Source: Pseudomonas linyingensis
GTDB taxonomy: Bacteria; Pseudomonadota; Gammaproteobacteria; Pseudomonadales; Pseudomonadaceae
Length of the DNA: 64,000 nt
Assembly: GCF_900109175.1 (NCBI RefSeq)
Contig: NZ_FNZE01000002.1
Coordinates: forward strand, 310,001 to 374,000
Reading direction: 5' to 3'
The notes beneath the pieces were generated by a model, which searched no databases, was not told the DNA's origin, and saw only the letters and a program-made list of their open reading frames with translations. Both the position numbers and the translations under genes were made by a program. Positions 1 to 64,000 of the stretch are shown piece by piece; the stretch's first letter is position 1; the number at the start of each line of letters is the position of its first letter.

Positions 1-140
1 TCGCAGGGTGCGGGCGGGGTGGCGGCGGGTATTGCGCCGGGGCCGCAGGGTATGCCGGCAAGCATAGGTGAGGCGGTATTCTTAGTTCCAATATATTATT
101 CGACTCATATGATATGCGTTACGAATCGATAGGGCTGCCC
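1..140. promoter_or_regulatory. Upstream region of the LysR-type regulator, AT-rich
   Basis: Short upstream segment that turns AT-rich just before the regulator (about positions 80-113, with a CATATG palindrome). LysR-type regulators commonly share such a segment with a divergent target gene. A minus-strand ATG at 65 opens a frame that runs off the window edge for 21 codons, but it has no visible ribosome binding site, so I do not call it a gene. No convincing -35/-10 pair could be fixed by eye. Confidence 0.3.
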
Positions 141-1079
141 ATGGAACTCCGCCACCTGCGCTATTTCATCGCCGTCGCCGAGGAGCTGCACTTCGGTCGC
201 GCGGCCCTGCAGCTGGGCATCTCCCAGCCGCCGCTGAGCCAGCAGATCCAGGCGCTGGAGGACGAGCTGGGCGTGCGCCTGTTCGAGCGCACCAACCGGC
301 GCGTGGCGCTGAGCGAGGTCGGCCGGCTGTTCCTGCCCGAGGCGCGCCAGGTGCTGGCGCAGCTGGACAAGGCGGTCGCCGTGGCGCGCCGCGCACAGCG
401 CGGCGAGGTCGGCGAGCTGAAGGTCGGCTTCACCTCGTCGGCGCCGTTCACCTCGACCATTCCACGGGCGATCCAGGCCTTCCGCCTGGCCTGCCCGGCG
501 GTACATCTGGACCTCTGCGAGTTGAGCAGCCGCGGCGTGGCCGAGGCGGTCGCCGAAGGGCGGCTGCAGGTCGGCATGCTGCGCCCGCTGGAGGCCATGC
601 CCGCCGGGCTGGAGGCGCTGGAGCTGTTCGCCGAAGAGTTGGTGGCGGTGCTGCCGGCCGGCCATCCGCTGGCCGGCCGCGAGGCGGGGATAGAGCTGAG
701 CGACCTTGCCGGAGAGGCCTTCGTGTTCTTCCCGCGCAGTTTCGGCACCGGGCTCTATGACCAGCTGCTCGACCTGGCACGCGCCGCCGGGTTCACTCCG
801 CGCATCGTCCAGGAGGCCAGCGAGGCGATGACCCTGATCGGCCTGGTCGCCACCGGCCTCGGCGTCACCGTGCTGCCGGCCTCGTTCAGCCGCATGCGCA
901 TCGACGGCGTGGTCTGCCGCACCCTGCGCGATGCCGGCGCCAGCACCGCGGTGTGGCTGGTGCGCCGCCGCGACGAGGCCTCGCCGCTGGTGCAGCGCTT
1001 CGCCGCGCTGCTCGAGGGCGAGGCGCGGCAGGCGCAGGCGCTGCGGGCAATGGCGGTCGATGCGCACAGCCGGAGCTGA
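141..1079 (+). CDS. LysR-family transcriptional regulator
   Basis: 312-residue LysR-type regulator. The N-terminal winged helix-turn-helix begins MELRHLRYFIAVAEELHF and contains the family signature SQPPLSQQIQALEDELG, followed by a periplasmic-binding-protein-like effector domain from about residue 90 to the end. The opening resembles the BenM/CatM/aromatic-catabolism branch (MELRHLRYF). The specific effector and target cannot be read from the sequence. The start was set at the ATG at 141, because AGGG lies about 8 nt upstream and the domain starts there; an in-frame ATG at 114 would add nine unconserved residues. The gene is followed 67 bp later by a ParA-like ATPase on the same strand. Confidence 0.85.
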   Translation: MELRHLRYFIAVAEELHFGRAALQLGISQPPLSQQIQALEDELGVRLFERTNRRVALSEVGRLFLPEARQVLAQLDKAVAVARRAQRGEVGELKVGFTSSAPFTSTIPRAIQAFRLACPAVHLDLCELSSRGVAEAVAEGRLQVGMLRPLEAMPAGLEALELFAEELVAVLPAGHPLAGREAGIELSDLAGEAFVFFPRSFGTGLYDQLLDLARAAGFTPRIVQEASEAMTLIGLVATGLGVTVLPASFSRMRIDGVVCRTLRDAGASTAVWLVRRRDEASPLVQRFAALLEGEARQAQALRAMAVDAHSRS

Positions 1080-1146
1080 ATGGGGTTAAATGCAGGACAC
1101 AGCAAAGCATCCGCGCACAGCGGAGCGTACCAAGGGAGACAGTGGC

Positions 1147-1917
1147 ATGCGGCGTGTGGTGTTCAATCAGAAGGGCGGGGTCGGCAAGTCGAGCATCGCC
1201 TGCAACCTGGCGGCGGTGAGTGCGGCGCAGGGCTATCGCACCCTGCTGGTCGATCTCGACAGTCAGGCCAACTCCACCCATTACCTCACCGGCCTGAGCG
1301 GCGACGCGATCCCGCTGGGCATCGCCGACTTCTTCAAGCAGGTGCTGGCCGGCAGCGCCGGCAAGAAGCCGAAGGTCAGCGTGCAGCACACCCCCTTCGC
1401 CAATCTCGACTTGGTCACCGCCAGTGCCGAGCTGGCCGACCTGCAGCCCAAGCTGGAGGCCAAGCACAAGATCAATAAGCTGCGCAAACTGCTCGACGAG
1501 CTGGACGAGGATTACGACCGGATCTACCTGGACACCCCGCCGGCGCTGAATTTCTATACGGTTTCCGCGCTGATCGGGGCCGATCGGGTGTTGATTCCCT
1601 TCGACTGCGACAGCTTCTCGCGCCAGGCGCTGTACGGTCTGCTCGCCGAGATTGACGAGCTGCGCGAGGACCACAACGAGGATCTCGAGATCGAGGGCAT
1701 CGTGGTCAACCAGTTCCAGCCGCGGGCCTCGCTGCCGCAGCAGCTGCTCGACGAGCTGCTTGCCGAGCAGCTGCCGGTGTTGCCGGTGTACCTGGGCGCT
1801 TCGGTGAAGATGCGCGAGTCGCACCAGGCCTGCACGCCGCTGATCTTCCTCGATCCGCGGCACAAGCTGACCCAGCAGTTCGTCGAACTGCACGCGCATC
1901 TGGAAGGCGCCGACTGA
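1147..1917 (+). CDS. ParA/Soj-like P-loop ATPase (orphan)
   Basis: 256-residue ATPase of the ParA/MinD superfamily. It begins MRRVVFNQKGGVGKSS, a deviant Walker A with the signature lysine, followed by LLVDLDSQAN (switch I region) and IYLDTPPALNF (Walker B-like). No ParB-like partner and no parS-like repeats are adjacent, so this is an orphan copy and not the chromosomal partition pair. A protein of this type sits at this place in P. aeruginosa (PA5028 in my recollection). The start at 1147 is preceded by GGGAGAC at good spacing; the longer frame from 1090 has no site. It converges on the universal stress gene, with 28 bp between the stops. Cargo is unknown. Confidence 0.85.
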   Translation: MRRVVFNQKGGVGKSSIACNLAAVSAAQGYRTLLVDLDSQANSTHYLTGLSGDAIPLGIADFFKQVLAGSAGKKPKVSVQHTPFANLDLVTASAELADLQPKLEAKHKINKLRKLLDELDEDYDRIYLDTPPALNFYTVSALIGADRVLIPFDCDSFSRQALYGLLAEIDELREDHNEDLEIEGIVVNQFQPRASLPQQLLDELLAEQLPVLPVYLGASVKMRESHQACTPLIFLDPRHKLTQQFVELHAHLEGAD

Positions 1918-1945
1918 GCGTCCTCCTGCTCTCGGCGGGGGAGGC

Positions 1946-2734
1946 TCAGCGCACGATCAGCACGTCGCAGGGTGGCTGGTGCAGCAACTGCAGCACCAGA
2001 CTGCCGAGCAGGGCGTCGGCCAGCGCGCCGCGGCTGTGCGCGCCGAGGGCCAGCAACTGCGGCTGCTCGGCGGCGATGACCGTCTGCAGGCAGTGCTCGC
2101 GCTCCCCCGACAGCAGGGCATGGCTGAGCTGCAGCGGGCGTGTCGGCAGGCGGCGGCGTTCATCGTCGACCAGGCGGTCGAACAGCTCGCGCTGGAACTG
2201 TCGCTCGGTGGGATCGTCGAGGGCGTGGATCGCGGCCCGCTCGTCGATGTGCAGGGCATGCACGCTGGCGCCGTCGGCCAACAGCTGCCAGGCCTGCTGC
2301 AAGGCACGACTGGCGCAGGGCGAGAAGTCCAGCGCCACCAGCGCCCGCGCCCAGGGCTGGACGGGCTGCACCGCCAGCAGCAGCGGCACCGGACAGCCCT
2401 GCAGGAGCTGCTCGAGGGTGGTGCCGGCAAAGCCTTGCGCCGACTGCGCGTGATGGGCGCCGAGGACCAGCAGGTCGGCCTCCAGACCTCGCACCAGTCG
2501 GAGAATCTCCTCGACCGGATGGCCGCTGCGCACCAGCAGCTCGACCTGCTCGGTCTGGCAGGCGGTCAGTGCCGGCGCCAGGCGGGCCCGGGCCGCCTCG
2601 GCATCGCCTCCGGCGGCCAGCACGTGCACCAGACTCAGCCGCGCTCCCAATTGCCGGGCCAGCAGATCGGCGCGCTGCAGGGCCAGATCGGCCTCGGGGC
2701 TGAGGTCGTGGGCGACGAAGATGTGCTGAACCAT
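1946..2734 (-). CDS. Tandem-domain universal stress protein
   Basis: 262-residue protein built of two UspA-like domains (about 1-135 and 140-262). The first opens MVQHIFVAHDLSPEADLALQRA and ends with a weak form of the nucleotide-binding loop (GAHHAQSAQGFAGTTLEQ). The second opens ALVALDFSPCASRALQQA and ends GAHSRGALADALLGS, the G-x2-G-x9-G-S pattern of ATP-binding Usp proteins. The second domain is therefore the better ATP-binding candidate. Such tandem proteins are usually cytoplasmic and linked to stationary-phase or oxygen stress, but no regulatory site is visible here. The ATG at 2734 is chosen because the domain begins at it. Confidence 0.85.
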   Translation of the reverse strand: MVQHIFVAHDLSPEADLALQRADLLARQLGARLSLVHVLAAGGDAEAARARLAPALTACQTEQVELLVRSGHPVEEILRLVRGLEADLLVLGAHHAQSAQGFAGTTLEQLLQGCPVPLLLAVQPVQPWARALVALDFSPCASRALQQAWQLLADGASVHALHIDERAAIHALDDPTERQFQRELFDRLVDDERRRLPTRPLQLSHALLSGEREHCLQTVIAAEQPQLLALGAHSRGALADALLGSLVLQLLHQPPCDVLIVR

Positions 2735-2798
2735 GGGAGTCTCACGCGGCGGAACGAAGGCCGCAGTATGCCGCGTGCGGCGCGCGCTGTCCGCCGGT

Positions 2799-3233
2799 TC
2801 AGATGCCATGCTGACGTAGCCAGGCCAGCAGCTGTGGCAGGGGGAGGGCGCCGCTCTGCCGCGCGACTTCGACACCGCCCTTGAACAGGATCAGGCTGGG
2901 GATCGAGCGGATGCCCAGCTGGCCGGCCAGCGGCTGGTTGGCCTCGCTGTCCAGCTTGGCCAGGCGCACGCGCCCGGACAGCTCGCGCGCGGCCTGGTCG
3001 AAGGTCGGCGCGAAGGCCTTGCACGGCCCGCACCAGTCGGCCCATACATCGAGCAGCAGCGGCAGGTCGCCCTTGAGCTGGGCGGCGAAGCTGGCGCCGT
3101 CGACGGCGAACGGCTTGCCGGGCAGCACCGGGTTCTTGCAGCGCCCGCAGCGCGGCGCCTCGCCGAGACGGGCGGCGGGGATGCGGTTGAGGCCGCTGCA
3201 GTGCGGACAGGGGATGATCAGCGAGTCGGTCAT
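2799..3233 (-). CDS. trxC: Thioredoxin 2 (zinc-binding thioredoxin TrxC)
   Basis: 144-residue thioredoxin with the TrxC arrangement. An N-terminal zinc ribbon (CPHC near residue 9 and CGRC near 30) precedes a thioredoxin fold whose active site is WADWCGPCKAF. It reduces disulfides in cytoplasmic proteins; in E. coli TrxC belongs to the OxyR response, but I see no OxyR site to support that here. The ATG at 3233 has GGAG about 7 nt upstream; an alternative four codons earlier lacks a site. It lies 65 bp upstream of the Usp start on the same strand and downstream of metY, with a hairpin repeat in between. Confidence 0.93.
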   Translation of the reverse strand: MTDSLIIPCPHCSGLNRIPAARLGEAPRCGRCKNPVLPGKPFAVDGASFAAQLKGDLPLLLDVWADWCGPCKAFAPTFDQAARELSGRVRLAKLDSEANQPLAGQLGIRSIPSLILFKGGVEVARQSGALPLPQLLAWLRQHGI

Positions 3234-3306
3234 GGTGGGCTCCACGGGGTGATGTCCCTAGTGTGGGGCCGCTGGGCGGGATATCAAGGCGCCGTGTTCG
3301 TTCCCC

Positions 3307-3367
3307 GTCTGTGGGAGGTGCGCCAGGAGCTCAAGAGCTTCGCCCCGAGGTGGGGCCTCCCACAGAC
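3307..3367. repeat. REP-like palindromic element between metY and trxC
   Basis: Two perfectly complementary 12-nt arms, GTCTGTGGGAGG at 3307-3318 and CCTCCCACAGAC at 3356-3367, enclose about 37 nt. The TGTGGGAGG core is typical of extragenic palindromes scattered through Pseudomonas genomes. It lies just past the metY stop, where a REP element could stabilise or end the metY transcript. Confidence 0.7.
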
Positions 3368-3413
3368 AGGTCACCCGCTGCGCGCAGTGGCGCAACGATC
3401 AGGCGAGGCGCAA

Positions 3414-4691
3414 TCAGCTCCTGGCCGCCTCCAGCGCCTGGCCGAGGTCCTCGAGGATGTCATCGATGTGCTCGATGCCGATCGACAGGCGCACCAGGTC
3501 GCGGGACACGCCGGCGCGGGCCAGTTCCTCGTCGTTGAGCTGGCGGTGGGTGGTGGAGGCCGGGTGGCAGGCCAGCGACTTGGCGTCGCCGATGTTGACC
3601 AGGCGCACCACCAGCTTGAGCGCGTCGATGAAGCGCGCCGCCGCCTCGATGCCACCGACGATGCCGAACGACATGATCGAGGCCGGCTGGCCGCCCATGT
3701 AGCGCTGTGCCAGTTCGTGCTCGGGGTGGTCGACCAGGCCGGCGTACTTCACCCAGCTGACCTGCGGGTGCTCCTGCAGGAACTCGGCGACCTGGCGGGC
3801 GTTCTCGCAATGGCGCTCCATGCGCAGGGCCAGGGTCTCCAGGCCCTGGAGGATCAGGAAGGCATTGAACGGCGACAGCGCGGCGCCCATGTTGCGCAGC
3901 GGCACCACGCGGCAGCGGCCGATGAACGCCGCCGGGCCGAAGGCCTCGGTGTAGGTGACGCCGTGGTAGGACGGGTCGGGGGTGTTGAGCAGCGGGAAGC
4001 GCTCCTTGTTGTCCGCCCAGGGGAACTGGCCGGAGTCGACGACGATGCCTCCGATGCTGGTGCCGTGGCCACCGATGTACTTGGTCAGCGAGTGCACCAC
4101 GATGTCGGCGCCGTGCTCGAACGGCCGGCAGAGGATCGGCGTGGCCACGGTGTTGTCGACGATCAGCGGCACGCCGTGGCGGTGCGCGGCGTCGGCCAGC
4201 GCCTTGAGGTCGACGATGTTGCCCGCCGGGTTGCCGATCGATTCGCAGAACACTGCGCGGGTGTTGGCGTCGATCAGCGCCTCCAGGGCTGCGATGTCGT
4301 CGTGCGCGGCGAAGCGCACCTCGATGCCCTGGCGCGGCAGGGTATGGGCGAACAGGTTGTAGGTGCCGCCGTACAGCTTGGCCACCGAGACGATGTTGTC
4401 GCCGACCCCGGCGATGGTCTGGATCGCGTAGGTGATCGCCGCCATGCCCGAGGCCACCGCCAGCGCCGCCACGCCGCCTTCCAGCGCCGCCACGCGCTTC
4501 TCCAGCACGTCGGTGGTGGGGTTCATGATTCGCGTGTAGATGTTGCCGGCCACCTTGAGGTCGAACAGGTCGGCGCCGTGCTGGGTGTCGTCGAAGGCGT
4601 AGGAGGTGGTCTGGTAGATCGGCACCGCCACCGCCTTTGTGGTCGGGTCGGGGCTGTAACCGGCGTGGATGGCCAGGGTTTCCGCTTTCAT
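3414..4691 (-). CDS. metY: O-acetylhomoserine sulfhydrylase (homocysteine synthase, MetY)
   Basis: 425-residue PLP enzyme of the Cys/Met metabolism family. It makes homocysteine from O-acetyl- or O-succinyl-homoserine and sulfide. The sequence opens [20 protein letters not shown], has the [21 protein letters not shown] segment, and its PLP lysine is K204 in [14 protein letters not shown]. Length and motifs are full. The ATG at 4691 starts the conserved N-terminus; a longer frame adds 27 residues without similarity. Upstream 4692-4796 separates it from a same-strand transporter, so it may have its own promoter. Confidence 0.93.
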
Positions 4692-4796
4692 GCGCGCGCA
4701 TTCCTTCGTGGGCAGGGAAAGCGCGCAGCATGCCGAGCCCGCTGCAGATCGGTCAATGCCACCATGCTCCATGGGGACATGGACCGCGCCGGGGTG

Positions 4797-6587
4797 TCAC
4801 AGCGGGGTCAGCGGCCAGAACAGCGGGATCACCACCGAGGCGACCAGCCACAGCAGGATGTTCAGCGGAATGCCGACCTTCATGAAGTCGCTGAAGCGGT
4901 AGCCGCCGGCGTTGTAGACGAAGGTGTTGGTCTGGTAGCCGATCGGCGTCGCGAAGCTGGCGCTGGCGGCGAACATCACCGCGACCACGAAGGCGCGCGG
5001 ATCGACGCCCAGCTGCTGGGCCATGCCGATGGCGATCGGGGTGACCAGCACCGCCACCGCATTGTTGGACAGCACCTCGGTGAGCACCGAGGTGAACAGG
5101 TAGATGAACGACAGCAGCAGCAGCGGCCCGGCCCAGGGCAGCAGGGTCATCACGTTCTCGACGATCAGCCGCACCAGGCCGACCTTGTCCATCGCCACGC
5201 TGATCGCCAGCATGCCGAAGATCAGGCTGAGGATCTTCCAGTCCACCGCCTTGTAGGCGTCCTCCACGTCCAGGCAGCGGGTGGCCAGCACGGTCACCGC
5301 GCCGATGATCGCCAGACCCTCGATCGGCATCACGCCGAGGGCGGCCAGCAGCATCACCGCGGCGGTGGCGAGCAGGGCGATGGGCGCCTTGTCGCGTCGG
5401 TAGGCGCGTTCCTGCACGGCGTTGAGGCTGATCAGCTCGCCGTTGTCGGCGAAGCGCTTGATCTGCGCCGGGGTGCCCTCCACCAGCATCACGTCGCCGA
5501 ACTGCAGCTGGAAGTCGTCGAGGTTGCCGCTGACGTTGGCGTCCTGGCGGTGCACGGCCAGCACGTTGATGCCGTAGCGCGCGCTGAGATCGAGGTCGCG
5601 CATCGGCCGGTGGCTGTAGCGCGAATTGCGGCCGACGATGGCCTCGGCGAGGATCAGGTCCTGGCTGCTGACCGTCTCGAAGGCCTCGCCACGATTGAAG
5701 GTCAGATGGCCGCTTTCGCGCAGGTCGACCACTGCCCGGACCTGGCCGTGCAGCACCAGCAGGTCGCCGGCCTGGAGGACGAAATCGTGCCGCGGGCGAT
5801 TGAACTGCTCGGCGTTGCGATTCACCTGCAACACCTGCAGGCCGCTGCCGCCGTTGAGGTTGGCCTCGGCGAGGCTCTTGCCGATCACCGGCGAGTTCTG
5901 CGGCACCCGCAGTTCGCTCATGAAGGCGCGGTCGAGGTCGGGGCGCAGCTGTCGGGACAGGGTCTCGCGCTCGGGCAGCAGGCGCTTGCCGAGCGTCAGC
6001 AGGTAGAGCATGCCGGCCGCGGCGAGGATCAGTCCGGCGCCGGTGATCTCGAACATGCCGAACGGCTCGAGGCCAGCCTTGCGCGCCACGCCGTCGACCA
6101 GAATGTTGGTCGAGGTGCCGATCATGCTCAGGGTGCCGCCGAGGATGGTGGCGTAGGACAGCGGAATCAGCAGCTTGGAGGGCAGGGTGCCGGCGCGCTT
6201 GGCCAGGGCGATGGCCACCGGGGTGAGGATGGCCACCACCGGCGTGTTGTTTAGGAAGGCGGAGATCACCAGGGCGGTGACCGTCAGGCCGGCCAGCACC
6301 CGCGTCGGGCTGGTGCCGACCAGGTCGCCCAGCCAGTTGCCCAGCGCGTCGATGCAACCGGTGCGCTCCAAGGCGGCGGACAGCACGAACATGCAGGCGA
6401 TGGTCACCGGCGCCGAGTTGGACAGCACGCCGAGCACTTCGGCGGGCACCAGCAGGCCGGTGACCAGCAGGGCGGCCACGGCGATGGCGGCGACGATGTC
6501 CGGGCTCCACTTCTCGCGGACGAAGGAAACCAGCACCCAGAGCAGCAGGGCGGCGACGAACCAGAGCGAAAGCGAGTCCGGAAGCAT
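4797..6587 (-). CDS. SLC13-family (DASS/ArsB-like) transporter with central RCK-C domains
   Basis: 596-residue inner-membrane carrier. Hydrophobic helices fill residues about 5-190 and 390-596. Between them lie two soluble TrkA-C/RCK-C modules: one opens near SELRVPQNSPVIGKSLAEANL and one near SRYSHRPMRDLDLSARYGINVL. The membrane half contains SAFLNNTPVVAILTP and, in the second half, LTEVLSNNAVAVLVTPIAIG, the inverted-repeat SNT/NNT motifs of Na+-coupled dicarboxylate, sulfate or related transporters. The substrate cannot be assigned. A second ATG, at 6587, is chosen because AAGG sits 6 nt before it; the ATG at 6593 has no site. Confidence 0.82.
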   Translation of the reverse strand: MLPDSLSLWFVAALLLWVLVSFVREKWSPDIVAAIAVAALLVTGLLVPAEVLGVLSNSAPVTIACMFVLSAALERTGCIDALGNWLGDLVGTSPTRVLAGLTVTALVISAFLNNTPVVAILTPVAIALAKRAGTLPSKLLIPLSYATILGGTLSMIGTSTNILVDGVARKAGLEPFGMFEITGAGLILAAAGMLYLLTLGKRLLPERETLSRQLRPDLDRAFMSELRVPQNSPVIGKSLAEANLNGGSGLQVLQVNRNAEQFNRPRHDFVLQAGDLLVLHGQVRAVVDLRESGHLTFNRGEAFETVSSQDLILAEAIVGRNSRYSHRPMRDLDLSARYGINVLAVHRQDANVSGNLDDFQLQFGDVMLVEGTPAQIKRFADNGELISLNAVQERAYRRDKAPIALLATAAVMLLAALGVMPIEGLAIIGAVTVLATRCLDVEDAYKAVDWKILSLIFGMLAISVAMDKVGLVRLIVENVMTLLPWAGPLLLLSFIYLFTSVLTEVLSNNAVAVLVTPIAIGMAQQLGVDPRAFVVAVMFAASASFATPIGYQTNTFVYNAGGYRFSDFMKVGIPLNILLWLVASVVIPLFWPLTPL

Positions 6588-6759
6588 GGACATCCTTGGG
6601 CGAATCTCGTGTGAGGTATCGACACGGCGCGCAGGGCGCAGCGGCGCTGGCGCAACGATAAAAGCCTTCGCTTAGACAGTCCAAGAATGTTTGATAAGGT
6701 TTATATGCTATTGAGGAGTAAAAAAATGGGCGCCCGTTGGCACGGCCCCATGGGCCCGT

Positions 6760-8289
<1,530 letters not shown>

Positions 8290-8300
8290 TCAGCGGCCGG

Positions 8301-11630
<3,330 letters not shown>

Positions 11631-11747
11631 GGCGAACACGGTTTTGTTGAGGAACCGGCAAGCCTACTGGTGCTGTCCCGTCGCGACAAGGCTATCGGTC
11701 TGGAAATGGCGCTGGCGGCGGGCGCCGCGAACGCCGCCACGGCCGAC

Positions 11748-13490
11748 TCAGGGCATCAGCAGCGGCCCCGCGCCGCCGGCCGGGAGCTTGAGACCGACCT
11801 TGCGGACGCGATTGCCCTCCATCTGCGCCACCGTCCAGGTGCGCCCGGCCCACTCGACCTGGTCGCCGACCACCGGCTCGCCGCCGATCAGCTGGGCGAC
11901 GAACGGGCCAAGCGCCTGGTGCGGGTCGAGGCCGCCCAGCGGCAGACCGTAGAGCGCCGCCACCGGCCCCAGTTCGGCGTCGCCCTCGAGCACGAAGTCG
12001 CCGAAGAAGCGCAGGTCCTGGCCGCTCTTCGGGGCCTGGCTGAACAGCTTGCCCAGTGCCGGCAGGTCCTTCTCGTGGCCGATCACGCAGAGGATGTCGC
12101 CGGCCTCCAGGTGGGTGCTGCCGCTGGGGTGGAGCAGTTCGCGGCCGCGGAACAGCGCGGCGATGCGCGTGCCCTCGGGCATCTTCAGTACGCGCAGCGG
12201 CGCGCCGACGCACCAGCGGTCGGCGCGCAGCTTGTAGACGAACATCTCCCACTGGCTGGTCGGGTGGATCTCCAGGCCGGCACGGGAGATCGGCGCCGGC
12301 TGCGGCGGCACCTCGACCCGTGTCTTGTGCGCCGCCCAGCCGAGGGTGCTGCCCTGCAGCACCAGCGACACCAGCACGATGAAGAACGCCACGTTGAAGA
12401 ACAGCTGGGCGTTGGGCAGGCCGGCGACCAGCGGAAACACCGCGAGGATTACCGGCACCGCGCCACGCAGGCCGATCCAGGAGATGAACAGGCGCTCGCG
12501 GAAGTGGAAGGCGCGAAACGGCAGCAGGCCGATGAACACCGACAGCGGCCGGGCGAACAGGATCATCCACAGCGACAGCAGCAGCGCCGGCACGGCGATC
12601 GGCAGCAGCTCGCTGGGCGTGAGCAGCAGGCCGAGGACCAGGAACATGCCGATCTGGCTGAGCCAGGCCAGGCCGTCGAACATGTGCAGGATGCCGTGAC
12701 GGTTGCGGATCGGCCGGTTGCCGAGCATCAGGCCGCAGACGTACACGGCGAGGATGCCGCTGCCGCCGATCTCGCCGGCGAAGGCGTAGATCATGATGCC
12801 GCCGCTGACCGCCAGCAGCGGGTAGAGGCCGTCGGCCACCGCCAGGCGGTTGACCAGCTGCAGCAGCAGCCAGCCGCCGGCCAGGCCGAGGACGATGCCG
12901 ATGCCGAACTGCAGCAACAGCGACAGCAGCACGCTCCAGCCGAAGCTGGTCTGCCCGGAGGCGAGCATGCCGATCAGGGTCACGGTGAGGAACATCGCCA
13001 TCGGATCGTTGCTGCCCGACTCGATTTCCAGGGTCGAGCCGACCCGCTCGTTGAGGCCCTTGCCGTTGAGCAGGTTGAACACCACGGCGGCGTCGGTGGA
13101 GGCGACGATGGCGCCGATCAGCAGGCCTTCCAGCAGCTTGAGGTCGAACAGCCAGGCGGCGGCCAGGCCGGTCAGCCCGGCGGTGATCACCACGCCGACG
13201 GTGGCCAGCGACATCGCCGGCCACAGGGCGACGCGGAAGGTGGCCACCCGGGTGCGCATGCCGCCGTCGAGGAGGATCACCGCCAGCGCCAGGTTGCTGA
13301 CCAGGTAGGCCAGCGAGTAGTCGTTGAAGACGATGCCGCCGATGCCGTCGACGCCGGCGGCCATGCCCACGGCGAGAAAGATCACCAGTACCGGGATGCC
13401 GATGCGCGCCGAGAACGAGCTGACCAGGATGCTGACGCCGACCAGCAATGCGCCGACGAAGAACAGGCTGTTGACGGCGGCGGTATCCAC
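11748..13490 (-). CDS. cvrA: K+/H+ (or Na+/H+) antiporter of the CvrA/NhaP2 type
   Basis: 580-residue CPA1 antiporter. It has twelve or so hydrophobic segments over residues 5-395, with [20 protein letters not shown] and [17 protein letters not shown] (the transport-site ND pair) and [19 protein letters not shown]. These are followed by a cytosolic RCK/TrkA-C domain (about 400-485) and a CorC/HlyC-like C-terminal domain (about 490-580, [17 protein letters not shown]). This architecture matches CvrA/NhaP2, which expels K+ or Na+ in exchange for protons. The start is GTG at 13490, with GGAG 6 nt upstream. The exact cation is inferred. Confidence 0.88.
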
Positions 13491-13774
13491 GGCGGGCTCC
13501 GGAGGCGGCTTGACGGATGGCTGAAATCATGCACTTGGCGTGCCAATCGATTCTAACCTGTTGATTTGTCGGATGGATGAAAAATATCCAGGTTTTTTTC
13601 GCCGCATGTTACGGCGCCTGATCGGGCCGCCTGCCGGTTTCCGGGCGCGGCGCCTGTGCCTGGCGGGACTGCCGGCAGGCGGGGTGCTGCTGGTAGACTG
13701 GCGGTCATGCGCCTCGATCCACCCCTTTGCGCCAGCCGCCGCCTGCGGCCGGCCTGTCAGCTCCGGACCCACCG

Positions 13775-14611
13775 ATGAACTACCGTCACGCCTTTCATGC
13801 CGGCAACCATGCCGACGTGCTCAAGCATGCCGTCCTCTGCCGCCTGCTCACCCTGATGGCACGCAAGGACAAGCCCTTCGCCTACCTCGACAGCCATGCC
13901 GGCGTCGGCCTCTACGACCTGGCCGGCGAGCAGGCCGGCAAGACCGGCGAGTGGCTGCAGGGCATCGCCCGCCTGTGGGTGCGCAACGACCTGCCGGCGC
14001 TGCTGGCCGACTATCGCGCGCTGGTCGGCGAACTCAATCCCGATGGCGCGCTGCGCTACTACCCCGGCTCGCCGGAGATCGCCCGGCGCCTGACCCGCGC
14101 GCAGGACCGCGTGCTGCTCAACGAGAAGCATCCGGACGACGGCCAGCTGCTCAAGGCCAACATGGCCGGCGATCGCCGGGTCACCGTGCATCTGGGCGAG
14201 GGCTGGCATCTGGCCAAGGCCCTGCTGCCGGTGGCGGAGAAGCGTGCGCTGCTGCTGATCGATCCGCCGTTCGAGCAGGCCGACGAACTGGCGCGCTGCG
14301 TGGAGTCGCTGAGCACCGCGATGGCGCGCATGCGTCAGGCGGTGGTGGCGATCTGGTACCCGATCAAGGACACCCGCCAGCTCAAGCGCTTCTACCAGGA
14401 TCTGGCCAAGAGCGGCGCGCCCAAGCTGCTGCGGGTCGAGCTGTGGGTCCATCCGACCGACAACCCGGCCGGCCTCAACGGTTCCGGGCTGGTCATCGCC
14501 AATCCGCCATGGCCGCTGGAGGACGAGCTGCGCGAACTACTGCCGTGGCTGGCGGCGCAGCTCGAACAGAGCCGGGGCGGCTGGCGGCTGGACTGGCTGA
14601 TCGAGGAATAG
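13775..14611 (+). CDS. rlmJ: 23S rRNA (adenine-2030-N6)-methyltransferase RlmJ
   Basis: 278-residue YhiR/RlmJ family enzyme that methylates N6 of A2030 in 23S rRNA using SAM. It opens MNYRHAFHAGNHADVLKHAVL, a family hallmark, and has the D-P-P-F catalytic motif in LLLIDPPFEQADEL (N/DPPY/F class of N6-adenine methyltransferases), plus FAYLDSHAGVGLYDL in the SAM region. The ATG at 13775 starts the conserved N-terminus. It is convergent with msrA, 12 bp between stops. The 284-bp upstream segment contains a T7 run (13592-13598) and GC-rich palindromes but no gene. Confidence 0.9.
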   Translation: MNYRHAFHAGNHADVLKHAVLCRLLTLMARKDKPFAYLDSHAGVGLYDLAGEQAGKTGEWLQGIARLWVRNDLPALLADYRALVGELNPDGALRYYPGSPEIARRLTRAQDRVLLNEKHPDDGQLLKANMAGDRRVTVHLGEGWHLAKALLPVAEKRALLLIDPPFEQADELARCVESLSTAMARMRQAVVAIWYPIKDTRQLKRFYQDLAKSGAPKLLRVELWVHPTDNPAGLNGSGLVIANPPWPLEDELRELLPWLAAQLEQSRGGWRLDWLIEE

Positions 14612-14623
14612 GCGGCCGGTTGA

Positions 14624-15271
14624 TCAGGCCGGCAGGCACACCCCGGTGCCGCGCAGGCCGCAGTAGCCGCCGGGGTTCTTCGCCAGGTACTGCTGGTGGT
14701 AGGCCTCGGCGTAGTAGAACGGCGGCGCCTCGCGGATCTCGGTGGTAATGGCGCCGTAGCCGGCGCAGGCCAGTTCGGCGGCGTAGGCCTCGGCGCTGGC
14801 GCGCGCTTCGGCCAGCTGCGCAGGGGTGCTGCAGTAGATCGCCGAGCGGTACTGGGTGCCGCTGTCGTTGCCCTGACGCATGCCCTGGGTCGGGTCGTGG
14901 GCTTCCCAGAACGCCTTGAGCAGGGCTTTGAGGCTGGTCTGGCGCGGATCGAAGACCACCCGCACCACCTCGGTATGTCCGGTCAGCCCGGAGCACACCT
15001 CCTCGTAGCTCGGGTTGGGCGTGAAGCCGCCGGCGTAGCCCGCCGCCGTCACCCATACGCCCGGCTGCTGCCACAGGCGCCGCTCGGCGCCCCAGAAACA
15101 GCCCAGGCCGAACTGCACTTCCTCGAGCCCTTCGGGGAATGGCGGTTGCAGCGGGTGGCCGTTCACATAATGCAGCTCCGGCACCGGCATCGGGCTGTCG
15201 CGTCCCGGCAGTGCCTGTTCGGCGCTGGGCAGCTCGAGCTTGTGGACGAGAATCTGTGAGCGCAGGACCAT
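14624..15271 (-). CDS. msrA: Peptide methionine-S-sulfoxide reductase MsrA
   Basis: 215 residues. It reduces the S epimer of methionine sulfoxide in proteins. The catalytic motif is [14 protein letters not shown] near residue 55, and two further cysteines near the C-terminus ([15 protein letters not shown]) can serve as resolving cysteines with thioredoxin. An N-terminal extension of about 50 residues before the core is usual in pseudomonads and E. coli. The ATG at 15271 has GGGAGG upstream at 7 nt; the longer frame to 15385 has no support. Confidence 0.93.
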
Positions 15272-15479
15272 GCGGGCCTCCCGGTAATCACTGTGAATTG
15301 GATGTCCTAACTTGCCTGCGTATGGCGCCGGCTGCAACCGCACCGCGGTGCCGATACCGTCGGCAGGCTTTACCAGGACGGTCATATCCTGTTAACAGTA
15401 GCAGGTCCGTCGGTTGCGCTCGCCGCGCGAGCGCTGGTCTAGACTGACGGCACTCTTTACGTGAACAAGGGTAAACATC

Positions 15480-16061
15480 ATGCAATCAGGATTCATGCAG
15501 CGGCTGCGACGCGGCCTGTTGCTGGCGCTGCTCGGTGCGGCATTGCCGGCGACGGCGGCCTCGGAGGCGCCCGTCGCCGGCGAAACCAAGCGCGACAACC
15601 AGGGTGAGAGCGCAGACAGCTTCAGTCTCGACAGTGCCGAGCAGGGCCGCTATCTGGCCGAACTGAAACGCCTGTATCCGGGCAAGGCGCCGCGCAAGGC
15701 GCTGCTCGAGCACTGCAACCGCCTGCTGGAAAGCTACGCCTTGCGCGGTGGCTACCGGGTCGGCGAGGCGCGTCCCGACGACCTGCTGTACCAGCTGAGC
15801 GTTATCGCCGACGGTACGCTGAACGTGCGCGAGGAAACCCGCAGTGCCGACGGCAGCCGCATGGCGGTGCGCAACCAGCCGGTGGAGCTGTTCGGCGTCG
15901 ACCCGTTCGTGCGCTACGAGTGCCCCAACCGCGGGCCGGCCTGCCAGGTGCTCAATCCGCAGGATGGCACGCCGCTGCTGACCCTGGTGCGCGATCACAC
16001 CGGGGTGGCGGAGCTGGCCAAGGCGCTGAGCTTCCTGATCCGCGACCTGCAGAAGGGCTGA
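15480..16061 (+). CDS. Exported protein of unknown function
   Basis: 193 residues that I do not recognise. The N-terminus is a plausible Sec signal (basic RLRR, hydrophobic GLLLALLGAALPATA, cut after AlaThrAlaAla). The mature part is polar, with three cysteines (LEHCNRLL, YECPN, PACQVL); the last two could form a disulfide in the periplasm. No transmembrane helix after the signal and no lipobox. A weak AGG lies about 9 nt before the ATG. It is divergent from msrA and ends at a strong bidirectional hairpin shared with aceF. I see no close paralogue in the window and assign no function. Confidence 0.7.
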   Translation: MQSGFMQRLRRGLLLALLGAALPATAASEAPVAGETKRDNQGESADSFSLDSAEQGRYLAELKRLYPGKAPRKALLEHCNRLLESYALRGGYRVGEARPDDLLYQLSVIADGTLNVREETRSADGSRMAVRNQPVELFGVDPFVRYECPNRGPACQVLNPQDGTPLLTLVRDHTGVAELAKALSFLIRDLQKG

Positions 16062-16078
16062 GTTTTTCGACCGGCTGT

Positions 16079-16114
16079 AAACAAGAACCCCGCCAAATGG
16101 CGGGGTTCTTGTTT
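16079..16114. terminator. Bidirectional intrinsic terminator between the exported protein gene and aceF
   Basis: A perfect 16-bp stem, AAACAAGAACCCCGCC (16079-16094) and GGCGGGGTTCTTGTTT (16099-16114), with an AAAT loop. A T-rich run follows the GC core in both directions, and it sits between the convergent stops at 16061 and 16137. Confidence 0.9.
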
Positions 16115-16136
16115 ATGCGGCGGACGTGCGCGGCGT

Positions 16137-17768
16137 TTACAGCAGCAGCGAACGGATCTCCGCCAGCAGGTCGGCCAGGCGACGGGTGAAGCGCGCCGCG
16201 GCGGCGCCGTTGATCACCCGGTGGTCGTAGGACAGCGACAGCGGCAGCATCAGCTTGGGCTGGAACGCCTTGCCGTCCCACACCGGCTGCATGCTCGCCT
16301 TGGACACGCCGAGGATCGCCACTTCCGGCGCGTTGACGATCGGCGTGAAGCCGGTGCCGCCAATGTGGCCGAGGCTGGAGATGGTGAAGCAGGCGCCCTG
16401 CATGTCGTCGGCGGAGAGCTTCTTGGTGCGCGCCTTCTCCGCCAGTTCGGCGGCCTCGGCGGACAGCTGCAGCAGGCTCTTCTGGTCGACGTTCTTGATC
16501 ACCGGTACCAGCAGGCCGTCCGGGGTGTCCACGGCGAAGCCGATGTGCACGTACTTCTTGCGGATCAGCGCCTTGCCGCTGGGGGCCAGCGAACTGTTGA
16601 AGTCCGGCAGCTCGCGCAGCACGTGGGCGCAGGCCTTGAGCAGGAACGGCAGCACGGTCAGCTTGACGCCGGCCTTTTCGGCCGCCGCCTTCTGCGCCAC
16701 GCGGAAGGCTTCCAGCTCGCTGATGTCGGCCGACTCGAACTGGGTCACGTGCGGCACGTTGAGCCAGCTGCGATGCAGGTTGGCGGCGCCGACCTGCATC
16801 AGGCGGGTCATCGCCACTTCCTCGATTTCGCCGAAGCGGCTGAAGTCGATTTCTGGAATCGGCGGGATGCCGGCACCGCCGACCGCGCCGGCTGCCGGGG
16901 CGGTCTTGGCCTTCTGCATCATCGTCTTGACGTAGACCTGCACGTCTTCCTTGAGCACGCGGCCTTTCGGGCCGCTGGCCGGTACGTCGCTCAGCTCGAC
17001 ACCGAACTCGCGGGCCAGCATGCGCACGGCCGGGCCGGCGTGCACCTTGCCGGCGCTGCCGCTCGCTACGCCGACCGGGCCGGGCACCTTGGCGGGTGCT
17101 GGCGCCGGAGCGGCTACTGCCGGCGCAGCTGCTGGAGCCGGAGCCGCGGCAGGTGCGCTGGCGGCAACCGGAGCTGCTGCCGGCGCGGCGCCGACCACGC
17201 GCAGGGTGAGGATCAGCTCGCCGGTGCCGACCTCGTCGTTGAGCTTGACCGCCACGCTGTCGACGGTGCCGGCCTGCGGGCAGGGGATCTCCATGCTGGC
17301 CTTGTCGGACTCCAGCACCAGCAGCGACTGGTCGGCTTCGACCACGTCACCGGCCTTGACCAGCAGTTCGATGATGCGGGCCTTGCCGGCCGAGCCGATG
17401 TCCGGCACGTGCACCGGTTGCAGGCTCTCGCTGACCGCAGCGGCGGGCGCCGCCGCGGGAGCGGGCTCGGCCGCCGGGGCGGCCACCGGCGCTTCGGCTA
17501 CCGGCGCGCTGGCGGCCGGAGCCGCAGCGCTGGCGCCTTCGGCTTCCAGCTCGAGCAGGTCGTCGCCGGTCTTCAGCTTGTCGCCCAGCTTGACCTTGAG
17601 GCTCTTGATCACCCCGGCCCTGGGGGCGGGGATCTCCATGCTGGCCTTGTCGGATTCCAGGGTCAGCAGGCTCTGGTCGGCGTCGATACGGTCGCCGACC
17701 TTGACCAGCAGTTCGATCACTTCACCTTCGCCGCTGCCGATATCGGGTACGCGAATCAATTCACTCAT
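16137..17768 (-). CDS. aceF: Pyruvate dehydrogenase E2, dihydrolipoamide acetyltransferase
   Basis: 543-residue E2 core of pyruvate dehydrogenase. Two lipoyl domains carry the attachment lysines K41 and K156, each in ESDKASMEIP, joined by long Ala-Pro linkers. A peripheral-subunit-binding domain follows (GPAVRMLAREFGVELSDVPASGPKGRVLKEDV, split here as it reads), then the catalytic domain ending YDHRVINGAAAARF, with the active-site His and the Asn seen in the Azotobacter/Pseudomonas enzyme in place of the more usual Asp. Two lipoyl domains match P. aeruginosa AceF (Azotobacter has three). The ATG at 17768 has GAGGAG upstream; only 10 bp separate it from the aceE stop, so the two form an operon. 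Confidence 0.96.
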   Translation of the reverse strand: MSELIRVPDIGSGEGEVIELLVKVGDRIDADQSLLTLESDKASMEIPAPRAGVIKSLKVKLGDKLKTGDDLLELEAEGASAAAPAASAPVAEAPVAAPAAEPAPAAAPAAAVSESLQPVHVPDIGSAGKARIIELLVKAGDVVEADQSLLVLESDKASMEIPCPQAGTVDSVAVKLNDEVGTGELILTLRVVGAAPAAAPVAASAPAAAPAPAAAPAVAAPAPAPAKVPGPVGVASGSAGKVHAGPAVRMLAREFGVELSDVPASGPKGRVLKEDVQVYVKTMMQKAKTAPAAGAVGGAGIPPIPEIDFSRFGEIEEVAMTRLMQVGAANLHRSWLNVPHVTQFESADISELEAFRVAQKAAAEKAGVKLTVLPFLLKACAHVLRELPDFNSSLAPSGKALIRKKYVHIGFAVDTPDGLLVPVIKNVDQKSLLQLSAEAAELAEKARTKKLSADDMQGACFTISSLGHIGGTGFTPIVNAPEVAILGVSKASMQPVWDGKAFQPKLMLPLSLSYDHRVINGAAAARFTRRLADLLAEIRSLLL

Positions 17769-17778
17769 GGCGCGCTCC

Positions 17779-20427
17779 TCAGCAGTCCAGCGGGTTGGCT
17801 TTGTTGGTGTCGATGCCGAACTTGGCAATCGCTTCGGCGACCAGGGTGCGCTCGATCTCGCCGCGGTCGGCCAGGGCCTCCAGCGCGGTCAGCACCACCC
17901 AGTAGCGGTCCACCTCGAAGAAGTGGCGCAGTTTCTTGCGGCTGTCGCTGCGGCCGAAGCCGTCGGTACCGAGCACCTTGTACTCCTTGACCGGTACCCA
18001 CTGGCGGATCTGGTCGGCGAACAGCTTCATGTAGTCGGTGGAAGCAACCACCGGGCCCTTGCGCTCGGAGAGGCACTGCTCGACGTAGGTCAGTTGCGGC
18101 TTCTGTTCCGGGTGCAGGCGGTTGCGGCGCTCCACGGCCAGGCCTTCGCGGCGCAGTTCGTTGAAGCTGGTGACGCTCCACACGTCGGCGCCGATGTTGT
18201 AGTCCTCGCGGAGGATCTTCGCCGCTTCGCGGACTTCGCGCAGGATGGTGCCGGAGCCGAGCAGCTGCACGTGGCAGGCGGCGTCGCGCTGGTCTTCCTC
18301 GAGCAGGTACATGCCCTTGATGATGCCGTCCTCGGCACCGACCGGCATGGCCGGCTGGGCGTAGGCTTCGTTCATCGCGGTGATGTAGTAGAAGACGCTC
18401 TGCTGCTCTTCGGTCATCTGGCGGATGCCTTCGCGGATGATCACTGCCATCTCGTAGGCATAGGCTGGATCGAAGCTGCGGCAGTTGGGGATGGTCGAGG
18501 CGAGGATGTGGCTGTGGCCGTCCTCGTGCTGCAGGCCTTCACCGTTGAGGGTGGTGCGTCCGGCGGTGCCACCGATCAGGAAGCCGCGGGCGCGGCTGTC
18601 GCCGGCCGCCCAGGCCAGGTCGCCGATGCGCTGGAAGCCGAACATCGAGTAGAACACGTAGAACGGCAGCATCGGCTGGTTGTGGTTGCTGTAGCTGGTG
18701 GCTGCAGCGATCCAGCTGGACATGGCGCCGGCCTCGTTGATGCCTTCCTCGAGGATCTGGCCCTTCTTGTCCTCGCGGTAGAACATCACCTGATCCTTGT
18801 CCACCGGCTGGTACAGCTGGCCGACCGAGGAGTAGATGCCGAGCTGGCGGAACATGCCTTCCATGCCGAAGGTACGCGCCTCGTCCGGGATGATCGGCAC
18901 GATGCGGCTGCCCAGGTCCTTGTCCTTGACCAGCTGCGAGAGGATGCGCACGAAGGCCATGGTGGTGGAGATTTCGCGCTCGCCGGTGCCGTCGAGGATC
19001 GCCTTGAGGGTTTCCAGCGGCGGGGTCGGGATGCTGAAACTCTTGCTGCGGCGCTGCGGCACGAAGCCGCCGAGCTTCTCGCGGCTCTTCAGCAGGTACT
19101 TCATTTCCGGGCTGTCCGGCTCCGGCTTGTAGAACGGCAGTTCTTCCAGCTGGTCGTCTGCAATCGGGATGCCGAAGCGGTCGCGGAAGGCCTTGAGGCT
19201 CTCGATGTCGACCTTCTTGACGTTGTGGGTGATGTTCTGCGCCTGGCCGGAGCCGGTGCCGTAGCCCTTGATGGTCTTGGCCAGCACCACGGTCGGCTGG
19301 CCGGTGTGGTTGACCGCCTGATGGTAGGCCGCATAGACCTTGAACGGGTCGTGGCCGCCGCGGTTGAGTTTCCAGATCTCCTCGTCGGAGAGGTCCTTGA
19401 CCATCTCCAGCAGCTCCGGACGCGCACCGAAGAAGTGCTCGCGCACGAAGGCGCCGTTGTTAGCCTTGTAGTTCTGGTACTCGCCGTCGACCACTTCGTC
19501 CATGCGCTTCTGCAGCAGGCCGGCGGTGTCCTTGGCGAACAGCGGATCCCACATGCGGCCCCAGATCACCTTGACCACGTTCCAGTCGGCGCCGCGGAAC
19601 ACGCCTTCGAGTTCCTGGATGATCTTGCCGTTGCCGCGCACCGGGCCGTCCAGGCGCTGCAGGTTGCAGTTGACCACGAAGATCAGGTTGTCGAGCTTCT
19701 CGCGCCCGGCCAGGGCGATGGCGCCGAGGGATTCCGGCTCGTCGGTCTCGCCGTCGCCGAGGAAGCACCAGACCTTCTGCTTGCCGGCGGGGATGAAGCC
19801 GCGGTGCTCCAGATACTTCATGAAGCGCGCCTGGTAGATCGCCTGGATCGGGCCCAGGCCCATCGACACGGTGGGGAACTGCCAGAAGTCCGGCATCAGC
19901 CACGGGTGCGGGTAGGAGGACAGACCGCCGCCGTCCACCTCCTGGCGGAAGTTGTTCATCTGCTCTTCGCTGATGCGCCCTTCGAGGAAGGCGCGGGCGT
20001 AGACGCCGGGGGAGGCGTGGCCCTGGAAGTAGATCAGGTCGCCGCCGTGCTCTTCGGTCGGTGCCTTGAAGAAGTAGTTGAAGCCGATGTCGTACAGGGT
20101 CGCGCTGGAGGCGAAGGTGGAGATGTGGCCACCCAGGTCCGGGTCCTTCTTGTTCGCGCGCATCACCGTGGCCAGGGCGTTCCAGCGGATCAGCGAGCGG
20201 ATGCGCCGTTCCATGAACAGGTCGCCCGGCATGCGTGCCTCGTGGGTCACCGGGATGGTGTTGCGGTACGGGGTGGTGATGGCGTAGGGCAGCTGGGTAC
20301 CGGTGCGCGAGGCCTGTTCGCCCATGCGGGTCAGCAGGTAGTGGGCGCGGCTTTCACCTTCACGATCGAGGACGGACTCCAGGGCGTCCAGCCATTCCTG
20401 GGTTTCGACGGGATCGAGATCTTGCAT
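17779..20427 (-). CDS. aceE: Pyruvate dehydrogenase E1 component (homodimeric)
   Basis: 882-residue homodimeric E1, which decarboxylates pyruvate with thiamine diphosphate and acetylates the E2 lipoyl groups. It opens MQDLDPVETQEWLDALESVL. The ThDP-binding GDGETDEPES...NLIFVVNCN segment is intact, as are SSYPHPWLMPDFWQFPTVSMG and the C-terminal transketolase-like part (EAGAMSSWIAAATSY). The ATG at 20427 has TGGAGC upstream. It begins the aceEF operon, and its upstream region contains two operator-like palindromes. Confidence 0.97.
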   Translation of the reverse strand: MQDLDPVETQEWLDALESVLDREGESRAHYLLTRMGEQASRTGTQLPYAITTPYRNTIPVTHEARMPGDLFMERRIRSLIRWNALATVMRANKKDPDLGGHISTFASSATLYDIGFNYFFKAPTEEHGGDLIYFQGHASPGVYARAFLEGRISEEQMNNFRQEVDGGGLSSYPHPWLMPDFWQFPTVSMGLGPIQAIYQARFMKYLEHRGFIPAGKQKVWCFLGDGETDEPESLGAIALAGREKLDNLIFVVNCNLQRLDGPVRGNGKIIQELEGVFRGADWNVVKVIWGRMWDPLFAKDTAGLLQKRMDEVVDGEYQNYKANNGAFVREHFFGARPELLEMVKDLSDEEIWKLNRGGHDPFKVYAAYHQAVNHTGQPTVVLAKTIKGYGTGSGQAQNITHNVKKVDIESLKAFRDRFGIPIADDQLEELPFYKPEPDSPEMKYLLKSREKLGGFVPQRRSKSFSIPTPPLETLKAILDGTGEREISTTMAFVRILSQLVKDKDLGSRIVPIIPDEARTFGMEGMFRQLGIYSSVGQLYQPVDKDQVMFYREDKKGQILEEGINEAGAMSSWIAAATSYSNHNQPMLPFYVFYSMFGFQRIGDLAWAAGDSRARGFLIGGTAGRTTLNGEGLQHEDGHSHILASTIPNCRSFDPAYAYEMAVIIREGIRQMTEEQQSVFYYITAMNEAYAQPAMPVGAEDGIIKGMYLLEEDQRDAACHVQLLGSGTILREVREAAKILREDYNIGADVWSVTSFNELRREGLAVERRNRLHPEQKPQLTYVEQCLSERKGPVVASTDYMKLFADQIRQWVPVKEYKVLGTDGFGRSDSRKKLRHFFEVDRYWVVLTALEALADRGEIERTLVAEAIAKFGIDTNKANPLDC

Positions 20428-20572
20428 GGCTTGCTCCAGGGCGGAAAGGCTTCCAGAATCGGTTGCCAGATATAAAGTGCAGCCGGGCTTGTGGGCGGCT
20501 GCAGCGAATTTTGTGTTTGTCGGGCTCGTGCTGTTGCAGCTTCGCCCGTACCGGGGGTGTCCCGGTCGCCTT

Positions 20573-20587
20573 TGTAGTTTTACTACA
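20573..20587. promoter_or_regulatory. Operator-like palindrome 1 in the aceE-glnE intergenic region
   Basis: TGTAGTTTTACTACA is a perfect 6-3-6 inverted repeat. A second, close copy starts 52 bp away (20625). Pairs like this suggest binding of a dimeric regulator, perhaps a GntR-type pyruvate sensor controlling aceE. The regulator identity is not visible from this window. Confidence 0.55.
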
Positions 20588-20624
20588 TATCTGCGGCAAA
20601 TGCAGCACCCTACGACAAACGTTC

Positions 20625-20639
20625 AGTAGCAAAACTACA
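20625..20639. promoter_or_regulatory. Operator-like palindrome 2 in the aceE-glnE intergenic region
   Basis: AGTAGCAAAACTACA repeats the form of the element at 20573: the right half ACTACA is identical and the left half shows GTAG. Centre-to-centre distance is 52 bp, about five helical turns. It is 42 bp upstream of the glnE start, so it could affect either divergent gene. Confidence 0.45.
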
Positions 20640-20680
20640 GCGCTGACGACGGCCGCCAAGGCGCGATAAAAGGATAGACC

Positions 20681-23617
20681 ATGAGCCTTCCCTCCCTGAT
20701 TGCCCAGCCTGCGGAACTGCATGCGCTGGTCGACCACGCCCGGCAGACCTTCCAGTCGCGCCTCGACGAGGCCGGGCAGCGCGACCTGGCGGCCTGGCCG
20801 CCCGCCCGCCACGCGGCGCTGGAGCGGGTGCTGGCGGCCAGCGACTTCGTCGCCGAGCAGGCCGCGCGCGATGCGCAGATGCTCCTCGAACTGGCCGCCA
20901 GCGGCGAGCTGGAGCGCAGTCTGGCGGCGGGCGAACTGCGCGGGCAGCTGGAGCAGGCGCTGGCTGGGTGCGCCAGCGAGGACGACCTGGCGCGCAGTCT
21001 GCGCCGCTACCGCAACCGCCAGCAGGCGCGGATCATCTGGCGCGACGTCAACCGCCTGGCCGACCTGGCCGAGACCTGCCGCGACCTCTCCGAGCTGGCC
21101 GATGCCAGCATCGACCAGGCCTACCACTGGCTGTACGCGCGGCAGTGCGCGCAGTCCGGCACGCCGATCGGCGCGCGCAGCGGCGAGCCGCAGCATCTGG
21201 TAGTGCTCGGCATGGGCAAGCTCGGCGCCTTCGAGCTCAACCTGTCCTCGGACATCGACCTGATCTTCGCCTACCCCGAAGGCGGCGAGACCACGGGAGC
21301 GCGCCGCTCGCTGGACAATCAGGAGTTCTTCACCCGCCTCGGCCAGAAGCTGATCAAGGCGCTGGACGCGGTGACCGCCGACGGCTTCGTGTTCCGCGTC
21401 GACATGCGCCTGCGTCCCTACGGCTCCAGTGGCCCATTGGTGTACAGCTTCAACGCCATGGAGCAGTACTACCAGGACCAGGGCCGCGACTGGGAACGCT
21501 ACGCGATGATCAAGGCGCGCGTGGTGGCCGGCGACCAGGCGAGCGGCGCGCAGCTGCAGCAGATGCTGCGGCCGTTCGTCTACCGCCGCTACCTGGACTT
21601 CTCGGCCATCGAGGCGCTGCGCACCATGAAGCAGCTGATCCAGCAGGAGGTGCGCCGCAAGGGCATGACCGAGAACATCAAGCTCGGTGCCGGCGGCATC
21701 CGCGAGGTGGAGTTCATCGCCCAGGCCTTCCAGCTGATCCACGGCGGGCGCGACCTCAGCCTGCAGCAGCGACCGCTGCTCAAGGTGCTGGCGACTCTGG
21801 CCGGGCAGGGCTACCTGCCGACGCCGGTGGTCGACGAGCTGACCGCGGGCTACCGCTTCCTGCGCTACCTGGAGCACGCCCTGCAGGCGATCGCCGACCG
21901 CCAGACGCAGATGCTCCCCGACGGCGAGCTGGAGCGCGCGCGGGTGGCCTTCATCATGGGCTTTCCCGGCTGGAATGCGCTGCTCGACCGCCTGGCCTAC
22001 TGGCGCGGGCGCGTCGACTTCCATTTCCGCCAGGTGATCGCCGACCCCGAGGACGAGGCTGGCGCCAATCTGGCCGGGGTCGGCGACGAGTGGCTGCCGC
22101 TGTGGCAGAACGCGCTGGAGGCGGACGCCGCCCAGCACCAACTGGTCGAGGCCGGCTTCGCCGACGGCGCGGCGGCCTGGCAGCGCATCGAGGGCCTGCA
22201 GCACAGCTCCTCGGTGCGCGCCATGCAGCGCCTCAGTCGCGAGCGTTTGGACGCCTTCATGCCACGGCTGCTGGCGGCGATGGTCGCCCACGGCAATCCG
22301 GATCTGCTGCTCGAGCGCCTGCTGCCGCTGGTCGAGGCGGTGGCGCGGCGCTCGGCCTATTTGGTGCTGCTCAGCGAGAATCCCGGGGCGCTGGAGCGCC
22401 TGCTGACCCTGTGCGCGGCCAGCCCGTGGGTCGCCGAGCAGATTGCGCGCTTCCCGCTGCTGCTCGACGAGCTGCTCAACGAGGGGCGCCTGTACAGTCC
22501 GCCGGGCAAGGCCGAGCTGACCGCCGAACTGCGCGAGCGGCTGACGCGCATCCCCGAGGACGACCTCGAGCAGCAGATGGAGGCGCTGCGCCACTTCAAG
22601 CTGGCCCACGGCCTGCGCGTGGCGGCCTCGGAGATCGCCGGCAGCCTGCCGCTGATGAAGGTCAGCGACTACCTGACCTGGCTGGCCGAGGCGATCCTCG
22701 AACAGGTCCTGCAGCTGGGCTGGCGCCAGGTGGCGCAGCGCCATGGCTACCCGCGCCGCGCCGACGGCAGCGTGGCCAGCGAGCCGGACTTCATCATCGT
22801 CGGCTACGGCAAGGTCGGCGGCATCGAGCTGGGCCACAGCTCCGACCTCGACCTGGTGTTCGTCCACAGCGGCGACCAGCAGACCGAGACCGACGGCGCC
22901 AAGCCGATCGACAGTGCGCAGTTCTACACCCGCCTGGGCCAGCGCATCATCCACCTGCTCACCGCGCAGACCGCTTCCGGTGCGCTGTACGAGGTGGACA
23001 TGCGCCTGCGTCCCTCGGGCGTGTCCGGCCTGCTGGCCAGCTCGCTGGCGGCCTTCGAGCGCTACCAGGAAAGCGAGGCGTGGACCTGGGAGCACCAGGC
23101 GCTGGTGCGCGCCCGCAAGCTGGCCGGCTCCGACGCGGTGGCGACCCAGTTCGAGCAGATCCGCGCCCGGGTGCTCGGCCGCGAGCGCGATGGCGCCGCG
23201 TTGCGTGCCGAAGTCGGCGAGATGCGCGCCAAGATGCGCGACAACCTCGGCAGCAAGTCCACCCTCGGCGGCACCGCGCCAGAGGCGTTCGACGCGGCGG
23301 CGACCTTCAATCTCAAGCACGATGCCGGTGGTATCGTCGATATCGAATTTATGGTGCAATATGCCGTTCTCGCTTGGTCGCGGCAGTACCCCGAACTGCT
23401 GCGTTTCACCGACAACATCCGCATTCTGGAAGGGTTGGAGCAGGCTGGCCTGATCGCGAGCTCCGACGTCCGACTCCTGCAGGAGGCCTACAAGGCCTAT
23501 CGAGCAGCCGCCCACCGCCTGGCCTTGCAGAAACAGGCCGGCAGCGTCGGCGGAGACCACTTCCACGAGGAACGCCGCGGCGTGATGCGGATCTGGCGCG
23601 AGCTGGGGCTGGCCTGA
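20681..23617 (+). CDS. glnE: Glutamine synthetase adenylyltransferase / adenylyl-removing enzyme
   Basis: 978-residue bifunctional GlnE. Two nucleotidyltransferase domains each have the G-x-G-K...SSD-x-D pattern: VLGMGKLGAFELNLSSDIDLIF near residue 180 (de-adenylylation half) and IIVGYGKVGGIELGHSSDLDLVF near 705 (adenylylation half). Each half is followed by a helical GlnD/PII-responsive domain. It adds or removes AMP on glutamine synthetase in response to nitrogen status. The ATG at 20681 has AAAGGA 6 nt upstream. The gene is divergent from aceE and is followed 44 bp later by ilvE. Confidence 0.96.
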   Translation: MSLPSLIAQPAELHALVDHARQTFQSRLDEAGQRDLAAWPPARHAALERVLAASDFVAEQAARDAQMLLELAASGELERSLAAGELRGQLEQALAGCASEDDLARSLRRYRNRQQARIIWRDVNRLADLAETCRDLSELADASIDQAYHWLYARQCAQSGTPIGARSGEPQHLVVLGMGKLGAFELNLSSDIDLIFAYPEGGETTGARRSLDNQEFFTRLGQKLIKALDAVTADGFVFRVDMRLRPYGSSGPLVYSFNAMEQYYQDQGRDWERYAMIKARVVAGDQASGAQLQQMLRPFVYRRYLDFSAIEALRTMKQLIQQEVRRKGMTENIKLGAGGIREVEFIAQAFQLIHGGRDLSLQQRPLLKVLATLAGQGYLPTPVVDELTAGYRFLRYLEHALQAIADRQTQMLPDGELERARVAFIMGFPGWNALLDRLAYWRGRVDFHFRQVIADPEDEAGANLAGVGDEWLPLWQNALEADAAQHQLVEAGFADGAAAWQRIEGLQHSSSVRAMQRLSRERLDAFMPRLLAAMVAHGNPDLLLERLLPLVEAVARRSAYLVLLSENPGALERLLTLCAASPWVAEQIARFPLLLDELLNEGRLYSPPGKAELTAELRERLTRIPEDDLEQQMEALRHFKLAHGLRVAASEIAGSLPLMKVSDYLTWLAEAILEQVLQLGWRQVAQRHGYPRRADGSVASEPDFIIVGYGKVGGIELGHSSDLDLVFVHSGDQQTETDGAKPIDSAQFYTRLGQRIIHLLTAQTASGALYEVDMRLRPSGVSGLLASSLAAFERYQESEAWTWEHQALVRARKLAGSDAVATQFEQIRARVLGRERDGAALRAEVGEMRAKMRDNLGSKSTLGGTAPEAFDAAATFNLKHDAGGIVDIEFMVQYAVLAWSRQYPELLRFTDNIRILEGLEQAGLIASSDVRLLQEAYKAYRAAAHRLALQKQAGSVGGDHFHEERRGVMRIWRELGLA

Positions 23618-23661
23618 GCCGCCCCGAAGCAACCACGAATTCTTGAAGGAGCTGGCAAATT

Positions 23662-24585
23662 ATGTCGATGGCCGATCGTGATGGCGTTATCTGGTATGAC
23701 GGTGAACTGGTGCCGTGGCGCAGTGCGCAGACCCACGTACTGACCCACAGCCTGCACTACGGCATGGGCGTGTTCGAGGGCGTGCGCGCCTACAACACCC
23801 CGGATGGCACCGCGATCTTCCGTCTGCAGGCGCACACCGATCGCCTGTTCGACTCCGCCCACATCATGGGCATGAAGATCCCCTACACCAAGGAAGAGAT
23901 CAACGAGGCCACCCGTGCCGCGGTGCGCGAGAACGGTCTGGAAAGCGCCTACATCCGTCCGCTGGCCTTCTACGGTTCGGAAGGCATGGGCATCCGCGCC
24001 GACAACCTGAAGGTGCACGTGGTCATCGCCGCCTGGCACTGGGGCGCCTACATGGGCGACGAGGCGCTGGAAACCGGCATCAAGATCCGCACCAGCTCGT
24101 TCACCCGTCACCACGTGAACATCTCGATGACCCGCGCCAAGGCCAGCGGTCACTACATCAACTCGATGCTGGCCCTGCAGGAAGCCGTCTCCGCCGGTGC
24201 CGACGAGGCCCTGCTGCTGGATCCGGAAGGCTACGTGGCCGAGGGTTCGGGCGAGAACGTGTTCATCGTCAAGGACGGCGTGATCTACACCCCCGAGGTG
24301 ACCGCCTGCCTGAACGGCATCACCCGCAGCACCGTGCTGACCCTGGCGCGCGAGCAGGGCGTCGAGATCGTCGAGAAGCGCATCACCCGCGACGAGGTGT
24401 ACATCGCCGACGAGGCCTTCTTCACCGGCACCGCCGCCGAAGTGACCCCGATCCGCGAACTGGACGGCCGCCAGATCGGCGCCGGTCGCCGTGGCCCGGT
24501 CACCGAGAAGCTGCAGAAGGCCTACTTCGACCTGGTCACCGGCAAGACCGCTGCCCACCCTGAGTGGCGCACCCTGGTCAAGTAA
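23662..24585 (+). CDS. ilvE: Branched-chain amino acid aminotransferase
   Basis: 307-residue fold-type IV PLP transaminase that makes Val, Leu and Ile from their 2-oxo acids. The Schiff-base lysine is K160 in SMTRAKASGHYINSML; YVAEGSGENVFIVKDG and GITRSTVLTLA (phosphate-binding) are also conserved. A GAAGGAG site precedes the ATG. The gene follows glnE closely and may be co-transcribed with it; a large palindrome then separates it from waaF. Confidence 0.96.
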   Translation: MSMADRDGVIWYDGELVPWRSAQTHVLTHSLHYGMGVFEGVRAYNTPDGTAIFRLQAHTDRLFDSAHIMGMKIPYTKEEINEATRAAVRENGLESAYIRPLAFYGSEGMGIRADNLKVHVVIAAWHWGAYMGDEALETGIKIRTSSFTRHHVNISMTRAKASGHYINSMLALQEAVSAGADEALLLDPEGYVAEGSGENVFIVKDGVIYTPEVTACLNGITRSTVLTLAREQGVEIVEKRITRDEVYIADEAFFTGTAAEVTPIRELDGRQIGAGRRGPVTEKLQKAYFDLVTGKTAAHPEWRTLVK

Positions 24586-24596
24586 GTCGCTTGCCG

Positions 24597-24688
24597 CGTA
24601 GGTTGGGTTGAGGGCCGCGCTCGCTACCCAACAAGGGGCTTGTTCGCTGGCGCCGCGTTGGTTTTCGCGGCGCTCAACCCAACCTACG
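24597..24688. repeat. REP-like palindrome between ilvE and waaF
   Basis: Perfect 16-nt arms, CGTAGGTTGGGTTGAG (24597-24612) and CTCAACCCAACCTACG (24673-24688), flank 60 nt containing a further CTACCCAACA/TGTT motif. The core CGTAGGTTGGGTT is a familiar dispersed palindrome of pseudomonads. It separates the ilvE stop from the waaF start by filling the whole gap. Confidence 0.75.
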
Positions 24689-24704
24689 ATTCTGTCGAAT
24701 TCCT

Positions 24705-25754
24705 ATGAATATCCTGATCATTGGCCCCAGCTGGGTCGGCGACATGGTGATGGCGCAGACGCTGTTCCAGTGTCTCAAGCAGCGTCATCCCGACTGCCAA
24801 ATCGACGTGCTGGCCCCCGAGTGGAGCCGGCCGATCCTCGAGCGCATGCCCGAAGTGCGTCAGGCGCTGAGCTTCCCGTTTGGCCACGGCGTACTCGACC
24901 TCGCCGGCCGCCGCCAGATCGGCAAGTCGCTGGCCGGCCGCTACGACCAGGCGATCCTGCTGCCCAACTCGCTGAAATCCGCGCTGGTGCCGTTCTTCGC
25001 CGGCATTCCGCAGCGCACCGGCTGGCGCGGCGAGATGCGCTACGGCCTGCTCAACGACCTGCGCAAGCTGGACGAACAGCGCTACCCGCTGATGATCGAG
25101 CGCTTCATGGCCCTGGCCTACGAGCCGGGTGCCGCACTGGCGCAGCCCTATCCGCGTCCGCAACTGCAGATCGACCCGGTCAGCCGCGAGGCGGCGCTGG
25201 GCAAGTTCGGTCTGAGCCTCGACCGCCCGGTGCTGGCGCTGTGCCCCGGCGCCGAATTCGGCGAGGCCAAGCGCTGGCCGGCCAGCCACTACGCCGCGGT
25301 GGCCGACGCCAAGATCCGCGCCGGCTGGCAGGTCTGGCTGTTCGGCTCGAAGAACGACCACCCGGTCGGCGAGGCGATCCGCGACGAACTGATCCCCGGC
25401 CTGCAGGAAGAGGCGGTCAACCTGGCCGGCGAGACCAGCCTGGCCGAGGCCATCGACCTGCTGTCCTGCGCCAGCGCCGTGGTGTCCAACGACTCGGGCC
25501 TGATGCACGTGGCCGCCGCGCTGAACCGCCCGCTGGTGGCGGTGTACGGCTCCACCTCGCCGCAGTTCACCCCGCCGCTGGCCGAGCAGGTGGAGATCGT
25601 CCGCCTGGGCCTGGACTGCAGTCCGTGTTTCGAGCGCACCTGCCGCTTCGGCCACTACAACTGCCTGCGCGACCTGCCGCCGCAGCCGGTGCTGGATGCG
25701 CTGCAGAAGCTGGCCGGCGATCCGCTGGTCGACCCGCTGCCGCTGGAGCACTGA
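24705..25754 (+). CDS. waaF: ADP-heptose:LPS heptosyltransferase II
   Basis: 349-residue GT9 enzyme that adds the second heptose (HepII) to the inner core. It opens MNILIIGPSWVGDMVMAQTLFQ (family N-terminus with the D-M-V-M acceptor loop), and the donor domain has NDSGLMHVAAALNRPLVAVYGSTSPQFTPPL. Cytoplasmic face of the inner membrane. The stop abuts the GTG of waaC, so the two are translationally coupled. First gene of the core operon. Confidence 0.95.
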   Translation: MNILIIGPSWVGDMVMAQTLFQCLKQRHPDCQIDVLAPEWSRPILERMPEVRQALSFPFGHGVLDLAGRRQIGKSLAGRYDQAILLPNSLKSALVPFFAGIPQRTGWRGEMRYGLLNDLRKLDEQRYPLMIERFMALAYEPGAALAQPYPRPQLQIDPVSREAALGKFGLSLDRPVLALCPGAEFGEAKRWPASHYAAVADAKIRAGWQVWLFGSKNDHPVGEAIRDELIPGLQEEAVNLAGETSLAEAIDLLSCASAVVSNDSGLMHVAAALNRPLVAVYGSTSPQFTPPLAEQVEIVRLGLDCSPCFERTCRFGHYNCLRDLPPQPVLDALQKLAGDPLVDPLPLEH

Positions 25755-26813
25755 GTGCGCGTTCTGCTGATCAAGACTTCGTCGCTGGGCGACGTCATCC
25801 ATACCCTGCCGGCGCTCACCGATGCGATGCGCGCCATCCCCGGCATCCGTTTCGACTGGGTGGTGGAGGAGGGCTTTGCCGAGATTCCGCGCTGGCATCC
25901 GGCGGTGGACAGGGTGATCCCGGTGGCCCTGCGCCGCTGGCGCAAGAACCTGTGGAGTACCCTGCGCGGCGGCGAATGGCGGCAGTTCAAGGCGCGCCTC
26001 AACGAGCAGCGCTACGACCTGGTGATCGACGCCCAGGGGCTGGTGAAGAGCGCCTTCCTGACCCGCTACGTCCCGGCCCCGGTCGCCGGACTGGACCGCG
26101 CCAGTGCCCGCGAGCCGCTGGCCAGCCGTTTCTATGATCGCGGCTACAGCGTGCCCTGGGGCATGCACGCGGTGGAGCGGGTGCGCCAGCTGTTCGCCCA
26201 GGCACTCGGCTATGCGCTGCCCACCGGCAGCGGCGACTATGCCCTGGACCGCCAGCGCCTGCTGGCCGGCCGCGCCGCCGCGCCCTACCTGCTGTTCCTG
26301 CATGGCACCACCTGGACCACCAAGCACTGGCCGGAGCGCTACTGGCGCGAGCTGGCCGAACTGCTCAGCCAGCAGGGCTGGGCGATCCGCCTGCCGTGGG
26401 GCAATGCCGATGAGCTGGCCCGCGCCGAGCGCATCGCCGCCGGGCTCGTCGGCGTGACGGTGCTGCCGAAACTCAACCTGGCCGGCGTCGCCGCCGAGCT
26501 GGCCGGCGCCCGCGCCTGCGTGGCGGTGGACACCGGCCTCGGCCACCTGGCCGCGGCACTGGATGTGCCGACCATTTCCCTCTACGGCCCGACCAACCCG
26601 GGCTACACCGGCGCCTACGGGCGCGGCCAGATCCATCTGGCCAGCGACTTTCCCTGCGCGCCCTGCCTGAAGAAGACCTGCGCCTACCAGCCCACGGCTG
26701 AGGACCGCCAGCGCTTCGATCTGACTAGCGAGCAGCCGCTGTGCTTCACCCGCCTCAACCCCGCGCGGGTGGCGAGCGAACTGCAGGCCCTGCTGGCGGA
26801 GAGAATCGCCTGA
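25755..26813 (+). CDS. waaC: ADP-heptose:LPS heptosyltransferase I
   Basis: 352-residue GT9 enzyme that adds HepI to Kdo. It opens with GTG (VRVLLIKTSSLGDVIHTLPALTDA) directly after the waaF stop. It contains HGTTWTTKHWPERYW and VDTGLGHLAAALDVPTISLYGPTNPGYTGAYG of the donor domain. The stop TGA overlaps the ATG of waaG (TGATG). Confidence 0.95.
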   Translation: MRVLLIKTSSLGDVIHTLPALTDAMRAIPGIRFDWVVEEGFAEIPRWHPAVDRVIPVALRRWRKNLWSTLRGGEWRQFKARLNEQRYDLVIDAQGLVKSAFLTRYVPAPVAGLDRASAREPLASRFYDRGYSVPWGMHAVERVRQLFAQALGYALPTGSGDYALDRQRLLAGRAAAPYLLFLHGTTWTTKHWPERYWRELAELLSQQGWAIRLPWGNADELARAERIAAGLVGVTVLPKLNLAGVAAELAGARACVAVDTGLGHLAAALDVPTISLYGPTNPGYTGAYGRGQIHLASDFPCAPCLKKTCAYQPTAEDRQRFDLTSEQPLCFTRLNPARVASELQALLAERIA

Positions 26814-27934
26814 TGCAACTGGCCTTCGTGCTCTACAAGTACTTCCCCTATGGCGGCCTGCAGCGCGACTTCCTGCGCATCGCCCTCGAGTGCCAGCGCC
26901 GCGGCCACGCCATCCGCGTCTACACGCCGATCTGGGAGGGCGAGGTGCCCGCCGGCTTCGATGTGCGCGTGGCGCCGATCAAGGCCTTCTTCAATCATCG
27001 GCGCAACGAGAGGTTCAGCGCCTGGCTGGCGGCCGACCTGGCCCGCGATCCGGTCGACCGGGTGGTCGGCTTCAACAAGATGCCGGGCCTCGACGTCTAC
27101 TACGCCGCCGACGGCTGCTACGAAGACAAGGCGCAGACCCTGCGCAACCCGCTGTACCGCTTCAGCAAGCGCTACCGCCACTTCGCCGCCTACGAGCGTG
27201 CAGTGTTCGCTCCCGAGTCGAAAACCGAGATCCTGATGATCTCCGAGGTGCAGCAGCCGCTGTTCGTCAGGCACTACGCCACCCCGGCCGCGCGCTTCCA
27301 CCTGCTGCCGCCGGGCATCGCCCAGGATCGCCGCGCGCCGGCCAATGCCGCGCAGATCCGCGCCGAGTTCCGCCGCGAGTTTGCGCTGACCGACGACGAC
27401 CTGCTGCTGGTGCAGATCGGCTCCGGCTTCAAGACCAAGGGCCTGGATCGCAGCCTCAAGGCACTGGCCAGCCTGCCGCGCGAGCTGCAGCAGCGCACCC
27501 GGCTGATTGCCGTGGGCCAGGATGACCCCCGCTCCTTCCAGTTGCAGGCCAAGGCGCTCGGCGTGTCCGAGCGGGTACAGATCCTCAAGGGGCGCAGCGA
27601 CATCCCGCGCTTCCTGCTCGGCGCCGACCTGCTGATCCATCCTGCCTACAACGAGAACACCGGCACCGTGCTGCTCGAGGCGCTGGTCGCCGGCCTGCCG
27701 GTGCTGGTCACCGATGTCTGCGGCTACGCCCACTACATCAGCGACGCCGACTGCGGCCGGGTCGTGTCGAGTCCGTTCGCACAGGAGCAACTCAACCGCA
27801 TGCTGGCCGAGATGCTGGCCGACGATGCCGCCCGCTCCCGCTGGGCCGCCAACGGCCTGGCCTATGCCGACACGGCCGACCTGTATTCCATGCCGCAGCG
27901 CGCCGCCGACGTGATCCTGGGAGGGCAGGCATGA
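26813..27934 (+). CDS. waaG: LPS core alpha-1,3-glycosyltransferase WaaG (GT4)
   Basis: 373-residue GT4 transferase that in E. coli adds glucose to HepII and in P. aeruginosa adds GalN. It opens MQLAFVLYKYFPYGGLQRDF and has the donor-side E-x7-E motif in HPAYNENTGTVLLEALVAGLPVLVT. The start overlaps the waaC stop. The actual sugar here is inferred from gene position (pseudomonad GalN). A REP-like palindrome lies between it and waaP. Confidence 0.93.
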   Translation: MQLAFVLYKYFPYGGLQRDFLRIALECQRRGHAIRVYTPIWEGEVPAGFDVRVAPIKAFFNHRRNERFSAWLAADLARDPVDRVVGFNKMPGLDVYYAADGCYEDKAQTLRNPLYRFSKRYRHFAAYERAVFAPESKTEILMISEVQQPLFVRHYATPAARFHLLPPGIAQDRRAPANAAQIRAEFRREFALTDDDLLLVQIGSGFKTKGLDRSLKALASLPRELQQRTRLIAVGQDDPRSFQLQAKALGVSERVQILKGRSDIPRFLLGADLLIHPAYNENTGTVLLEALVAGLPVLVTDVCGYAHYISDADCGRVVSSPFAQEQLNRMLAEMLADDAARSRWAANGLAYADTADLYSMPQRAADVILGGQA

Positions 27935-27942
27935 AGATGATC

Positions 27943-28002
27943 CGTAGGGGCGAATTCATTCGCCTTGTCGAGCCTCTGCAGGCAAATGAATTCGCCCCTG
28001 CG
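27943..28002. repeat. Palindromic element between waaG and waaP
   Basis: Two 22-nt arms (27943-27964 and 27981-28002) are complementary at 20 positions, around a 16-nt loop. The repeated core is GGGGCGAATTCATT and its complement. It interrupts an otherwise overlapping operon, and its right edge lies next to the GGGAG used to start waaP, so it could tune waaP relative to waaG. Confidence 0.75.
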
Positions 28003-28013
28003 GGAGCGCTGCG

Positions 28014-28829
28014 ATGCAACTGATCCTCGCCGAGCCGTTCAAGAGCCTGTGGGCCGGCCGTGACGCCTTCGCCGAGGTCGAGCGCCTCGAGGGCCTGGTC
28101 TATCGCGAGCTGGAAGGCCGCCGCACCCTGCGCACCGAAGTGGCCGGACGCGGCTATTTCGTCAAGATCCACCGCGGCATCGGCTGGGGCGAAATCGTCA
28201 AGAACCTGCTCAGCGCCAAGCTGCCGGTGCTCGGCGCCGCCCAGGAGTGGGCCGCCATCCAGCGCCTCACCGCGGCCGGCGTGCCGACCATGACCGCCGT
28301 GGCCTTCGGCGAGCGTGGCCGCAATCCGGCCGCCCAGCACTCTTTCATCATCACCGAGGAGCTGGCGCCCACCGTCAGCCTGGAAGACTTCAGCCGCGAC
28401 TGGCGCGACACGCCGCCGGAGCCGCGCCTCAAGCGTGCGCTGATCCAGCGGGTCGCCGAGATGCTCGGCGCCATGCACCGCGCCGGAGTCAACCACCGCG
28501 ACTGCTACATCTGCCACTTCCTGCTGCATACCGACAAGGTGGTGACCGCGGACGACTTCCGCCTGTCGGTGATTGACCTGCACCGCGCGCAGACTCGTGC
28601 TCAGGTGCCGACCCGCTGGCGCAACAAGGACCTGGCGGCGCTGTACTTCTCGGCGCTGGACATCGGTCTGACCCGTCGCGATGCACTGCGCTTTCTCAAG
28701 TCTTATTTCCAGCGCCCGCTGCGCGAAACCCTGCAGGGCGAGGCCGCCCTGCTGGGCTGGCTGGAGCGCAAGGCGGCCAGACTGCATGCCCGCTACCTGC
28801 GCAAGTACGCCCCGGGAGCCTCGGCATGA
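28014..28829 (+). CDS. waaP: LPS heptose I kinase WaaP
   Basis: 271-residue kinase-fold enzyme that phosphorylates O4 of HepI, a modification needed for outer-membrane integrity and essential in P. aeruginosa. Catalytic loop MHRAGVNHRDCYICHFLL (Asp of HRD) and metal-binding LSVIDLHRAQ are intact; the N-terminal lobe has YFVKIHRGIGWGEI. GGGAGCGCTGCG precedes the ATG. It overlaps the next kinase gene by 4 nt (ATGA). Confidence 0.95.
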   Translation: MQLILAEPFKSLWAGRDAFAEVERLEGLVYRELEGRRTLRTEVAGRGYFVKIHRGIGWGEIVKNLLSAKLPVLGAAQEWAAIQRLTAAGVPTMTAVAFGERGRNPAAQHSFIITEELAPTVSLEDFSRDWRDTPPEPRLKRALIQRVAEMLGAMHRAGVNHRDCYICHFLLHTDKVVTADDFRLSVIDLHRAQTRAQVPTRWRNKDLAALYFSALDIGLTRRDALRFLKSYFQRPLRETLQGEAALLGWLERKAARLHARYLRKYAPGASA

Positions 28830-29563
28830 GCCACTGGCAGCTGGCGGCCGAGCTGCCCGCAGCGGCGTGTGAGGCATTTGCCGATCTCGATCGGGTGTTC
28901 GCCCTCGAGGGGGAGTGGATCGCCGGCGACCAGATGTCCAAGGTGCTGCGCGTCGAAATCGCCGGGCGGCGCTACTACGTCAAGCAGTACTGGGGCGCCG
29001 GCAAGGGCCTGCGTCGCTGGCTGGGCCGGCCGCGGGTCAAGGCCGAGTGGCAGAACCTGCGCCTTTTCGCCCAGTGGGGAATTCCCACCGCCCCGGTGGT
29101 GGCCTGGGGGCTGGAGCGCCGTTTCGGCAGCTTCGTCCGCGGCGCGCTGATCACCGCCGAGCTGGCGGGCACCGAGGATCTCGCCGCGCTGGCCCGCAAC
29201 CACGATCCGCGCCTGCAGCAGCACGACTGGCTAGACAAGGTCAGCCGCCAGCTGGCCGAGGCAACCCGGCGCATGCACCTGCACGGCTTTGCCCACAACG
29301 ACCTCAAGTGGCGCAACCTGTTGGTCGACCAGAGTGGCGAGCTGTACCTGATCGACTGCCCGACCGGCAGCTTCTGGTGGGGGCCGCTGCTCGACTACCG
29401 GATCATCAAGGACCTCGCCTGCCTGGACAAGGTGGCCAAGTACCACCTGTCGAGCACCCGCCGCATGCGCTTCTACCTGCAGTACCGCGGCCGCCAGCGC
29501 CTGTCGGCCAACGACAAGCGACGAGTGCGCAAGATCCTCGCTTTCTTCGCGGGGCGCGAATGA
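28826..29563 (+). CDS. LPS core kinase-like protein (WapP/InaA type)
   Basis: 245-residue kinase-fold protein, homologous in position to P. aeruginosa PA5008 (WapP in my recollection). The catalytic loop MHLHGFAHNDLKWRNLLV (H-N-D variant of HRD) and metal site LYLIDCPTGSFWWG are present, so it should be catalytic; the heptose position it modifies (proposed HepII) cannot be told from sequence. ATG overlaps waaP stop. In P. aeruginosa I recall a further kinase gene next to it (PA5007); here none intervenes before the tandem kinase protein. Confidence 0.85.
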   Translation: MSHWQLAAELPAAACEAFADLDRVFALEGEWIAGDQMSKVLRVEIAGRRYYVKQYWGAGKGLRRWLGRPRVKAEWQNLRLFAQWGIPTAPVVAWGLERRFGSFVRGALITAELAGTEDLAALARNHDPRLQQHDWLDKVSRQLAEATRRMHLHGFAHNDLKWRNLLVDQSGELYLIDCPTGSFWWGPLLDYRIIKDLACLDKVAKYHLSSTRRMRFYLQYRGRQRLSANDKRRVRKILAFFAGRE

Positions 29564-29588
29564 GCAGCCGCGTGGGGGAGGGCAAGCG

Positions 29589-31028
29589 ATGCGCCTGAAC
29601 GAGCTGGCTGCGGCCGGGCGCAGCCCGGCGCTGCCACTGAGCATCGAGCTGCCGGGTGGCGAGTTGCGCCTGCTCAGCCTGCTGCGCGTGCTGCCCGGCC
29701 AGCGCTACGTCGGCGAGGCCGAGTGGCAGGGCCGCCGCGTGCTGGCCAAGCTGCTGGTCGGCCCCAGGGCCGAGCGCCATCACGCCCGCGAGCTGGAAGG
29801 CGCACGTCTGCTCCGCGAGCAGGGTCTCAATACCCCCGCGCTGCTGGCCGAAGGCCTGGCGGTGGGCGAGGGTGGCTGGCTGCTGTTCGAGTTTATTGAT
29901 CAGGCGGTCAGCCTCGGCGACGTCTGGCAGGCCGTAGCCGAGCAGCCGCTGCTGTCCGCTGCGCAGGAGGCGGTACTGGGCGAGGCGCTGGGCGCCATCG
30001 GCCGCCTGCACGCGCGCGGCCTGTGGCAGGACGACCTGCACCTGGACAATCTGTTGCGTCGCGACGGCCAGCTGTACCTGATCGACGGCGGCGGCATTCG
30101 CGCGCAACTGGCCGGCCAGCCGCTGGCCCGCGCGCAGGTCCTGCAGAATCTCGGCGTGTTCTTCGCCCAACTGCCGGCCGAGCTGGAACCGTTCATCGAC
30201 CAACTGCTGGCGGCCTATCTGCAGGCCAATCCCGCGCACGCGCTGAGCGCCCAGGATCTGCGCGCGCCGACCGCCCAGGTGCGCCGCTGGCGGCTGCGCG
30301 ACTACCTGCGCAAGCTCGGTCGCGACTGCACCCTGTTCTGCGTGCAGCGCAGTCGCGAGAAGCTGCGCATCGTGCGGCGCGACCAGGAATCGGTGCTGGC
30401 GCCGCTGCTGAACGATGTGGATGCCGCCATCGCAGCCGGCGTATCGCTCAAGCAGGGTGGCAGCGCCACCGTGGCGCGCATCGAGCTGGCCGGCCGCCCG
30501 CTGGTGATCAAGCGCTACAACATCAAGGGCTTCGCTCACTGGCTCAAGCGCTGCTGGCGCCCCAGCCGCGCCTGGCACAGCTGGGTGGAGGGCAATCGCC
30601 TGGATTTCCTCGGCATCGCCACCCCGCGGCCGCTGGCCATGCTGGAAAGCCGCCGCTTTGGCCTGCGCGGGCGCGCCTGGCTGATTACCGAGCATGCCGC
30701 CGGAGAGGATATACTCACCCGCTTTGCGGCTCATGTGGACGGTGCTCCTCCCGAGGCGGAGCTGCAGGCACTGGATCGGCTGTTCGCCGCGCTGTTGCGC
30801 GAGCGTATCGGGCATGGCGACCTCAAGGGCACCAACCTGCTCTGGCAGGACGGCCGCTGGGCGCTGATCGACCTCGACGCCATGCGCCAGCACCGCTGCC
30901 CGCGGCGCTTCGCCCGCGCCTACGCGAAAGACCGCGCACGCTTTCTGCGCAACTGGCCGGCCGACTCGGCCCTGTACCGGTTGCTCGACCAACGTTTACC
31001 GCAGGTGCCCGGCACCTGCCCTGAATAG
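29589..31028 (+). CDS. Tandem kinase-fold LPS core protein
   Basis: 479 residues holding two kinase-like domains in one chain. The first (about 1-225) has LWQDDLHLDNLL and LYLIDGGGIRA; the second (about 235-479) has RIGHGDLKGTNLLW and WALIDLDAMRQ. Both retain the catalytic Asp and the metal-binding Asp. The first lobe also has VLAKLLVGPRAERHHARELEG and the second PLVIKRYNIKGFAHWLKRCWRP (phosphate-gripping region). GGGGGAGG precedes the ATG. P. aeruginosa PA5006 is the positional counterpart. It probably phosphorylates core heptose, but which domain does what is unknown. Confidence 0.8.
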   Translation: MRLNELAAAGRSPALPLSIELPGGELRLLSLLRVLPGQRYVGEAEWQGRRVLAKLLVGPRAERHHARELEGARLLREQGLNTPALLAEGLAVGEGGWLLFEFIDQAVSLGDVWQAVAEQPLLSAAQEAVLGEALGAIGRLHARGLWQDDLHLDNLLRRDGQLYLIDGGGIRAQLAGQPLARAQVLQNLGVFFAQLPAELEPFIDQLLAAYLQANPAHALSAQDLRAPTAQVRRWRLRDYLRKLGRDCTLFCVQRSREKLRIVRRDQESVLAPLLNDVDAAIAAGVSLKQGGSATVARIELAGRPLVIKRYNIKGFAHWLKRCWRPSRAWHSWVEGNRLDFLGIATPRPLAMLESRRFGLRGRAWLITEHAAGEDILTRFAAHVDGAPPEAELQALDRLFAALLRERIGHGDLKGTNLLWQDGRWALIDLDAMRQHRCPRRFARAYAKDRARFLRNWPADSALYRLLDQRLPQVPGTCPE

Positions 31029-31044
31029 ATAGAGGGATACATCT

Positions 31045-32799
31045 GTGGCATTGACCGTCCTCGGCCTTTCCGGCGCCCTCAGCCATGACCCGTCCGCGGC
31101 CCTCTACATCGACGGCAAGCTGATCGCCGCCGTCGAAGAAGAGCGCTTCGTGCGCGACAAGCACGCCAAGAACCGCATGCCCTACGAGTCGGCCAAGTTC
31201 TGCCTGGAGCAGGCCGGCATCAAGCCGGAAGACGTCGACGTGGTGGCCATTCCCTTCGCGCCGATCAGCATCTTCGAGAAGGCGCGCTGGCAGTACGCCA
31301 AGCGCTACGCCTATGCTCCGGATCGTGCCCTCGACGCCATCCTGTTCGGCAATCGTCGCTACTATCGCTACAAGAAGCGCATCCAGTGGTGCCTGCAGCA
31401 GCTCGGCTTCGACCTCAAGAAGGTCAAGCTCGAGCCGGTCGAGCACCACCTGGCCCACGCCTCCAGTGCCTACCACTGCTCCGGCTTCACCGAGAAGACC
31501 GCGATCATGGGCATCGACGGCAAGGGCGAATACGCCACCACCTTCTTCGGCTACGGCGAGAACGGCAAGATCCACAAGATCAAGGAGTTCTACGACCCGG
31601 ATTCGCTGGGCGGCCTGTACGGCGCGATCACCGAGTTCCTCGGCTTCGAGATGCTCGACGGCGAGTTCAAGGTGATGGGCATGGCGCCCTACGGTGACGC
31701 GGCCAAGTACGACTTCTCGCGTCTGGCCAAGTTCGAGAACGGCGAGCTGGTGATCAACACCGAATACGCCAACGTCATCGGCTTCCGCCGCTACAAGGAA
31801 AACGGCAAGGGCTACTACTTCTCGCCCAAGCTGATCGAGTGGCTGGGACCCAAGCGCGAGGGCGACATCGCCGACGATCCGTACATCCACTATGCCGCCA
31901 GCATGCAGGCGCTGTTCGAGAAGCTGGCGCTGGAGATGATGGACTACTACCTGGGCGACATCATCAAGCAGACCGGCAAGATCGCCTTCGCCGGCGGCTG
32001 CGCGCTGAACGTCAAGCTCAACCAGAAGATCATCGCCCGCGACGAGGTCAAGGAACTGTTCGTCCAGCCGGCCTCCGGCGACGCCGGCACCGCGGTCGGC
32101 GCCGCCGCCTACGTGTCGGTGGCCCGCGGCGTGCCGGTGGAGAAGATGGAGCACGTCTACCTCGGCCCGGCCTACTCCAACGAGGACGTGATCGCCGCCT
32201 GCGCCCGTCATCCGCAGCAGCCGGTGTTCAAGCGCATCGACAACACCACCGCGCGCATCGCCAAGATCATGGTCGACGGCAACCCGGTGGCCTGGTTCCA
32301 GGGCCGCATGGAGTTCGGCCCGCGCGCCCTCGGCGGCCGCTCGATCATCGGCTGCCCGAGCGCGGCCGGCGTGGCCGACCGCATCAACGAGCAGATCAAG
32401 TTCCGCGAGCGCTGGAGGCCGTTCTGCCCATCGATGCTCGACACTGTGGCGCCGCAGATGCTCAAGGTCGACCATCCCAGCCCGTTCATGACCTTCACCT
32501 TCGAGGTCAACGAGGAGTGGAAGAGCCGCGTGCCGGAAGTGGTCCACGAGGACGGTACCTCGCGTGCCCAGGTGCTCGAGCGCCGCCACAACCCGCGCTG
32601 GTACGACCTGATGCTCGAGCTGGAAAAGCTCACCGGCAACGGCGTGTCGCTGAACACCTCACTGAATCGCCGCGGCGAACCGATGGTCTGCTCGCCCACC
32701 GATGCGCTGAACATGTTCTTCGGCTCGGACCTGCAGTACCTGATCATGGAAGACATTCTGGTGGTGAAGGACGGGGTGGACTGGTATGACGCCGTCTGA
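31045..32799 (+). CDS. wapO: LPS core carbamoyltransferase (NodU/HypF-type, WapO)
   Basis: 584-residue carbamoyltransferase. It uses carbamoyl phosphate and ATP to carbamoylate a sugar hydroxyl; in P. aeruginosa the 7-O position of HepII is carbamoylated. It starts with GTG and opens LTVLGLSGALSHDPSAALYIDGK. Residues 130-160 have HHLAHASSAYHCSGF (metal-binding HHxxH-like), and the C-terminal domain has PVAWFQGRMEFGPRALGGRSI, diagnostic of the family. Neighbouring core kinases and glycosyltransferases support the substrate. It overlaps the next gene by 14 nt. Confidence 0.9.
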   Translation: MALTVLGLSGALSHDPSAALYIDGKLIAAVEEERFVRDKHAKNRMPYESAKFCLEQAGIKPEDVDVVAIPFAPISIFEKARWQYAKRYAYAPDRALDAILFGNRRYYRYKKRIQWCLQQLGFDLKKVKLEPVEHHLAHASSAYHCSGFTEKTAIMGIDGKGEYATTFFGYGENGKIHKIKEFYDPDSLGGLYGAITEFLGFEMLDGEFKVMGMAPYGDAAKYDFSRLAKFENGELVINTEYANVIGFRRYKENGKGYYFSPKLIEWLGPKREGDIADDPYIHYAASMQALFEKLALEMMDYYLGDIIKQTGKIAFAGGCALNVKLNQKIIARDEVKELFVQPASGDAGTAVGAAAYVSVARGVPVEKMEHVYLGPAYSNEDVIAACARHPQQPVFKRIDNTTARIAKIMVDGNPVAWFQGRMEFGPRALGGRSIIGCPSAAGVADRINEQIKFRERWRPFCPSMLDTVAPQMLKVDHPSPFMTFTFEVNEEWKSRVPEVVHEDGTSRAQVLERRHNPRWYDLMLELEKLTGNGVSLNTSLNRRGEPMVCSPTDALNMFFGSDLQYLIMEDILVVKDGVDWYDAV

Positions 32800-33706
32800 G
32801 CCGCTGATCAGCGTCGTCATCCCGGCCTACAATTACGCCAGGACGCTGCCGCGGGCGCTGGTGTCGGTGCTGGTGCAGCTGGACGAGGCGGCGGCCGAGC
32901 TGATCGTCATCGACGACGGTTCGACCGACAGCACGCCGCAGGTCATCGCAGCGCTGCAGACGGAGCATCCCGGGTGCTTCCGGGCGATCCGCAAGGAAAA
33001 TGGCGGGCTCTCCTCGGTGCGCAACCGCGGCATTCGCGAGGCGAGGGGGCCGTATCTGATGTTTCTCGATGCCGACGACGAGCTGGCGCCTGGCGCACTG
33101 GCAGCAGTCGAACGGCATCTGGCCGAGCATCCGACGACGCGGATGGTGATCGGTGGCCACTATGCCGTCTGGGACGATGGCAAACGCCGGGAGCACTTGC
33201 CCGCGGCCTTGCCGGCGTCCCCTCTGGAGCGGCTGCGTGGTTATCTGTTGGACAAGCGTATCGCGTTGTCCAATGGTGCTTGCGCCATGCATCGCGAGGT
33301 GTTCGAGCGCGGCGATTATCCGGAGCGCTTTCGCAGCGCCGAGGATATCCCGGTGTTTGCCCAGACGCTGGCCAACTATCCCTGCACGGTCCTGGCGCAG
33401 CCGCTGGCGTTGATCCACAAGCACGACGACAGCCTGCGCCATCAGTTCAGCCACGCCAAGGCCGGCGGGCTGGCGCTGGTCGACGAGGTGTTTGCGCCGC
33501 AGCGACTGGGCAGCGAGTTCCAGGGGCTGAAGCGCGCGTTCTATGTGCAGCGCTGCCTGTCGCTGTTTCGCAGCGCCTGGCTGGCCGGCGACGTCGAGGC
33601 GGCCAAGGAATACTTCCGTGCGGCGCTGAAGCAGGACTGGCGCGTGTTGCTGAAAGGCTCCTATGCGCGTAAGGCGTTGCGGTTGTGGTTGGGGCGTCGG
33701 CCATGA
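32786..33706 (+). CDS. GT2 family glycosyltransferase, core region
   Basis: 306-residue GT-A transferase. It opens LISVVIPAYNYARTLPRAL and has VIDDGSTDSTPQV and the DxD-like MFLDADDELAPGA. The acceptor and donor are unknown. It is probably an outer-core sugar transferase: it sits between the carbamoyltransferase and wapH, with 14-nt and 4-nt overlaps. I do not recall a GT2 gene in this slot of the P. aeruginosa cluster, so it may mark an outer-core difference. Confidence 0.82.
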   Translation: MTPSEPLISVVIPAYNYARTLPRALVSVLVQLDEAAAELIVIDDGSTDSTPQVIAALQTEHPGCFRAIRKENGGLSSVRNRGIREARGPYLMFLDADDELAPGALAAVERHLAEHPTTRMVIGGHYAVWDDGKRREHLPAALPASPLERLRGYLLDKRIALSNGACAMHREVFERGDYPERFRSAEDIPVFAQTLANYPCTVLAQPLALIHKHDDSLRHQFSHAKAGGLALVDEVFAPQRLGSEFQGLKRAFYVQRCLSLFRSAWLAGDVEAAKEYFRAALKQDWRVLLKGSYARKALRLWLGRRP

Positions 33707-34836
33707 CGCGCAAGATCAAGGTGCTGCAGTTGCAGAACCGCTACAACGTCAATGCATCCGATCTGGCCGAGCAGGTGATCCAGGGATTGCCTGCCGAGCG
33801 TTACGAGGTGACCACCGCCTTCCTGCGTGGTCGGCCGGGGCCGGGCGAGCCGGTCAGCCGGGCCGCTCGTTCGGTCTACTTCGGCTTCAGTCAGGGCGCT
33901 ACCAAGGGCCTGCGCCTGCGGGTGCTCTGGACGCTCTACCAGCACTGTCGGGCTGAGCGCTACGACGCGGTGATCGCGCACCGCTTCAAGCCGATCAATG
34001 CGCTGATGCTGCTCAATCGCTGGCTGCGGATTCCTGCCTGCATCGGGGTGTTGCACGGCCTTGGCGAATACGATCGCGCCTACCGGCGCTGGGAACTGCG
34101 CCGGCTACTCACGCCTTTCTGGCGGCTGGTCGGCGTGTCGCGCGCGGTGCGTGACGATCTGCTGGGTTGCGGCGCCGGGCTCACGAGCGACACCGTCCGG
34201 CAGATCAACAATGCCATCGATATCGCCCGTGCCGAGCAACTGCAGCACCCACGCCAGCACGCCCGCGAGTTGCTCGGCCTGTCCGCGGACGACTTCATAT
34301 TCGGCACCATCGGCCGGCTGGTGCCGGTGAAGGGGCACATCCACCTGATCGAGGCCTTTGCCAGGATCAAGGACGAATACCCAGGCACGACACTGGCGAT
34401 CATTGGCGAGGGGCGCTCGCGCGACGAGCTGGAGGCGGCGATCGAGCGGCACGGGCTGCAGGGGCGCGTTCGCCTGCTGGGCGCGAAGGACGATGCGCTG
34501 CAGTACGTGCGGGCGTTCGATGTCTTCGTCATGCCGTCCCTCAGCGAGGGGTTGCCGCTGGCGCTGCTCGAAGGCATGAGCGGGCATCTCCCGGTGATTG
34601 GTTCGGACATCGACAGTCTGCGGCCGATTCTCGAGGACTGTGGCGGGCGCATCTTCCCGGTCGGTCAGCCGCAGGCACTGGCCGAGCGGCTGCGCGAGGT
34701 GCTGGAGCTGTCCTCCGCGCAGCGGGTGGAGGAGGGCGAGCGGGCCTATGCCTATCTGTGCCGGGCGCATGCCGTCGACGATTTCCGCCGGCAGTACCGC
34801 GAACTGCTGGACGAGCTGCAGGCCAGGAGAGGCTGA
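33703..34836 (+). CDS. wapH: Core glycosyltransferase WapH-like (GT4)
   Basis: 377-residue GT4 transferase whose position and class match WapH (PA5004), which adds glucose in the outer core of P. aeruginosa. It opens KIKVLQLQNRYNVNASDLAEQ. The donor site is FVMPSLSEGLPLALLEGMSG (E-x7-E pattern), and GTIGRLVPVKGHIHLIEAF is the conserved GT4 segment. ATGA overlap with the preceding GT2. Gene name is positional. Confidence 0.75.
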   Translation: MTRKIKVLQLQNRYNVNASDLAEQVIQGLPAERYEVTTAFLRGRPGPGEPVSRAARSVYFGFSQGATKGLRLRVLWTLYQHCRAERYDAVIAHRFKPINALMLLNRWLRIPACIGVLHGLGEYDRAYRRWELRRLLTPFWRLVGVSRAVRDDLLGCGAGLTSDTVRQINNAIDIARAEQLQHPRQHARELLGLSADDFIFGTIGRLVPVKGHIHLIEAFARIKDEYPGTTLAIIGEGRSRDELEAAIERHGLQGRVRLLGAKDDALQYVRAFDVFVMPSLSEGLPLALLEGMSGHLPVIGSDIDSLRPILEDCGGRIFPVGQPQALAERLREVLELSSAQRVEEGERAYAYLCRAHAVDDFRRQYRELLDELQARRG

Positions 34837-34837
34837 A

Positions 34838-35701
34838 ATGAGCGAGCAACCTCTGGTCAGCGTGATCATCGCTTCCTACAACCATGGACCCTACATCGAG
34901 GCGAGCATTCTCAGCGTGCTGGAGCAGAGCTATCCGCACATCGAGCTGCTGGTCGTGGACGATGGCTCCAAGGACGACAGCGTCGAGCGAATCAGGCAGC
35001 TGCAGGAGCGTTACGATTTCGACTTTCGCGTGCAGGCCAACCAAGGATTGGCCACAACCCTGAACGACTGTATCGCTCGCGCCAAGGGCAGCTTGATTGC
35101 ACCATTCGGCTCCGACGACATCATGTTGCCGGGGCGCATCGCCATGCAGGTGGCCTACCTGCAGGACAAGCCGGAAGTGGGCATCTGCGCCGGCAACATC
35201 GAGCAGATTGATGGCAGCGGTAATCCCTTGGTCAAGCGCAATCGCGAGCGGCCATTCCGGCGCCTTGATTTCGATGCGATGTTCAACTCCGACCAGGCCG
35301 GGCCGCCCGCACCGACCTTGCTGTTCAGGCGCGAAGCTTTGGAGAAAGTCGGCGGCTTCGATCCCGAGATCAAGCTCGAGGATCTGCTGATCGAGTTGAA
35401 GATCGCCCGCGCCGGCTATTTCATCGATGTGCTGGGCGAGGTATTGGCCAAGTACCGGGTGCATGACAGCAACACCTACAAGAACCGCCGCTTCATGATC
35501 GACAACGTGCTGAAGACCTATGCACAATTCAGCGATCATCCGGCCTATCCGCAGGTCTGCGCCCGCTTCGTCAACTCGATGCTGCTCAAGTGCGCCAGTC
35601 ATGACAAGCCACTGGCCCGTGAGCTGCTCGGGCAGTTACCGCTGCGCCAGTGGAACGGCAAGACCCTGCGGGCGTTGGGGCGTCTATTGCTGGCTCGCTG
35701 A
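34838..35701 (+). CDS. Core glycosyltransferase, WapR-like (GT2)
   Basis: 287-residue GT2 transferase that opens PLVSVIIASYNHGPYIEAS, with LLVVDDGSKDDSVERI and IAPFGSDDIMLPG. By class, size and closeness to waaL it fits WapR, the rhamnosyltransferase that makes the O-antigen-accepting core glycoform in P. aeruginosa (PA5000). That assignment is inferred. CAGGAGAGG precedes the ATG. Its 3' end overlaps a degraded acetyltransferase on the other strand. The genes I recall between wapH and wapR in P. aeruginosa (mig-14, dnpA and others) are not here. Confidence 0.75.
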   Translation: MSEQPLVSVIIASYNHGPYIEASILSVLEQSYPHIELLVVDDGSKDDSVERIRQLQERYDFDFRVQANQGLATTLNDCIARAKGSLIAPFGSDDIMLPGRIAMQVAYLQDKPEVGICAGNIEQIDGSGNPLVKRNRERPFRRLDFDAMFNSDQAGPPAPTLLFRREALEKVGGFDPEIKLEDLLIELKIARAGYFIDVLGEVLAKYRVHDSNTYKNRRFMIDNVLKTYAQFSDHPAYPQVCARFVNSMLLKCASHDKPLARELLGQLPLRQWNGKTLRALGRLLLAR

Positions 35702-35911
35702 GCGGGTGCGCATGTAGTTGAGGAGTTCGCCGATCTCCGGCGAGCAGATTCGCAGTTTCGAGCCTTCGCTCCAGTCATGCACCTAGGACATGCCGTAGGT
35801 GCCGACGTTGACAAGGTAATGCGGGTGGCGGTCGCGGAACGTTTCCTATATCCAGTGCAGTTTGAGCGGCTTACGCAGCAGATGACGTAGCCGATTCAGC
35901 AATGAATTCAT
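35684..35911 (-). pseudogene. Decayed CatB/LbetaH-type O-acetyltransferase (N-terminal relic)
   Basis: On the minus strand an ATG at 35911 overlaps the stop of the upstream kinase (TGATG), then reads MNSLLNRLRHLLRKPLKLHW and on to a stop, then ETFRDRHPHYLVNVGTYGMS and a stop, then VHDWSEGSKLRICS. The ...GTYGMS-V-x-D-WSEGSKLRI pattern matches the N-terminal region of CatB-related xenobiotic/LPS acetyltransferases (usually G-x-Y-T-Y-G ... W-x-E-G-x-x-L-x-I-G). Two in-frame stops and the loss of the hexapeptide-repeat C-terminus mean that no function remains. The translational coupling shows that it once was third in the waaL-kinase operon. Confidence 0.7.
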
Positions 35912-36579
35912 CAGTGTTCACCCGCCCCCTGCAGTCGGCGCAAGGCCTGCGCCAGTCGATCTGCGGACACCCGCCCGCAATACTGGGCGTAACCGCTCAA
36001 CAGGTTCTGGCGATGTAGAACAGTCAGCCAGTGGCTGTCCTCTGCATACCGCAGCATGTGCTGCAGATTGCGTTCGCGCTTCCAGCGAGCCAGAGGCCGT
36101 CCGCTGATCTGCATGTCCGAGAGGTCGATCAGACCGAAGCGGCCATCTGGAAGGATCAGCACATTGCCCAGATGCAGTGAGCGGAAGTACACGCCGAGCT
36201 CATGCAGCTGGCCAAGAAAGGCGCCGAAGCGCTCCACTTCGGCAGCCCGTCGTTCATCATCCAGGGCTTGCCAGTGGCTGCGCAGGGTATCGCCGGGTAG
36301 TGGCTGGTAGCGCACGCCGTTGAGCTTGCGGCTGGGCACTCGCAGTGTCTCGACGATGGTCGGCGCAGGAATGTTCAGCCGTCTCAGGTGCTCGGCGTTG
36401 TCGGCGAAGCGGCGCGCCGGGGGGGACCACAGAGCGGAGCTGAGCAGGCGTTTGCGTCGGTACAGCTTTAGGTAGTCGCCGCTTGCAAGGCAGGCAACCT
36501 TGATGCCGTAGCCGTCCTCCTCGATGACTCGAGCACCCTGCAGGAGTGCGTCGAGGTTGTCTTCGTTCAGGTTTTTCAT
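35911..36579 (-). CDS. LPS core kinase-like protein downstream of waaL
   Basis: 222-residue kinase-fold protein. It opens MKNLNEDNLDALLQGARVIE, with LKLYRRKRLLSSALWSPPARRF (N-lobe lysine), the catalytic loop LHELGVYFRSLHLGNVLI, in which the usual HRD Asp appears to be Ser, and the metal site FGLIDLSDMQ. The missing Asp raises doubt about full kinase activity. A similar gene lies between waaL and msbA in P. aeruginosa (PA4998 in my recollection). ATG overlaps the waaL stop. Confidence 0.78.
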   Translation of the reverse strand: MKNLNEDNLDALLQGARVIEEDGYGIKVACLASGDYLKLYRRKRLLSSALWSPPARRFADNAEHLRRLNIPAPTIVETLRVPSRKLNGVRYQPLPGDTLRSHWQALDDERRAAEVERFGAFLGQLHELGVYFRSLHLGNVLILPDGRFGLIDLSDMQISGRPLARWKRERNLQHMLRYAEDSHWLTVLHRQNLLSGYAQYCGRVSADRLAQALRRLQGAGEH

Positions 36580-37754
36580 CAACCAGTCTGTTCCAGGCGT
36601 TTTCGTATGCTCAGGCTCGCGATCAGGGCTAGTGGGATCCAGCTCAGAAACCAGCTCTCATTGGGGCGGGAAAGGAAGTTGCTGCCTTCGGTCATACCGG
36701 CCATCAGGCCGTAGATCAGCAGCGCCGAGGAAATCGAGAATTCGGCGCTCGCACGGTAGCGGATGCAGGACGCTAAGGCAGCAGCATAAATCAAGCACCA
36801 CAATAGCAGCCCAATGACTCCCAATTCGAACGCGATAGCTAGCTCCATGTTATGCGGGTCGGAAAGAGTTTGGCCCAAGGCGGGAGCCCAGATGGCCAGC
36901 GGGCTTCCATACCCCTTGCCTAGCCAAGGAGTTTCCATTATTTGCTGGAGTGCCTTCGACCAGATTTCCGGGCGATGCGAGAGGCCGCGTTGAGTGAATA
37001 AATCTGGTGTCAATGCAAAAATCACAGCGAGACCAATGACAAGTAAGGCGATAGGGAGAAATGCTCGTCTCGAGCGCCAAGTGCAAGCGAGCCACAGGCT
37101 GGTGGTGGCGAGGGCGAGTAGAGGGGTTCTGGAACCGGTTGCCAGCAAGGCTACCAGCAAGATGGAGCCGCAAATGATTGCAAGTGCCTGGTGCTGTTGT
37201 GCGCAGGTCCAGCGTGCTAGCCAATAGGCGCAGGCAAAGCCAAAGAGGTGTGATGTCAGCAACGGATTGGACAGGCTGCCGCTGCCAACCAGCCGATCTT
37301 GGTTTGGGTCGGATAGAAATAAGAAAAAGCTGTATGCGGCGCCGATTGTAGTGATAAGCGAGGCGTATAGCAGTGTATTGCCCAAGGTGGTGCTGGCTTG
37401 TGATAAGGCCATGAACGCGCAGCCGCCAAACAGCATCAGTACATAGAGCGGGCGTTTGATTTGGGATGACTGGCTATGGTCGCTGCTGCTCCAAAATGTG
37501 CTGGCAATGAGCCAGGCAGAAAATATGACAAAGAAAATAATGATCGGCTCTTTGGCTAGGAGTGCTGACTTTTTCGGGCTATTCAGCATTGCCAGTAATG
37601 CAGGGAAAGCGATCAGTGCATAGAATGTCTTCGAGAATAGGCTTCTTTCAGGTAGCCAGAAGAGGCCGGTCAGCAGCACAAAATATCCGATGGGTAACCA
37701 GCAGCTTGAAATTATCGTGTCGATTTTTTCCCTCAAAGGAAAGGGGGTGGGCAT
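36579..37754 (-). CDS. waaL: O-antigen ligase WaaL
   Basis: 391-residue polytopic inner-membrane protein (about eleven hydrophobic segments). It joins undecaprenyl-linked O-antigen to lipid A-core on the periplasmic side. The large loop carries the expected basic and histidine residues: LSHRPEIWSKALQQIMETPWLGKGYG and LSDPHNMELAIAFELGVIG. Wzy_C/WaaL family. GC content is lower than in the neighbouring core genes. The ATG at 37754 is preceded by AAGGG at 8 nt; an ATG at 37793 has no site. Confidence 0.88.
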   Translation of the reverse strand: MPTPFPLREKIDTIISSCWLPIGYFVLLTGLFWLPERSLFSKTFYALIAFPALLAMLNSPKKSALLAKEPIIIFFVIFSAWLIASTFWSSSDHSQSSQIKRPLYVLMLFGGCAFMALSQASTTLGNTLLYASLITTIGAAYSFFLFLSDPNQDRLVGSGSLSNPLLTSHLFGFACAYWLARWTCAQQHQALAIICGSILLVALLATGSRTPLLALATTSLWLACTWRSRRAFLPIALLVIGLAVIFALTPDLFTQRGLSHRPEIWSKALQQIMETPWLGKGYGSPLAIWAPALGQTLSDPHNMELAIAFELGVIGLLLWCLIYAAALASCIRYRASAEFSISSALLIYGLMAGMTEGSNFLSRPNESWFLSWIPLALIASLSIRKRLEQTG

Positions 37755-37821
37755 TTTTGCAACCCTTGCAGTGTAGGGGGAGGCATGGTCCATTGGCGGG
37801 GAGATTCTCGGTTCTCGTTTG

Positions 37822-38160
37822 CTATGTATCCAGCGGTCTTGGATACAAATTTGGTGAGTTCGTGAGTCCCGCTGGATTGCGCTTGCTAAGAACCTTGTCT
37901 AGCTTGGTGCCGTCAAGAGCCGACCAAACCGGGCGCTTTGCTGGGATTGGAGAATCTAATGGCATGCACCTGTGGCACACGACTCAGCCCTCCTGGCTCA
38001 TGCGCTTGGCGGAAAATCTCACGGGCCTACTCATGCCAGTCGCAAGCTGGGCTGCCGCTGATAATGATAGATTCCCCATTGCAGTCGGCCACGGCCGTTG
38101 TACTGCCTGTGTGGCCAGGGAGCCGATGAAGCCGGCACCGCCGGTGACGAGTATTTTCAT
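37822..38160 (-). pseudogene. Fused and frameshifted rmlB/rmlD-like relic upstream of waaL
   Basis: From 38160 leftward the minus strand reads MKILVTGGAGFIGS, the exact Rossmann start of RmlB/GalE-type enzymes, then changes at about 38115 to sequence in another frame that reads like the C-terminal third of RmlD: IISGSPACDWHE, a stop, AREIFRQAHEPGGLSRVPQVHAI and, after one more frame change, PVWSALDGTKLDKVL. RmlD proteins end with very similar T-x-W-x-E/Y-A-x-x-I-F and R-P-x-x-S-x-L-D-x-x-K-L segments. The simplest reading is a deletion from the start of rmlB into rmlD, followed by decay. No functional product. Confidence 0.65.
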
Positions 38161-38294
38161 GCTAGCGTTCGAGACTGGGTCGCCGAGAGGAGAACTGCAT
38201 CAATTGGGTACGGCGTAGTCTAACCCAAGCGGCAGAGTGGGGGCAGGCGTCTTTGTGCTAGACTCGCGCGCTTGAAGTCTTGGACTCGCGTCGA

Positions 38295-40103
38295 ATGACC
38301 CATCGTGAACAGGGCGCCTCCGGCGCCTCCAGCCTCAAGATCTACTTCCGCCTGCTGTCCTACGTGAAGCCCTATATCGGCTACTTTCTGGTCAGCATTC
38401 TCGGTTACGTGATCTTCGCCTCCACCCAGCCGATGATGGCGGGGATTCTCAAGTACTTCGTCGATGGCCTCACCAACCCCGAGGCCGCCCTGTTTCCCGG
38501 GGTGGAGTGGCTGGCCGACCTGCCGCTGCTCTACGCCGTGCCGATATTGATCGTGCTGATCGCCGCCTGGCAGGGGGTGGGCTCGTTCCTCGGCAACTAC
38601 TTCCTGGCCCGGGTTTCGCTGGGGCTGGTGCATGACCTGCGGGTCGAGCTGTTCAACAGTCTGCTGACCCTGCCCAACCGCTACTACGACAGCCACAACT
38701 CCGGACACCTGATCTCGCGGATCACCTTCAACGTGACCATGGTCACTGGAGCGGCGACCGATGCGATCAAGGTGGTGATCCGCGAGGGGCTGACGGTGGT
38801 ATTCCTGTTCGCTTATCTGCTCTGGATGAACTGGCAGCTGACCCTGGTGATGCTCGCCATCCTGCCGGTGATCGCCTTGGTGGTGAGCAGTGCGGGCAAG
38901 AAGTTTCGCAAGCAGAGCAAGAAGATCCAGGTGGCAATGGGCGACGTGACCCATGTTGCCTCGGAGACCATCCAGGGCTATCGGGTGGTGCGCAGCTTTG
39001 GCGGCGAGCCCTACGAGCAGGCACGCTTCCTGCGCGCCAGCCAGGGCAATACCGACAAGCAGCTGGGCATGATCAAGACCTCGGCTGTCTACACGCCGAC
39101 CCTGCAGCTGTTGATCTACACCGCCATGGCGGCGCTGATGTTCCTTGTGTTGCTGCTGCGCGGCGACGCCTCGGCTGGCGATCTGGTGGCCTATATCACC
39201 GCTGCCGGCCTGCTGCCCAAGCCAATCCGTCAGCTTTCCGAGGTCAGCGCCAATATCCAGAAGGGTCTGGCAGCGGCCGACAGCATTTTCGAACAGCTCG
39301 ACGAGGCGCCGGAAGTAGACACCGGCAGCGTCGAGCGCGAGCGGGTCAGCGGTCGTCTCGAAGTGAAGCACCTAGGCTTCGTCTATCCTAGGACCGACAA
39401 GCGGGTGCTGCACGACATCAGCTTCAGTGTCGAGCCGGGCCAGATGGTGGCGCTGGTCGGACGCTCCGGCAGCGGCAAGTCGACCCTGGCCAACCTGATT
39501 CCGCGCTTCTACCATCACAGCGAAGGGCAGATCCTCCTCGATGGGGTGGATATCGAGGATTACCGATTGCGCAACCTGCGCCGGCATATCGCCCTGGTGA
39601 CCCAGCAGGTCACCCTGTTCAACGACAGCGTGGCCAGCAATATCGCCTATGGCGACCTGGCCGGGGCGCCGCGCGAGGCAGTCGAGCGGGCTGCCGAGGA
39701 TGCCTACGCCCGCGAGTTCATCGACAAGCTGCCGCAGAGCTTCGATACGGATGTCGGCGAGAACGGCGTGCTGCTCTCCGGCGGCCAGCGCCAGCGTCTG
39801 GCGATTGCCCGTGCGCTGCTCAAGGACTCCCCACTGCTGATTCTCGACGAAGCCACGTCGGCGCTGGACACCGAGTCCGAGCGGCATATCCAGGCGGCGC
39901 TGGATCGGGTCATGCAGGGACGTACCACCCTGGTGATAGCCCATCGCCTGTCGACCATCGAGAAGGCCGACCTAATCCTGGTGATGGATCAGGGGCGCAT
40001 TGTCGAGCGCGGTACCCACGCAGAGTTGTTGGCACAGGGTGGCTACTATGCTCGTCTGCACGCCATGGGGCTGGATGAGGACCGTGGGGCAGAGATCGCC
40101 TGA
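38295..40103 (+). CDS. msbA: Lipid A export ATP-binding/permease MsbA
   Basis: 602-residue ABC half-transporter that flips lipid A-core to the periplasmic leaflet. Six membrane helices lie in residues about 20-310. The nucleotide-binding domain has Walker A GRSGSGKST, signature LLSGGQRQRLAIARAL and Walker B PLLILDEATSALDTES. The ATG at 38295 gives the usual short N-terminus before LKIYFRLLSYVKPY; a TTG at 38280 is possible. Divergent from the waaL group. Confidence 0.95.
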   Translation: MTHREQGASGASSLKIYFRLLSYVKPYIGYFLVSILGYVIFASTQPMMAGILKYFVDGLTNPEAALFPGVEWLADLPLLYAVPILIVLIAAWQGVGSFLGNYFLARVSLGLVHDLRVELFNSLLTLPNRYYDSHNSGHLISRITFNVTMVTGAATDAIKVVIREGLTVVFLFAYLLWMNWQLTLVMLAILPVIALVVSSAGKKFRKQSKKIQVAMGDVTHVASETIQGYRVVRSFGGEPYEQARFLRASQGNTDKQLGMIKTSAVYTPTLQLLIYTAMAALMFLVLLLRGDASAGDLVAYITAAGLLPKPIRQLSEVSANIQKGLAAADSIFEQLDEAPEVDTGSVERERVSGRLEVKHLGFVYPRTDKRVLHDISFSVEPGQMVALVGRSGSGKSTLANLIPRFYHHSEGQILLDGVDIEDYRLRNLRRHIALVTQQVTLFNDSVASNIAYGDLAGAPREAVERAAEDAYAREFIDKLPQSFDTDVGENGVLLSGGQRQRLAIARALLKDSPLLILDEATSALDTESERHIQAALDRVMQGRTTLVIAHRLSTIEKADLILVMDQGRIVERGTHAELLAQGGYYARLHAMGLDEDRGAEIA

Positions 40104-40107
40104 CCGT

Positions 40108-40134
40108 GCGCTCGCAGTTTCCTTCTGCGAGCGC
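40108..40134. terminator. Hairpin after msbA
   Basis: A perfect 10-bp stem, GCGCTCGCAG (40108-40117) and CTGCGAGCGC (40125-40134), with loop TTTCCTT, starts 4 nt after the msbA stop. No T-run follows, so it may be a weak or factor-assisted terminator. It suggests that hldE has at least partly separate expression. Confidence 0.5.
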
Positions 40135-40249
40135 CCATGGCGGCGGCTAGCCTGTGTGGTGTTGCTCCCAAGGCGTGCTGCGGCACGTCTGGCTAGCTTT
40201 ACTGCCATGTTATGATCGCCGCCGATTTTCATACTCCCCCGGAGATCCC

Positions 40250-41674
40250 ATGAAGCTGTCCATGCCCCGTTTCGATCAGGCCCCTGTGCTGGTGGTCGGT
40301 GATGTCATGCTCGACCGCTACTGGCATGGCGCGACCAACCGCATCTCGCCTGAGGCGCCAGTGCCGGTGGTCAAGGTCGAGCAGATCGAGGATCGCCCGG
40401 GTGGCGCGGCCAACGTCGCGCTGAACATCGCCGCCCTCGGCGCACCGGCCTGGCTGGTCGGTGTCACCGGGCAGGACGAGGCGGCCGACAGCCTGGCCGA
40501 GCGCCTGCATGCCGCAGGAGTCGACGCACACTTCCAGCGCATCGCCAGCCAGCCGACCATCGTCAAGCTGCGGGTGATGAGCCGCCACCAGCAACTGTTG
40601 CGCCTGGACTTCGAGGAGCCGTTCGCCACCGATGCCGATGCCCTGCTCGCCGACGTGGCGCAGTTGCTGGACAAGGTACGGGTGCTGATCCTCTCCGATT
40701 ACGGCAAGGGTGCGCTGCAGAACCACCAGGCACTGATCCAGACCGCGCGGGCGTGCAACATCGCGGTGCTGGCCGATCCCAAGGGCAAGGATTTTTCCAT
40801 CTATCGCGGTGCCAGCCTGATCACTCCCAACCTGGCTGAGTTCGAGGCGGTGGTCGGTCGCTGCGCGGATGAGGCCGAGCTGGTTGCCAAGGGCCTCAAG
40901 CTGCTCGCCGAGCTGGAGCTGGGTGCGCTGTTGGTGACCCGTGGCGAGCATGGCATGACCCTGCTGCGCCAGGGCTTTCCGGCCTTGCACCTGCCGGCGC
41001 GTGCCCGCGAGGTGTTCGATGTCACTGGCGCCGGCGACACGGTGATCTCCACCCTGGCCACCGCCCTGGCCGCTGGCGAGGAGCTGCCCCAGGCGGTCGC
41101 GCTGGCCAACCTGGCGGCTGGCATCGTGGTCGGCAAGCTCGGCACCGCGACCGTCAGTGCTCCGGAGTTGCGTCGCGCGGTGCAGCGCGAGCAGGGCGTC
41201 GGTCGCGGGGTGATGACCCTCGACCAACTGCTGCCGGTGCTCGAGGACGCCCGCGCTCACGGCGAAAAAGTGGTATTCACCAACGGCTGTTTCGATATCC
41301 TGCATGCCGGCCACGTTGCGTATCTGGAGCAGGCGCGCGCCCAAGGCGATCGGCTGGTCGTGGCGATCAATGACGATGCCTCGGTCACGCGCCTGAAGGG
41401 GCCCGGTCGGCCGATCAACAGCGTCGACCGGCGCATGGCGGTGCTGGCCGGCCTCGGTGCGGTGGACTGGGTGGTCAGCTTCACCGAGGATACCCCCGAG
41501 GCGCTGCTGGAGAAGGTGCGCCCCGACGTGTTGGTCAAGGGCGGCGACTACGGCCTCGAGGGTGTGGTCGGTGCCGACATCGTCTTGGCCTATGGAGGTG
41601 ACGTGAAGGTGCTGAACTTCGTCGATAGTTGCTCGACCACTGCAATTGTCGAGAAGATTCGCGAGCGCTCCTGA
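40250..41674 (+). CDS. hldE: Bifunctional ADP-heptose synthesis protein HldE
   Basis: 474 residues. N-terminal ribokinase-family kinase (about 1-320, ending with [15 protein letters not shown]) phosphorylates D-glycero-D-manno-heptose 7-phosphate at C1. The C-terminal nucleotidyltransferase (about 345-474, [18 protein letters not shown] with the HxGH motif) transfers AMP. The product feeds WaaC and WaaF in this cluster. GGAG precedes the ATG at 40250. Confidence 0.96.
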
Positions 41675-41801
41675 GGTCGAAAGTTGCGCGCAAGCCGTGC
41701 AGCGACGCGGGGCGCAAGCATTTCTGCACGGACTGCTGGGACTGCAGCCAGCCATTGCTGCCGAGCGTGGGCTGGCGTGATCGGTTTAATTGTGGGAATT
41801 C

Positions 41802-42737
41802 ATGATGATTGGAATAAAAAGTATCGCCAGTTATATCCCGGCAGGCCGGATCGACAACATCGCCCAGGCAGCCTCCTTCGACCGGGATGAAGCCTTCGTG
41901 GAGGCCAAGATCGGTACCGCCACGCTGTCCGTGAAGGACGCTGGCGAGGAAACCTCGGACCTGTGCGCCGCCGCGGTGCGCAACCTGCTGGCGAAGAATC
42001 CCGAACTGCGTCTCGAGGATGTCCAGGCGCTCATCGTGGTGACCCAGAACGGTGACGGCGAAGGGCTGCCGCACACCTCGGCCATCGCCCAGCACAAGAT
42101 CGGTCTGCCCACCAGCGTGGCCTGCTTCGACGTTTCCCTGGGCTGCTCGGGCTTCGTCTATGGCCTCTACGTGATCAAGGGCTTCATGGAAGCCGCCGGT
42201 CTGAAGAACGGCATCCTGGTCACCTGCGATCCCTACTCGAAGATCATGGATCGCAACGACCGCATGACCACCCTGCTGTTCGGCGATGCCGCCACCGCGA
42301 CCTGGATCGGCGAGGATCCGCAGTGGGAGCTCGGCCCGGCACGCTTCGGTACCGACGGCAGCGGCGCCGATCACCTGATCGTGCGCGATGGCTGTTTCCA
42401 CATGAACGGTCGCCAGGTGTTCAACTTCGCCAGTCTGAAGATCATCCCGCACATGCAGGAAGTTCTCGAGGAGGCCGGCCTGAGTCTGGACAGCGTGGAC
42501 GCCTACTGCCTGCACCAGGGTAGCGGCGCCATTGTCGATGCCATCGCCAAGAGACTAGGCGAGAATGGTGACAGAGTCGTGAAGGACATGTTCGGCGCTG
42601 GCAATACCGTGTCCTCGACCATCCCGCTGCTGATGGAGCGCTATGCCTTCGAGGGTTCGCAGTGGCAGAACCTGGTGATGAGCGGCTTCGGCGTCGGGCT
42701 GTCCTGGGGCTCGGCGGTACTGTTCCGCCGCGGCTGA
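41802..42737 (+). CDS. Orphan 3-oxoacyl-ACP synthase III (FabH-like)
   Basis: 311-residue thiolase-fold enzyme with a complete KAS III triad: C115 in DVSLGCSGFVYGL, H238 in CLHQGSGA and N268 in FGAGNTVSSTIP. It condenses an acyl-CoA with malonyl-ACP in standard FabH proteins. No other fatty-acid genes flank it; it sits between hldE and a conserved hypothetical, where I recall acyl-CoA dehydrogenase genes in P. aeruginosa. It may supply an acyl chain for lipid A or an O-unit, or be a FabH2-type paralogue. The ATG at 41802 has GGGA 6 nt upstream; upstream 41675-41801 shows no secure gene. Confidence 0.85.
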   Translation: MMIGIKSIASYIPAGRIDNIAQAASFDRDEAFVEAKIGTATLSVKDAGEETSDLCAAAVRNLLAKNPELRLEDVQALIVVTQNGDGEGLPHTSAIAQHKIGLPTSVACFDVSLGCSGFVYGLYVIKGFMEAAGLKNGILVTCDPYSKIMDRNDRMTTLLFGDAATATWIGEDPQWELGPARFGTDGSGADHLIVRDGCFHMNGRQVFNFASLKIIPHMQEVLEEAGLSLDSVDAYCLHQGSGAIVDAIAKRLGENGDRVVKDMFGAGNTVSSTIPLLMERYAFEGSQWQNLVMSGFGVGLSWGSAVLFRRG

Positions 42738-42745
42738 CCCGCTTT

Positions 42746-42786
42746 GCAAACGCATTCGCCGCTCTTGCGCAGGCGAATGCGTTTGC
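42746..42786. terminator. Bidirectional hairpin between convergent genes
   Basis: A perfect 15-bp stem, GCAAACGCATTCGCC (42746-42760) and GGCGAATGCGTTTGC (42772-42786), with an 11-nt loop. It sits between the KAS III stop (42737) and the stop of the minus-strand gene ending at 42840. TTT/AAA flanks in both arms suit termination in both directions. Confidence 0.75.
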
Positions 42787-42839
42787 CCTTTGCTGCACGT
42801 AGCGCCCTGCTGGGCGCTCTTGTCGATCGGTCGCGGGGC

Positions 42840-43712
42840 TCAAGCACAGCGGCGCTGCGTCACCCAATCTTCCCAGCGTACCCGCTCCTCGCGGATCAGC
42901 CAGCCATCCTGAGCGGCAAAACTTTCCGACAGCCACACCCCGTCGGTGGCGGCGCTGTGCAGTTCGCCCCGCTGCAGGGTGAACAGCTCGTTGTCGGGGT
43001 TGTCCGTCGGCAGGAGGTAGAGGTCCGGGCTTAGGCGGTCGAGGCGACTGAGCAGAACGCCGTCCTCCAGGCATTCGTCGCTGTGGAACAGGCTCGGCTC
43101 CTGCAAGTCTTCCGGCAACTCGAGGCGCAGATCGTAGACGAGCTGCAGGGAGGCGGTGGGCAGGTGCACGTAGGCCTGCGGGCGCTCCAGCAGCGGCAGG
43201 TCGCCGGCATGCACCCGACGGGCGGCGCCGGATAACGGGCTGAGCCGGTAGTGATACTGGGCGTGATGGGGCAGGGCGGCGCCGTGTGGAGTGGGCAGCC
43301 AGTGCTCGCCGAAGCGCCCGCCGAGCCAGCCGCGCGGGGTTTCCACCAGGCATTCCTCGGCGACCTCCTGCAGGGCGGTATGCAGCGGCAGGTGCAGCTC
43401 GCGACTCGGCACGTAACCGGAAATCAACTTGAGCACACAGTCGCCGCGATCCTGACGCTGCTGGCGGACCAGCAGCCAGTAGTCGCGACCTTGCCAGTTG
43501 AGGGTCAGGCGCACGGATACGCCGAGGTTGGCCAGCTCGCAGATAAAGTGCTGGGGGGGGGCGATCTGCAGCGGGCGGCGCCGCTCGAGCATCTGGCTGA
43601 AGTTCAGCGGGGCGCCGAGCGGCTGGTAGACCAGGCGCTGTGCGGTGGCTTCGACATGCAGCGGCTGGGTCTTGAAGGTGCTCGGGTCCTTGCGGGTGAG
43701 AATCCTGGGCAT
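42840..43712 (-). CDS. Conserved pseudomonad protein of unknown function
   Basis: 290 residues with no recognised domain and no signal peptide or membrane helix. It opens MPRILTRKDPSTFKTQPLHVEATA and has TALQEVAEECLVETPRGW in the middle, which superficially recalls a Nudix box (E-V-A-x-E-E-C-L) but lacks the full G-x5-E-x7-REUxEExGU pattern. It corresponds in position to P. aeruginosa PA4993. AAGGAG precedes the ATG at 43712. A run of nine C (coding strand) encodes AlaProPro near residue 50. It stands alone, since the next minus-strand genes end 127 bp upstream of it. Confidence 0.75.
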   Translation of the reverse strand: MPRILTRKDPSTFKTQPLHVEATAQRLVYQPLGAPLNFSQMLERRRPLQIAPPQHFICELANLGVSVRLTLNWQGRDYWLLVRQQRQDRGDCVLKLISGYVPSRELHLPLHTALQEVAEECLVETPRGWLGGRFGEHWLPTPHGAALPHHAQYHYRLSPLSGAARRVHAGDLPLLERPQAYVHLPTASLQLVYDLRLELPEDLQEPSLFHSDECLEDGVLLSRLDRLSPDLYLLPTDNPDNELFTLQRGELHSAATDGVWLSESFAAQDGWLIREERVRWEDWVTQRRCA

Positions 43713-43839
43713 GGCGACTCCTTGGGCTGACAAGAATGTATTGGAATTGTGCAGTCAGCCCCCGTCTGCATCACGCAGTCGCGGGGCTCGGGGTCAGGAC
43801 AGGTTAGCCGAGCCGGCCCGTGCTGTCTGTGTGCATCGG

Positions 43840-44652
43840 TCAGGCGGATTGTCGCGCCCCGAGCAGGGCGGCCACCGTGGCCACGTTGTGCGCCAGGTGT
43901 GCAGGGGTGATCGTGCCGACGATCGCGCTGCTCACCGCCGGGTGGGCAAAGATCAGCTCGAAGCTGGCGCGCACCGGATCCATGCCGGCCAGACAGGCAT
44001 GACCACTGGCCAGCGCCTTCTTGATCAGGATGCCCTTGCCGTGGGTCGCCGCATAATCGAGTACCGGCTTCTCGCCCTGCTCGGCGAGGTTGTAGGTGAC
44101 CATGGCGCAGTCACCGCGTTCCAAAGCTTTCAAGCCGCCGGCGACGGTCTTGCCGGAGAAGCCGAAGGCGCGAATCAGGCCTGCCTGCTTGAGCTGGGCG
44201 AGGGTGGCGTACACATCGGTCTGCTCCAGCACGGTGAGATCGTTGCCATCGGAGTGCACCAGCACCAGATCCAGATAGTCGGTTTCCAGGCGCCGGAGGC
44301 TGCGCTCGACGGAAAAGCGCGTGTGCGCGGCGCTGAAGTCGAAGCGCGAGGCGCCGTGATCGAACTCCTCGCCGACCTTGCTGCAGATCACCCATTCCTC
44401 GCGCTGGCCGCGCAGCAGTGGGCCGAGACGCTGCTCGCTCACCCCATAGGCCGGTGCAGTATCCAGCAGGTTGATGCCCAGCGCGCGGGCCTGGCTCAGC
44501 AGCTCGCTGGCAGCGCGGTCGTCGGGGATGGTGAAGCCGTTGGGATACTTCACCCCCTGGTCGCGGCCCAGCTTGACCGTGCCGAGGCCCAGCGGCGAGA
44601 CAATCAGTCCAGTACTGCCCAATGGCCGCCACAGACCGTGCAGGCTACTCAT
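43840..44652 (-). CDS. Aldo/keto reductase family oxidoreductase
   Basis: 270-residue AKR. It opens MSSLHGLWRPLGSTGLIVSPLGLGTVKLG; INLLDTAPAYGVSEQRLG carries the catalytic Asp and Tyr, VICSKVGEEF the Lys, and VLVHSDGND the His. Substrate unknown. It overlaps the upstream FAD oxidoreductase by 4 nt and has GGAGGAG at the start. Both genes match the PA4992/PA4991 pair in P. aeruginosa. Confidence 0.87.
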   Translation of the reverse strand: MSSLHGLWRPLGSTGLIVSPLGLGTVKLGRDQGVKYPNGFTIPDDRAASELLSQARALGINLLDTAPAYGVSEQRLGPLLRGQREEWVICSKVGEEFDHGASRFDFSAAHTRFSVERSLRRLETDYLDLVLVHSDGNDLTVLEQTDVYATLAQLKQAGLIRAFGFSGKTVAGGLKALERGDCAMVTYNLAEQGEKPVLDYAATHGKGILIKKALASGHACLAGMDPVRASFELIFAHPAVSSAIVGTITPAHLAHNVATVAALLGARQSA

Positions 44653-45824
44653 GCGAACAACTCCTCCCACAGCGGCTGGGCCACGGCCGGGCGCGGCAGC
44701 TCGGGCAAGTCCGGGTGGTTGCCCGGACGAACGGCCGCGCGCTCAAGGCTGGCAATCACCCGGTCGGCGAAGTCCGGCGCCAGCGCCAGCTTGGTCGGCC
44801 AGCCCACCAGCAGGTTTCCCTGTTCGCTGAGGAAGGCGTTGTCCGGGCGCACCAGGCCGGATTGCGCCGGTTCGGCGCGCTCCACGCGCAGGGTGCGCCA
44901 CTCGGCGGCGGACAGATCGACCCACGGCAGCAGCTCGGCCAGCGTCTGCCGGGCAAAGCGCACCTGCGCCGCCTCGTCGCGCGCCACGCCATCGGCCTCG
45001 GCCAGATCGCCGCCGAGATACCACACCCACTGGCCATCGGCAGCCGGATGGCTGGTCACCGTGACCCGCGGTTTCGGTCCGCCGCCCAGGCAGTGGGCAT
45101 ACAGCGGTTTCAGCGTCGGCGCCTTGACCAGTACCATGTGTAGTGGGCGCAGCTGCTGCGCGGGTTGCTGGATGTCCAGTGCTGCCAGCAGATCGGCATT
45201 GCCCTGGCCGGCGCTGAGCACGATGCGTCGGGCGCGAATCTCGCGGCCATCGACCACCAGGCCGACCAGCTCGCCATCCTCGCGCAGCGGCGTGACGTGT
45301 TTGCCAGCCAGCAGGCCGTCGCCGCTCAGCTCGGCCAGGCGGGCGATCAGGCTCGGCACGTCGAGCACCAGTTCGGCCAGGCGGTAGACCTTGCCCTTGA
45401 ACTTCGGGTGCTGCAGCGCCGGCGGCAGCGCATCGCCTTTGACCTGGTCGACCCGCCCGCGCATCGCCTTGCTGGCGAAGAAGCTGGTCAAATTGCCGGC
45501 CAGGGTGCCTGGTGACCACAGATAGTGGGCGTCGGAGAGCAGGCGCACGCCGCTCAAGTCCAGCTCGCCGCTGCCGGCTAGTGCCTCGCGCCAGCGTCTG
45601 GGCATGTCGGCGATCGCCTCTGAAGAGCCGGTCAACGCGCCGCTCAGCGCGTACTTGGTGCCGCCATGGATGATCCCCTGCGACTTGACGCTCTGCCCGC
45701 CGCCCAAGCGATCATTCTCCACCAGAAGGGTGGCGTAGCCGACCCGGCGCAGGCGGGCATTCAGCCAGAGGCCGGCGATACCGCCGCCGACGATGAGGAT
45801 ATCGGTGCTCAGGGCTTGGGACAT
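44649..45824 (-). CDS. FAD-dependent oxidoreductase (DAO family)
   Basis: 391 residues. It opens ALSTDILIVGGGIAGLWLNARL, a classic FAD-binding GxGxxG, then GIIHGGTKYALSGAL and RIVLSAGQGNADLLAAL, features of glycine/glycerol-3-phosphate-oxidase-like DAO proteins. Substrate cannot be inferred. It is paired in an operon with the aldo/keto reductase. The ATG at 45824 opens the Rossmann domain; the longer frame to 45968 has no similarity. Divergent from waaA; the 236-bp gap contains a partial GTGGGAGGCGCC REP-like motif (around 45914). Confidence 0.87.
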   Translation of the reverse strand: MSQALSTDILIVGGGIAGLWLNARLRRVGYATLLVENDRLGGGQSVKSQGIIHGGTKYALSGALTGSSEAIADMPRRWREALAGSGELDLSGVRLLSDAHYLWSPGTLAGNLTSFFASKAMRGRVDQVKGDALPPALQHPKFKGKVYRLAELVLDVPSLIARLAELSGDGLLAGKHVTPLREDGELVGLVVDGREIRARRIVLSAGQGNADLLAALDIQQPAQQLRPLHMVLVKAPTLKPLYAHCLGGGPKPRVTVTSHPAADGQWVWYLGGDLAEADGVARDEAAQVRFARQTLAELLPWVDLSAAEWRTLRVERAEPAQSGLVRPDNAFLSEQGNLLVGWPTKLALAPDFADRVIASLERAAVRPGNHPDLPELPRPAVAQPLWEELFA

Positions 45825-46060
45825 GAACGGCTGCCTTCGGGGAACAAGGGGCAGAGTATAACGCTGGGTGCCGTTACAGTGCCGCCGGAAGCCCCCGAGT
45901 GCGCACGATCCTTGTGGGAGGCGCCACCTAGCGGCGATGCAGGCCAGCCGGCAAGATAAGAGGCCCATGACTCGGCTTCTTGATGATCACTGCCCGGCAG
46001 TGAGTTCCGCTGTGACGGATGGCCCCATAAAATGGCGGCCAACTGATATCCTTCGCCCCC

Positions 46061-47347
46061 ATGAACCGCACCCTTTACACCCTGCTGCTGCACCTCGCCC
46101 TGCCACTGATCGCCCTGCGCCTGTACCTGCGCGGGCGCAAGGCGCCGGCCTACCGACAGCGCATCGCCGAGCGCTTCGCCTTCCAGATGCCGCCGCTGAA
46201 GCCCGGCGGCATCTGGGTGCATGCCGTCTCGGTGGGCGAGAGCATCGCCGCCGCACCGCTGATCCGCGCCCTGCGCGAGCGTCATCCCGAACTGCCGATC
46301 ACCGTCACCTGCATGACCCCGACTGGCTCCGAGCGTATCCGCGCGCTGTTCGGCGACCGGGTCCAGCACTGCTATCTGCCTTACGACCTGCCCTGGGCTG
46401 TGGCGCGCTTTCTCGACCGCCTGCAGCCGAAGCTCGCGGTGATCATGGAAACCGAACTGTGGCCCAACCACATCCACCAGTGCGCCCTGCGCGGCATTCC
46501 CACGGTGCTGGCCAACGCCCGCCTGTCGGCGAAGTCCGCCCGCGGCTATGCGCGATTCGCCGGCCTGACCCGGCCGATGCTCGCCGAGATGAGCTGGATC
46601 GCCGCGCAGACCGAGGCCGAGGCCGAACGGTTTCGCCTGCTTGGCGCTCGCCCTGAGTGCGTTAGTGTCACTGGCTCGATCAAGTTCGATTTGGCCGTCG
46701 ATCCTGGCTTGAAAGAGCGTGCTGAGGCGCTGCGGGCCAGTTGGGGGGCTGATAAGCGCCCGATATGGATTGCCGCAAGTACCCATGCCGGCGAGGACGA
46801 GATCATCCTCGCCGCGCATCGTCGACTGCTGGCCGAACAATCCGACAGCCTGCTGATCCTGGTGCCGCGCCACCCGGAACGTTTTGAGGCTGTCCATGTC
46901 TTATGCCAACGCGAAGGCTTCCGCACCGTGCTCCGCTCGTCCGGTCACCTGGTGGCCGGGGATACGCAGGTGCTTCTCGGCGATACCATGGGCGAGCTGC
47001 TGTTCCTCTACGCTTTGGCCGACGTGGCCTTCGTTGGCGGTAGTTTGGTGCCCAATGGTGGTCACAACTTGCTGGAGCCGGCCTCGCTGGACCTCCCGGT
47101 GCTCAGTGGGCAGCACCTGTTCAATTTTTTGGAAATTGCCGCGCAGCTGCGCTGCGCGGGGGGGCTGGTGGAAGTAGATGATGCCGAAGGCTTGTATCGA
47201 CAGGTGCGGCGGCTGCAGGAGGATACTAGCTTGCGTCAGCGAATAGGCTCAGCCGGGTTGGGGGTGCTCAAGGGCAACCAAGGGGCGCTGGAACGTTTAC
47301 TTGGGGGCGTCGGGCAGTTCTTGCAATCGGCACGCAAGTACAGCTGA
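46061..47347 (+). CDS. waaA: 3-deoxy-D-manno-octulosonic acid transferase WaaA (KdtA)
   Basis: 428-residue GT30 enzyme that adds Kdo from CMP-Kdo to lipid IVA. N-terminal membrane anchor (LYTLLLHLALPLIALRLYLRGR), GIWVHAVSVGESIAAAPLI (catalytic Glu region), METELWPNHIHQC and the donor motif VGGSLVPNGGHNLLEPASLDLPV. Full length. It is separated from wzz by 184 bp, and thus marks the junction between core genes and the O-antigen locus. Confidence 0.95.
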   Translation: MNRTLYTLLLHLALPLIALRLYLRGRKAPAYRQRIAERFAFQMPPLKPGGIWVHAVSVGESIAAAPLIRALRERHPELPITVTCMTPTGSERIRALFGDRVQHCYLPYDLPWAVARFLDRLQPKLAVIMETELWPNHIHQCALRGIPTVLANARLSAKSARGYARFAGLTRPMLAEMSWIAAQTEAEAERFRLLGARPECVSVTGSIKFDLAVDPGLKERAEALRASWGADKRPIWIAASTHAGEDEIILAAHRRLLAEQSDSLLILVPRHPERFEAVHVLCQREGFRTVLRSSGHLVAGDTQVLLGDTMGELLFLYALADVAFVGGSLVPNGGHNLLEPASLDLPVLSGQHLFNFLEIAAQLRCAGGLVEVDDAEGLYRQVRRLQEDTSLRQRIGSAGLGVLKGNQGALERLLGGVGQFLQSARKYS

Positions 47348-47531
47348 AGACTTGGCATACGTGTTACTGGGTAGGCAGAATCCCGTCGGCACAGAGTGAT
47401 GGCGTCTCGCTAGTATTAGGCTGGCAGGTTGATCCCGATGCTGAGACTGGCCATATGTTTCTTGTCAGCATTGAGGGTCTTGCATAGCATGCGTCACTTT
47501 TCTGGCCAGACGTACAAAAAAGGAGCTGAAA

Positions 47532-48590
47532 GTGGAGCAAGCAGGTAATCCCGCCCGCTACGATGTAAACGAAATCGACCTTCGCGAGTTGTTCACGGGC
47601 CTGTGGACCGAGCGTCTACTGATCCTGCTGGTCACACTGCTGGTCGGAGCTGGCGCAGCCGTCTATGCCTTCTTATCTTCACCGGTCTATGAGGCCAAAT
47701 CCAGCCTTCTACCGCCACGGCAGAGCGATATCGCCAGCTACAATCTGGGGCGCAAGATCGCCAAATTGCCCGAATTCAAGGTAGAGGACGTTTACGGTAT
47801 CTTCATCCGCAATCTGACTTCCGAAGCGGCTCGCCGTAGCTTCTTCCGCGAGGTCTACTTACCTTCGCTCAGTGAAGATGAGCGCCAGACTGCTCAGGAC
47901 ACGCTCTGGAGGCTATTCAATGAGAAGTTTTCCGCCAAGGCACCCGATGTGAAAAACCGCCCCGATTTCTTCGAGGTGCGTGTCGAATACAAGGATCCCG
48001 AACTTGCGGCGAAATGGAGCAATATCTACGTAGAGCGTGCAGCTGAACTGGCGCGCAACGACATGCAGCAGAACGTGCTGCAGGAAATCGATACCCGCGT
48101 CCAGGAAATCGATGGCCAGATCGAAGTGCTGCGTACGGCCGCACTCAAGCAGCGAGAGGACCGCGTCGCCCGCCTCAAAGAGGCATTGGTGGTGGCGGAC
48201 GAGGTCGGGATGGAGGCTCCCCAAGTAACGCCTGGACGCATTGCTTCGGACGGTGAGCTTTCTTCTTTCGTTGACGGTAGCCTGATGTACATGCGTGGCG
48301 CGAAAGCCATTCGTGCCGAGTTGCAGGTGCTGGAAGCGCGCCAGTCAGATGACCCATTCATCAGCAAGTTGCGAGGTCTGCAAAGTCAGCTGGTCTTCCT
48401 AAAGGGGATCGAAGTAAAGCCTGGCAACGTCTCGGTTTTCACCCTCGACAGTGCCGCAGAGGTACCGGAAACTCCGGTCAAGCCCAAAAAAGTCCTGATA
48501 CTCACCCTCGGTATAGTCATAGGCGGGATGCTCGGTGTTTTCGTCGCTTTGGTACGGTACGTGATGCGCAAAGGCAAGGCTGCGATCTGA
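47532..48590 (+). CDS. wzz: O-antigen chain-length determinant Wzz
   Basis: 352-residue polysaccharide co-polymerase (PCP-1). TM1 at about 27-48 (LLILLVTLLVGAGAAVYAFL), a periplasmic alpha-helical domain with coiled-coil (about 60-310), then a proline-rich stretch and TM2 (TPVKPKKVLILTLGIVIGGM, about 315-345), ending in a short basic tail. GTG start at 47532 with AGGAG 7 nt upstream. It sets the modal length of the polymer made by Wzy. It precedes the ops element and not, as often, the end of the operon. Confidence 0.9.
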   Translation: MEQAGNPARYDVNEIDLRELFTGLWTERLLILLVTLLVGAGAAVYAFLSSPVYEAKSSLLPPRQSDIASYNLGRKIAKLPEFKVEDVYGIFIRNLTSEAARRSFFREVYLPSLSEDERQTAQDTLWRLFNEKFSAKAPDVKNRPDFFEVRVEYKDPELAAKWSNIYVERAAELARNDMQQNVLQEIDTRVQEIDGQIEVLRTAALKQREDRVARLKEALVVADEVGMEAPQVTPGRIASDGELSSFVDGSLMYMRGAKAIRAELQVLEARQSDDPFISKLRGLQSQLVFLKGIEVKPGNVSVFTLDSAAEVPETPVKPKKVLILTLGIVIGGMLGVFVALVRYVMRKGKAAI

Positions 48591-48688
48591 GTTTGCTTGC
48601 CTGAAAGGCAAGACACAAGTTGGCACTATCGGCGGGGTGAGCAGTTTGGTTACTCCCTTGTCCTCAGGAAAATGACGCCTAATCCTGG

Positions 48689-48701
48689 GGCGGTAGCGTG
48701 C
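48689..48701 (+). promoter_or_regulatory. ops element (JUMPStart core) of the O-antigen locus
   Basis: GGCGGTAGCGTGC is an exact match to the operon polarity suppressor (ops) sequence of enterobacterial LPS, capsule and sex-factor operons. The preceding bases, CCTGGG, also resemble the JUMPStart end (GCCAGGGG before the same core). Ops in the nontemplate strand pauses RNA polymerase and recruits RfaH, which prevents premature Rho termination in long operons. It lies in the correct orientation 911 nt before wzx. Confidence 0.85.
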
Positions 48702-48823
48702 TTGAGGCCGCTCCTCGTGGGGGCGGCGCGAGATCAACCGTCATTACAGCTGAAGGGTTAACTCTGTATGCATCCATCAGCACATCAGTCAACCGATCTT
48801 GACCTGCAGTCTTGGACTCAGGG

Positions 48824-49106
48824 TTAAGCACTCACCCAAGACAAGACGGCCTTCTGGCTGATGTGGCCCAGCGTGCTGTGACAGCACTGCCGGTTGTAGT
48901 CAATTTAAATACGGGTTCACGCATCTGGGCACGCGATTAAAATGCTCGCCATGGATGCACTCAACCTTCTGACTGTGAAAGAAACTCTCAGCACAGGCAT
49001 TGTCGTCGCAGTTGCCCTTGGCGCTCATGCAGCAATGCAGATGGTACACGCTGATCAGCATCCGGTAAGCCATCGAACAGTGCCGGTTGTCCCGGCTAGC
49101 CTACTG
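48824..49106 (-). pseudogene. IS3-family transposase (OrfB integrase) relic
   Basis: The minus strand, from 49106, reads SRDNRHCSMAYRML and on to MSAKGNCDDNACAESFF, then KVECIHGEHF and a stop; after a frame change comes DYNRQCCHSTLGHISQK ending at 48824. These match the catalytic C-terminal part of IS3-family integrases (HSDxGxQYxS-A-Y, MSxKGNCYDNACAESFF with the catalytic Glu, K-x-E, YNRxRRHSxLG-xxSP). No terminal inverted repeats or duplicated target found by eye. Dead element. Confidence 0.8.
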
Positions 49107-49599
49107 TATGTCGAATGTCAATGCGGGCCTGATTGATCTCACTCTCGCTGCTGAATTCGTGTAGATCTAGCGGGCGAAGTACAGCTTCAGGCGCCTGCTC
49201 CCGCTGACGTAGCAATACCACCAACATCTTTCTACCTGGCTGTTCGGTGGCCTTGCTGACGCTAATCTACTCGGCCAGACCAAGCACTTCTTCCTTTAGG
49301 GCTGGGAGTGACGAGGACGAGTTTATTTAGCGGCTGCTTGTCTTGCCATAGTTCGCCTCGTTGCAGTATATCGTTTTACGAGGGAGAGAGGCGGCACTGA
49401 GACTGATCAAGAGCAGTCAGTGCGTGAGGGGGATCTGTAAAATCCAGAGATATATAATAATTAATTTTTAATCGAGATGAATGCGCCAGTGGAAATAGGG
49501 GCATCAGGGAGAGATGAGGTGTTATTTTTGTGTGTTGATTTTTCAGTTTTTGGCGCTGGGAATGGCTATCCTCTGGTTGGAAAGAGGCATCAATTATAA

Positions 49600-50895
49600 A
49601 TGAAGCTTATCAGGAGTTCGGCATACAATCTATTAGGGCTTGGTTTGCCCTTGGTAGTGGCTGTTTTTTGTATACCTGTTTTGATTGATGGGCTTGGTGA
49701 GGCCCGGTTCGGATTGCTCACGCTTATATGGGCAGTCGTCAGTTATTTCGGACTATTTGATCTTGGTCTTGGCCGTGCTTTGACGCAGCAGCTCTCTGTC
49801 GCTTTGGCTGAGAAGGATCAAGATCGTATAGGTCCTTTAGTGATGACTTCAACGGTGCTGATGGCTGGGCTAGGTATCGTTGCGGGCGCTGTGCTGGCCA
49901 TTCTCGCGCCTTATGGTGTGGGGATGATTAATTCGGTGCCAAATAAGCAGGAAGCTATCAGTGCGGTTTTGTATATGGCCGCAGCGATGCCTGCTATCGT
50001 GCTGACTTCAGGGTTTCGCGGGATACTGGAGGCTAAAAATGCGTTCGGAGTTATTAATTTAATTCGTTTGCCGATGGGGCTTTTTACATTCTTGGGGCCC
50101 GTTGTGGTGGTTCTGAATGTTGGACCAAGCTTGGAGTGGATTGCTGCAGTCTTGGTTGGGGGGAGAATAATTGCCTGCGCTGTACATGCTTGGTATGCCT
50201 GGCTATGTATTCCAAAGGATCATGGTAATTTTGCTTTTTGTTTGAAGTTGTTAAGGCCGCTCTGTGTTTCTGGTGGATGGCTTACGGTTAGTAATATAAT
50301 AAGTCCGCTGATGAGTTTTGTGGATAGGTTTGTAATTGGTGTTCTCGTTTCTAGTAGTGCTGTAGCTTACTACTCTACTCCTCAGGAAATGGTCACTAAG
50401 TTGGGTATTGTTCCTGGGGCGTTGACGTCTGCATTGTTTCCGCGGTTTTCTGCTCATTTCGCCATGCCGCAATCGGATTTTAGATTGATTTACTTTAAGT
50501 CATTACTTGGTCTTTTCGGTGTATTGTTTTTTCCTGTTATTTTTGTTTCGGTATGGGCTAAAGAAGTAATGGTGGCTTGGATATCCTTGGAGTTTGCCGA
50601 AAACAGTGCGTCATTGCTGGTTGTTTTTGTTTGGGGGATGTTTGCGGCCTGCCTCGCGGCAATCCCGTTTACGGTTATTCAAAGTGCTGGAAATGCTAGG
50701 TTGACAGCTACTTTGCATATTTTTGAGTTTCCTATTTTTGTTGGGATGCTGTTTGTTTTTATTGAGTGGTATGGTGTCTTGGGAGCTGCGCTTGCTTGGG
50801 CGGCCCGAAATATTATTGATGCTTTTTTGCTTTTTTACTATGCAAGGAGATATGTTTCTACCGGTCATGGTTGTAGCTCCTGTGGCTCGGCTTAG
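49600..50895 (+). CDS. wzx: O-unit flippase Wzx
   Basis: 431-residue polytopic protein of the PST/MATE-like Wzx family (about 12 membrane helices). It opens MKLIRSSAYNLLGLGLPLVVAVFC, followed by DGLGEARFGLLTLIWAVVSYFGLFDLGLGRALTQQL, a common Wzx start. It flips undecaprenyl-PP-linked O-units to the periplasm. GC content falls sharply relative to wzz and codon use is AT-richer, as expected of a serotype cassette. The ribosome site is weak (GAGG about 17 nt upstream). Confidence 0.88.
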   Translation: MKLIRSSAYNLLGLGLPLVVAVFCIPVLIDGLGEARFGLLTLIWAVVSYFGLFDLGLGRALTQQLSVALAEKDQDRIGPLVMTSTVLMAGLGIVAGAVLAILAPYGVGMINSVPNKQEAISAVLYMAAAMPAIVLTSGFRGILEAKNAFGVINLIRLPMGLFTFLGPVVVVLNVGPSLEWIAAVLVGGRIIACAVHAWYAWLCIPKDHGNFAFCLKLLRPLCVSGGWLTVSNIISPLMSFVDRFVIGVLVSSSAVAYYSTPQEMVTKLGIVPGALTSALFPRFSAHFAMPQSDFRLIYFKSLLGLFGVLFFPVIFVSVWAKEVMVAWISLEFAENSASLLVVFVWGMFAACLAAIPFTVIQSAGNARLTATLHIFEFPIFVGMLFVFIEWYGVLGAALAWAARNIIDAFLLFYYARRYVSTGHGCSSCGSA

Positions 50896-50928
50896 GTTTT
50901 GTTGATTTTTTAATTATATCTAAATGGC

Positions 50929-51942
50929 ATGACTGATAGAATGAAAGGTTTGAAATCTGCGGGTGCGGCAAGTGAATTGATTTTTGCTTGTTTTTTTGTT
51001 CTTGGAAGGTTGCAGCCTGCGCTGTATGCTATTTTGATATTTGCATTCTCAATGATTGTTTTTCCTTACTATGAGGGGGGTGATCAGGAGCATTATAGGG
51101 GTTTTTACGATGCGGTTTCAGGTATGCCTCTTTCGGAGGCATATGATTATTACGCGAGCGCTCTTGGTTCGAGAGAGCCTGTATATTTTTTTCTTGTTTA
51201 TGGCTTTTCTCCGTATCTTGAGAAAGATTTTCTTTTTTCATTAATCAATGCTCTGTTGGCTTTCGTTGTGGTTTCTTGGGTTGTTTCAAATAGGGTTAGA
51301 TTTTATATAGTGCCATTGGTTGTATTTAATTTTTATGCATTAGTTCTTTTTTTTCCAGCTGAAAGGTTAAAGTTGGCTGTTTTGTTGTTCATGATCGGTT
51401 GCTTTTGGCGGGGTTGGGTAAGGTACTTTTTTTGGGGGGGGGCGATTTTTTCGCATACTCAGACAATTTTGCTTGTGCTGAGCGCTCAGTCGCGAAGGGT
51501 GATTAGCCTTTTCGTTAGCTTGATGAGGGGTAAAGTTGATGGTGGAGGGGTTTTCTTGGTGTTGATTGCTGTGTTGTTGTGTGTTTTTGTTTTTTTTATG
51601 AGAGGTCATATTTTTGATAAGTTGGAATTTTATATGGAGTTCGGTGGGGTTGGGGCTGTGATTAAGCCTCTTATTCTTTCTGGTCTTACTGCTTATTGCG
51701 CTTCGGGGCGAAGGCTGGAATCGTTGATTTCTTCGTTACCATTAGTTGTCGTTTCCTTTTTTGTTGGGGATGAGCGCATTGTAATCTTTTCTTACTTTGT
51801 ATTCTTGTATTTTGCTTTAAATAGAAATCGTGGAGCCAATATTCCTGTTGTGCTAACGGGGGGTTATTTTTTGGTCAAAGGAGTATTTTTTCTAATTGGC
51901 ATAATAGAGTATGGGGATGGGTTTGCTGAATTGGTGTTTTAG
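50929..51942 (+). CDS. wzy: O-antigen polymerase Wzy (EpsG-like)
   Basis: 337-residue protein with about ten hydrophobic segments and the GGDQEHYRGFYDAVSG segment that resembles the periplasmic D-x-x-x-Y of EpsG/Wzy polymerases (GDxxxY). Wzy proteins share little sequence, so the call rests on topology, size and place between wzx and the glycosyltransferases. A T7-G9 run (51427-51442) encodes PheTrpGlyGlyAla and is a potential slippage site. An in-frame ATG at 50941 is an alternative start. Confidence 0.75.
   Translation: MTDRMKGLKSAGAASELIFACFFVLGRLQPALYAILIFAFSMIVFPYYEGGDQEHYRGFYDAVSGMPLSEAYDYYASALGSREPVYFFLVYGFSPYLEKDFLFSLINALLAFVVVSWVVSNRVRFYIVPLVVFNFYALVLFFPAERLKLAVLLFMIGCFWRGWVRYFFWGGAIFSHTQTILLVLSAQSRRVISLFVSLMRGKVDGGGVFLVLIAVLLCVFVFFMRGHIFDKLEFYMEFGGVGAVIKPLILSGLTAYCASGRRLESLISSLPLVVVSFFVGDERIVIFSYFVFLYFALNRNRGANIPVVLTGGYFLVKGVFFLIGIIEYGDGFAELVF
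51434..51442. repeat. G9 homopolymer in wzy (preceded by T7)
   Basis: Nine consecutive G, directly after seven T, in an otherwise AT-rich gene. The frame is currently open through the tract. A change of one base would truncate the polymerase after about residue 172. Confidence 0.85.
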
Positions 51943-51996
51943 GGCGGGTGGTGTTGCTGTGGGTTTTTACTTTTCTCCTTGATGTTGGTGGTTGTT

Positions 51997-53226
51997 ATGG
52001 TTCCTCTTATTTCGGTTGTTATTCCGACGCATAATCGCGCGCGCTACGCTATCTCTGCTATTCGTTCGGTTCTCGCGATTCAAGATGATCGAATCGAGTT
52101 GGTGGTGAGCGACACTAGTACGGATGCCAAATTGGCCGCTTTAATTGCGGACGAAAAAAACTCTTGCGTGGGGGATCCTCGCCTAAATTACTTTAGGCCT
52201 CGTGAAAATCTTGATATGACGGGTAATCATAATGCAGCTATTGGGGCGGCTAGAGGGGAGTACGTTTGCCTAATTGGTGATGATGATACAGTATCTGCCG
52301 AGTGTTTGGTCGCGGCAGAATGGGCCATGTCAAAAGGGATTGAACTGATTTCGCCTAATGTTGTGGCTAATTATGTTTGGCCCGATTTCAGGCACCGCTT
52401 CTTTGGAGGGGGGCATGCTTCTCGGCTGTATTTTTCCCGCCAAATGGGAGGTGTCTCTTTAGGTAAATCGGATGAGTCCTTGGCGAGAGCGCTTGTCAAT
52501 GCTGCGCAAGGAACTGATGGTTTGCCAAAAATCTATCACGGGCTAGTAAAACGTACACTTCTTGAAAAGATACGTCAGATATCAGGAGCCTATTTTCATG
52601 GCTCGAGCCCTGATGTTTCCGGGGCGATTGGTCTTGCTCTCGTCGGTTCTGATTTTGTTGTGATTGATTATCCATTGACGATTCCAGGTGCATCTGGCGG
52701 AAGCAATACCGGGCGCAGCGCAATGAATAAGCACAAGGGTAAAATTGAGCAGGAAACTCAAACTAAAGGTTTTGAATCTGAGGGGTGGAGCCCTGGAGTC
52801 CCACGGTTCTTTTCTGTAGAGACTGTATGGGCACATGCAGCCCTGGAAACAATGCGCCGGATTGCGCCGCATATGATTTCAAGATTTAACTTTTCGCGAT
52901 TGATAGCCATCTGCCATGTTTTGCACCCAGAATATGATTTGGAACTAAAGCAGGCGACTATTGAAGCTGGGGAGATTGTGGGGGATGCAGTTAAGCTTGT
53001 GGAAAACATTGGTTCGGAAATTAGGCGCTTTAAGCGTGAACGGATGAAGCGCCTAATTAAGCGGGTTCTAGTGCCGACTGTTGCAGGGGGAAGAAAGTAT
53101 ACAGGGGGGGTAGTTGAGGTTTTTGATGCGCCCGAAGCATTGATGAAATACATGAAGAAGAGTGGGGTCTCTTGGGGGGCTGTAAGCCAGAGTGTTGATC
53201 GACTTATTGAAGAAAGCAATAGTTGA
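51997..53226 (+). CDS. GT2 family glycosyltransferase, O-antigen locus
   Basis: 409-residue GT-A transferase opening MVPLISVVIPTHNRARYAISA, with VSDTSTD (variant of the usual DDGSxD) and the DxD-like CLIGDDDTVSAECL. The C-terminal 200 residues show no familiar domain. Probably adds one sugar of the O-unit. The start at 51997 is chosen for the domain; a start at 51982 adds five hydrophobic residues. A G7 run at 53104-53110 lies near the end. Confidence 0.8.
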   Translation: MVPLISVVIPTHNRARYAISAIRSVLAIQDDRIELVVSDTSTDAKLAALIADEKNSCVGDPRLNYFRPRENLDMTGNHNAAIGAARGEYVCLIGDDDTVSAECLVAAEWAMSKGIELISPNVVANYVWPDFRHRFFGGGHASRLYFSRQMGGVSLGKSDESLARALVNAAQGTDGLPKIYHGLVKRTLLEKIRQISGAYFHGSSPDVSGAIGLALVGSDFVVIDYPLTIPGASGGSNTGRSAMNKHKGKIEQETQTKGFESEGWSPGVPRFFSVETVWAHAALETMRRIAPHMISRFNFSRLIAICHVLHPEYDLELKQATIEAGEIVGDAVKLVENIGSEIRRFKRERMKRLIKRVLVPTVAGGRKYTGGVVEVFDAPEALMKYMKKSGVSWGAVSQSVDRLIEESNS

Positions 53227-53277
53227 TTTTTGTAATTTATTCTTTATTTTGCTCTGCTTGAGTCGAGTTTAAATATT

Positions 53278-54435
53278 GTGAAGCAGCTCCATATTGTCCA
53301 GAGCATTGATGCGGGTTTTGGTGGGTTGGGCTTGGCTGCCTTGCGCTACGCAGAGGCTGTCGCTGAGGCTGGGGCAGAGGTTTTCCTGTTTGTTGCAGTC
53401 CGGGGGGGAGGGGAACTCCAGTATGGTGAGGCTTCTGGGCGTTTCTCTGTAATTGGCGCAAGCACGATACTTGGGGGTATGTCGGGAAGTGGGTTTGCTT
53501 CGCAGCTTCGGGCGTTATTGAAGTTTTTTGAAAATAATCAGGTCGATATTGTTCATGTTCATGGGGTATGGTCTCCCATACTGGCCGCTGCAACCTATAT
53601 GGCGACCTCTCGGGGGATACGATTGGTTGTATCGCCGCATGGCTGTCTCGAGCCATGGGCGCTTGGGCATCGAAAATTTAAAAAGCGAATCGCATTAGCG
53701 CTTTATCAGCGACGTATACTTAAAAATTCATCTATGCTCATCGCAACAGCAAAGCAAGAGTTGGAGAGTATAAGGCGTCTCGGGGTTTTAAATCCGGTTG
53801 CGGTGCTGCCAAATGGGGTTGACTTGAATTTTTCTCGTGTTGAGCGTTCTAGTGGATTTCCCCGTAATATTCTTTTTCTATCAAGGGTTCATCCTGTTAA
53901 AGGAGTCAAGGATCTTATCTTGGCGTGGAAGAAGGTGCGCCAGCCTGGCTGGAAAATAATAATTGCTGGCCCCGATGAGTTGGGGCATACAGAGGAGCTG
54001 AAGGCGCTCATTCGGGCTGAAGAGTTAGAGTTGGATTTCGAGTTTTTAGGTTTGGTGGTTGGAGAAAAGAAAGAGAGATGCTTTGCAGAGGCAGACCTGT
54101 TTGTGCTTCCGACTTATTCGGAAAATTTCGGTATTGCTGTCGCTGAAGCTCTTGCTAGAGGGGTTCCCGTTATCACCACCACAGGCGCCCCGTGGGAGGA
54201 GTTGGTTGTCCACGATTGTGGGTGGTGGGTACGGCCAGGTGTTGAGGGTATTTCCAGTGCTTTGGCGTCAGCAATGTCCGTTTCGAGGAGCGCTCTGGCG
54301 GAGATGGGGGAACGAGGGATGAGGCTTGTTGAAGAAAATTATTCATGGGCCAAAATAGGCAGGTCAGCCTTGGGCGCAAGTGAATGGGTGATCGCGCATA
54401 ATGAGACTCCACCATTTATTGATCAGGTAATATGA
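53278..54435 (+). CDS. GT4 family glycosyltransferase, O-antigen locus
   Basis: 385-residue GT-B transferase. GTG start, then KQLHIVQSIDAGFGGLGLA; GHRKFKKRIALAL and AVLPNGVDLNF; donor motif LPTYSENFGIAVAEALARG (E-x7-E). Class typical of O-unit assembly; sugar unknown. A G7 run lies at 53402-53408. Codon use is AT-rich like its neighbours. The ribosome site is not clear, so the start is less certain than the reading frame. Confidence 0.82.
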   Translation: MKQLHIVQSIDAGFGGLGLAALRYAEAVAEAGAEVFLFVAVRGGGELQYGEASGRFSVIGASTILGGMSGSGFASQLRALLKFFENNQVDIVHVHGVWSPILAAATYMATSRGIRLVVSPHGCLEPWALGHRKFKKRIALALYQRRILKNSSMLIATAKQELESIRRLGVLNPVAVLPNGVDLNFSRVERSSGFPRNILFLSRVHPVKGVKDLILAWKKVRQPGWKIIIAGPDELGHTEELKALIRAEELELDFEFLGLVVGEKKERCFAEADLFVLPTYSENFGIAVAEALARGVPVITTTGAPWEELVVHDCGWWVRPGVEGISSALASAMSVSRSALAEMGERGMRLVEENYSWAKIGRSALGASEWVIAHNETPPFIDQVI

Positions 54436-54513
54436 TTTTTAATGTTACTTGCTGGGTGTTGTTGTGGGTTGTCGCTAATATCCTGATGGATTAACCAGTT
54501 TGGTTTGTGTTGA

Positions 54514-55752
54514 ATGAAATCTAAGATACTTCTGGTTACTCAGTACTTCTGGCCCGAAAGTTTTATCATTAACGACATCGTTCGTAATTTGGTGGAGCTG
54601 GGGCATGAGGTTGTTGTTGCGACAGGTAAGCCAAACTACCCTGATGGAAAGATTTTCGATGGATACCGTGCGTGGGGAGGGCAGCGGGAGGTTTACCTCG
54701 GTAATGTTGAAGTGCTCCGTGTTCCTCTCTGGCCTAGAGGACAGGGTGGTGCAAAAAATCTAGTCATCAATTACCTGTCCTTTGTCCTGTCAGGGCTGAT
54801 TTTTTTCCCTTGGCTGCTACGTAAGCGTGAGTTTGACGCTGTTCTGGTGTTCGCTCCTTCACCCGTTATACAAGCGATTCCCGCTATTTTTCTAAAGTGG
54901 TTGAAGCGGGCAAAATTAGTGCTTTGGGTTCAAGATCTTTGGCCGGAAAGTCTTTTGGCTACTGGCTTTGTGAGAAAACCATACCTACTCAAGGTTGTGG
55001 GTTGGGTGGTTAAGGGCGTCTATCAGTGCTGCGACACTGTGTTGGTCCAGTCTCGCGCTTTTATCGACCCGGTGGCACGATATACGGATCGTAGCAAGAT
55101 CGTATACTACCCGAATTCGATTGATGCACGACCCCAGAAAGCTTCTATGCCAATTCCGCAGGGTCTGCGCGAGATTCTGGATCGTCATTTCTGTATTGTA
55201 TTTGCTGGAAACCTCGGTACGGCACAGGCACTGGACACATTGGTGCAGGCCGCCATGCAACTGCGTGATGATCCGGATATTCGTTTAGTTCTAGTCGGAA
55301 GCGGTAGTCGTCTTGACTGGCTCAAGTCTCAAAAGCAGGCTCATAGGCTTGATAATCTGATCCTCCCAGGTCGCTTTCAGGTGGAAGCGATGCCACAGAT
55401 ATACGAGCGCGCATCTGCATTGTTGATATCGCTTAACGACGATGAGATTTTTGCTCAAACGATCCCGAGCAAGACTCAAGCCTATCTAGCGGCAGGGCGG
55501 CCTATTATTGCCTGTATGAATGGCGAAGGCGCACGGCTGGTATGTGAGGCGCGAGCTGGCTTTGCTTCTCCAGCTGAAAAGGTGTTACCCCTTGTAGAGA
55601 ATATTCTTGCGATGAAGGCTTTGGGGGGGGTAGAGCGGGAGGCGATGGGCAAGTCGGGGCGGGAATATTTTGAGTCTCATTTTGAAATGAGGCGGCAGGT
55701 GCAAGTTTTAGTAGAGTTGCTTGCTAAAAAATCGACAGGTGGAGTTAGGTAA
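54514..55752 (+). CDS. GT4 glycosyltransferase of the WbuB/WbjE type
   Basis: 412-residue GT4 transferase. It opens KSKILLVTQYFWPESFIIND, with KLVLWVQDLWPESLLATGF, a signature of WbuB/WbjE-type transferases for N-acetyl-L-fucosamine or related L-6-deoxy-HexNAc sugars, and the donor region IPSKTQAYLAAGRPIIACMNGEGA. It directly precedes, by 2 bp, the nucleotide-sugar genes that would make such a donor, which supports the assignment. An 8-G run (55623-55630) near the C-terminus is an unusual feature. Confidence 0.83.
   Translation: MKSKILLVTQYFWPESFIINDIVRNLVELGHEVVVATGKPNYPDGKIFDGYRAWGGQREVYLGNVEVLRVPLWPRGQGGAKNLVINYLSFVLSGLIFFPWLLRKREFDAVLVFAPSPVIQAIPAIFLKWLKRAKLVLWVQDLWPESLLATGFVRKPYLLKVVGWVVKGVYQCCDTVLVQSRAFIDPVARYTDRSKIVYYPNSIDARPQKASMPIPQGLREILDRHFCIVFAGNLGTAQALDTLVQAAMQLRDDPDIRLVLVGSGSRLDWLKSQKQAHRLDNLILPGRFQVEAMPQIYERASALLISLNDDEIFAQTIPSKTQAYLAAGRPIIACMNGEGARLVCEARAGFASPAEKVLPLVENILAMKALGGVEREAMGKSGREYFESHFEMRRQVQVLVELLAKKSTGGVR
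55623..55630. repeat. G8 homopolymer in the WbuB/WbjE-like gene
   Basis: Eight consecutive G encoding LeuGlyGlyVal, about 40 codons before the stop. The reading frame is intact. Slippage would change only the C-terminal tail. Confidence 0.85.
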
Positions 55753-55754
55753 AA

Positions 55755-56612
55755 ATGAAGGTTCTGGTGCTTGGTGTCACCGGTATGCTAGGAAATTCCG
55801 TGTTCAGGGTGTTTGAGGACGATGCAGAGCATGAAGTTTGGGGGACATTGCGTAGCAGTTCGTCGCTTCGCTACTTTCCCGAGACGAGTCATTCAAGGCT
55901 TATTTGCAGCGTGGATGTACTTGACCAAGATGCGTTGGTGTCGGTTCTGGCCCGTGTACGACCGGAGTTGGTGATCAACTGCGTTGGCCTGATCAAGCAA
56001 CTGGCTGATGCAAAGGATCCGCTGACTGCACTGCCGATCAATGCCATGCTGCCGCATCGCTTGTCACATCTCTGTGCGCTGTCCGGGACTCGGTTGGTAC
56101 ATGTGAGCACTGACTGCGTTTTTTCTGGAACTAAAGGGGGGTACTTGGAGAGCGATCCATCAGATGCCGAAGATTTATATGGCAAGTCAAAGTTTATTGG
56201 TGAGCTTCATGATCAGCATCACAGCATCACTCTGCGTACCTCGATCATCGGTCATGAGCTGAATTCGCACTACGCGTTGGTGGATTGGTTTCTCGCGCAG
56301 CAGACCAGCGTTAAGGGATTCAAGCGGGCTATCTTCTCCGGCCTGCCGACAGTTGAGTTGGCGCGGGTGATGAAGGATTTCGTTCTGCCTCACCCGGAGC
56401 TAAATGGATTGTACCATGTTGCCGCCGAGCCGATCACCAAGCTTGAACTGTTGCGGCTGATCGCTGCGCAGTATGGTAAGGAAATCGAGATTAGACCGGA
56501 TGACGCCTTGGTGATCGACCGCTCGCTTAGTGGCGAGCGCTTCCGTGAGGCGACAGGTTACGTTGCGCCGTTATGGCCGGAATTGATCCAGCGGATGCAT
56601 GCGGGACGGTAA
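55755..56612 (+). CDS. RmlD-like nucleotide-sugar 4-reductase (WbvR type)
   Basis: 285-residue SDR of the RmlD family. GxxGxxG in VLVLGVTGMLGNSVF; LVHVSTDCVFSGTKGGY and the YGKSKFIGE catalytic Tyr-Lys pair (Y-x-x-x-K). It lacks the C-terminal cupin domain of the 370-residue CapF/WbjC/FnlB reductases of the L-FucNAc route, so it better fits WbvR, which reduces the 4-keto intermediate in the UDP-L-RhaNAc/UDP-L-QuiNAc route of Vibrio cholerae O37. Specificity is inferred, not shown. Confidence 0.72.
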   Translation: MKVLVLGVTGMLGNSVFRVFEDDAEHEVWGTLRSSSSLRYFPETSHSRLICSVDVLDQDALVSVLARVRPELVINCVGLIKQLADAKDPLTALPINAMLPHRLSHLCALSGTRLVHVSTDCVFSGTKGGYLESDPSDAEDLYGKSKFIGELHDQHHSITLRTSIIGHELNSHYALVDWFLAQQTSVKGFKRAIFSGLPTVELARVMKDFVLPHPELNGLYHVAAEPITKLELLRLIAAQYGKEIEIRPDDALVIDRSLSGERFREATGYVAPLWPELIQRMHAGR

Positions 56613-56792
56613 ATTATTATTCTTGTTTTTTCTAAGAGACACATTGCTCGCTCTTTGGAGTGGAATTCTTACTCTCTAGGCCTATCTATTAACAGAGGGT
56701 TTGAGTTGTTTTCAGGTGCTGCGGTGTTTTCGTGGATTAATTTTTATACGGTCTGCCGAGGGTGGGCTGCATTTTGATCGGGAAGGTTATAA

Positions 56793-57803
56793 ATGTTTGA
56801 CGACAAAGTATTGATGATCACTGGTGGTACCGGCTCCTTCGGGCATACGGTGTTGAAACGTTTTCTCAATACCAGCGTGCGCGAGATCCGCATCTTCTCC
56901 CGTGATGAGAAAAAGCAAGAAGACATGCGGATCGCACTGGCTAATGATAAAGTGAAATTTTATATAGGCGATGTGCGTGAGTATGATAGTCTCAGTCAGG
57001 CTATGGTCGGTGTAGACTACATTTTTCATGCTGCAGCACTCAAGCAGGTACCTTCCTGCGAGTTTTATCCGATGGAAGCGGTGCGTACTAACGTGTTAGG
57101 CACCGAGAACGTATTGAACGCTGCTATCGCCAATGGTGTGCAGCGCGTTGTGGTGCTGAGTACTGATAAGGCAGTCTACCCCATCAATGCAATGGGCATT
57201 TCAAAGGCGATGGCCGAGAAGCTGATGGTAGCCAAGTCGCGGATGATCCCGGCGAAAGGGCCGGTGATATGTGCCACACGCTACGGAAACGTGATGGCAT
57301 CGCGCGGTTCGGTAATTCCCCTGTTTGTTGATCAGTTGCGCGGTGTCGATAGTTTGACTGTAACCGACCCGGAAATGACTCGATTCCTAATGTCTCTCGA
57401 GGATTCGGTGGATTTGGTGCTGCACGCCTTCGAGCATGGTCAGCAGGGTGATATCTTTGTCCAGAAGGCCCCGGCTTCCACCGTGGGCGATTTGGCGCAG
57501 GCACTCAAGGAGTTGTTTGGGAAAGATAATTCGATCCGCGTTATCGGTACACGCCATGGCGAAAAACTATACGAATCACTGGTTTCTCGCGAGGAAATGG
57601 CCAAGGCGGAGGATATGGGGCGCTATTATAGAATTCCAGCTGATAATCGCGACCTGAACTACAAAAAGTACTTTGTTGAAGGGGAGCCAGAAATCTCTGA
57701 GCTTGATGATTATACTTCGCATAATACTGATCGCCTTGATGTTCGAGGAATTAAGCAGTTGCTGTTGAAGCTGGATTATATCAAGGAACAGCTTGATGCT
57801 TAA
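56793..57803 (+). CDS. UDP-GlcNAc 4,6-dehydratase/epimerase (WbvB/WbjB/CapE family)
   Basis: 336-residue extended SDR. It opens VLMITGGTGSFGHTVLKRFL; active-site segment STDKAVYPINAMGISKAMAEK has the S/T-M-K triad of inverting dehydratases; RVIGTRHGEKLYESLVS is the family C-terminal motif. It converts UDP-GlcNAc into a 4-keto-6-deoxy-L-sugar. First of three steps with the neighbours on each side. GGAAGG precedes the ATG. Gap 56613-56792 shows no gene. Confidence 0.9.
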   Translation: MFDDKVLMITGGTGSFGHTVLKRFLNTSVREIRIFSRDEKKQEDMRIALANDKVKFYIGDVREYDSLSQAMVGVDYIFHAAALKQVPSCEFYPMEAVRTNVLGTENVLNAAIANGVQRVVVLSTDKAVYPINAMGISKAMAEKLMVAKSRMIPAKGPVICATRYGNVMASRGSVIPLFVDQLRGVDSLTVTDPEMTRFLMSLEDSVDLVLHAFEHGQQGDIFVQKAPASTVGDLAQALKELFGKDNSIRVIGTRHGEKLYESLVSREEMAKAEDMGRYYRIPADNRDLNYKKYFVEGEPEISELDDYTSHNTDRLDVRGIKQLLLKLDYIKEQLDA

Positions 57804-58923
57804 GGTTATGACCTTGGTCGGCACTCGTCCGGAGCTGATCAAAATGAGTCGGGTAATTGCTGAGTTGGATCGCCAGGTTAATCATGTGCTGGTGCACTCA
57901 GGGCAGAATTATGATTATGAGTTGAATCAGGTCTTTTTCGACGATTTGGAGATTCGCAAGCCCGATCATTTTTTGGGGGCTGCGGGCGAAACGGCAGCGA
58001 AGACCATCGCTGAGGTTATCTTCAAGGCCGACGAGGTGCTCGAGCAGGAGAGGCCGGATGCGCTGCTTCTGTACGGCGACACCAATACCTGCTTGGCTGT
58101 GATCGCCGCCAAGCGCCGTAAGATTCCGGTGTTTCACATGGAGGCAGGTAACCGCTGTTTCGACCAGCGGGTACCGGAGGAGCTGAACCGCAAGGTACTC
58201 GACCACCTCAGCGATATCAACATGGTGCTTACCGAGCATGCCCGGCGTTATCTGATTGCCGAAGGTATCCGCCCCGAAACCATTATTAAAACTGGCTCGC
58301 ACATGGAGGAGGTCCTCGACTACTACATGCCGAAGATCCAGCAATCCGATGTGGTTAAGCGCTGCGGGCTGGAGGCCGGTAAGTTCTTCATCGTCAGCAC
58401 GCACCGCGAAGAGAACGTCGATACTCCGGAAAACCTGAGCGATCTGCTCGTCACGCTGCGAGCGCTGGCCGACGAGTATGGCTACCCGTTGATCGTCTCG
58501 ACTCATCCTCGCACTCGCAAGCGGCTGGAGGCCCTCGGCGAGTCGCTGGAGCATCCGCTGATCCGCTTCGTCAAACCGTTCGGCCTGCTGGATTACATCA
58601 AGCTGCAGATGTCGGCTTTCTGCGTGCTCTCCGACAGTGGCACCATCACCGAGGAAGCCTCGTTGCTCAACCTGCCAGCGGTGACTCTGCGCAACGCGCA
58701 CGAGCGTCCGGAAGGAATGGATGAAGGAACATTGATTATGAGCGGCCTGAAAGCGGATTCGGTACTGGCGGCAGTCAAGGTTATTACCAGTCAGCACCGT
58801 GCCGAGAAGCGTGTGGTATCGGTGGTGCCGGACTATGAAGGTGGGCCTGTGTCATTGCAGGTGGTGCGGGTGGTGTTGAGCTACACCGACTACATCAATC
58901 GCACGGTTTGGCGTAAAGGCTGA
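57796..58923 (+). CDS. UDP-HexNAc 2-epimerase (WbvD/WbjD type)
   Basis: 375-residue non-hydrolysing UDP-sugar 2-epimerase. Opens KVMTLVGTRPELIKMSRV; LLYGDTNTCLAVIAAKR; HMEAGNRCFDQRVPEELNRK (the WbjD/WbvD form of the catalytic region); and LSDSGTITEEASLLNLPAV. It inverts C2 of the reduced sugar, giving L-FucNAc or L-QuiNAc depending on the preceding enzymes. The start overlaps the preceding stop by 8 nt, with AAGGAA upstream. Confidence 0.9.
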   Translation: MLKVMTLVGTRPELIKMSRVIAELDRQVNHVLVHSGQNYDYELNQVFFDDLEIRKPDHFLGAAGETAAKTIAEVIFKADEVLEQERPDALLLYGDTNTCLAVIAAKRRKIPVFHMEAGNRCFDQRVPEELNRKVLDHLSDINMVLTEHARRYLIAEGIRPETIIKTGSHMEEVLDYYMPKIQQSDVVKRCGLEAGKFFIVSTHREENVDTPENLSDLLVTLRALADEYGYPLIVSTHPRTRKRLEALGESLEHPLIRFVKPFGLLDYIKLQMSAFCVLSDSGTITEEASLLNLPAVTLRNAHERPEGMDEGTLIMSGLKADSVLAAVKVITSQHRAEKRVVSVVPDYEGGPVSLQVVRVVLSYTDYINRTVWRKG

Positions 58924-58931
58924 TTTTTTGT

Positions 58932-59888
58932 ATGAGAACTCTTCTGACCGGTGCCAGTGGCTTCCTTGGGGGGGCGGTACAGGCGCGTTTGCTGGCAGAT
59001 AATGCTGGCGAATTGCGTGCTGTCTTTCGTCGCTTGCCCGCATCATTGCCCAAAGGTGTGGCGGGCTTTGCTGTTCCGGATCTGGCAATTGACAGGGACT
59101 GGCGAGAACTGCTGGATGACGTGAACGTTGTAGTCCACTGTGCCGCGCGCGTCCACGTAATGGACGAGAAATCTGCCGACCCGTTGGCCGAGTTCCGCAA
59201 GGTCAATGTGGACGGGACTCTTAATCTGGCCCGGCAGGCTGCGGCAGCGGGTGTCAAGCGCTTCATCTTCATCAGTTCGATAAAAGTTAATGGCGAAGGC
59301 ACTGGGCGAGGCAAGCCCTACAAGGCTGACGATGTTCCAGCACCGGTCGATCCCTACGGAATTTCCAAGCTCGAAGCAGAGCAGGGGTTGCTGGCGCTGG
59401 CGGCGGAGAGCGGGATGGAGGTGGTGATACTCCGACCGGTCTTGGTCTACGGCCCGGGAGTGAAGGCTAATTTCCGCAGCGTGATGAGCTGGTTGAGCAA
59501 GGGGATTCCGTTACCACTCGGTTCCATTCGCAACAAGCGCAGTTTGGTCGCGTTGGATAATCTGGTCGATCTGATCGTGACCTGTATTGACCATACGGCG
59601 GCGGCCAATCAGGTATTCCTAGTCAGCGATGGCGAGGATCTGTCTACCACAGAGTTGCTGCGGCGCATGGGTGCAGCCCTGGGCAAGCCGGCACGCTTGC
59701 TACCAGTGCCGGAAGCTTGGCTAGATGGAGCTGCATGTCTGCTGGGCAAAGGGGCTATTGCCCAGAGATTGTGTGGTTCCTTGCAGGTGGATATTGAAAA
59801 GACCCGCCGCCTGCTCGGCTGGACACCACCGGTGACGGTCGACGATGCCCTGCGCAAGACTGCCCGCCATTTTCAGGAACATCGTTGA
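58932..59888 (+). CDS. NAD(P)-dependent 4-reductase (WbpV/WbpK type)
   Basis: 318-residue SDR. TGASGFLGGAVQARLL; FIFISSIKVNGEGT and PYGISKLEAEQGL carry the Ser-Tyr-Lys triad. This family follows WbpM: it reduces UDP-4-keto-6-deoxy-GlcNAc to UDP-D-QuiNAc (WbpV) or UDP-D-FucNAc (WbpK), the substrate of WbpL. Which of the two is made cannot be decided by eye. The next gene starts at the base after its stop. A G7 run lies at 58968-58974. Confidence 0.82.
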   Translation: MRTLLTGASGFLGGAVQARLLADNAGELRAVFRRLPASLPKGVAGFAVPDLAIDRDWRELLDDVNVVVHCAARVHVMDEKSADPLAEFRKVNVDGTLNLARQAAAAGVKRFIFISSIKVNGEGTGRGKPYKADDVPAPVDPYGISKLEAEQGLLALAAESGMEVVILRPVLVYGPGVKANFRSVMSWLSKGIPLPLGSIRNKRSLVALDNLVDLIVTCIDHTAAANQVFLVSDGEDLSTTELLRRMGAALGKPARLLPVPEAWLDGAACLLGKGAIAQRLCGSLQVDIEKTRRLLGWTPPVTVDDALRKTARHFQEHR

Positions 59889-60923
59889 ATGACTTTCTGG
59901 TTTCTTCTGCCGGTCGTTGCCGGCCTTTCCCTCATGCTGACCGGTGGCTTGCGTCACTATGCCTTGGCGCGCAGCCTCATTGATATTCCCAACGCCCGGA
60001 GTTCGCACAGCGTGCCCACTCCACGCGGAGGAGGGGTGGCAATAGTTTTGAGCTTCCTGCTGGTCTTGCCGCTGCTGCCAGTGCTTGGTCTGGTGGACTG
60101 GGAACTGGTCAAGGCGCTATTGGGCACCGGCGCGGGCATCGCGCTACTTGGTTTTCTCGATGATCATGGCCATATCGCTGCCCGATGGCGACTGCTTGGC
60201 CATTTCGCTGGCGCGGGCTGGGCGTTATTCTGGTTGGGTGGTCTGCCGCCACTGATGATATTCGGTCACTCGCTAGAGCTGGGTTGGTTCGGACATGGGG
60301 TGGCGGCTGTATATCTGGTCTGGCTGCTCAATCTGTACAACTTCATGGATGGCATCGACGGTCTTGCAAGTGTCGAGGCTATCTGTGTCTGTGTGGGGGG
60401 GGGGCTGCTGTTTGCGTTGCTGGGACTCGAGGAGTCGCATCACTCGGAAGGTATCTGGGTGCTTCTGCTACTGGTCTGTGCAGTGGCTGGATTCCTGTTC
60501 TGGAATTTTCCACCTGCGCAGATTTTCATGGGCGATGCCGGTAGCGGGTTTCTCGGGGTTGCCCTTGGTATCCTGTCGCTGCAGGCGGCTTGGGTCGCAC
60601 CGCAATTACTGTGGAGCTGGGTGATTTTGCTCGGTGTGTTCATCGTCGACGCTACATTCACCTTACTGCGCAGACTGTTGCGTGGCGACAAGGTTTACGA
60701 GGCCCACCGCAGTCATGCATATCAATACGCTTCCCGTCGGTTTGGTCGGCACTTGCCGGTGACCCTGGTTGTCGGGGCGATCAATCTGTTCTGGCTGCTG
60801 CCCATCGCACTGTGGGTGGGGGGGGGCGGTGTGGATGGTCTCCTTGGAGTGGTGATTGCCTACTCTCCGCTGCTGTTGCTGGCCGTCAAATTTCATGCAG
60901 GTGAATTGGAGAGCAAGGTATGA
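59889..60923 (+). CDS. wbpL: Undecaprenyl-phosphate glycosyl-1-phosphate transferase (WbpL-like)
   Basis: 344-residue polyprenyl-phosphate HexNAc-1-phosphate transferase of the WecA/WbpL class, with about ten membrane segments. Motifs: IDIPNARSSHSVPTPRGGG, ALLGFLDDHGHIAARWRLLGH (DD motif), LLNLYNFMDGIDGLAS (NxxNxxDGIDG) and AQIFMGDAGSGFLG. It loads the first sugar phosphate on undecaprenyl phosphate and so starts the O-unit. Two long G runs (10 and 9) lie inside the gene. It overlaps the next gene by 4 nt (ATGA). Confidence 0.93.
   Translation: MTFWFLLPVVAGLSLMLTGGLRHYALARSLIDIPNARSSHSVPTPRGGGVAIVLSFLLVLPLLPVLGLVDWELVKALLGTGAGIALLGFLDDHGHIAARWRLLGHFAGAGWALFWLGGLPPLMIFGHSLELGWFGHGVAAVYLVWLLNLYNFMDGIDGLASVEAICVCVGGGLLFALLGLEESHHSEGIWVLLLLVCAVAGFLFWNFPPAQIFMGDAGSGFLGVALGILSLQAAWVAPQLLWSWVILLGVFIVDATFTLLRRLLRGDKVYEAHRSHAYQYASRRFGRHLPVTLVVGAINLFWLLPIALWVGGGGVDGLLGVVIAYSPLLLLAVKFHAGELESKV
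60395..60404. repeat. G10 homopolymer in wbpL
   Basis: Ten consecutive G, encoding ValGlyGlyGlyLeu near residue 171, just after the DGIDG motif. Longest run of this kind seen in the window. The gene is in frame at this length; 9 or 11 G would destroy it. Confidence 0.9.
60818..60826. repeat. G9 homopolymer in wbpL
   Basis: Nine consecutive G in the codons for ValGlyGlyGlyGly near residue 312, about 30 codons before the stop. In frame as read. Confidence 0.9.
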
Positions 60924-61498
60924 CTAAGCGAACCTTGCTGGTTCTGGGTGCCGGAGGGCATGGCAAGGCTGTGGCCGAGGCTGCGTTGCTGTCTGGAGCG
61001 TGGCAGAGAGTGCTGTTCGTTGATGATCGCTGGCCAGAGCTGCGCGAGTCGTTCGGTCTGCCGGTAGTCGCCAACCTGGCCGGTTTGCCCGCAGTGACAG
61101 GGCAGGCGGAGGCGGCTATTGCTGCGGTGGGAAGCAATGCCCTACGCGAGCAATGGCTGGCGGCGATTCGCTCGGTCGGGTTGCCGGTAGCTACGGTGAT
61201 TCACCCTCGTGCCTGTGTCAGCACCTCGGCCCGCATCGGTGACGGCACTGCGATCATGGCCATGGCGATGGTCGGGGTTGACGTGCAGATCGGTGAGGGC
61301 GCCATCGTCAATGCTGGTGCGGTGGTCGATCATGACGCCTGCTTGGGGGACCTTGCCCATTTGGGTGTGGGGGTGAACATTGCTGGTGGTGTGCGAGTCG
61401 GGGCTTGCGCCTGGCTGCAGGCAGGATGCTCTGCTGGTTATCGTGTTGTTGTGGCCGATGGGGCGCTGCATGCGCCCGGAACAGCGTTGAGTGTGTAG
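60920..61498 (+). CDS. NeuD/PglD-family sugar acyltransferase
   Basis: 192 residues. N-terminal Rossmann-like part (RTLLVLGAGGHGKAVAEAA) and C-terminal left-handed beta helix (hexapeptide repeats from about residue 95; NAGAVVDHDACLGDLAHLGVG contains the catalytic-type His of PglD/NeuD). PglD acetylates a UDP-4-amino sugar and NeuD sialic acid. No 4-aminotransferase is present in this locus, so an O-acetylation role or use of an amino sugar made elsewhere is more likely. Overlaps wbpL by 4 nt. Confidence 0.85.
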   Translation: MTKRTLLVLGAGGHGKAVAEAALLSGAWQRVLFVDDRWPELRESFGLPVVANLAGLPAVTGQAEAAIAAVGSNALREQWLAAIRSVGLPVATVIHPRACVSTSARIGDGTAIMAMAMVGVDVQIGEGAIVNAGAVVDHDACLGDLAHLGVGVNIAGGVRVGACAWLQAGCSAGYRVVVADGALHAPGTALSV

Positions 61499-61615
61499 GG
61501 TGATGCCCTTACTGAATCAGTGCCCACGCTGAGGGATTAGAGTCGCCACGAGCTGAAAGTTTTACAGTCGGCCTGCGGGCTGGCTTTTGTTTTTTGTGCG
61601 CGAAAGGATGGCTTT

Positions 61616-63622
61616 ATGTTGCGCGAGAGGTTGTTGGGGCTGCGGCGGCGCGACAAGCGCCTGCTGCAGGTAGCGGCGGATATTGTGCTGGTGTGGCTAG
61701 CCATGTGGCTGGCCTTCGTGGTGCGTTTGGGTACTGATGAGCTGATCGATCCGCTGGGCGGGCATCTGTGGCTGTTCGCGCTGGCTCCTGTGTTGGCTAT
61801 TCCGTTGTTCGTCAGATTCGGCATGTACCGGGCGGTGATGCGTTATCTGGGCAACGATGCCCTGTTGGCGATTGTCAAGGCGGTGACCCTGTCGTCCCTG
61901 TTGCTGGCTCTCGCGGTCTACTGGCATCGCGACGCGCCGGCTTTTGTGCCGCGTTCGTTGGTCTTCAATTATTGGTGGCTGACTTTGGTGCTGATCGGTG
62001 GGCTGCGCTTGCTGATGCGCCAGTACTTCATGGGCGATTGGTACGCAGCCGGGTTGGGCATTCCCTTCGTCGGGCGAGACGATACACTGCCTCGGGTGGC
62101 CATCTATGGTGCCGGCGCTGCGGGCAACCAGCTAGCTGCTGCCCTGCGCATGGGCAAGGCCATGCGGCCGGTGGCCTTCATCGACGACGACAGCAGTATC
62201 GCCAACCGTGCCATCGCCGGTCTCAAGGTCTACAAACCCAAGCACATTCAGCAGATGATCGAGGAAACCAGCGCCAGCGAGGTGTTGCTGGCGATTCCCT
62301 CGGCTACGCGCGGGCGTCGGCGGGAGATACTGACTGCGCTGGAGCCCTTTCCGCTGCACGTACGCAGCGTGCCAGGCTTCATGGACCTGGCCAGTGGGCG
62401 GGTCAAGGTCGAGGATATCCAGGAGGTGGATATCGCCGACCTGCTCGGACGCGATGCGGTGGCGCCGCGGGTCGAGCTGTTCCAGCGCTGCATCCGTGGC
62501 CAGGTGGTGATGGTCACCGGCGCGGGCGGATCGATCGGCTCCGAGCTGTGCCGGCAAATCCTCACCCAGGCGCCGACCGCGCTGATCCTGTTCGAGCACA
62601 GCGAGTTCAATCTGTACAGCATCCATCAGGAGCTGGAGCGGCGTATCCAGCGCGAGGCGCTCAACCTGCAACTGGTGCCGATCCTCGGTTCGATTCGTAA
62701 TCCTGGGCGCCTGCTGGACGTGATGCGTACTTGGAAGGTGGATACTGTTTACCACGCGGCAGCCTATAAGCATGTGCCGATAGTCGAGCACAATGTTGCC
62801 GAGGGCGTGTTGAACAATGTGCTCGGCACCCTGAACACCGCTCAGGCGGCCATCAAGTCCGGGGTCCAGCATTTTGTGCTGATCTCCACCGACAAGGCGG
62901 TACGGCCGACCAATGTGATGGGCAGCACCAAGCGTCTGGCTGAGATGGTGCTGCAGGCGCTCAGTGGCGAGCCCGCACCCCTGCTCTACGACGATGCCAG
63001 CGGTGTGCATCAGGTCAACAAGACCCGCTTTACCATGGTGCGTTTCGGCAATGTGCTGGGTTCGTCCGGCTCGGTGATCCCGCTGTTCCGCGAGCAGATC
63101 AAGCGCGGTGGGCCGGTGACGGTGACTCATCCGAAGATCACCCGCTATTTTATGACCATCCCCGAGGCGGCGCAGCTTGTGATTCAGGCCGGCTCCATGG
63201 GGCAGGGGGGCGATGTGTTCGTGCTCGACATGGGCGAGCCGGTGCGCATCGCCGAGCTGGCGGAGAAGATGATTCACCTGTCGGGGCTGTCGGTGCGTAG
63301 TGAGAAGAATCCCAGGGGAGATGTCGCCGTCGAGTTCAGTGGTTTACGCCCGGGCGAGAAACTCTACGAGGAGCTGCTGATCGGCGACAACGTGACGCCT
63401 ACCGAGCACCCGATGATCATGCGCGCCAACGAGGAACACCTGCCATGGGACGAGTTCCGTCAGGTAGTGGCGGAGCTGGTGGCGGCGGTCAAGGGCGACG
63501 ACTTCCAACGCGTGCGGCAGATCCTTCGTGCGACGGTAGATGGCTATGTCCCTGAGGAGGAGATTGTCGACTGGATTCACCAGCAGCGTCAGATCGCAGG
63601 CGAAGGGCCAGTGGCCTCCTGA
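61616..63622 (+). CDS. wbpM: UDP-GlcNAc C6-dehydratase WbpM
   Basis: 668-residue membrane-anchored dehydratase. Four hydrophobic helices in residues about 15-140, a CoA-binding-like domain (VAIYGAGAAGNQLAAALRMG, about 165-275), then the SDR domain: MVTGAGGSIGSELCRQIL, VYHAAAYKHVPIVEHN, and STDKAVRPTNVMGSTKRLAE with the WbpM-type S-M-K triad. It makes UDP-4-keto-6-deoxy-GlcNAc for the initiating sugar. Usual last gene of pseudomonad O-antigen loci. AAAGGA precedes the ATG. Confidence 0.96.
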   Translation: MLRERLLGLRRRDKRLLQVAADIVLVWLAMWLAFVVRLGTDELIDPLGGHLWLFALAPVLAIPLFVRFGMYRAVMRYLGNDALLAIVKAVTLSSLLLALAVYWHRDAPAFVPRSLVFNYWWLTLVLIGGLRLLMRQYFMGDWYAAGLGIPFVGRDDTLPRVAIYGAGAAGNQLAAALRMGKAMRPVAFIDDDSSIANRAIAGLKVYKPKHIQQMIEETSASEVLLAIPSATRGRRREILTALEPFPLHVRSVPGFMDLASGRVKVEDIQEVDIADLLGRDAVAPRVELFQRCIRGQVVMVTGAGGSIGSELCRQILTQAPTALILFEHSEFNLYSIHQELERRIQREALNLQLVPILGSIRNPGRLLDVMRTWKVDTVYHAAAYKHVPIVEHNVAEGVLNNVLGTLNTAQAAIKSGVQHFVLISTDKAVRPTNVMGSTKRLAEMVLQALSGEPAPLLYDDASGVHQVNKTRFTMVRFGNVLGSSGSVIPLFREQIKRGGPVTVTHPKITRYFMTIPEAAQLVIQAGSMGQGGDVFVLDMGEPVRIAELAEKMIHLSGLSVRSEKNPRGDVAVEFSGLRPGEKLYEELLIGDNVTPTEHPMIMRANEEHLPWDEFRQVVAELVAAVKGDDFQRVRQILRATVDGYVPEEEIVDWIHQQRQIAGEGPVAS

Positions 63623-63698
63623 GCTTTCGCGGTTGGCCGGTGGCACTCGTCCGAACCACTGGCCCCACCCGCAAAGGCCGATTAGACTAGTCAAGTTT

Positions 63699-63788
63699 CT
63701 TGTCGGGGTGCCTGGAGTCGCAGGCTGAGATCGGATCGTGCCGAATCCCGTTGAACCTGATCGGGTTAGTACCCGCGTAGGGAACAAG
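63699..63788 (+). ncRNA. TPP riboswitch (THI element) upstream of thiC
   Basis: All core parts of the THI box are visible. P1 arms CTTGT (63699-63703) and ACAAG (63784-63788), CTGAGA at 63725-63730, ACCTGATC at 63755-63762 and GGTTAGTACCCGCGTAGGGA at 63764-63783. Thiamine pyrophosphate binding is expected to lower thiC translation or transcription. It starts 77 nt after the wbpM stop and ends 82 nt before thiC. Confidence 0.97.
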
Positions 63789-63870
63789 ATGTCCTCGCCG
63801 TGCGGCGGGGGGTCTCCTGCTTCAGGTTCGCTCCGACATTTCCTGCCGCGTGCCGTGGAGAGTCCCGTCG

Positions 63871-64000
63871 ATGAGCGCCACCGAACACAAGAACCTGAGC
63901 GAAAGCGCCCGGGTCGACCAGCAGTCCGTCCAGCCCCTGCCCAACTCCCGCAAGATCTACGTCCAGGGTTCACGCCCGGACATCCGCGTGCCGATGCGCG
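63871..64000 (+). CDS. thiC: Phosphomethylpyrimidine synthase ThiC, 5' part
   Basis: The first 43 codons only; the gene runs off the window edge. The reading frame contains [20 protein letters not shown], a conserved ThiC N-terminal segment. ThiC is a radical-SAM enzyme that makes HMP-P from AIR for thiamine. The GGAG of GTGGAGAG lies about 11 nt before the ATG at 63871. The TPP riboswitch directly upstream confirms identity. Confidence 0.95.

Follow-up and report, generated by a model that had tools for sequence, protein, structure and literature searches.

Among the described systems closest to the locus studied here, wbeL and manA of Vibrio cholerae O1 carry a homopolymer in an O-antigen gene, and the loss of one base truncates the product and changes the O-antigen phage receptor (PMC3441752). 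Slippage-driven O-antigen loss is already known in Pseudomonas: in wzy of P. aeruginosa PAO1 it is reported to give O-antigen-defective, phage-resistant cells (PMC10714927). Frameshifts in a poly-G tract are described for flhB, a coding gene of P. putida DOT-T1E (cited in PMC2831843), and four single-nucleotide changes in mononucleotide stretches of phage-resistant variants of P. aeruginosa PcyII-10 are termed phase-variation mutations by their authors (PMC6467409). Phase variation is usually described for pathogens with small genomes (PMC11475388).

P. aeruginosa depends on WbpL for both its O-polysaccharides, as plant-associated pseudomonads do for their O-polysaccharide, and deletion of the wbpL gene is reported to abolish O-polysaccharide in P. 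aeruginosa, P. cichorii and P. syringae (PMC8406328, PMC6804347). A mutational hotspot in this gene would therefore yield frequent rough cells, resistant to O-antigen-dependent phages. In P. syringae wbpL is expressed heterogeneously, with ON and OFF cells (PMC12280811). None of the open-licence papers listed by the literature searches deals with poly-G phase variation of wbpL. The wbpL-type gene of Pseudomonas linyingensis resembles the V. cholerae genes in carrying homopolymers within an O-antigen gene where the loss of one base is predicted to truncate the product, flhB in that they are poly-G runs in a Pseudomonas coding gene, and PAO1 wzy in the outcome proposed for slippage.

The wbpL gene and its two poly-G runs

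The window, which is the whole stretch of 64,000 nucleotides analysed, contains an O-antigen cluster whose upstream part encodes Wzz, a Wzx-like flippase and a group-1 glycosyltransferase. The wbpM-type gene (Table 1) is the usual terminus of O-antigen clusters. The wbpL product matches the Pfam family Glycos_transf_4 (1.5e-34, 119.8 bits for a cut-off of 27) and stays below the equivalog thresholds of WecA (ECA_wecA, 59 bits for a cut-off of 326) and MraY (62 bits for a cut-off of 192), which identifies it by sequence as a predicted member of this family that is neither of the two enzymes. Its relatives with solved structures are MraY and dolichyl-phosphate GlcNAc-1-phosphotransferases. The name WbpL comes from the initial annotation and from the gene context, which it fits; no database search returned it. 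The motifs DDH (residues 91-93), NFMDG (151-155), FMGDAGSGFLG (213-223) and HRSH (273-276) are invariant in 26 aligned sequences. Among the matches listed, the genus has one close homologue, 83% identical to the protein, and the six that follow within the family are 77-81% identical.

Table 1. Genes and homopolymeric runs of the O-antigen cluster, numbered along the window
Feature	Position	Strand	Remarks
Wzy-like ORF, 337 aa	50929-51942	+	call rests on position and hydrophobic sequence; no Pfam/NCBIfam match
T7 followed by G9	51427-51442	+	compound slippery site in the Wzy-like ORF; G9 at 51434-51442
Group-1 glycosyltransferase ORF, 412 aa	54514-55752	+	G8 at 55623-55630, near the 3' end
NAD-dependent epimerase	58932-59888	+	directly upstream of wbpL; G7 run at 58968-58974
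wbpL-type gene, 344 aa	59889-60923	+	polyprenyl-phosphate sugar-1-phosphate transferase family; frame intact (ON)
T1, G10	60395-60404	+	wbpL codons 169-172; middle of predicted helix 157-177, presumably transmembrane
T2, G9	60818-60826	+	wbpL codons 310-313; end of next-to-last predicted helix 288-311 and loop before last helix 317-334
PglD-like acetyltransferase ORF	60920-61498	+	ATG overlaps the wbpL stop (ATGA)
wbpM-type nucleotide-sugar dehydratase (Polysacc_synt_2)	61616-63622	+	after the PglD-like ORF

The initial annotation had reported a G10 and a G9 inside wbpL, and both are present to the base and in frame. T1 reads GTG GGG GGG GGG CTG (V-G-G-G-L) and T2 reads GTG GGG GGG GGC GGT (V-G-G-G-G). 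Helices were taken from an AlphaFold2 model of WbpL (mean pLDDT 86, 26 sequences). On translation, one G less or more in T1 leaves 244 or 218 residues that lack the conserved stretches 206-223 and 270-283, and the same changes in T2 leave 321 or 338 residues. The proposal that a slip at T1 would break the gene holds up, the predicted truncation coming ahead of family-invariant motifs, and so does its companion that a slip at T2 would alter the carboxyl terminus only; according to the model, the last predicted helix (317-334) alone would be removed. One G less or more gives 183 or 192 of 337 residues for the G9 of the Wzy-like ORF, and 372 or 386 of 412 residues for the G8 of the glycosyltransferase ORF. 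Since the start codon of the PglD-like ORF overlaps the wbpL stop, premature termination of wbpL could also reduce expression of the acetyltransferase.

From 0.67 at 1-47 kb of the window, the GC content drops to 0.50 at 47-59 kb, with 0.58 in wbpL, and a close wbpL homologue is present in two of eight genomes of the genus, this one counted. Both observations fit the earlier suggestion of a recent import. GC3 is 0.37-0.49 in the five ORFs between 49600 and 55752, typical of an imported O-antigen core. The initial annotation had also remarked that both runs use GGG for glycine in a genome that favours GGC. That preference is real in the sampled genome (GGC 61% and GGG 9% of glycine codons; 146 ORFs, 260 kb) and does not extend to the O-antigen cluster, where GGG accounts for 30% and GGC for 26%, so that GGG glycine codons are unremarkable there.

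Long G runs in the genome, the cluster and the wbpL family

Nine distinct G/C runs of at least 9 occur in the genome (4.72 Mb, 43 contigs). The window contains four of these: wbpL accounts for two and the Wzy-like ORF for one. If nine runs were placed at random, any pair within 423 bp, as in wbpL, would occur with P 0.006, three within 9.4 kb, as in the O-antigen cluster, with P 0.001 and four within 17.3 kb, as in the window, with P 5.5e-5, all three values being uncorrected and the locus chosen as extreme. Shuffling synonymous codons within wbpL gives two runs of at least 9 at P=0.0012, uncorrected and for a gene selected for looking extreme. Redrawing its codons gives two such runs with P 0.0001 under genome usage, 0.008 under cluster usage and 0.0027 under wbpL's own usage, again uncorrected. 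With cluster codon usage, a run of at least 10 arises in 9% of random codings of the WbpL protein. The wbpL runs are unusual, yet not extreme given the codon usage of the cluster.

The genome overall has no surplus of long G runs. Exact G9 runs number six, versus 1, 9, 3, 4, 8, 7 and 14 in seven congeners of 3.2-4.6 Mb, and exact G8 runs number 21 versus 11-28; a whole-genome G-run artefact was rejected on these counts. Some of the genome's runs of at least 9 fall outside long genes. One G9 lies in frame in the single-copy tilS (L004 1501-1509; G000:C25:16415-16423). TilS is generally essential and switching it off is presumably lethal, so this run is unlikely to serve as a useful switch, and runs of this length in the only tilS are tolerated even where an OFF state would presumably kill. 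A G/C10 (L002 1501-1510; G000:C12:2867-2876) lies inside an apparent repeat-element copy whose ends are of the TTTGCAAAAGGGGGG type. The G9 on the plus strand at 43553-43561 is a C9 in the coding strand of a minus-strand ORF (42840-43733, 297 aa, no Pfam/NCBIfam match).

The cluster differs from its surroundings. In the background, 260 kb of the window's own contig, runs of at least 6 G are avoided (9 observed versus 34 expected in 146 ORFs, 209 kb), these ORFs having been picked by length alone, like those of the relatives below. Such a choice lets in some spurious ORFs and leaves out some real genes: no ORF in the chosen sets includes the minus-strand C9. The 25 ORFs at 1-47 kb of the window have none versus 8 expected, and the 13 genes at 47-63.7 kb have 14 versus 8. 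The same 13 genes hold three runs of at least 9 versus 0.44 expected (P 0.003, uncorrected, locus chosen as extreme), and a hand-listed set of cluster genes gives three versus 0.47 (P 0.006, uncorrected). Around the wbpL of congener G007, 31 ORFs in 50 kb have 3 runs of at least 6 versus 7 expected. Around 80 homologues, the ORFs that share the strand of wbpL (727 kb) display mild avoidance, with 99 runs of at least 6 versus 135 expected and none of at least 9 versus 2.5 expected. Comparison of runs of at least 9 in the cluster with these 80 neighbourhoods (Fisher 8e-6, uncorrected, locus chosen as extreme), together with the excess over codon expectation, makes this O-antigen cluster an outlier. 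The cluster-level excess is the best argument for the initial annotation, which had suggested that the tracts are either kept on purpose or tolerated in a recent import, and leaves room for the first of these; plain drift does not fully account for the excess of runs of at least 9.

The picture is different in the wbpL family. We assembled 188 homologues, consisting of the best 80 of 577 relatives, 19 from a further search, that of G007, and 28 fetched loci (of 30) plus 60 other listed places from a search that matched 261 of 398 genomes; removal of 19 that were identical over the compared stretch left 169 distinct sequences. At the T1 site, two of them have a G8, and at the T2 site none of the 169 has a run of at least 8. 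The usual reading in close homologues is VCLGGALL for the first site and WVGLGGVDG for the second, with equal length and other bases. T1 requires Gly172, present in 3 of the 169, and T2 requires Gly312, present in less than 5% of homologues; both sites differ from the family by changes to G that preserve length, among them the replacement of a commonly conserved Leu by Gly. Anywhere in the 169 genes, codon shuffling predicts 12.3 runs of at least 8, 4.0 of at least 9 and 87 of at least 6, and 9, 2 and 66 are observed. Long runs concentrate, in frame, at three Gly-rich places near residues 47, 78 and 169. Codon usage accounts for this distribution across the family, these sequences give no hint of upkeep, and upkeep of poly-G as a general property of wbpL was rejected, the 169 homologues having no excess. 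The idea that the tracts are kept on purpose thus finds no backing in the family: the T1 and T2 runs are absent from the closest homologues, long runs are not in excess and each run rests on a family-rare glycine.

Other relatives carry long runs elsewhere. The wbpL genes of L111 (G10, 1495-1504) and L164 (G9) have theirs in frame around query residues 77-79, which form a separate Gly-rich hot site; L027 has a G9 outside long ORFs, and another part of the L111 contig (L121) has a G12. In wbpM homologues the motif Gly-Gln-Gly-Gly-Asp is repeatedly encoded with a G8 (L022 8724; L025 8702; L074 8721). All 188 wbpL homologues align as one piece over at least 323 query residues, in searches that rank full-length matches first, so that broken copies may be under-counted. 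Nine of the listed matches were flagged for internal stops and might have been OFF alleles; this was rejected after inspection of seven, where the stop was each time the natural end of the gene.

One relative has an epimerase gene out of frame. In the locus L141, which comes from a member of the same family with a one-contig genome, the epimerase gene preceding wbpL (reverse strand 209-1166) has a G10 at locus position 3768-3777, in the 5' Rossmann loop. Its ATG reads through the run to a stop after 14 codons, and the conserved body is in a different frame that has no start codon before the run. Among 96 distinct homologues the epimerase is broken at the run in this one, and intact copies exist; L018 has an in-frame G8 at the same loop. 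At eleven other runs of at least 8 in the relatives' loci, matches on both sides are strongest in one same frame. The epimerase gene, too, can carry a long G run, and the L141 copy reflects one of two things, a naturally occurring OFF allele or a miscalled homopolymer in the assembly.

Slippage and the origin of the runs

The rate at which such runs slip can be roughly estimated from P. aeruginosa. In repair-deficient lines a 9-bp run is reported to mutate 0.13 times per generation and 96% of indels fall in G:C runs, mostly of 5-7 bp, with rates that plateau from 7 bp; loss of mismatch repair raises indels 230-fold (PMC4702332). Division of one figure by the other suggests about 6e-4 slips per generation with repair, a rough extrapolation because the repair-proficient lines, as reported, had only one homopolymer indel (PMC4702332), and a true rate a hundredfold lower would not surprise us. 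Here mutS (863 aa) and mutL (654 aa) are open frames with no stops; they are predicted to be intact, and loss of mismatch repair was rejected as the cause of the runs.

We favour the hypothesis that the wbpL runs are tolerated, lineage-private, slippage-prone hotspots that probably arose by drift in a weakly codon-adapted cluster. Drift in this horizontally mobile O-antigen cluster would have produced both runs: with GGG common, a single added glycine may have closed the gap in each of the two Gly-rich stretches and left an uninterrupted run, making T1 a mutational hotspot as a side effect. A neutral origin is preferred because the cluster does not avoid G runs and uses GGG for 30% of its glycines, because the family has no upkeep of them and because a G9 is tolerated in tilS. 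As evidence for the hotspot itself we count the extrapolated slip rate and, next to wbpL in a relative, the L141 epimerase as a natural example, with its ATG and body in different frames at a G10. Gain or loss of one base at T1 during replication would put wbpL out of frame and stop O-antigen initiation, giving a rough cell devoid of the O-antigen phage receptor, and a second slip would restore the gene. Slips at T2, by taking away the last helix, would be likely though not certain to inactivate the enzyme.

The runs could instead form a selected contingency locus, T1, T2 and the G9 of the Wzy-like ORF being kept so that every clone contains both O-antigen-positive and O-antigen-negative cells at all times, for instance against O-antigen phages. 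We regard this as possible though unlikely. The excess of runs of at least 9 in the cluster, over codon expectation and over the 80 neighbourhoods, argues for it, as do the closeness of the two runs in wbpL and of the three in the cluster, the common service of all affected genes to one surface polymer, the out-of-frame L141 epimerase, and the precedents of poly-A in V. cholerae O1 wbeL and manA (PMC3441752) and of poly-G in P. putida flhB (cited in PMC2831843). Against it stand the near absence of the runs at both sites in the 169 homologues and the lack of a family excess, the occurrence of equally long runs in tilS and outside long genes, and the open mutS and mutL. T1 and T2 lie in the middle and at the 3' end of the gene, unlike the 5' bias reported for poly-A/T tracts (PMC2831843), and coding indels are described as counter-selected, with intergenic ones retained, in mutation-accumulation lines of P. 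aeruginosa (PMC8115180). An extension that we find slightly less likely still makes the whole cluster a multi-tract contingency array, with independent poly-G switches in the Wzy-like gene (G9), in wbpL (G10 and G9) and perhaps in the glycosyltransferase gene (G8). If it were true, one strain would lose and regain O-antigen at initiation or polymerisation and the runs would have been made perfect through repeated OFF/ON slips. Such a history would account for the rare glycines and for interrupting bases having been lost with no change in length, and the L141 epimerase would represent the OFF state of a comparable switch.

A purely inert product of chance, from cluster codon usage and Gly-rich helices, with a negligible slip rate under intact repair, appears improbable. 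It agrees with the 9% of random codings that give a run of at least 10 and the 0.8% that give two of at least 9 under cluster usage, as well as with the recurrence of G8 at Gly-rich places of wbpL and wbpM homologues. It is at odds with the high rates of long G:C runs in P. aeruginosa, at least without repair (PMC4702332), and with the report that wzy loss, mainly by single-base indels in homopolymers, explains the frequent resistance of PAO1 to a phage cocktail (PMC10714927). A sequencing or assembly artefact is very improbable: substitution-type miscalls to G in a G-rich context would match the length-preserving changes to G at both sites, with Leu turned to Gly, but the genome-wide counts of G9 and G8 are within the congener range, sampled genes avoid G runs and the wbpL frame is intact. 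The presence of a C after every run of at least 9 (9 of 9 here) was considered as a mark of artefact and dropped because the complete congeners G002 and G007 also prefer C and GGC is the favoured codon.

Comparison with known homopolymer loci

If the runs switch, O-antigen initiation would be controlled by slippage in a 4.7-Mb genome with open mismatch-repair genes. If they are merely tolerated, weak codon adaptation of an imported surface cluster would create mutational hotspots without selection for them. Judged from their sequence, the wbpL tracts are at most a candidate addition to the known homopolymer contingency loci, from which they differ in several respects. The tract of flhB is at the 5' end of a flagellar export gene (cited in PMC2831843), whereas those of wbpL are in the middle and at the 3' end of a lipopolysaccharide gene. 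The PAO1 case affects wzy, not wbpL, and is presented as loss of function rather than as a reversible switch (PMC10714927), and PcyII-10 is reported to lose wbpL by deletion, not by slippage (PMC6467409). The heterogeneity of wbpL in P. syringae concerns the same gene at the level of expression, and the words homopolymer, tract, slipped and frameshift are absent from the main text of that report (PMC12280811). In V. cholerae O1 the tracts are poly-A of 8-9, the one of wbeL is conserved in 37 O1 strains, variants were isolated and reversion of manA is reported (PMC3441752), while the wbpL tracts, known here from one genome sequence, are poly-G at sites unshared with close homologues. They further differ from the V. 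cholerae tracts in that the poly-G sits in the initiating transferase.
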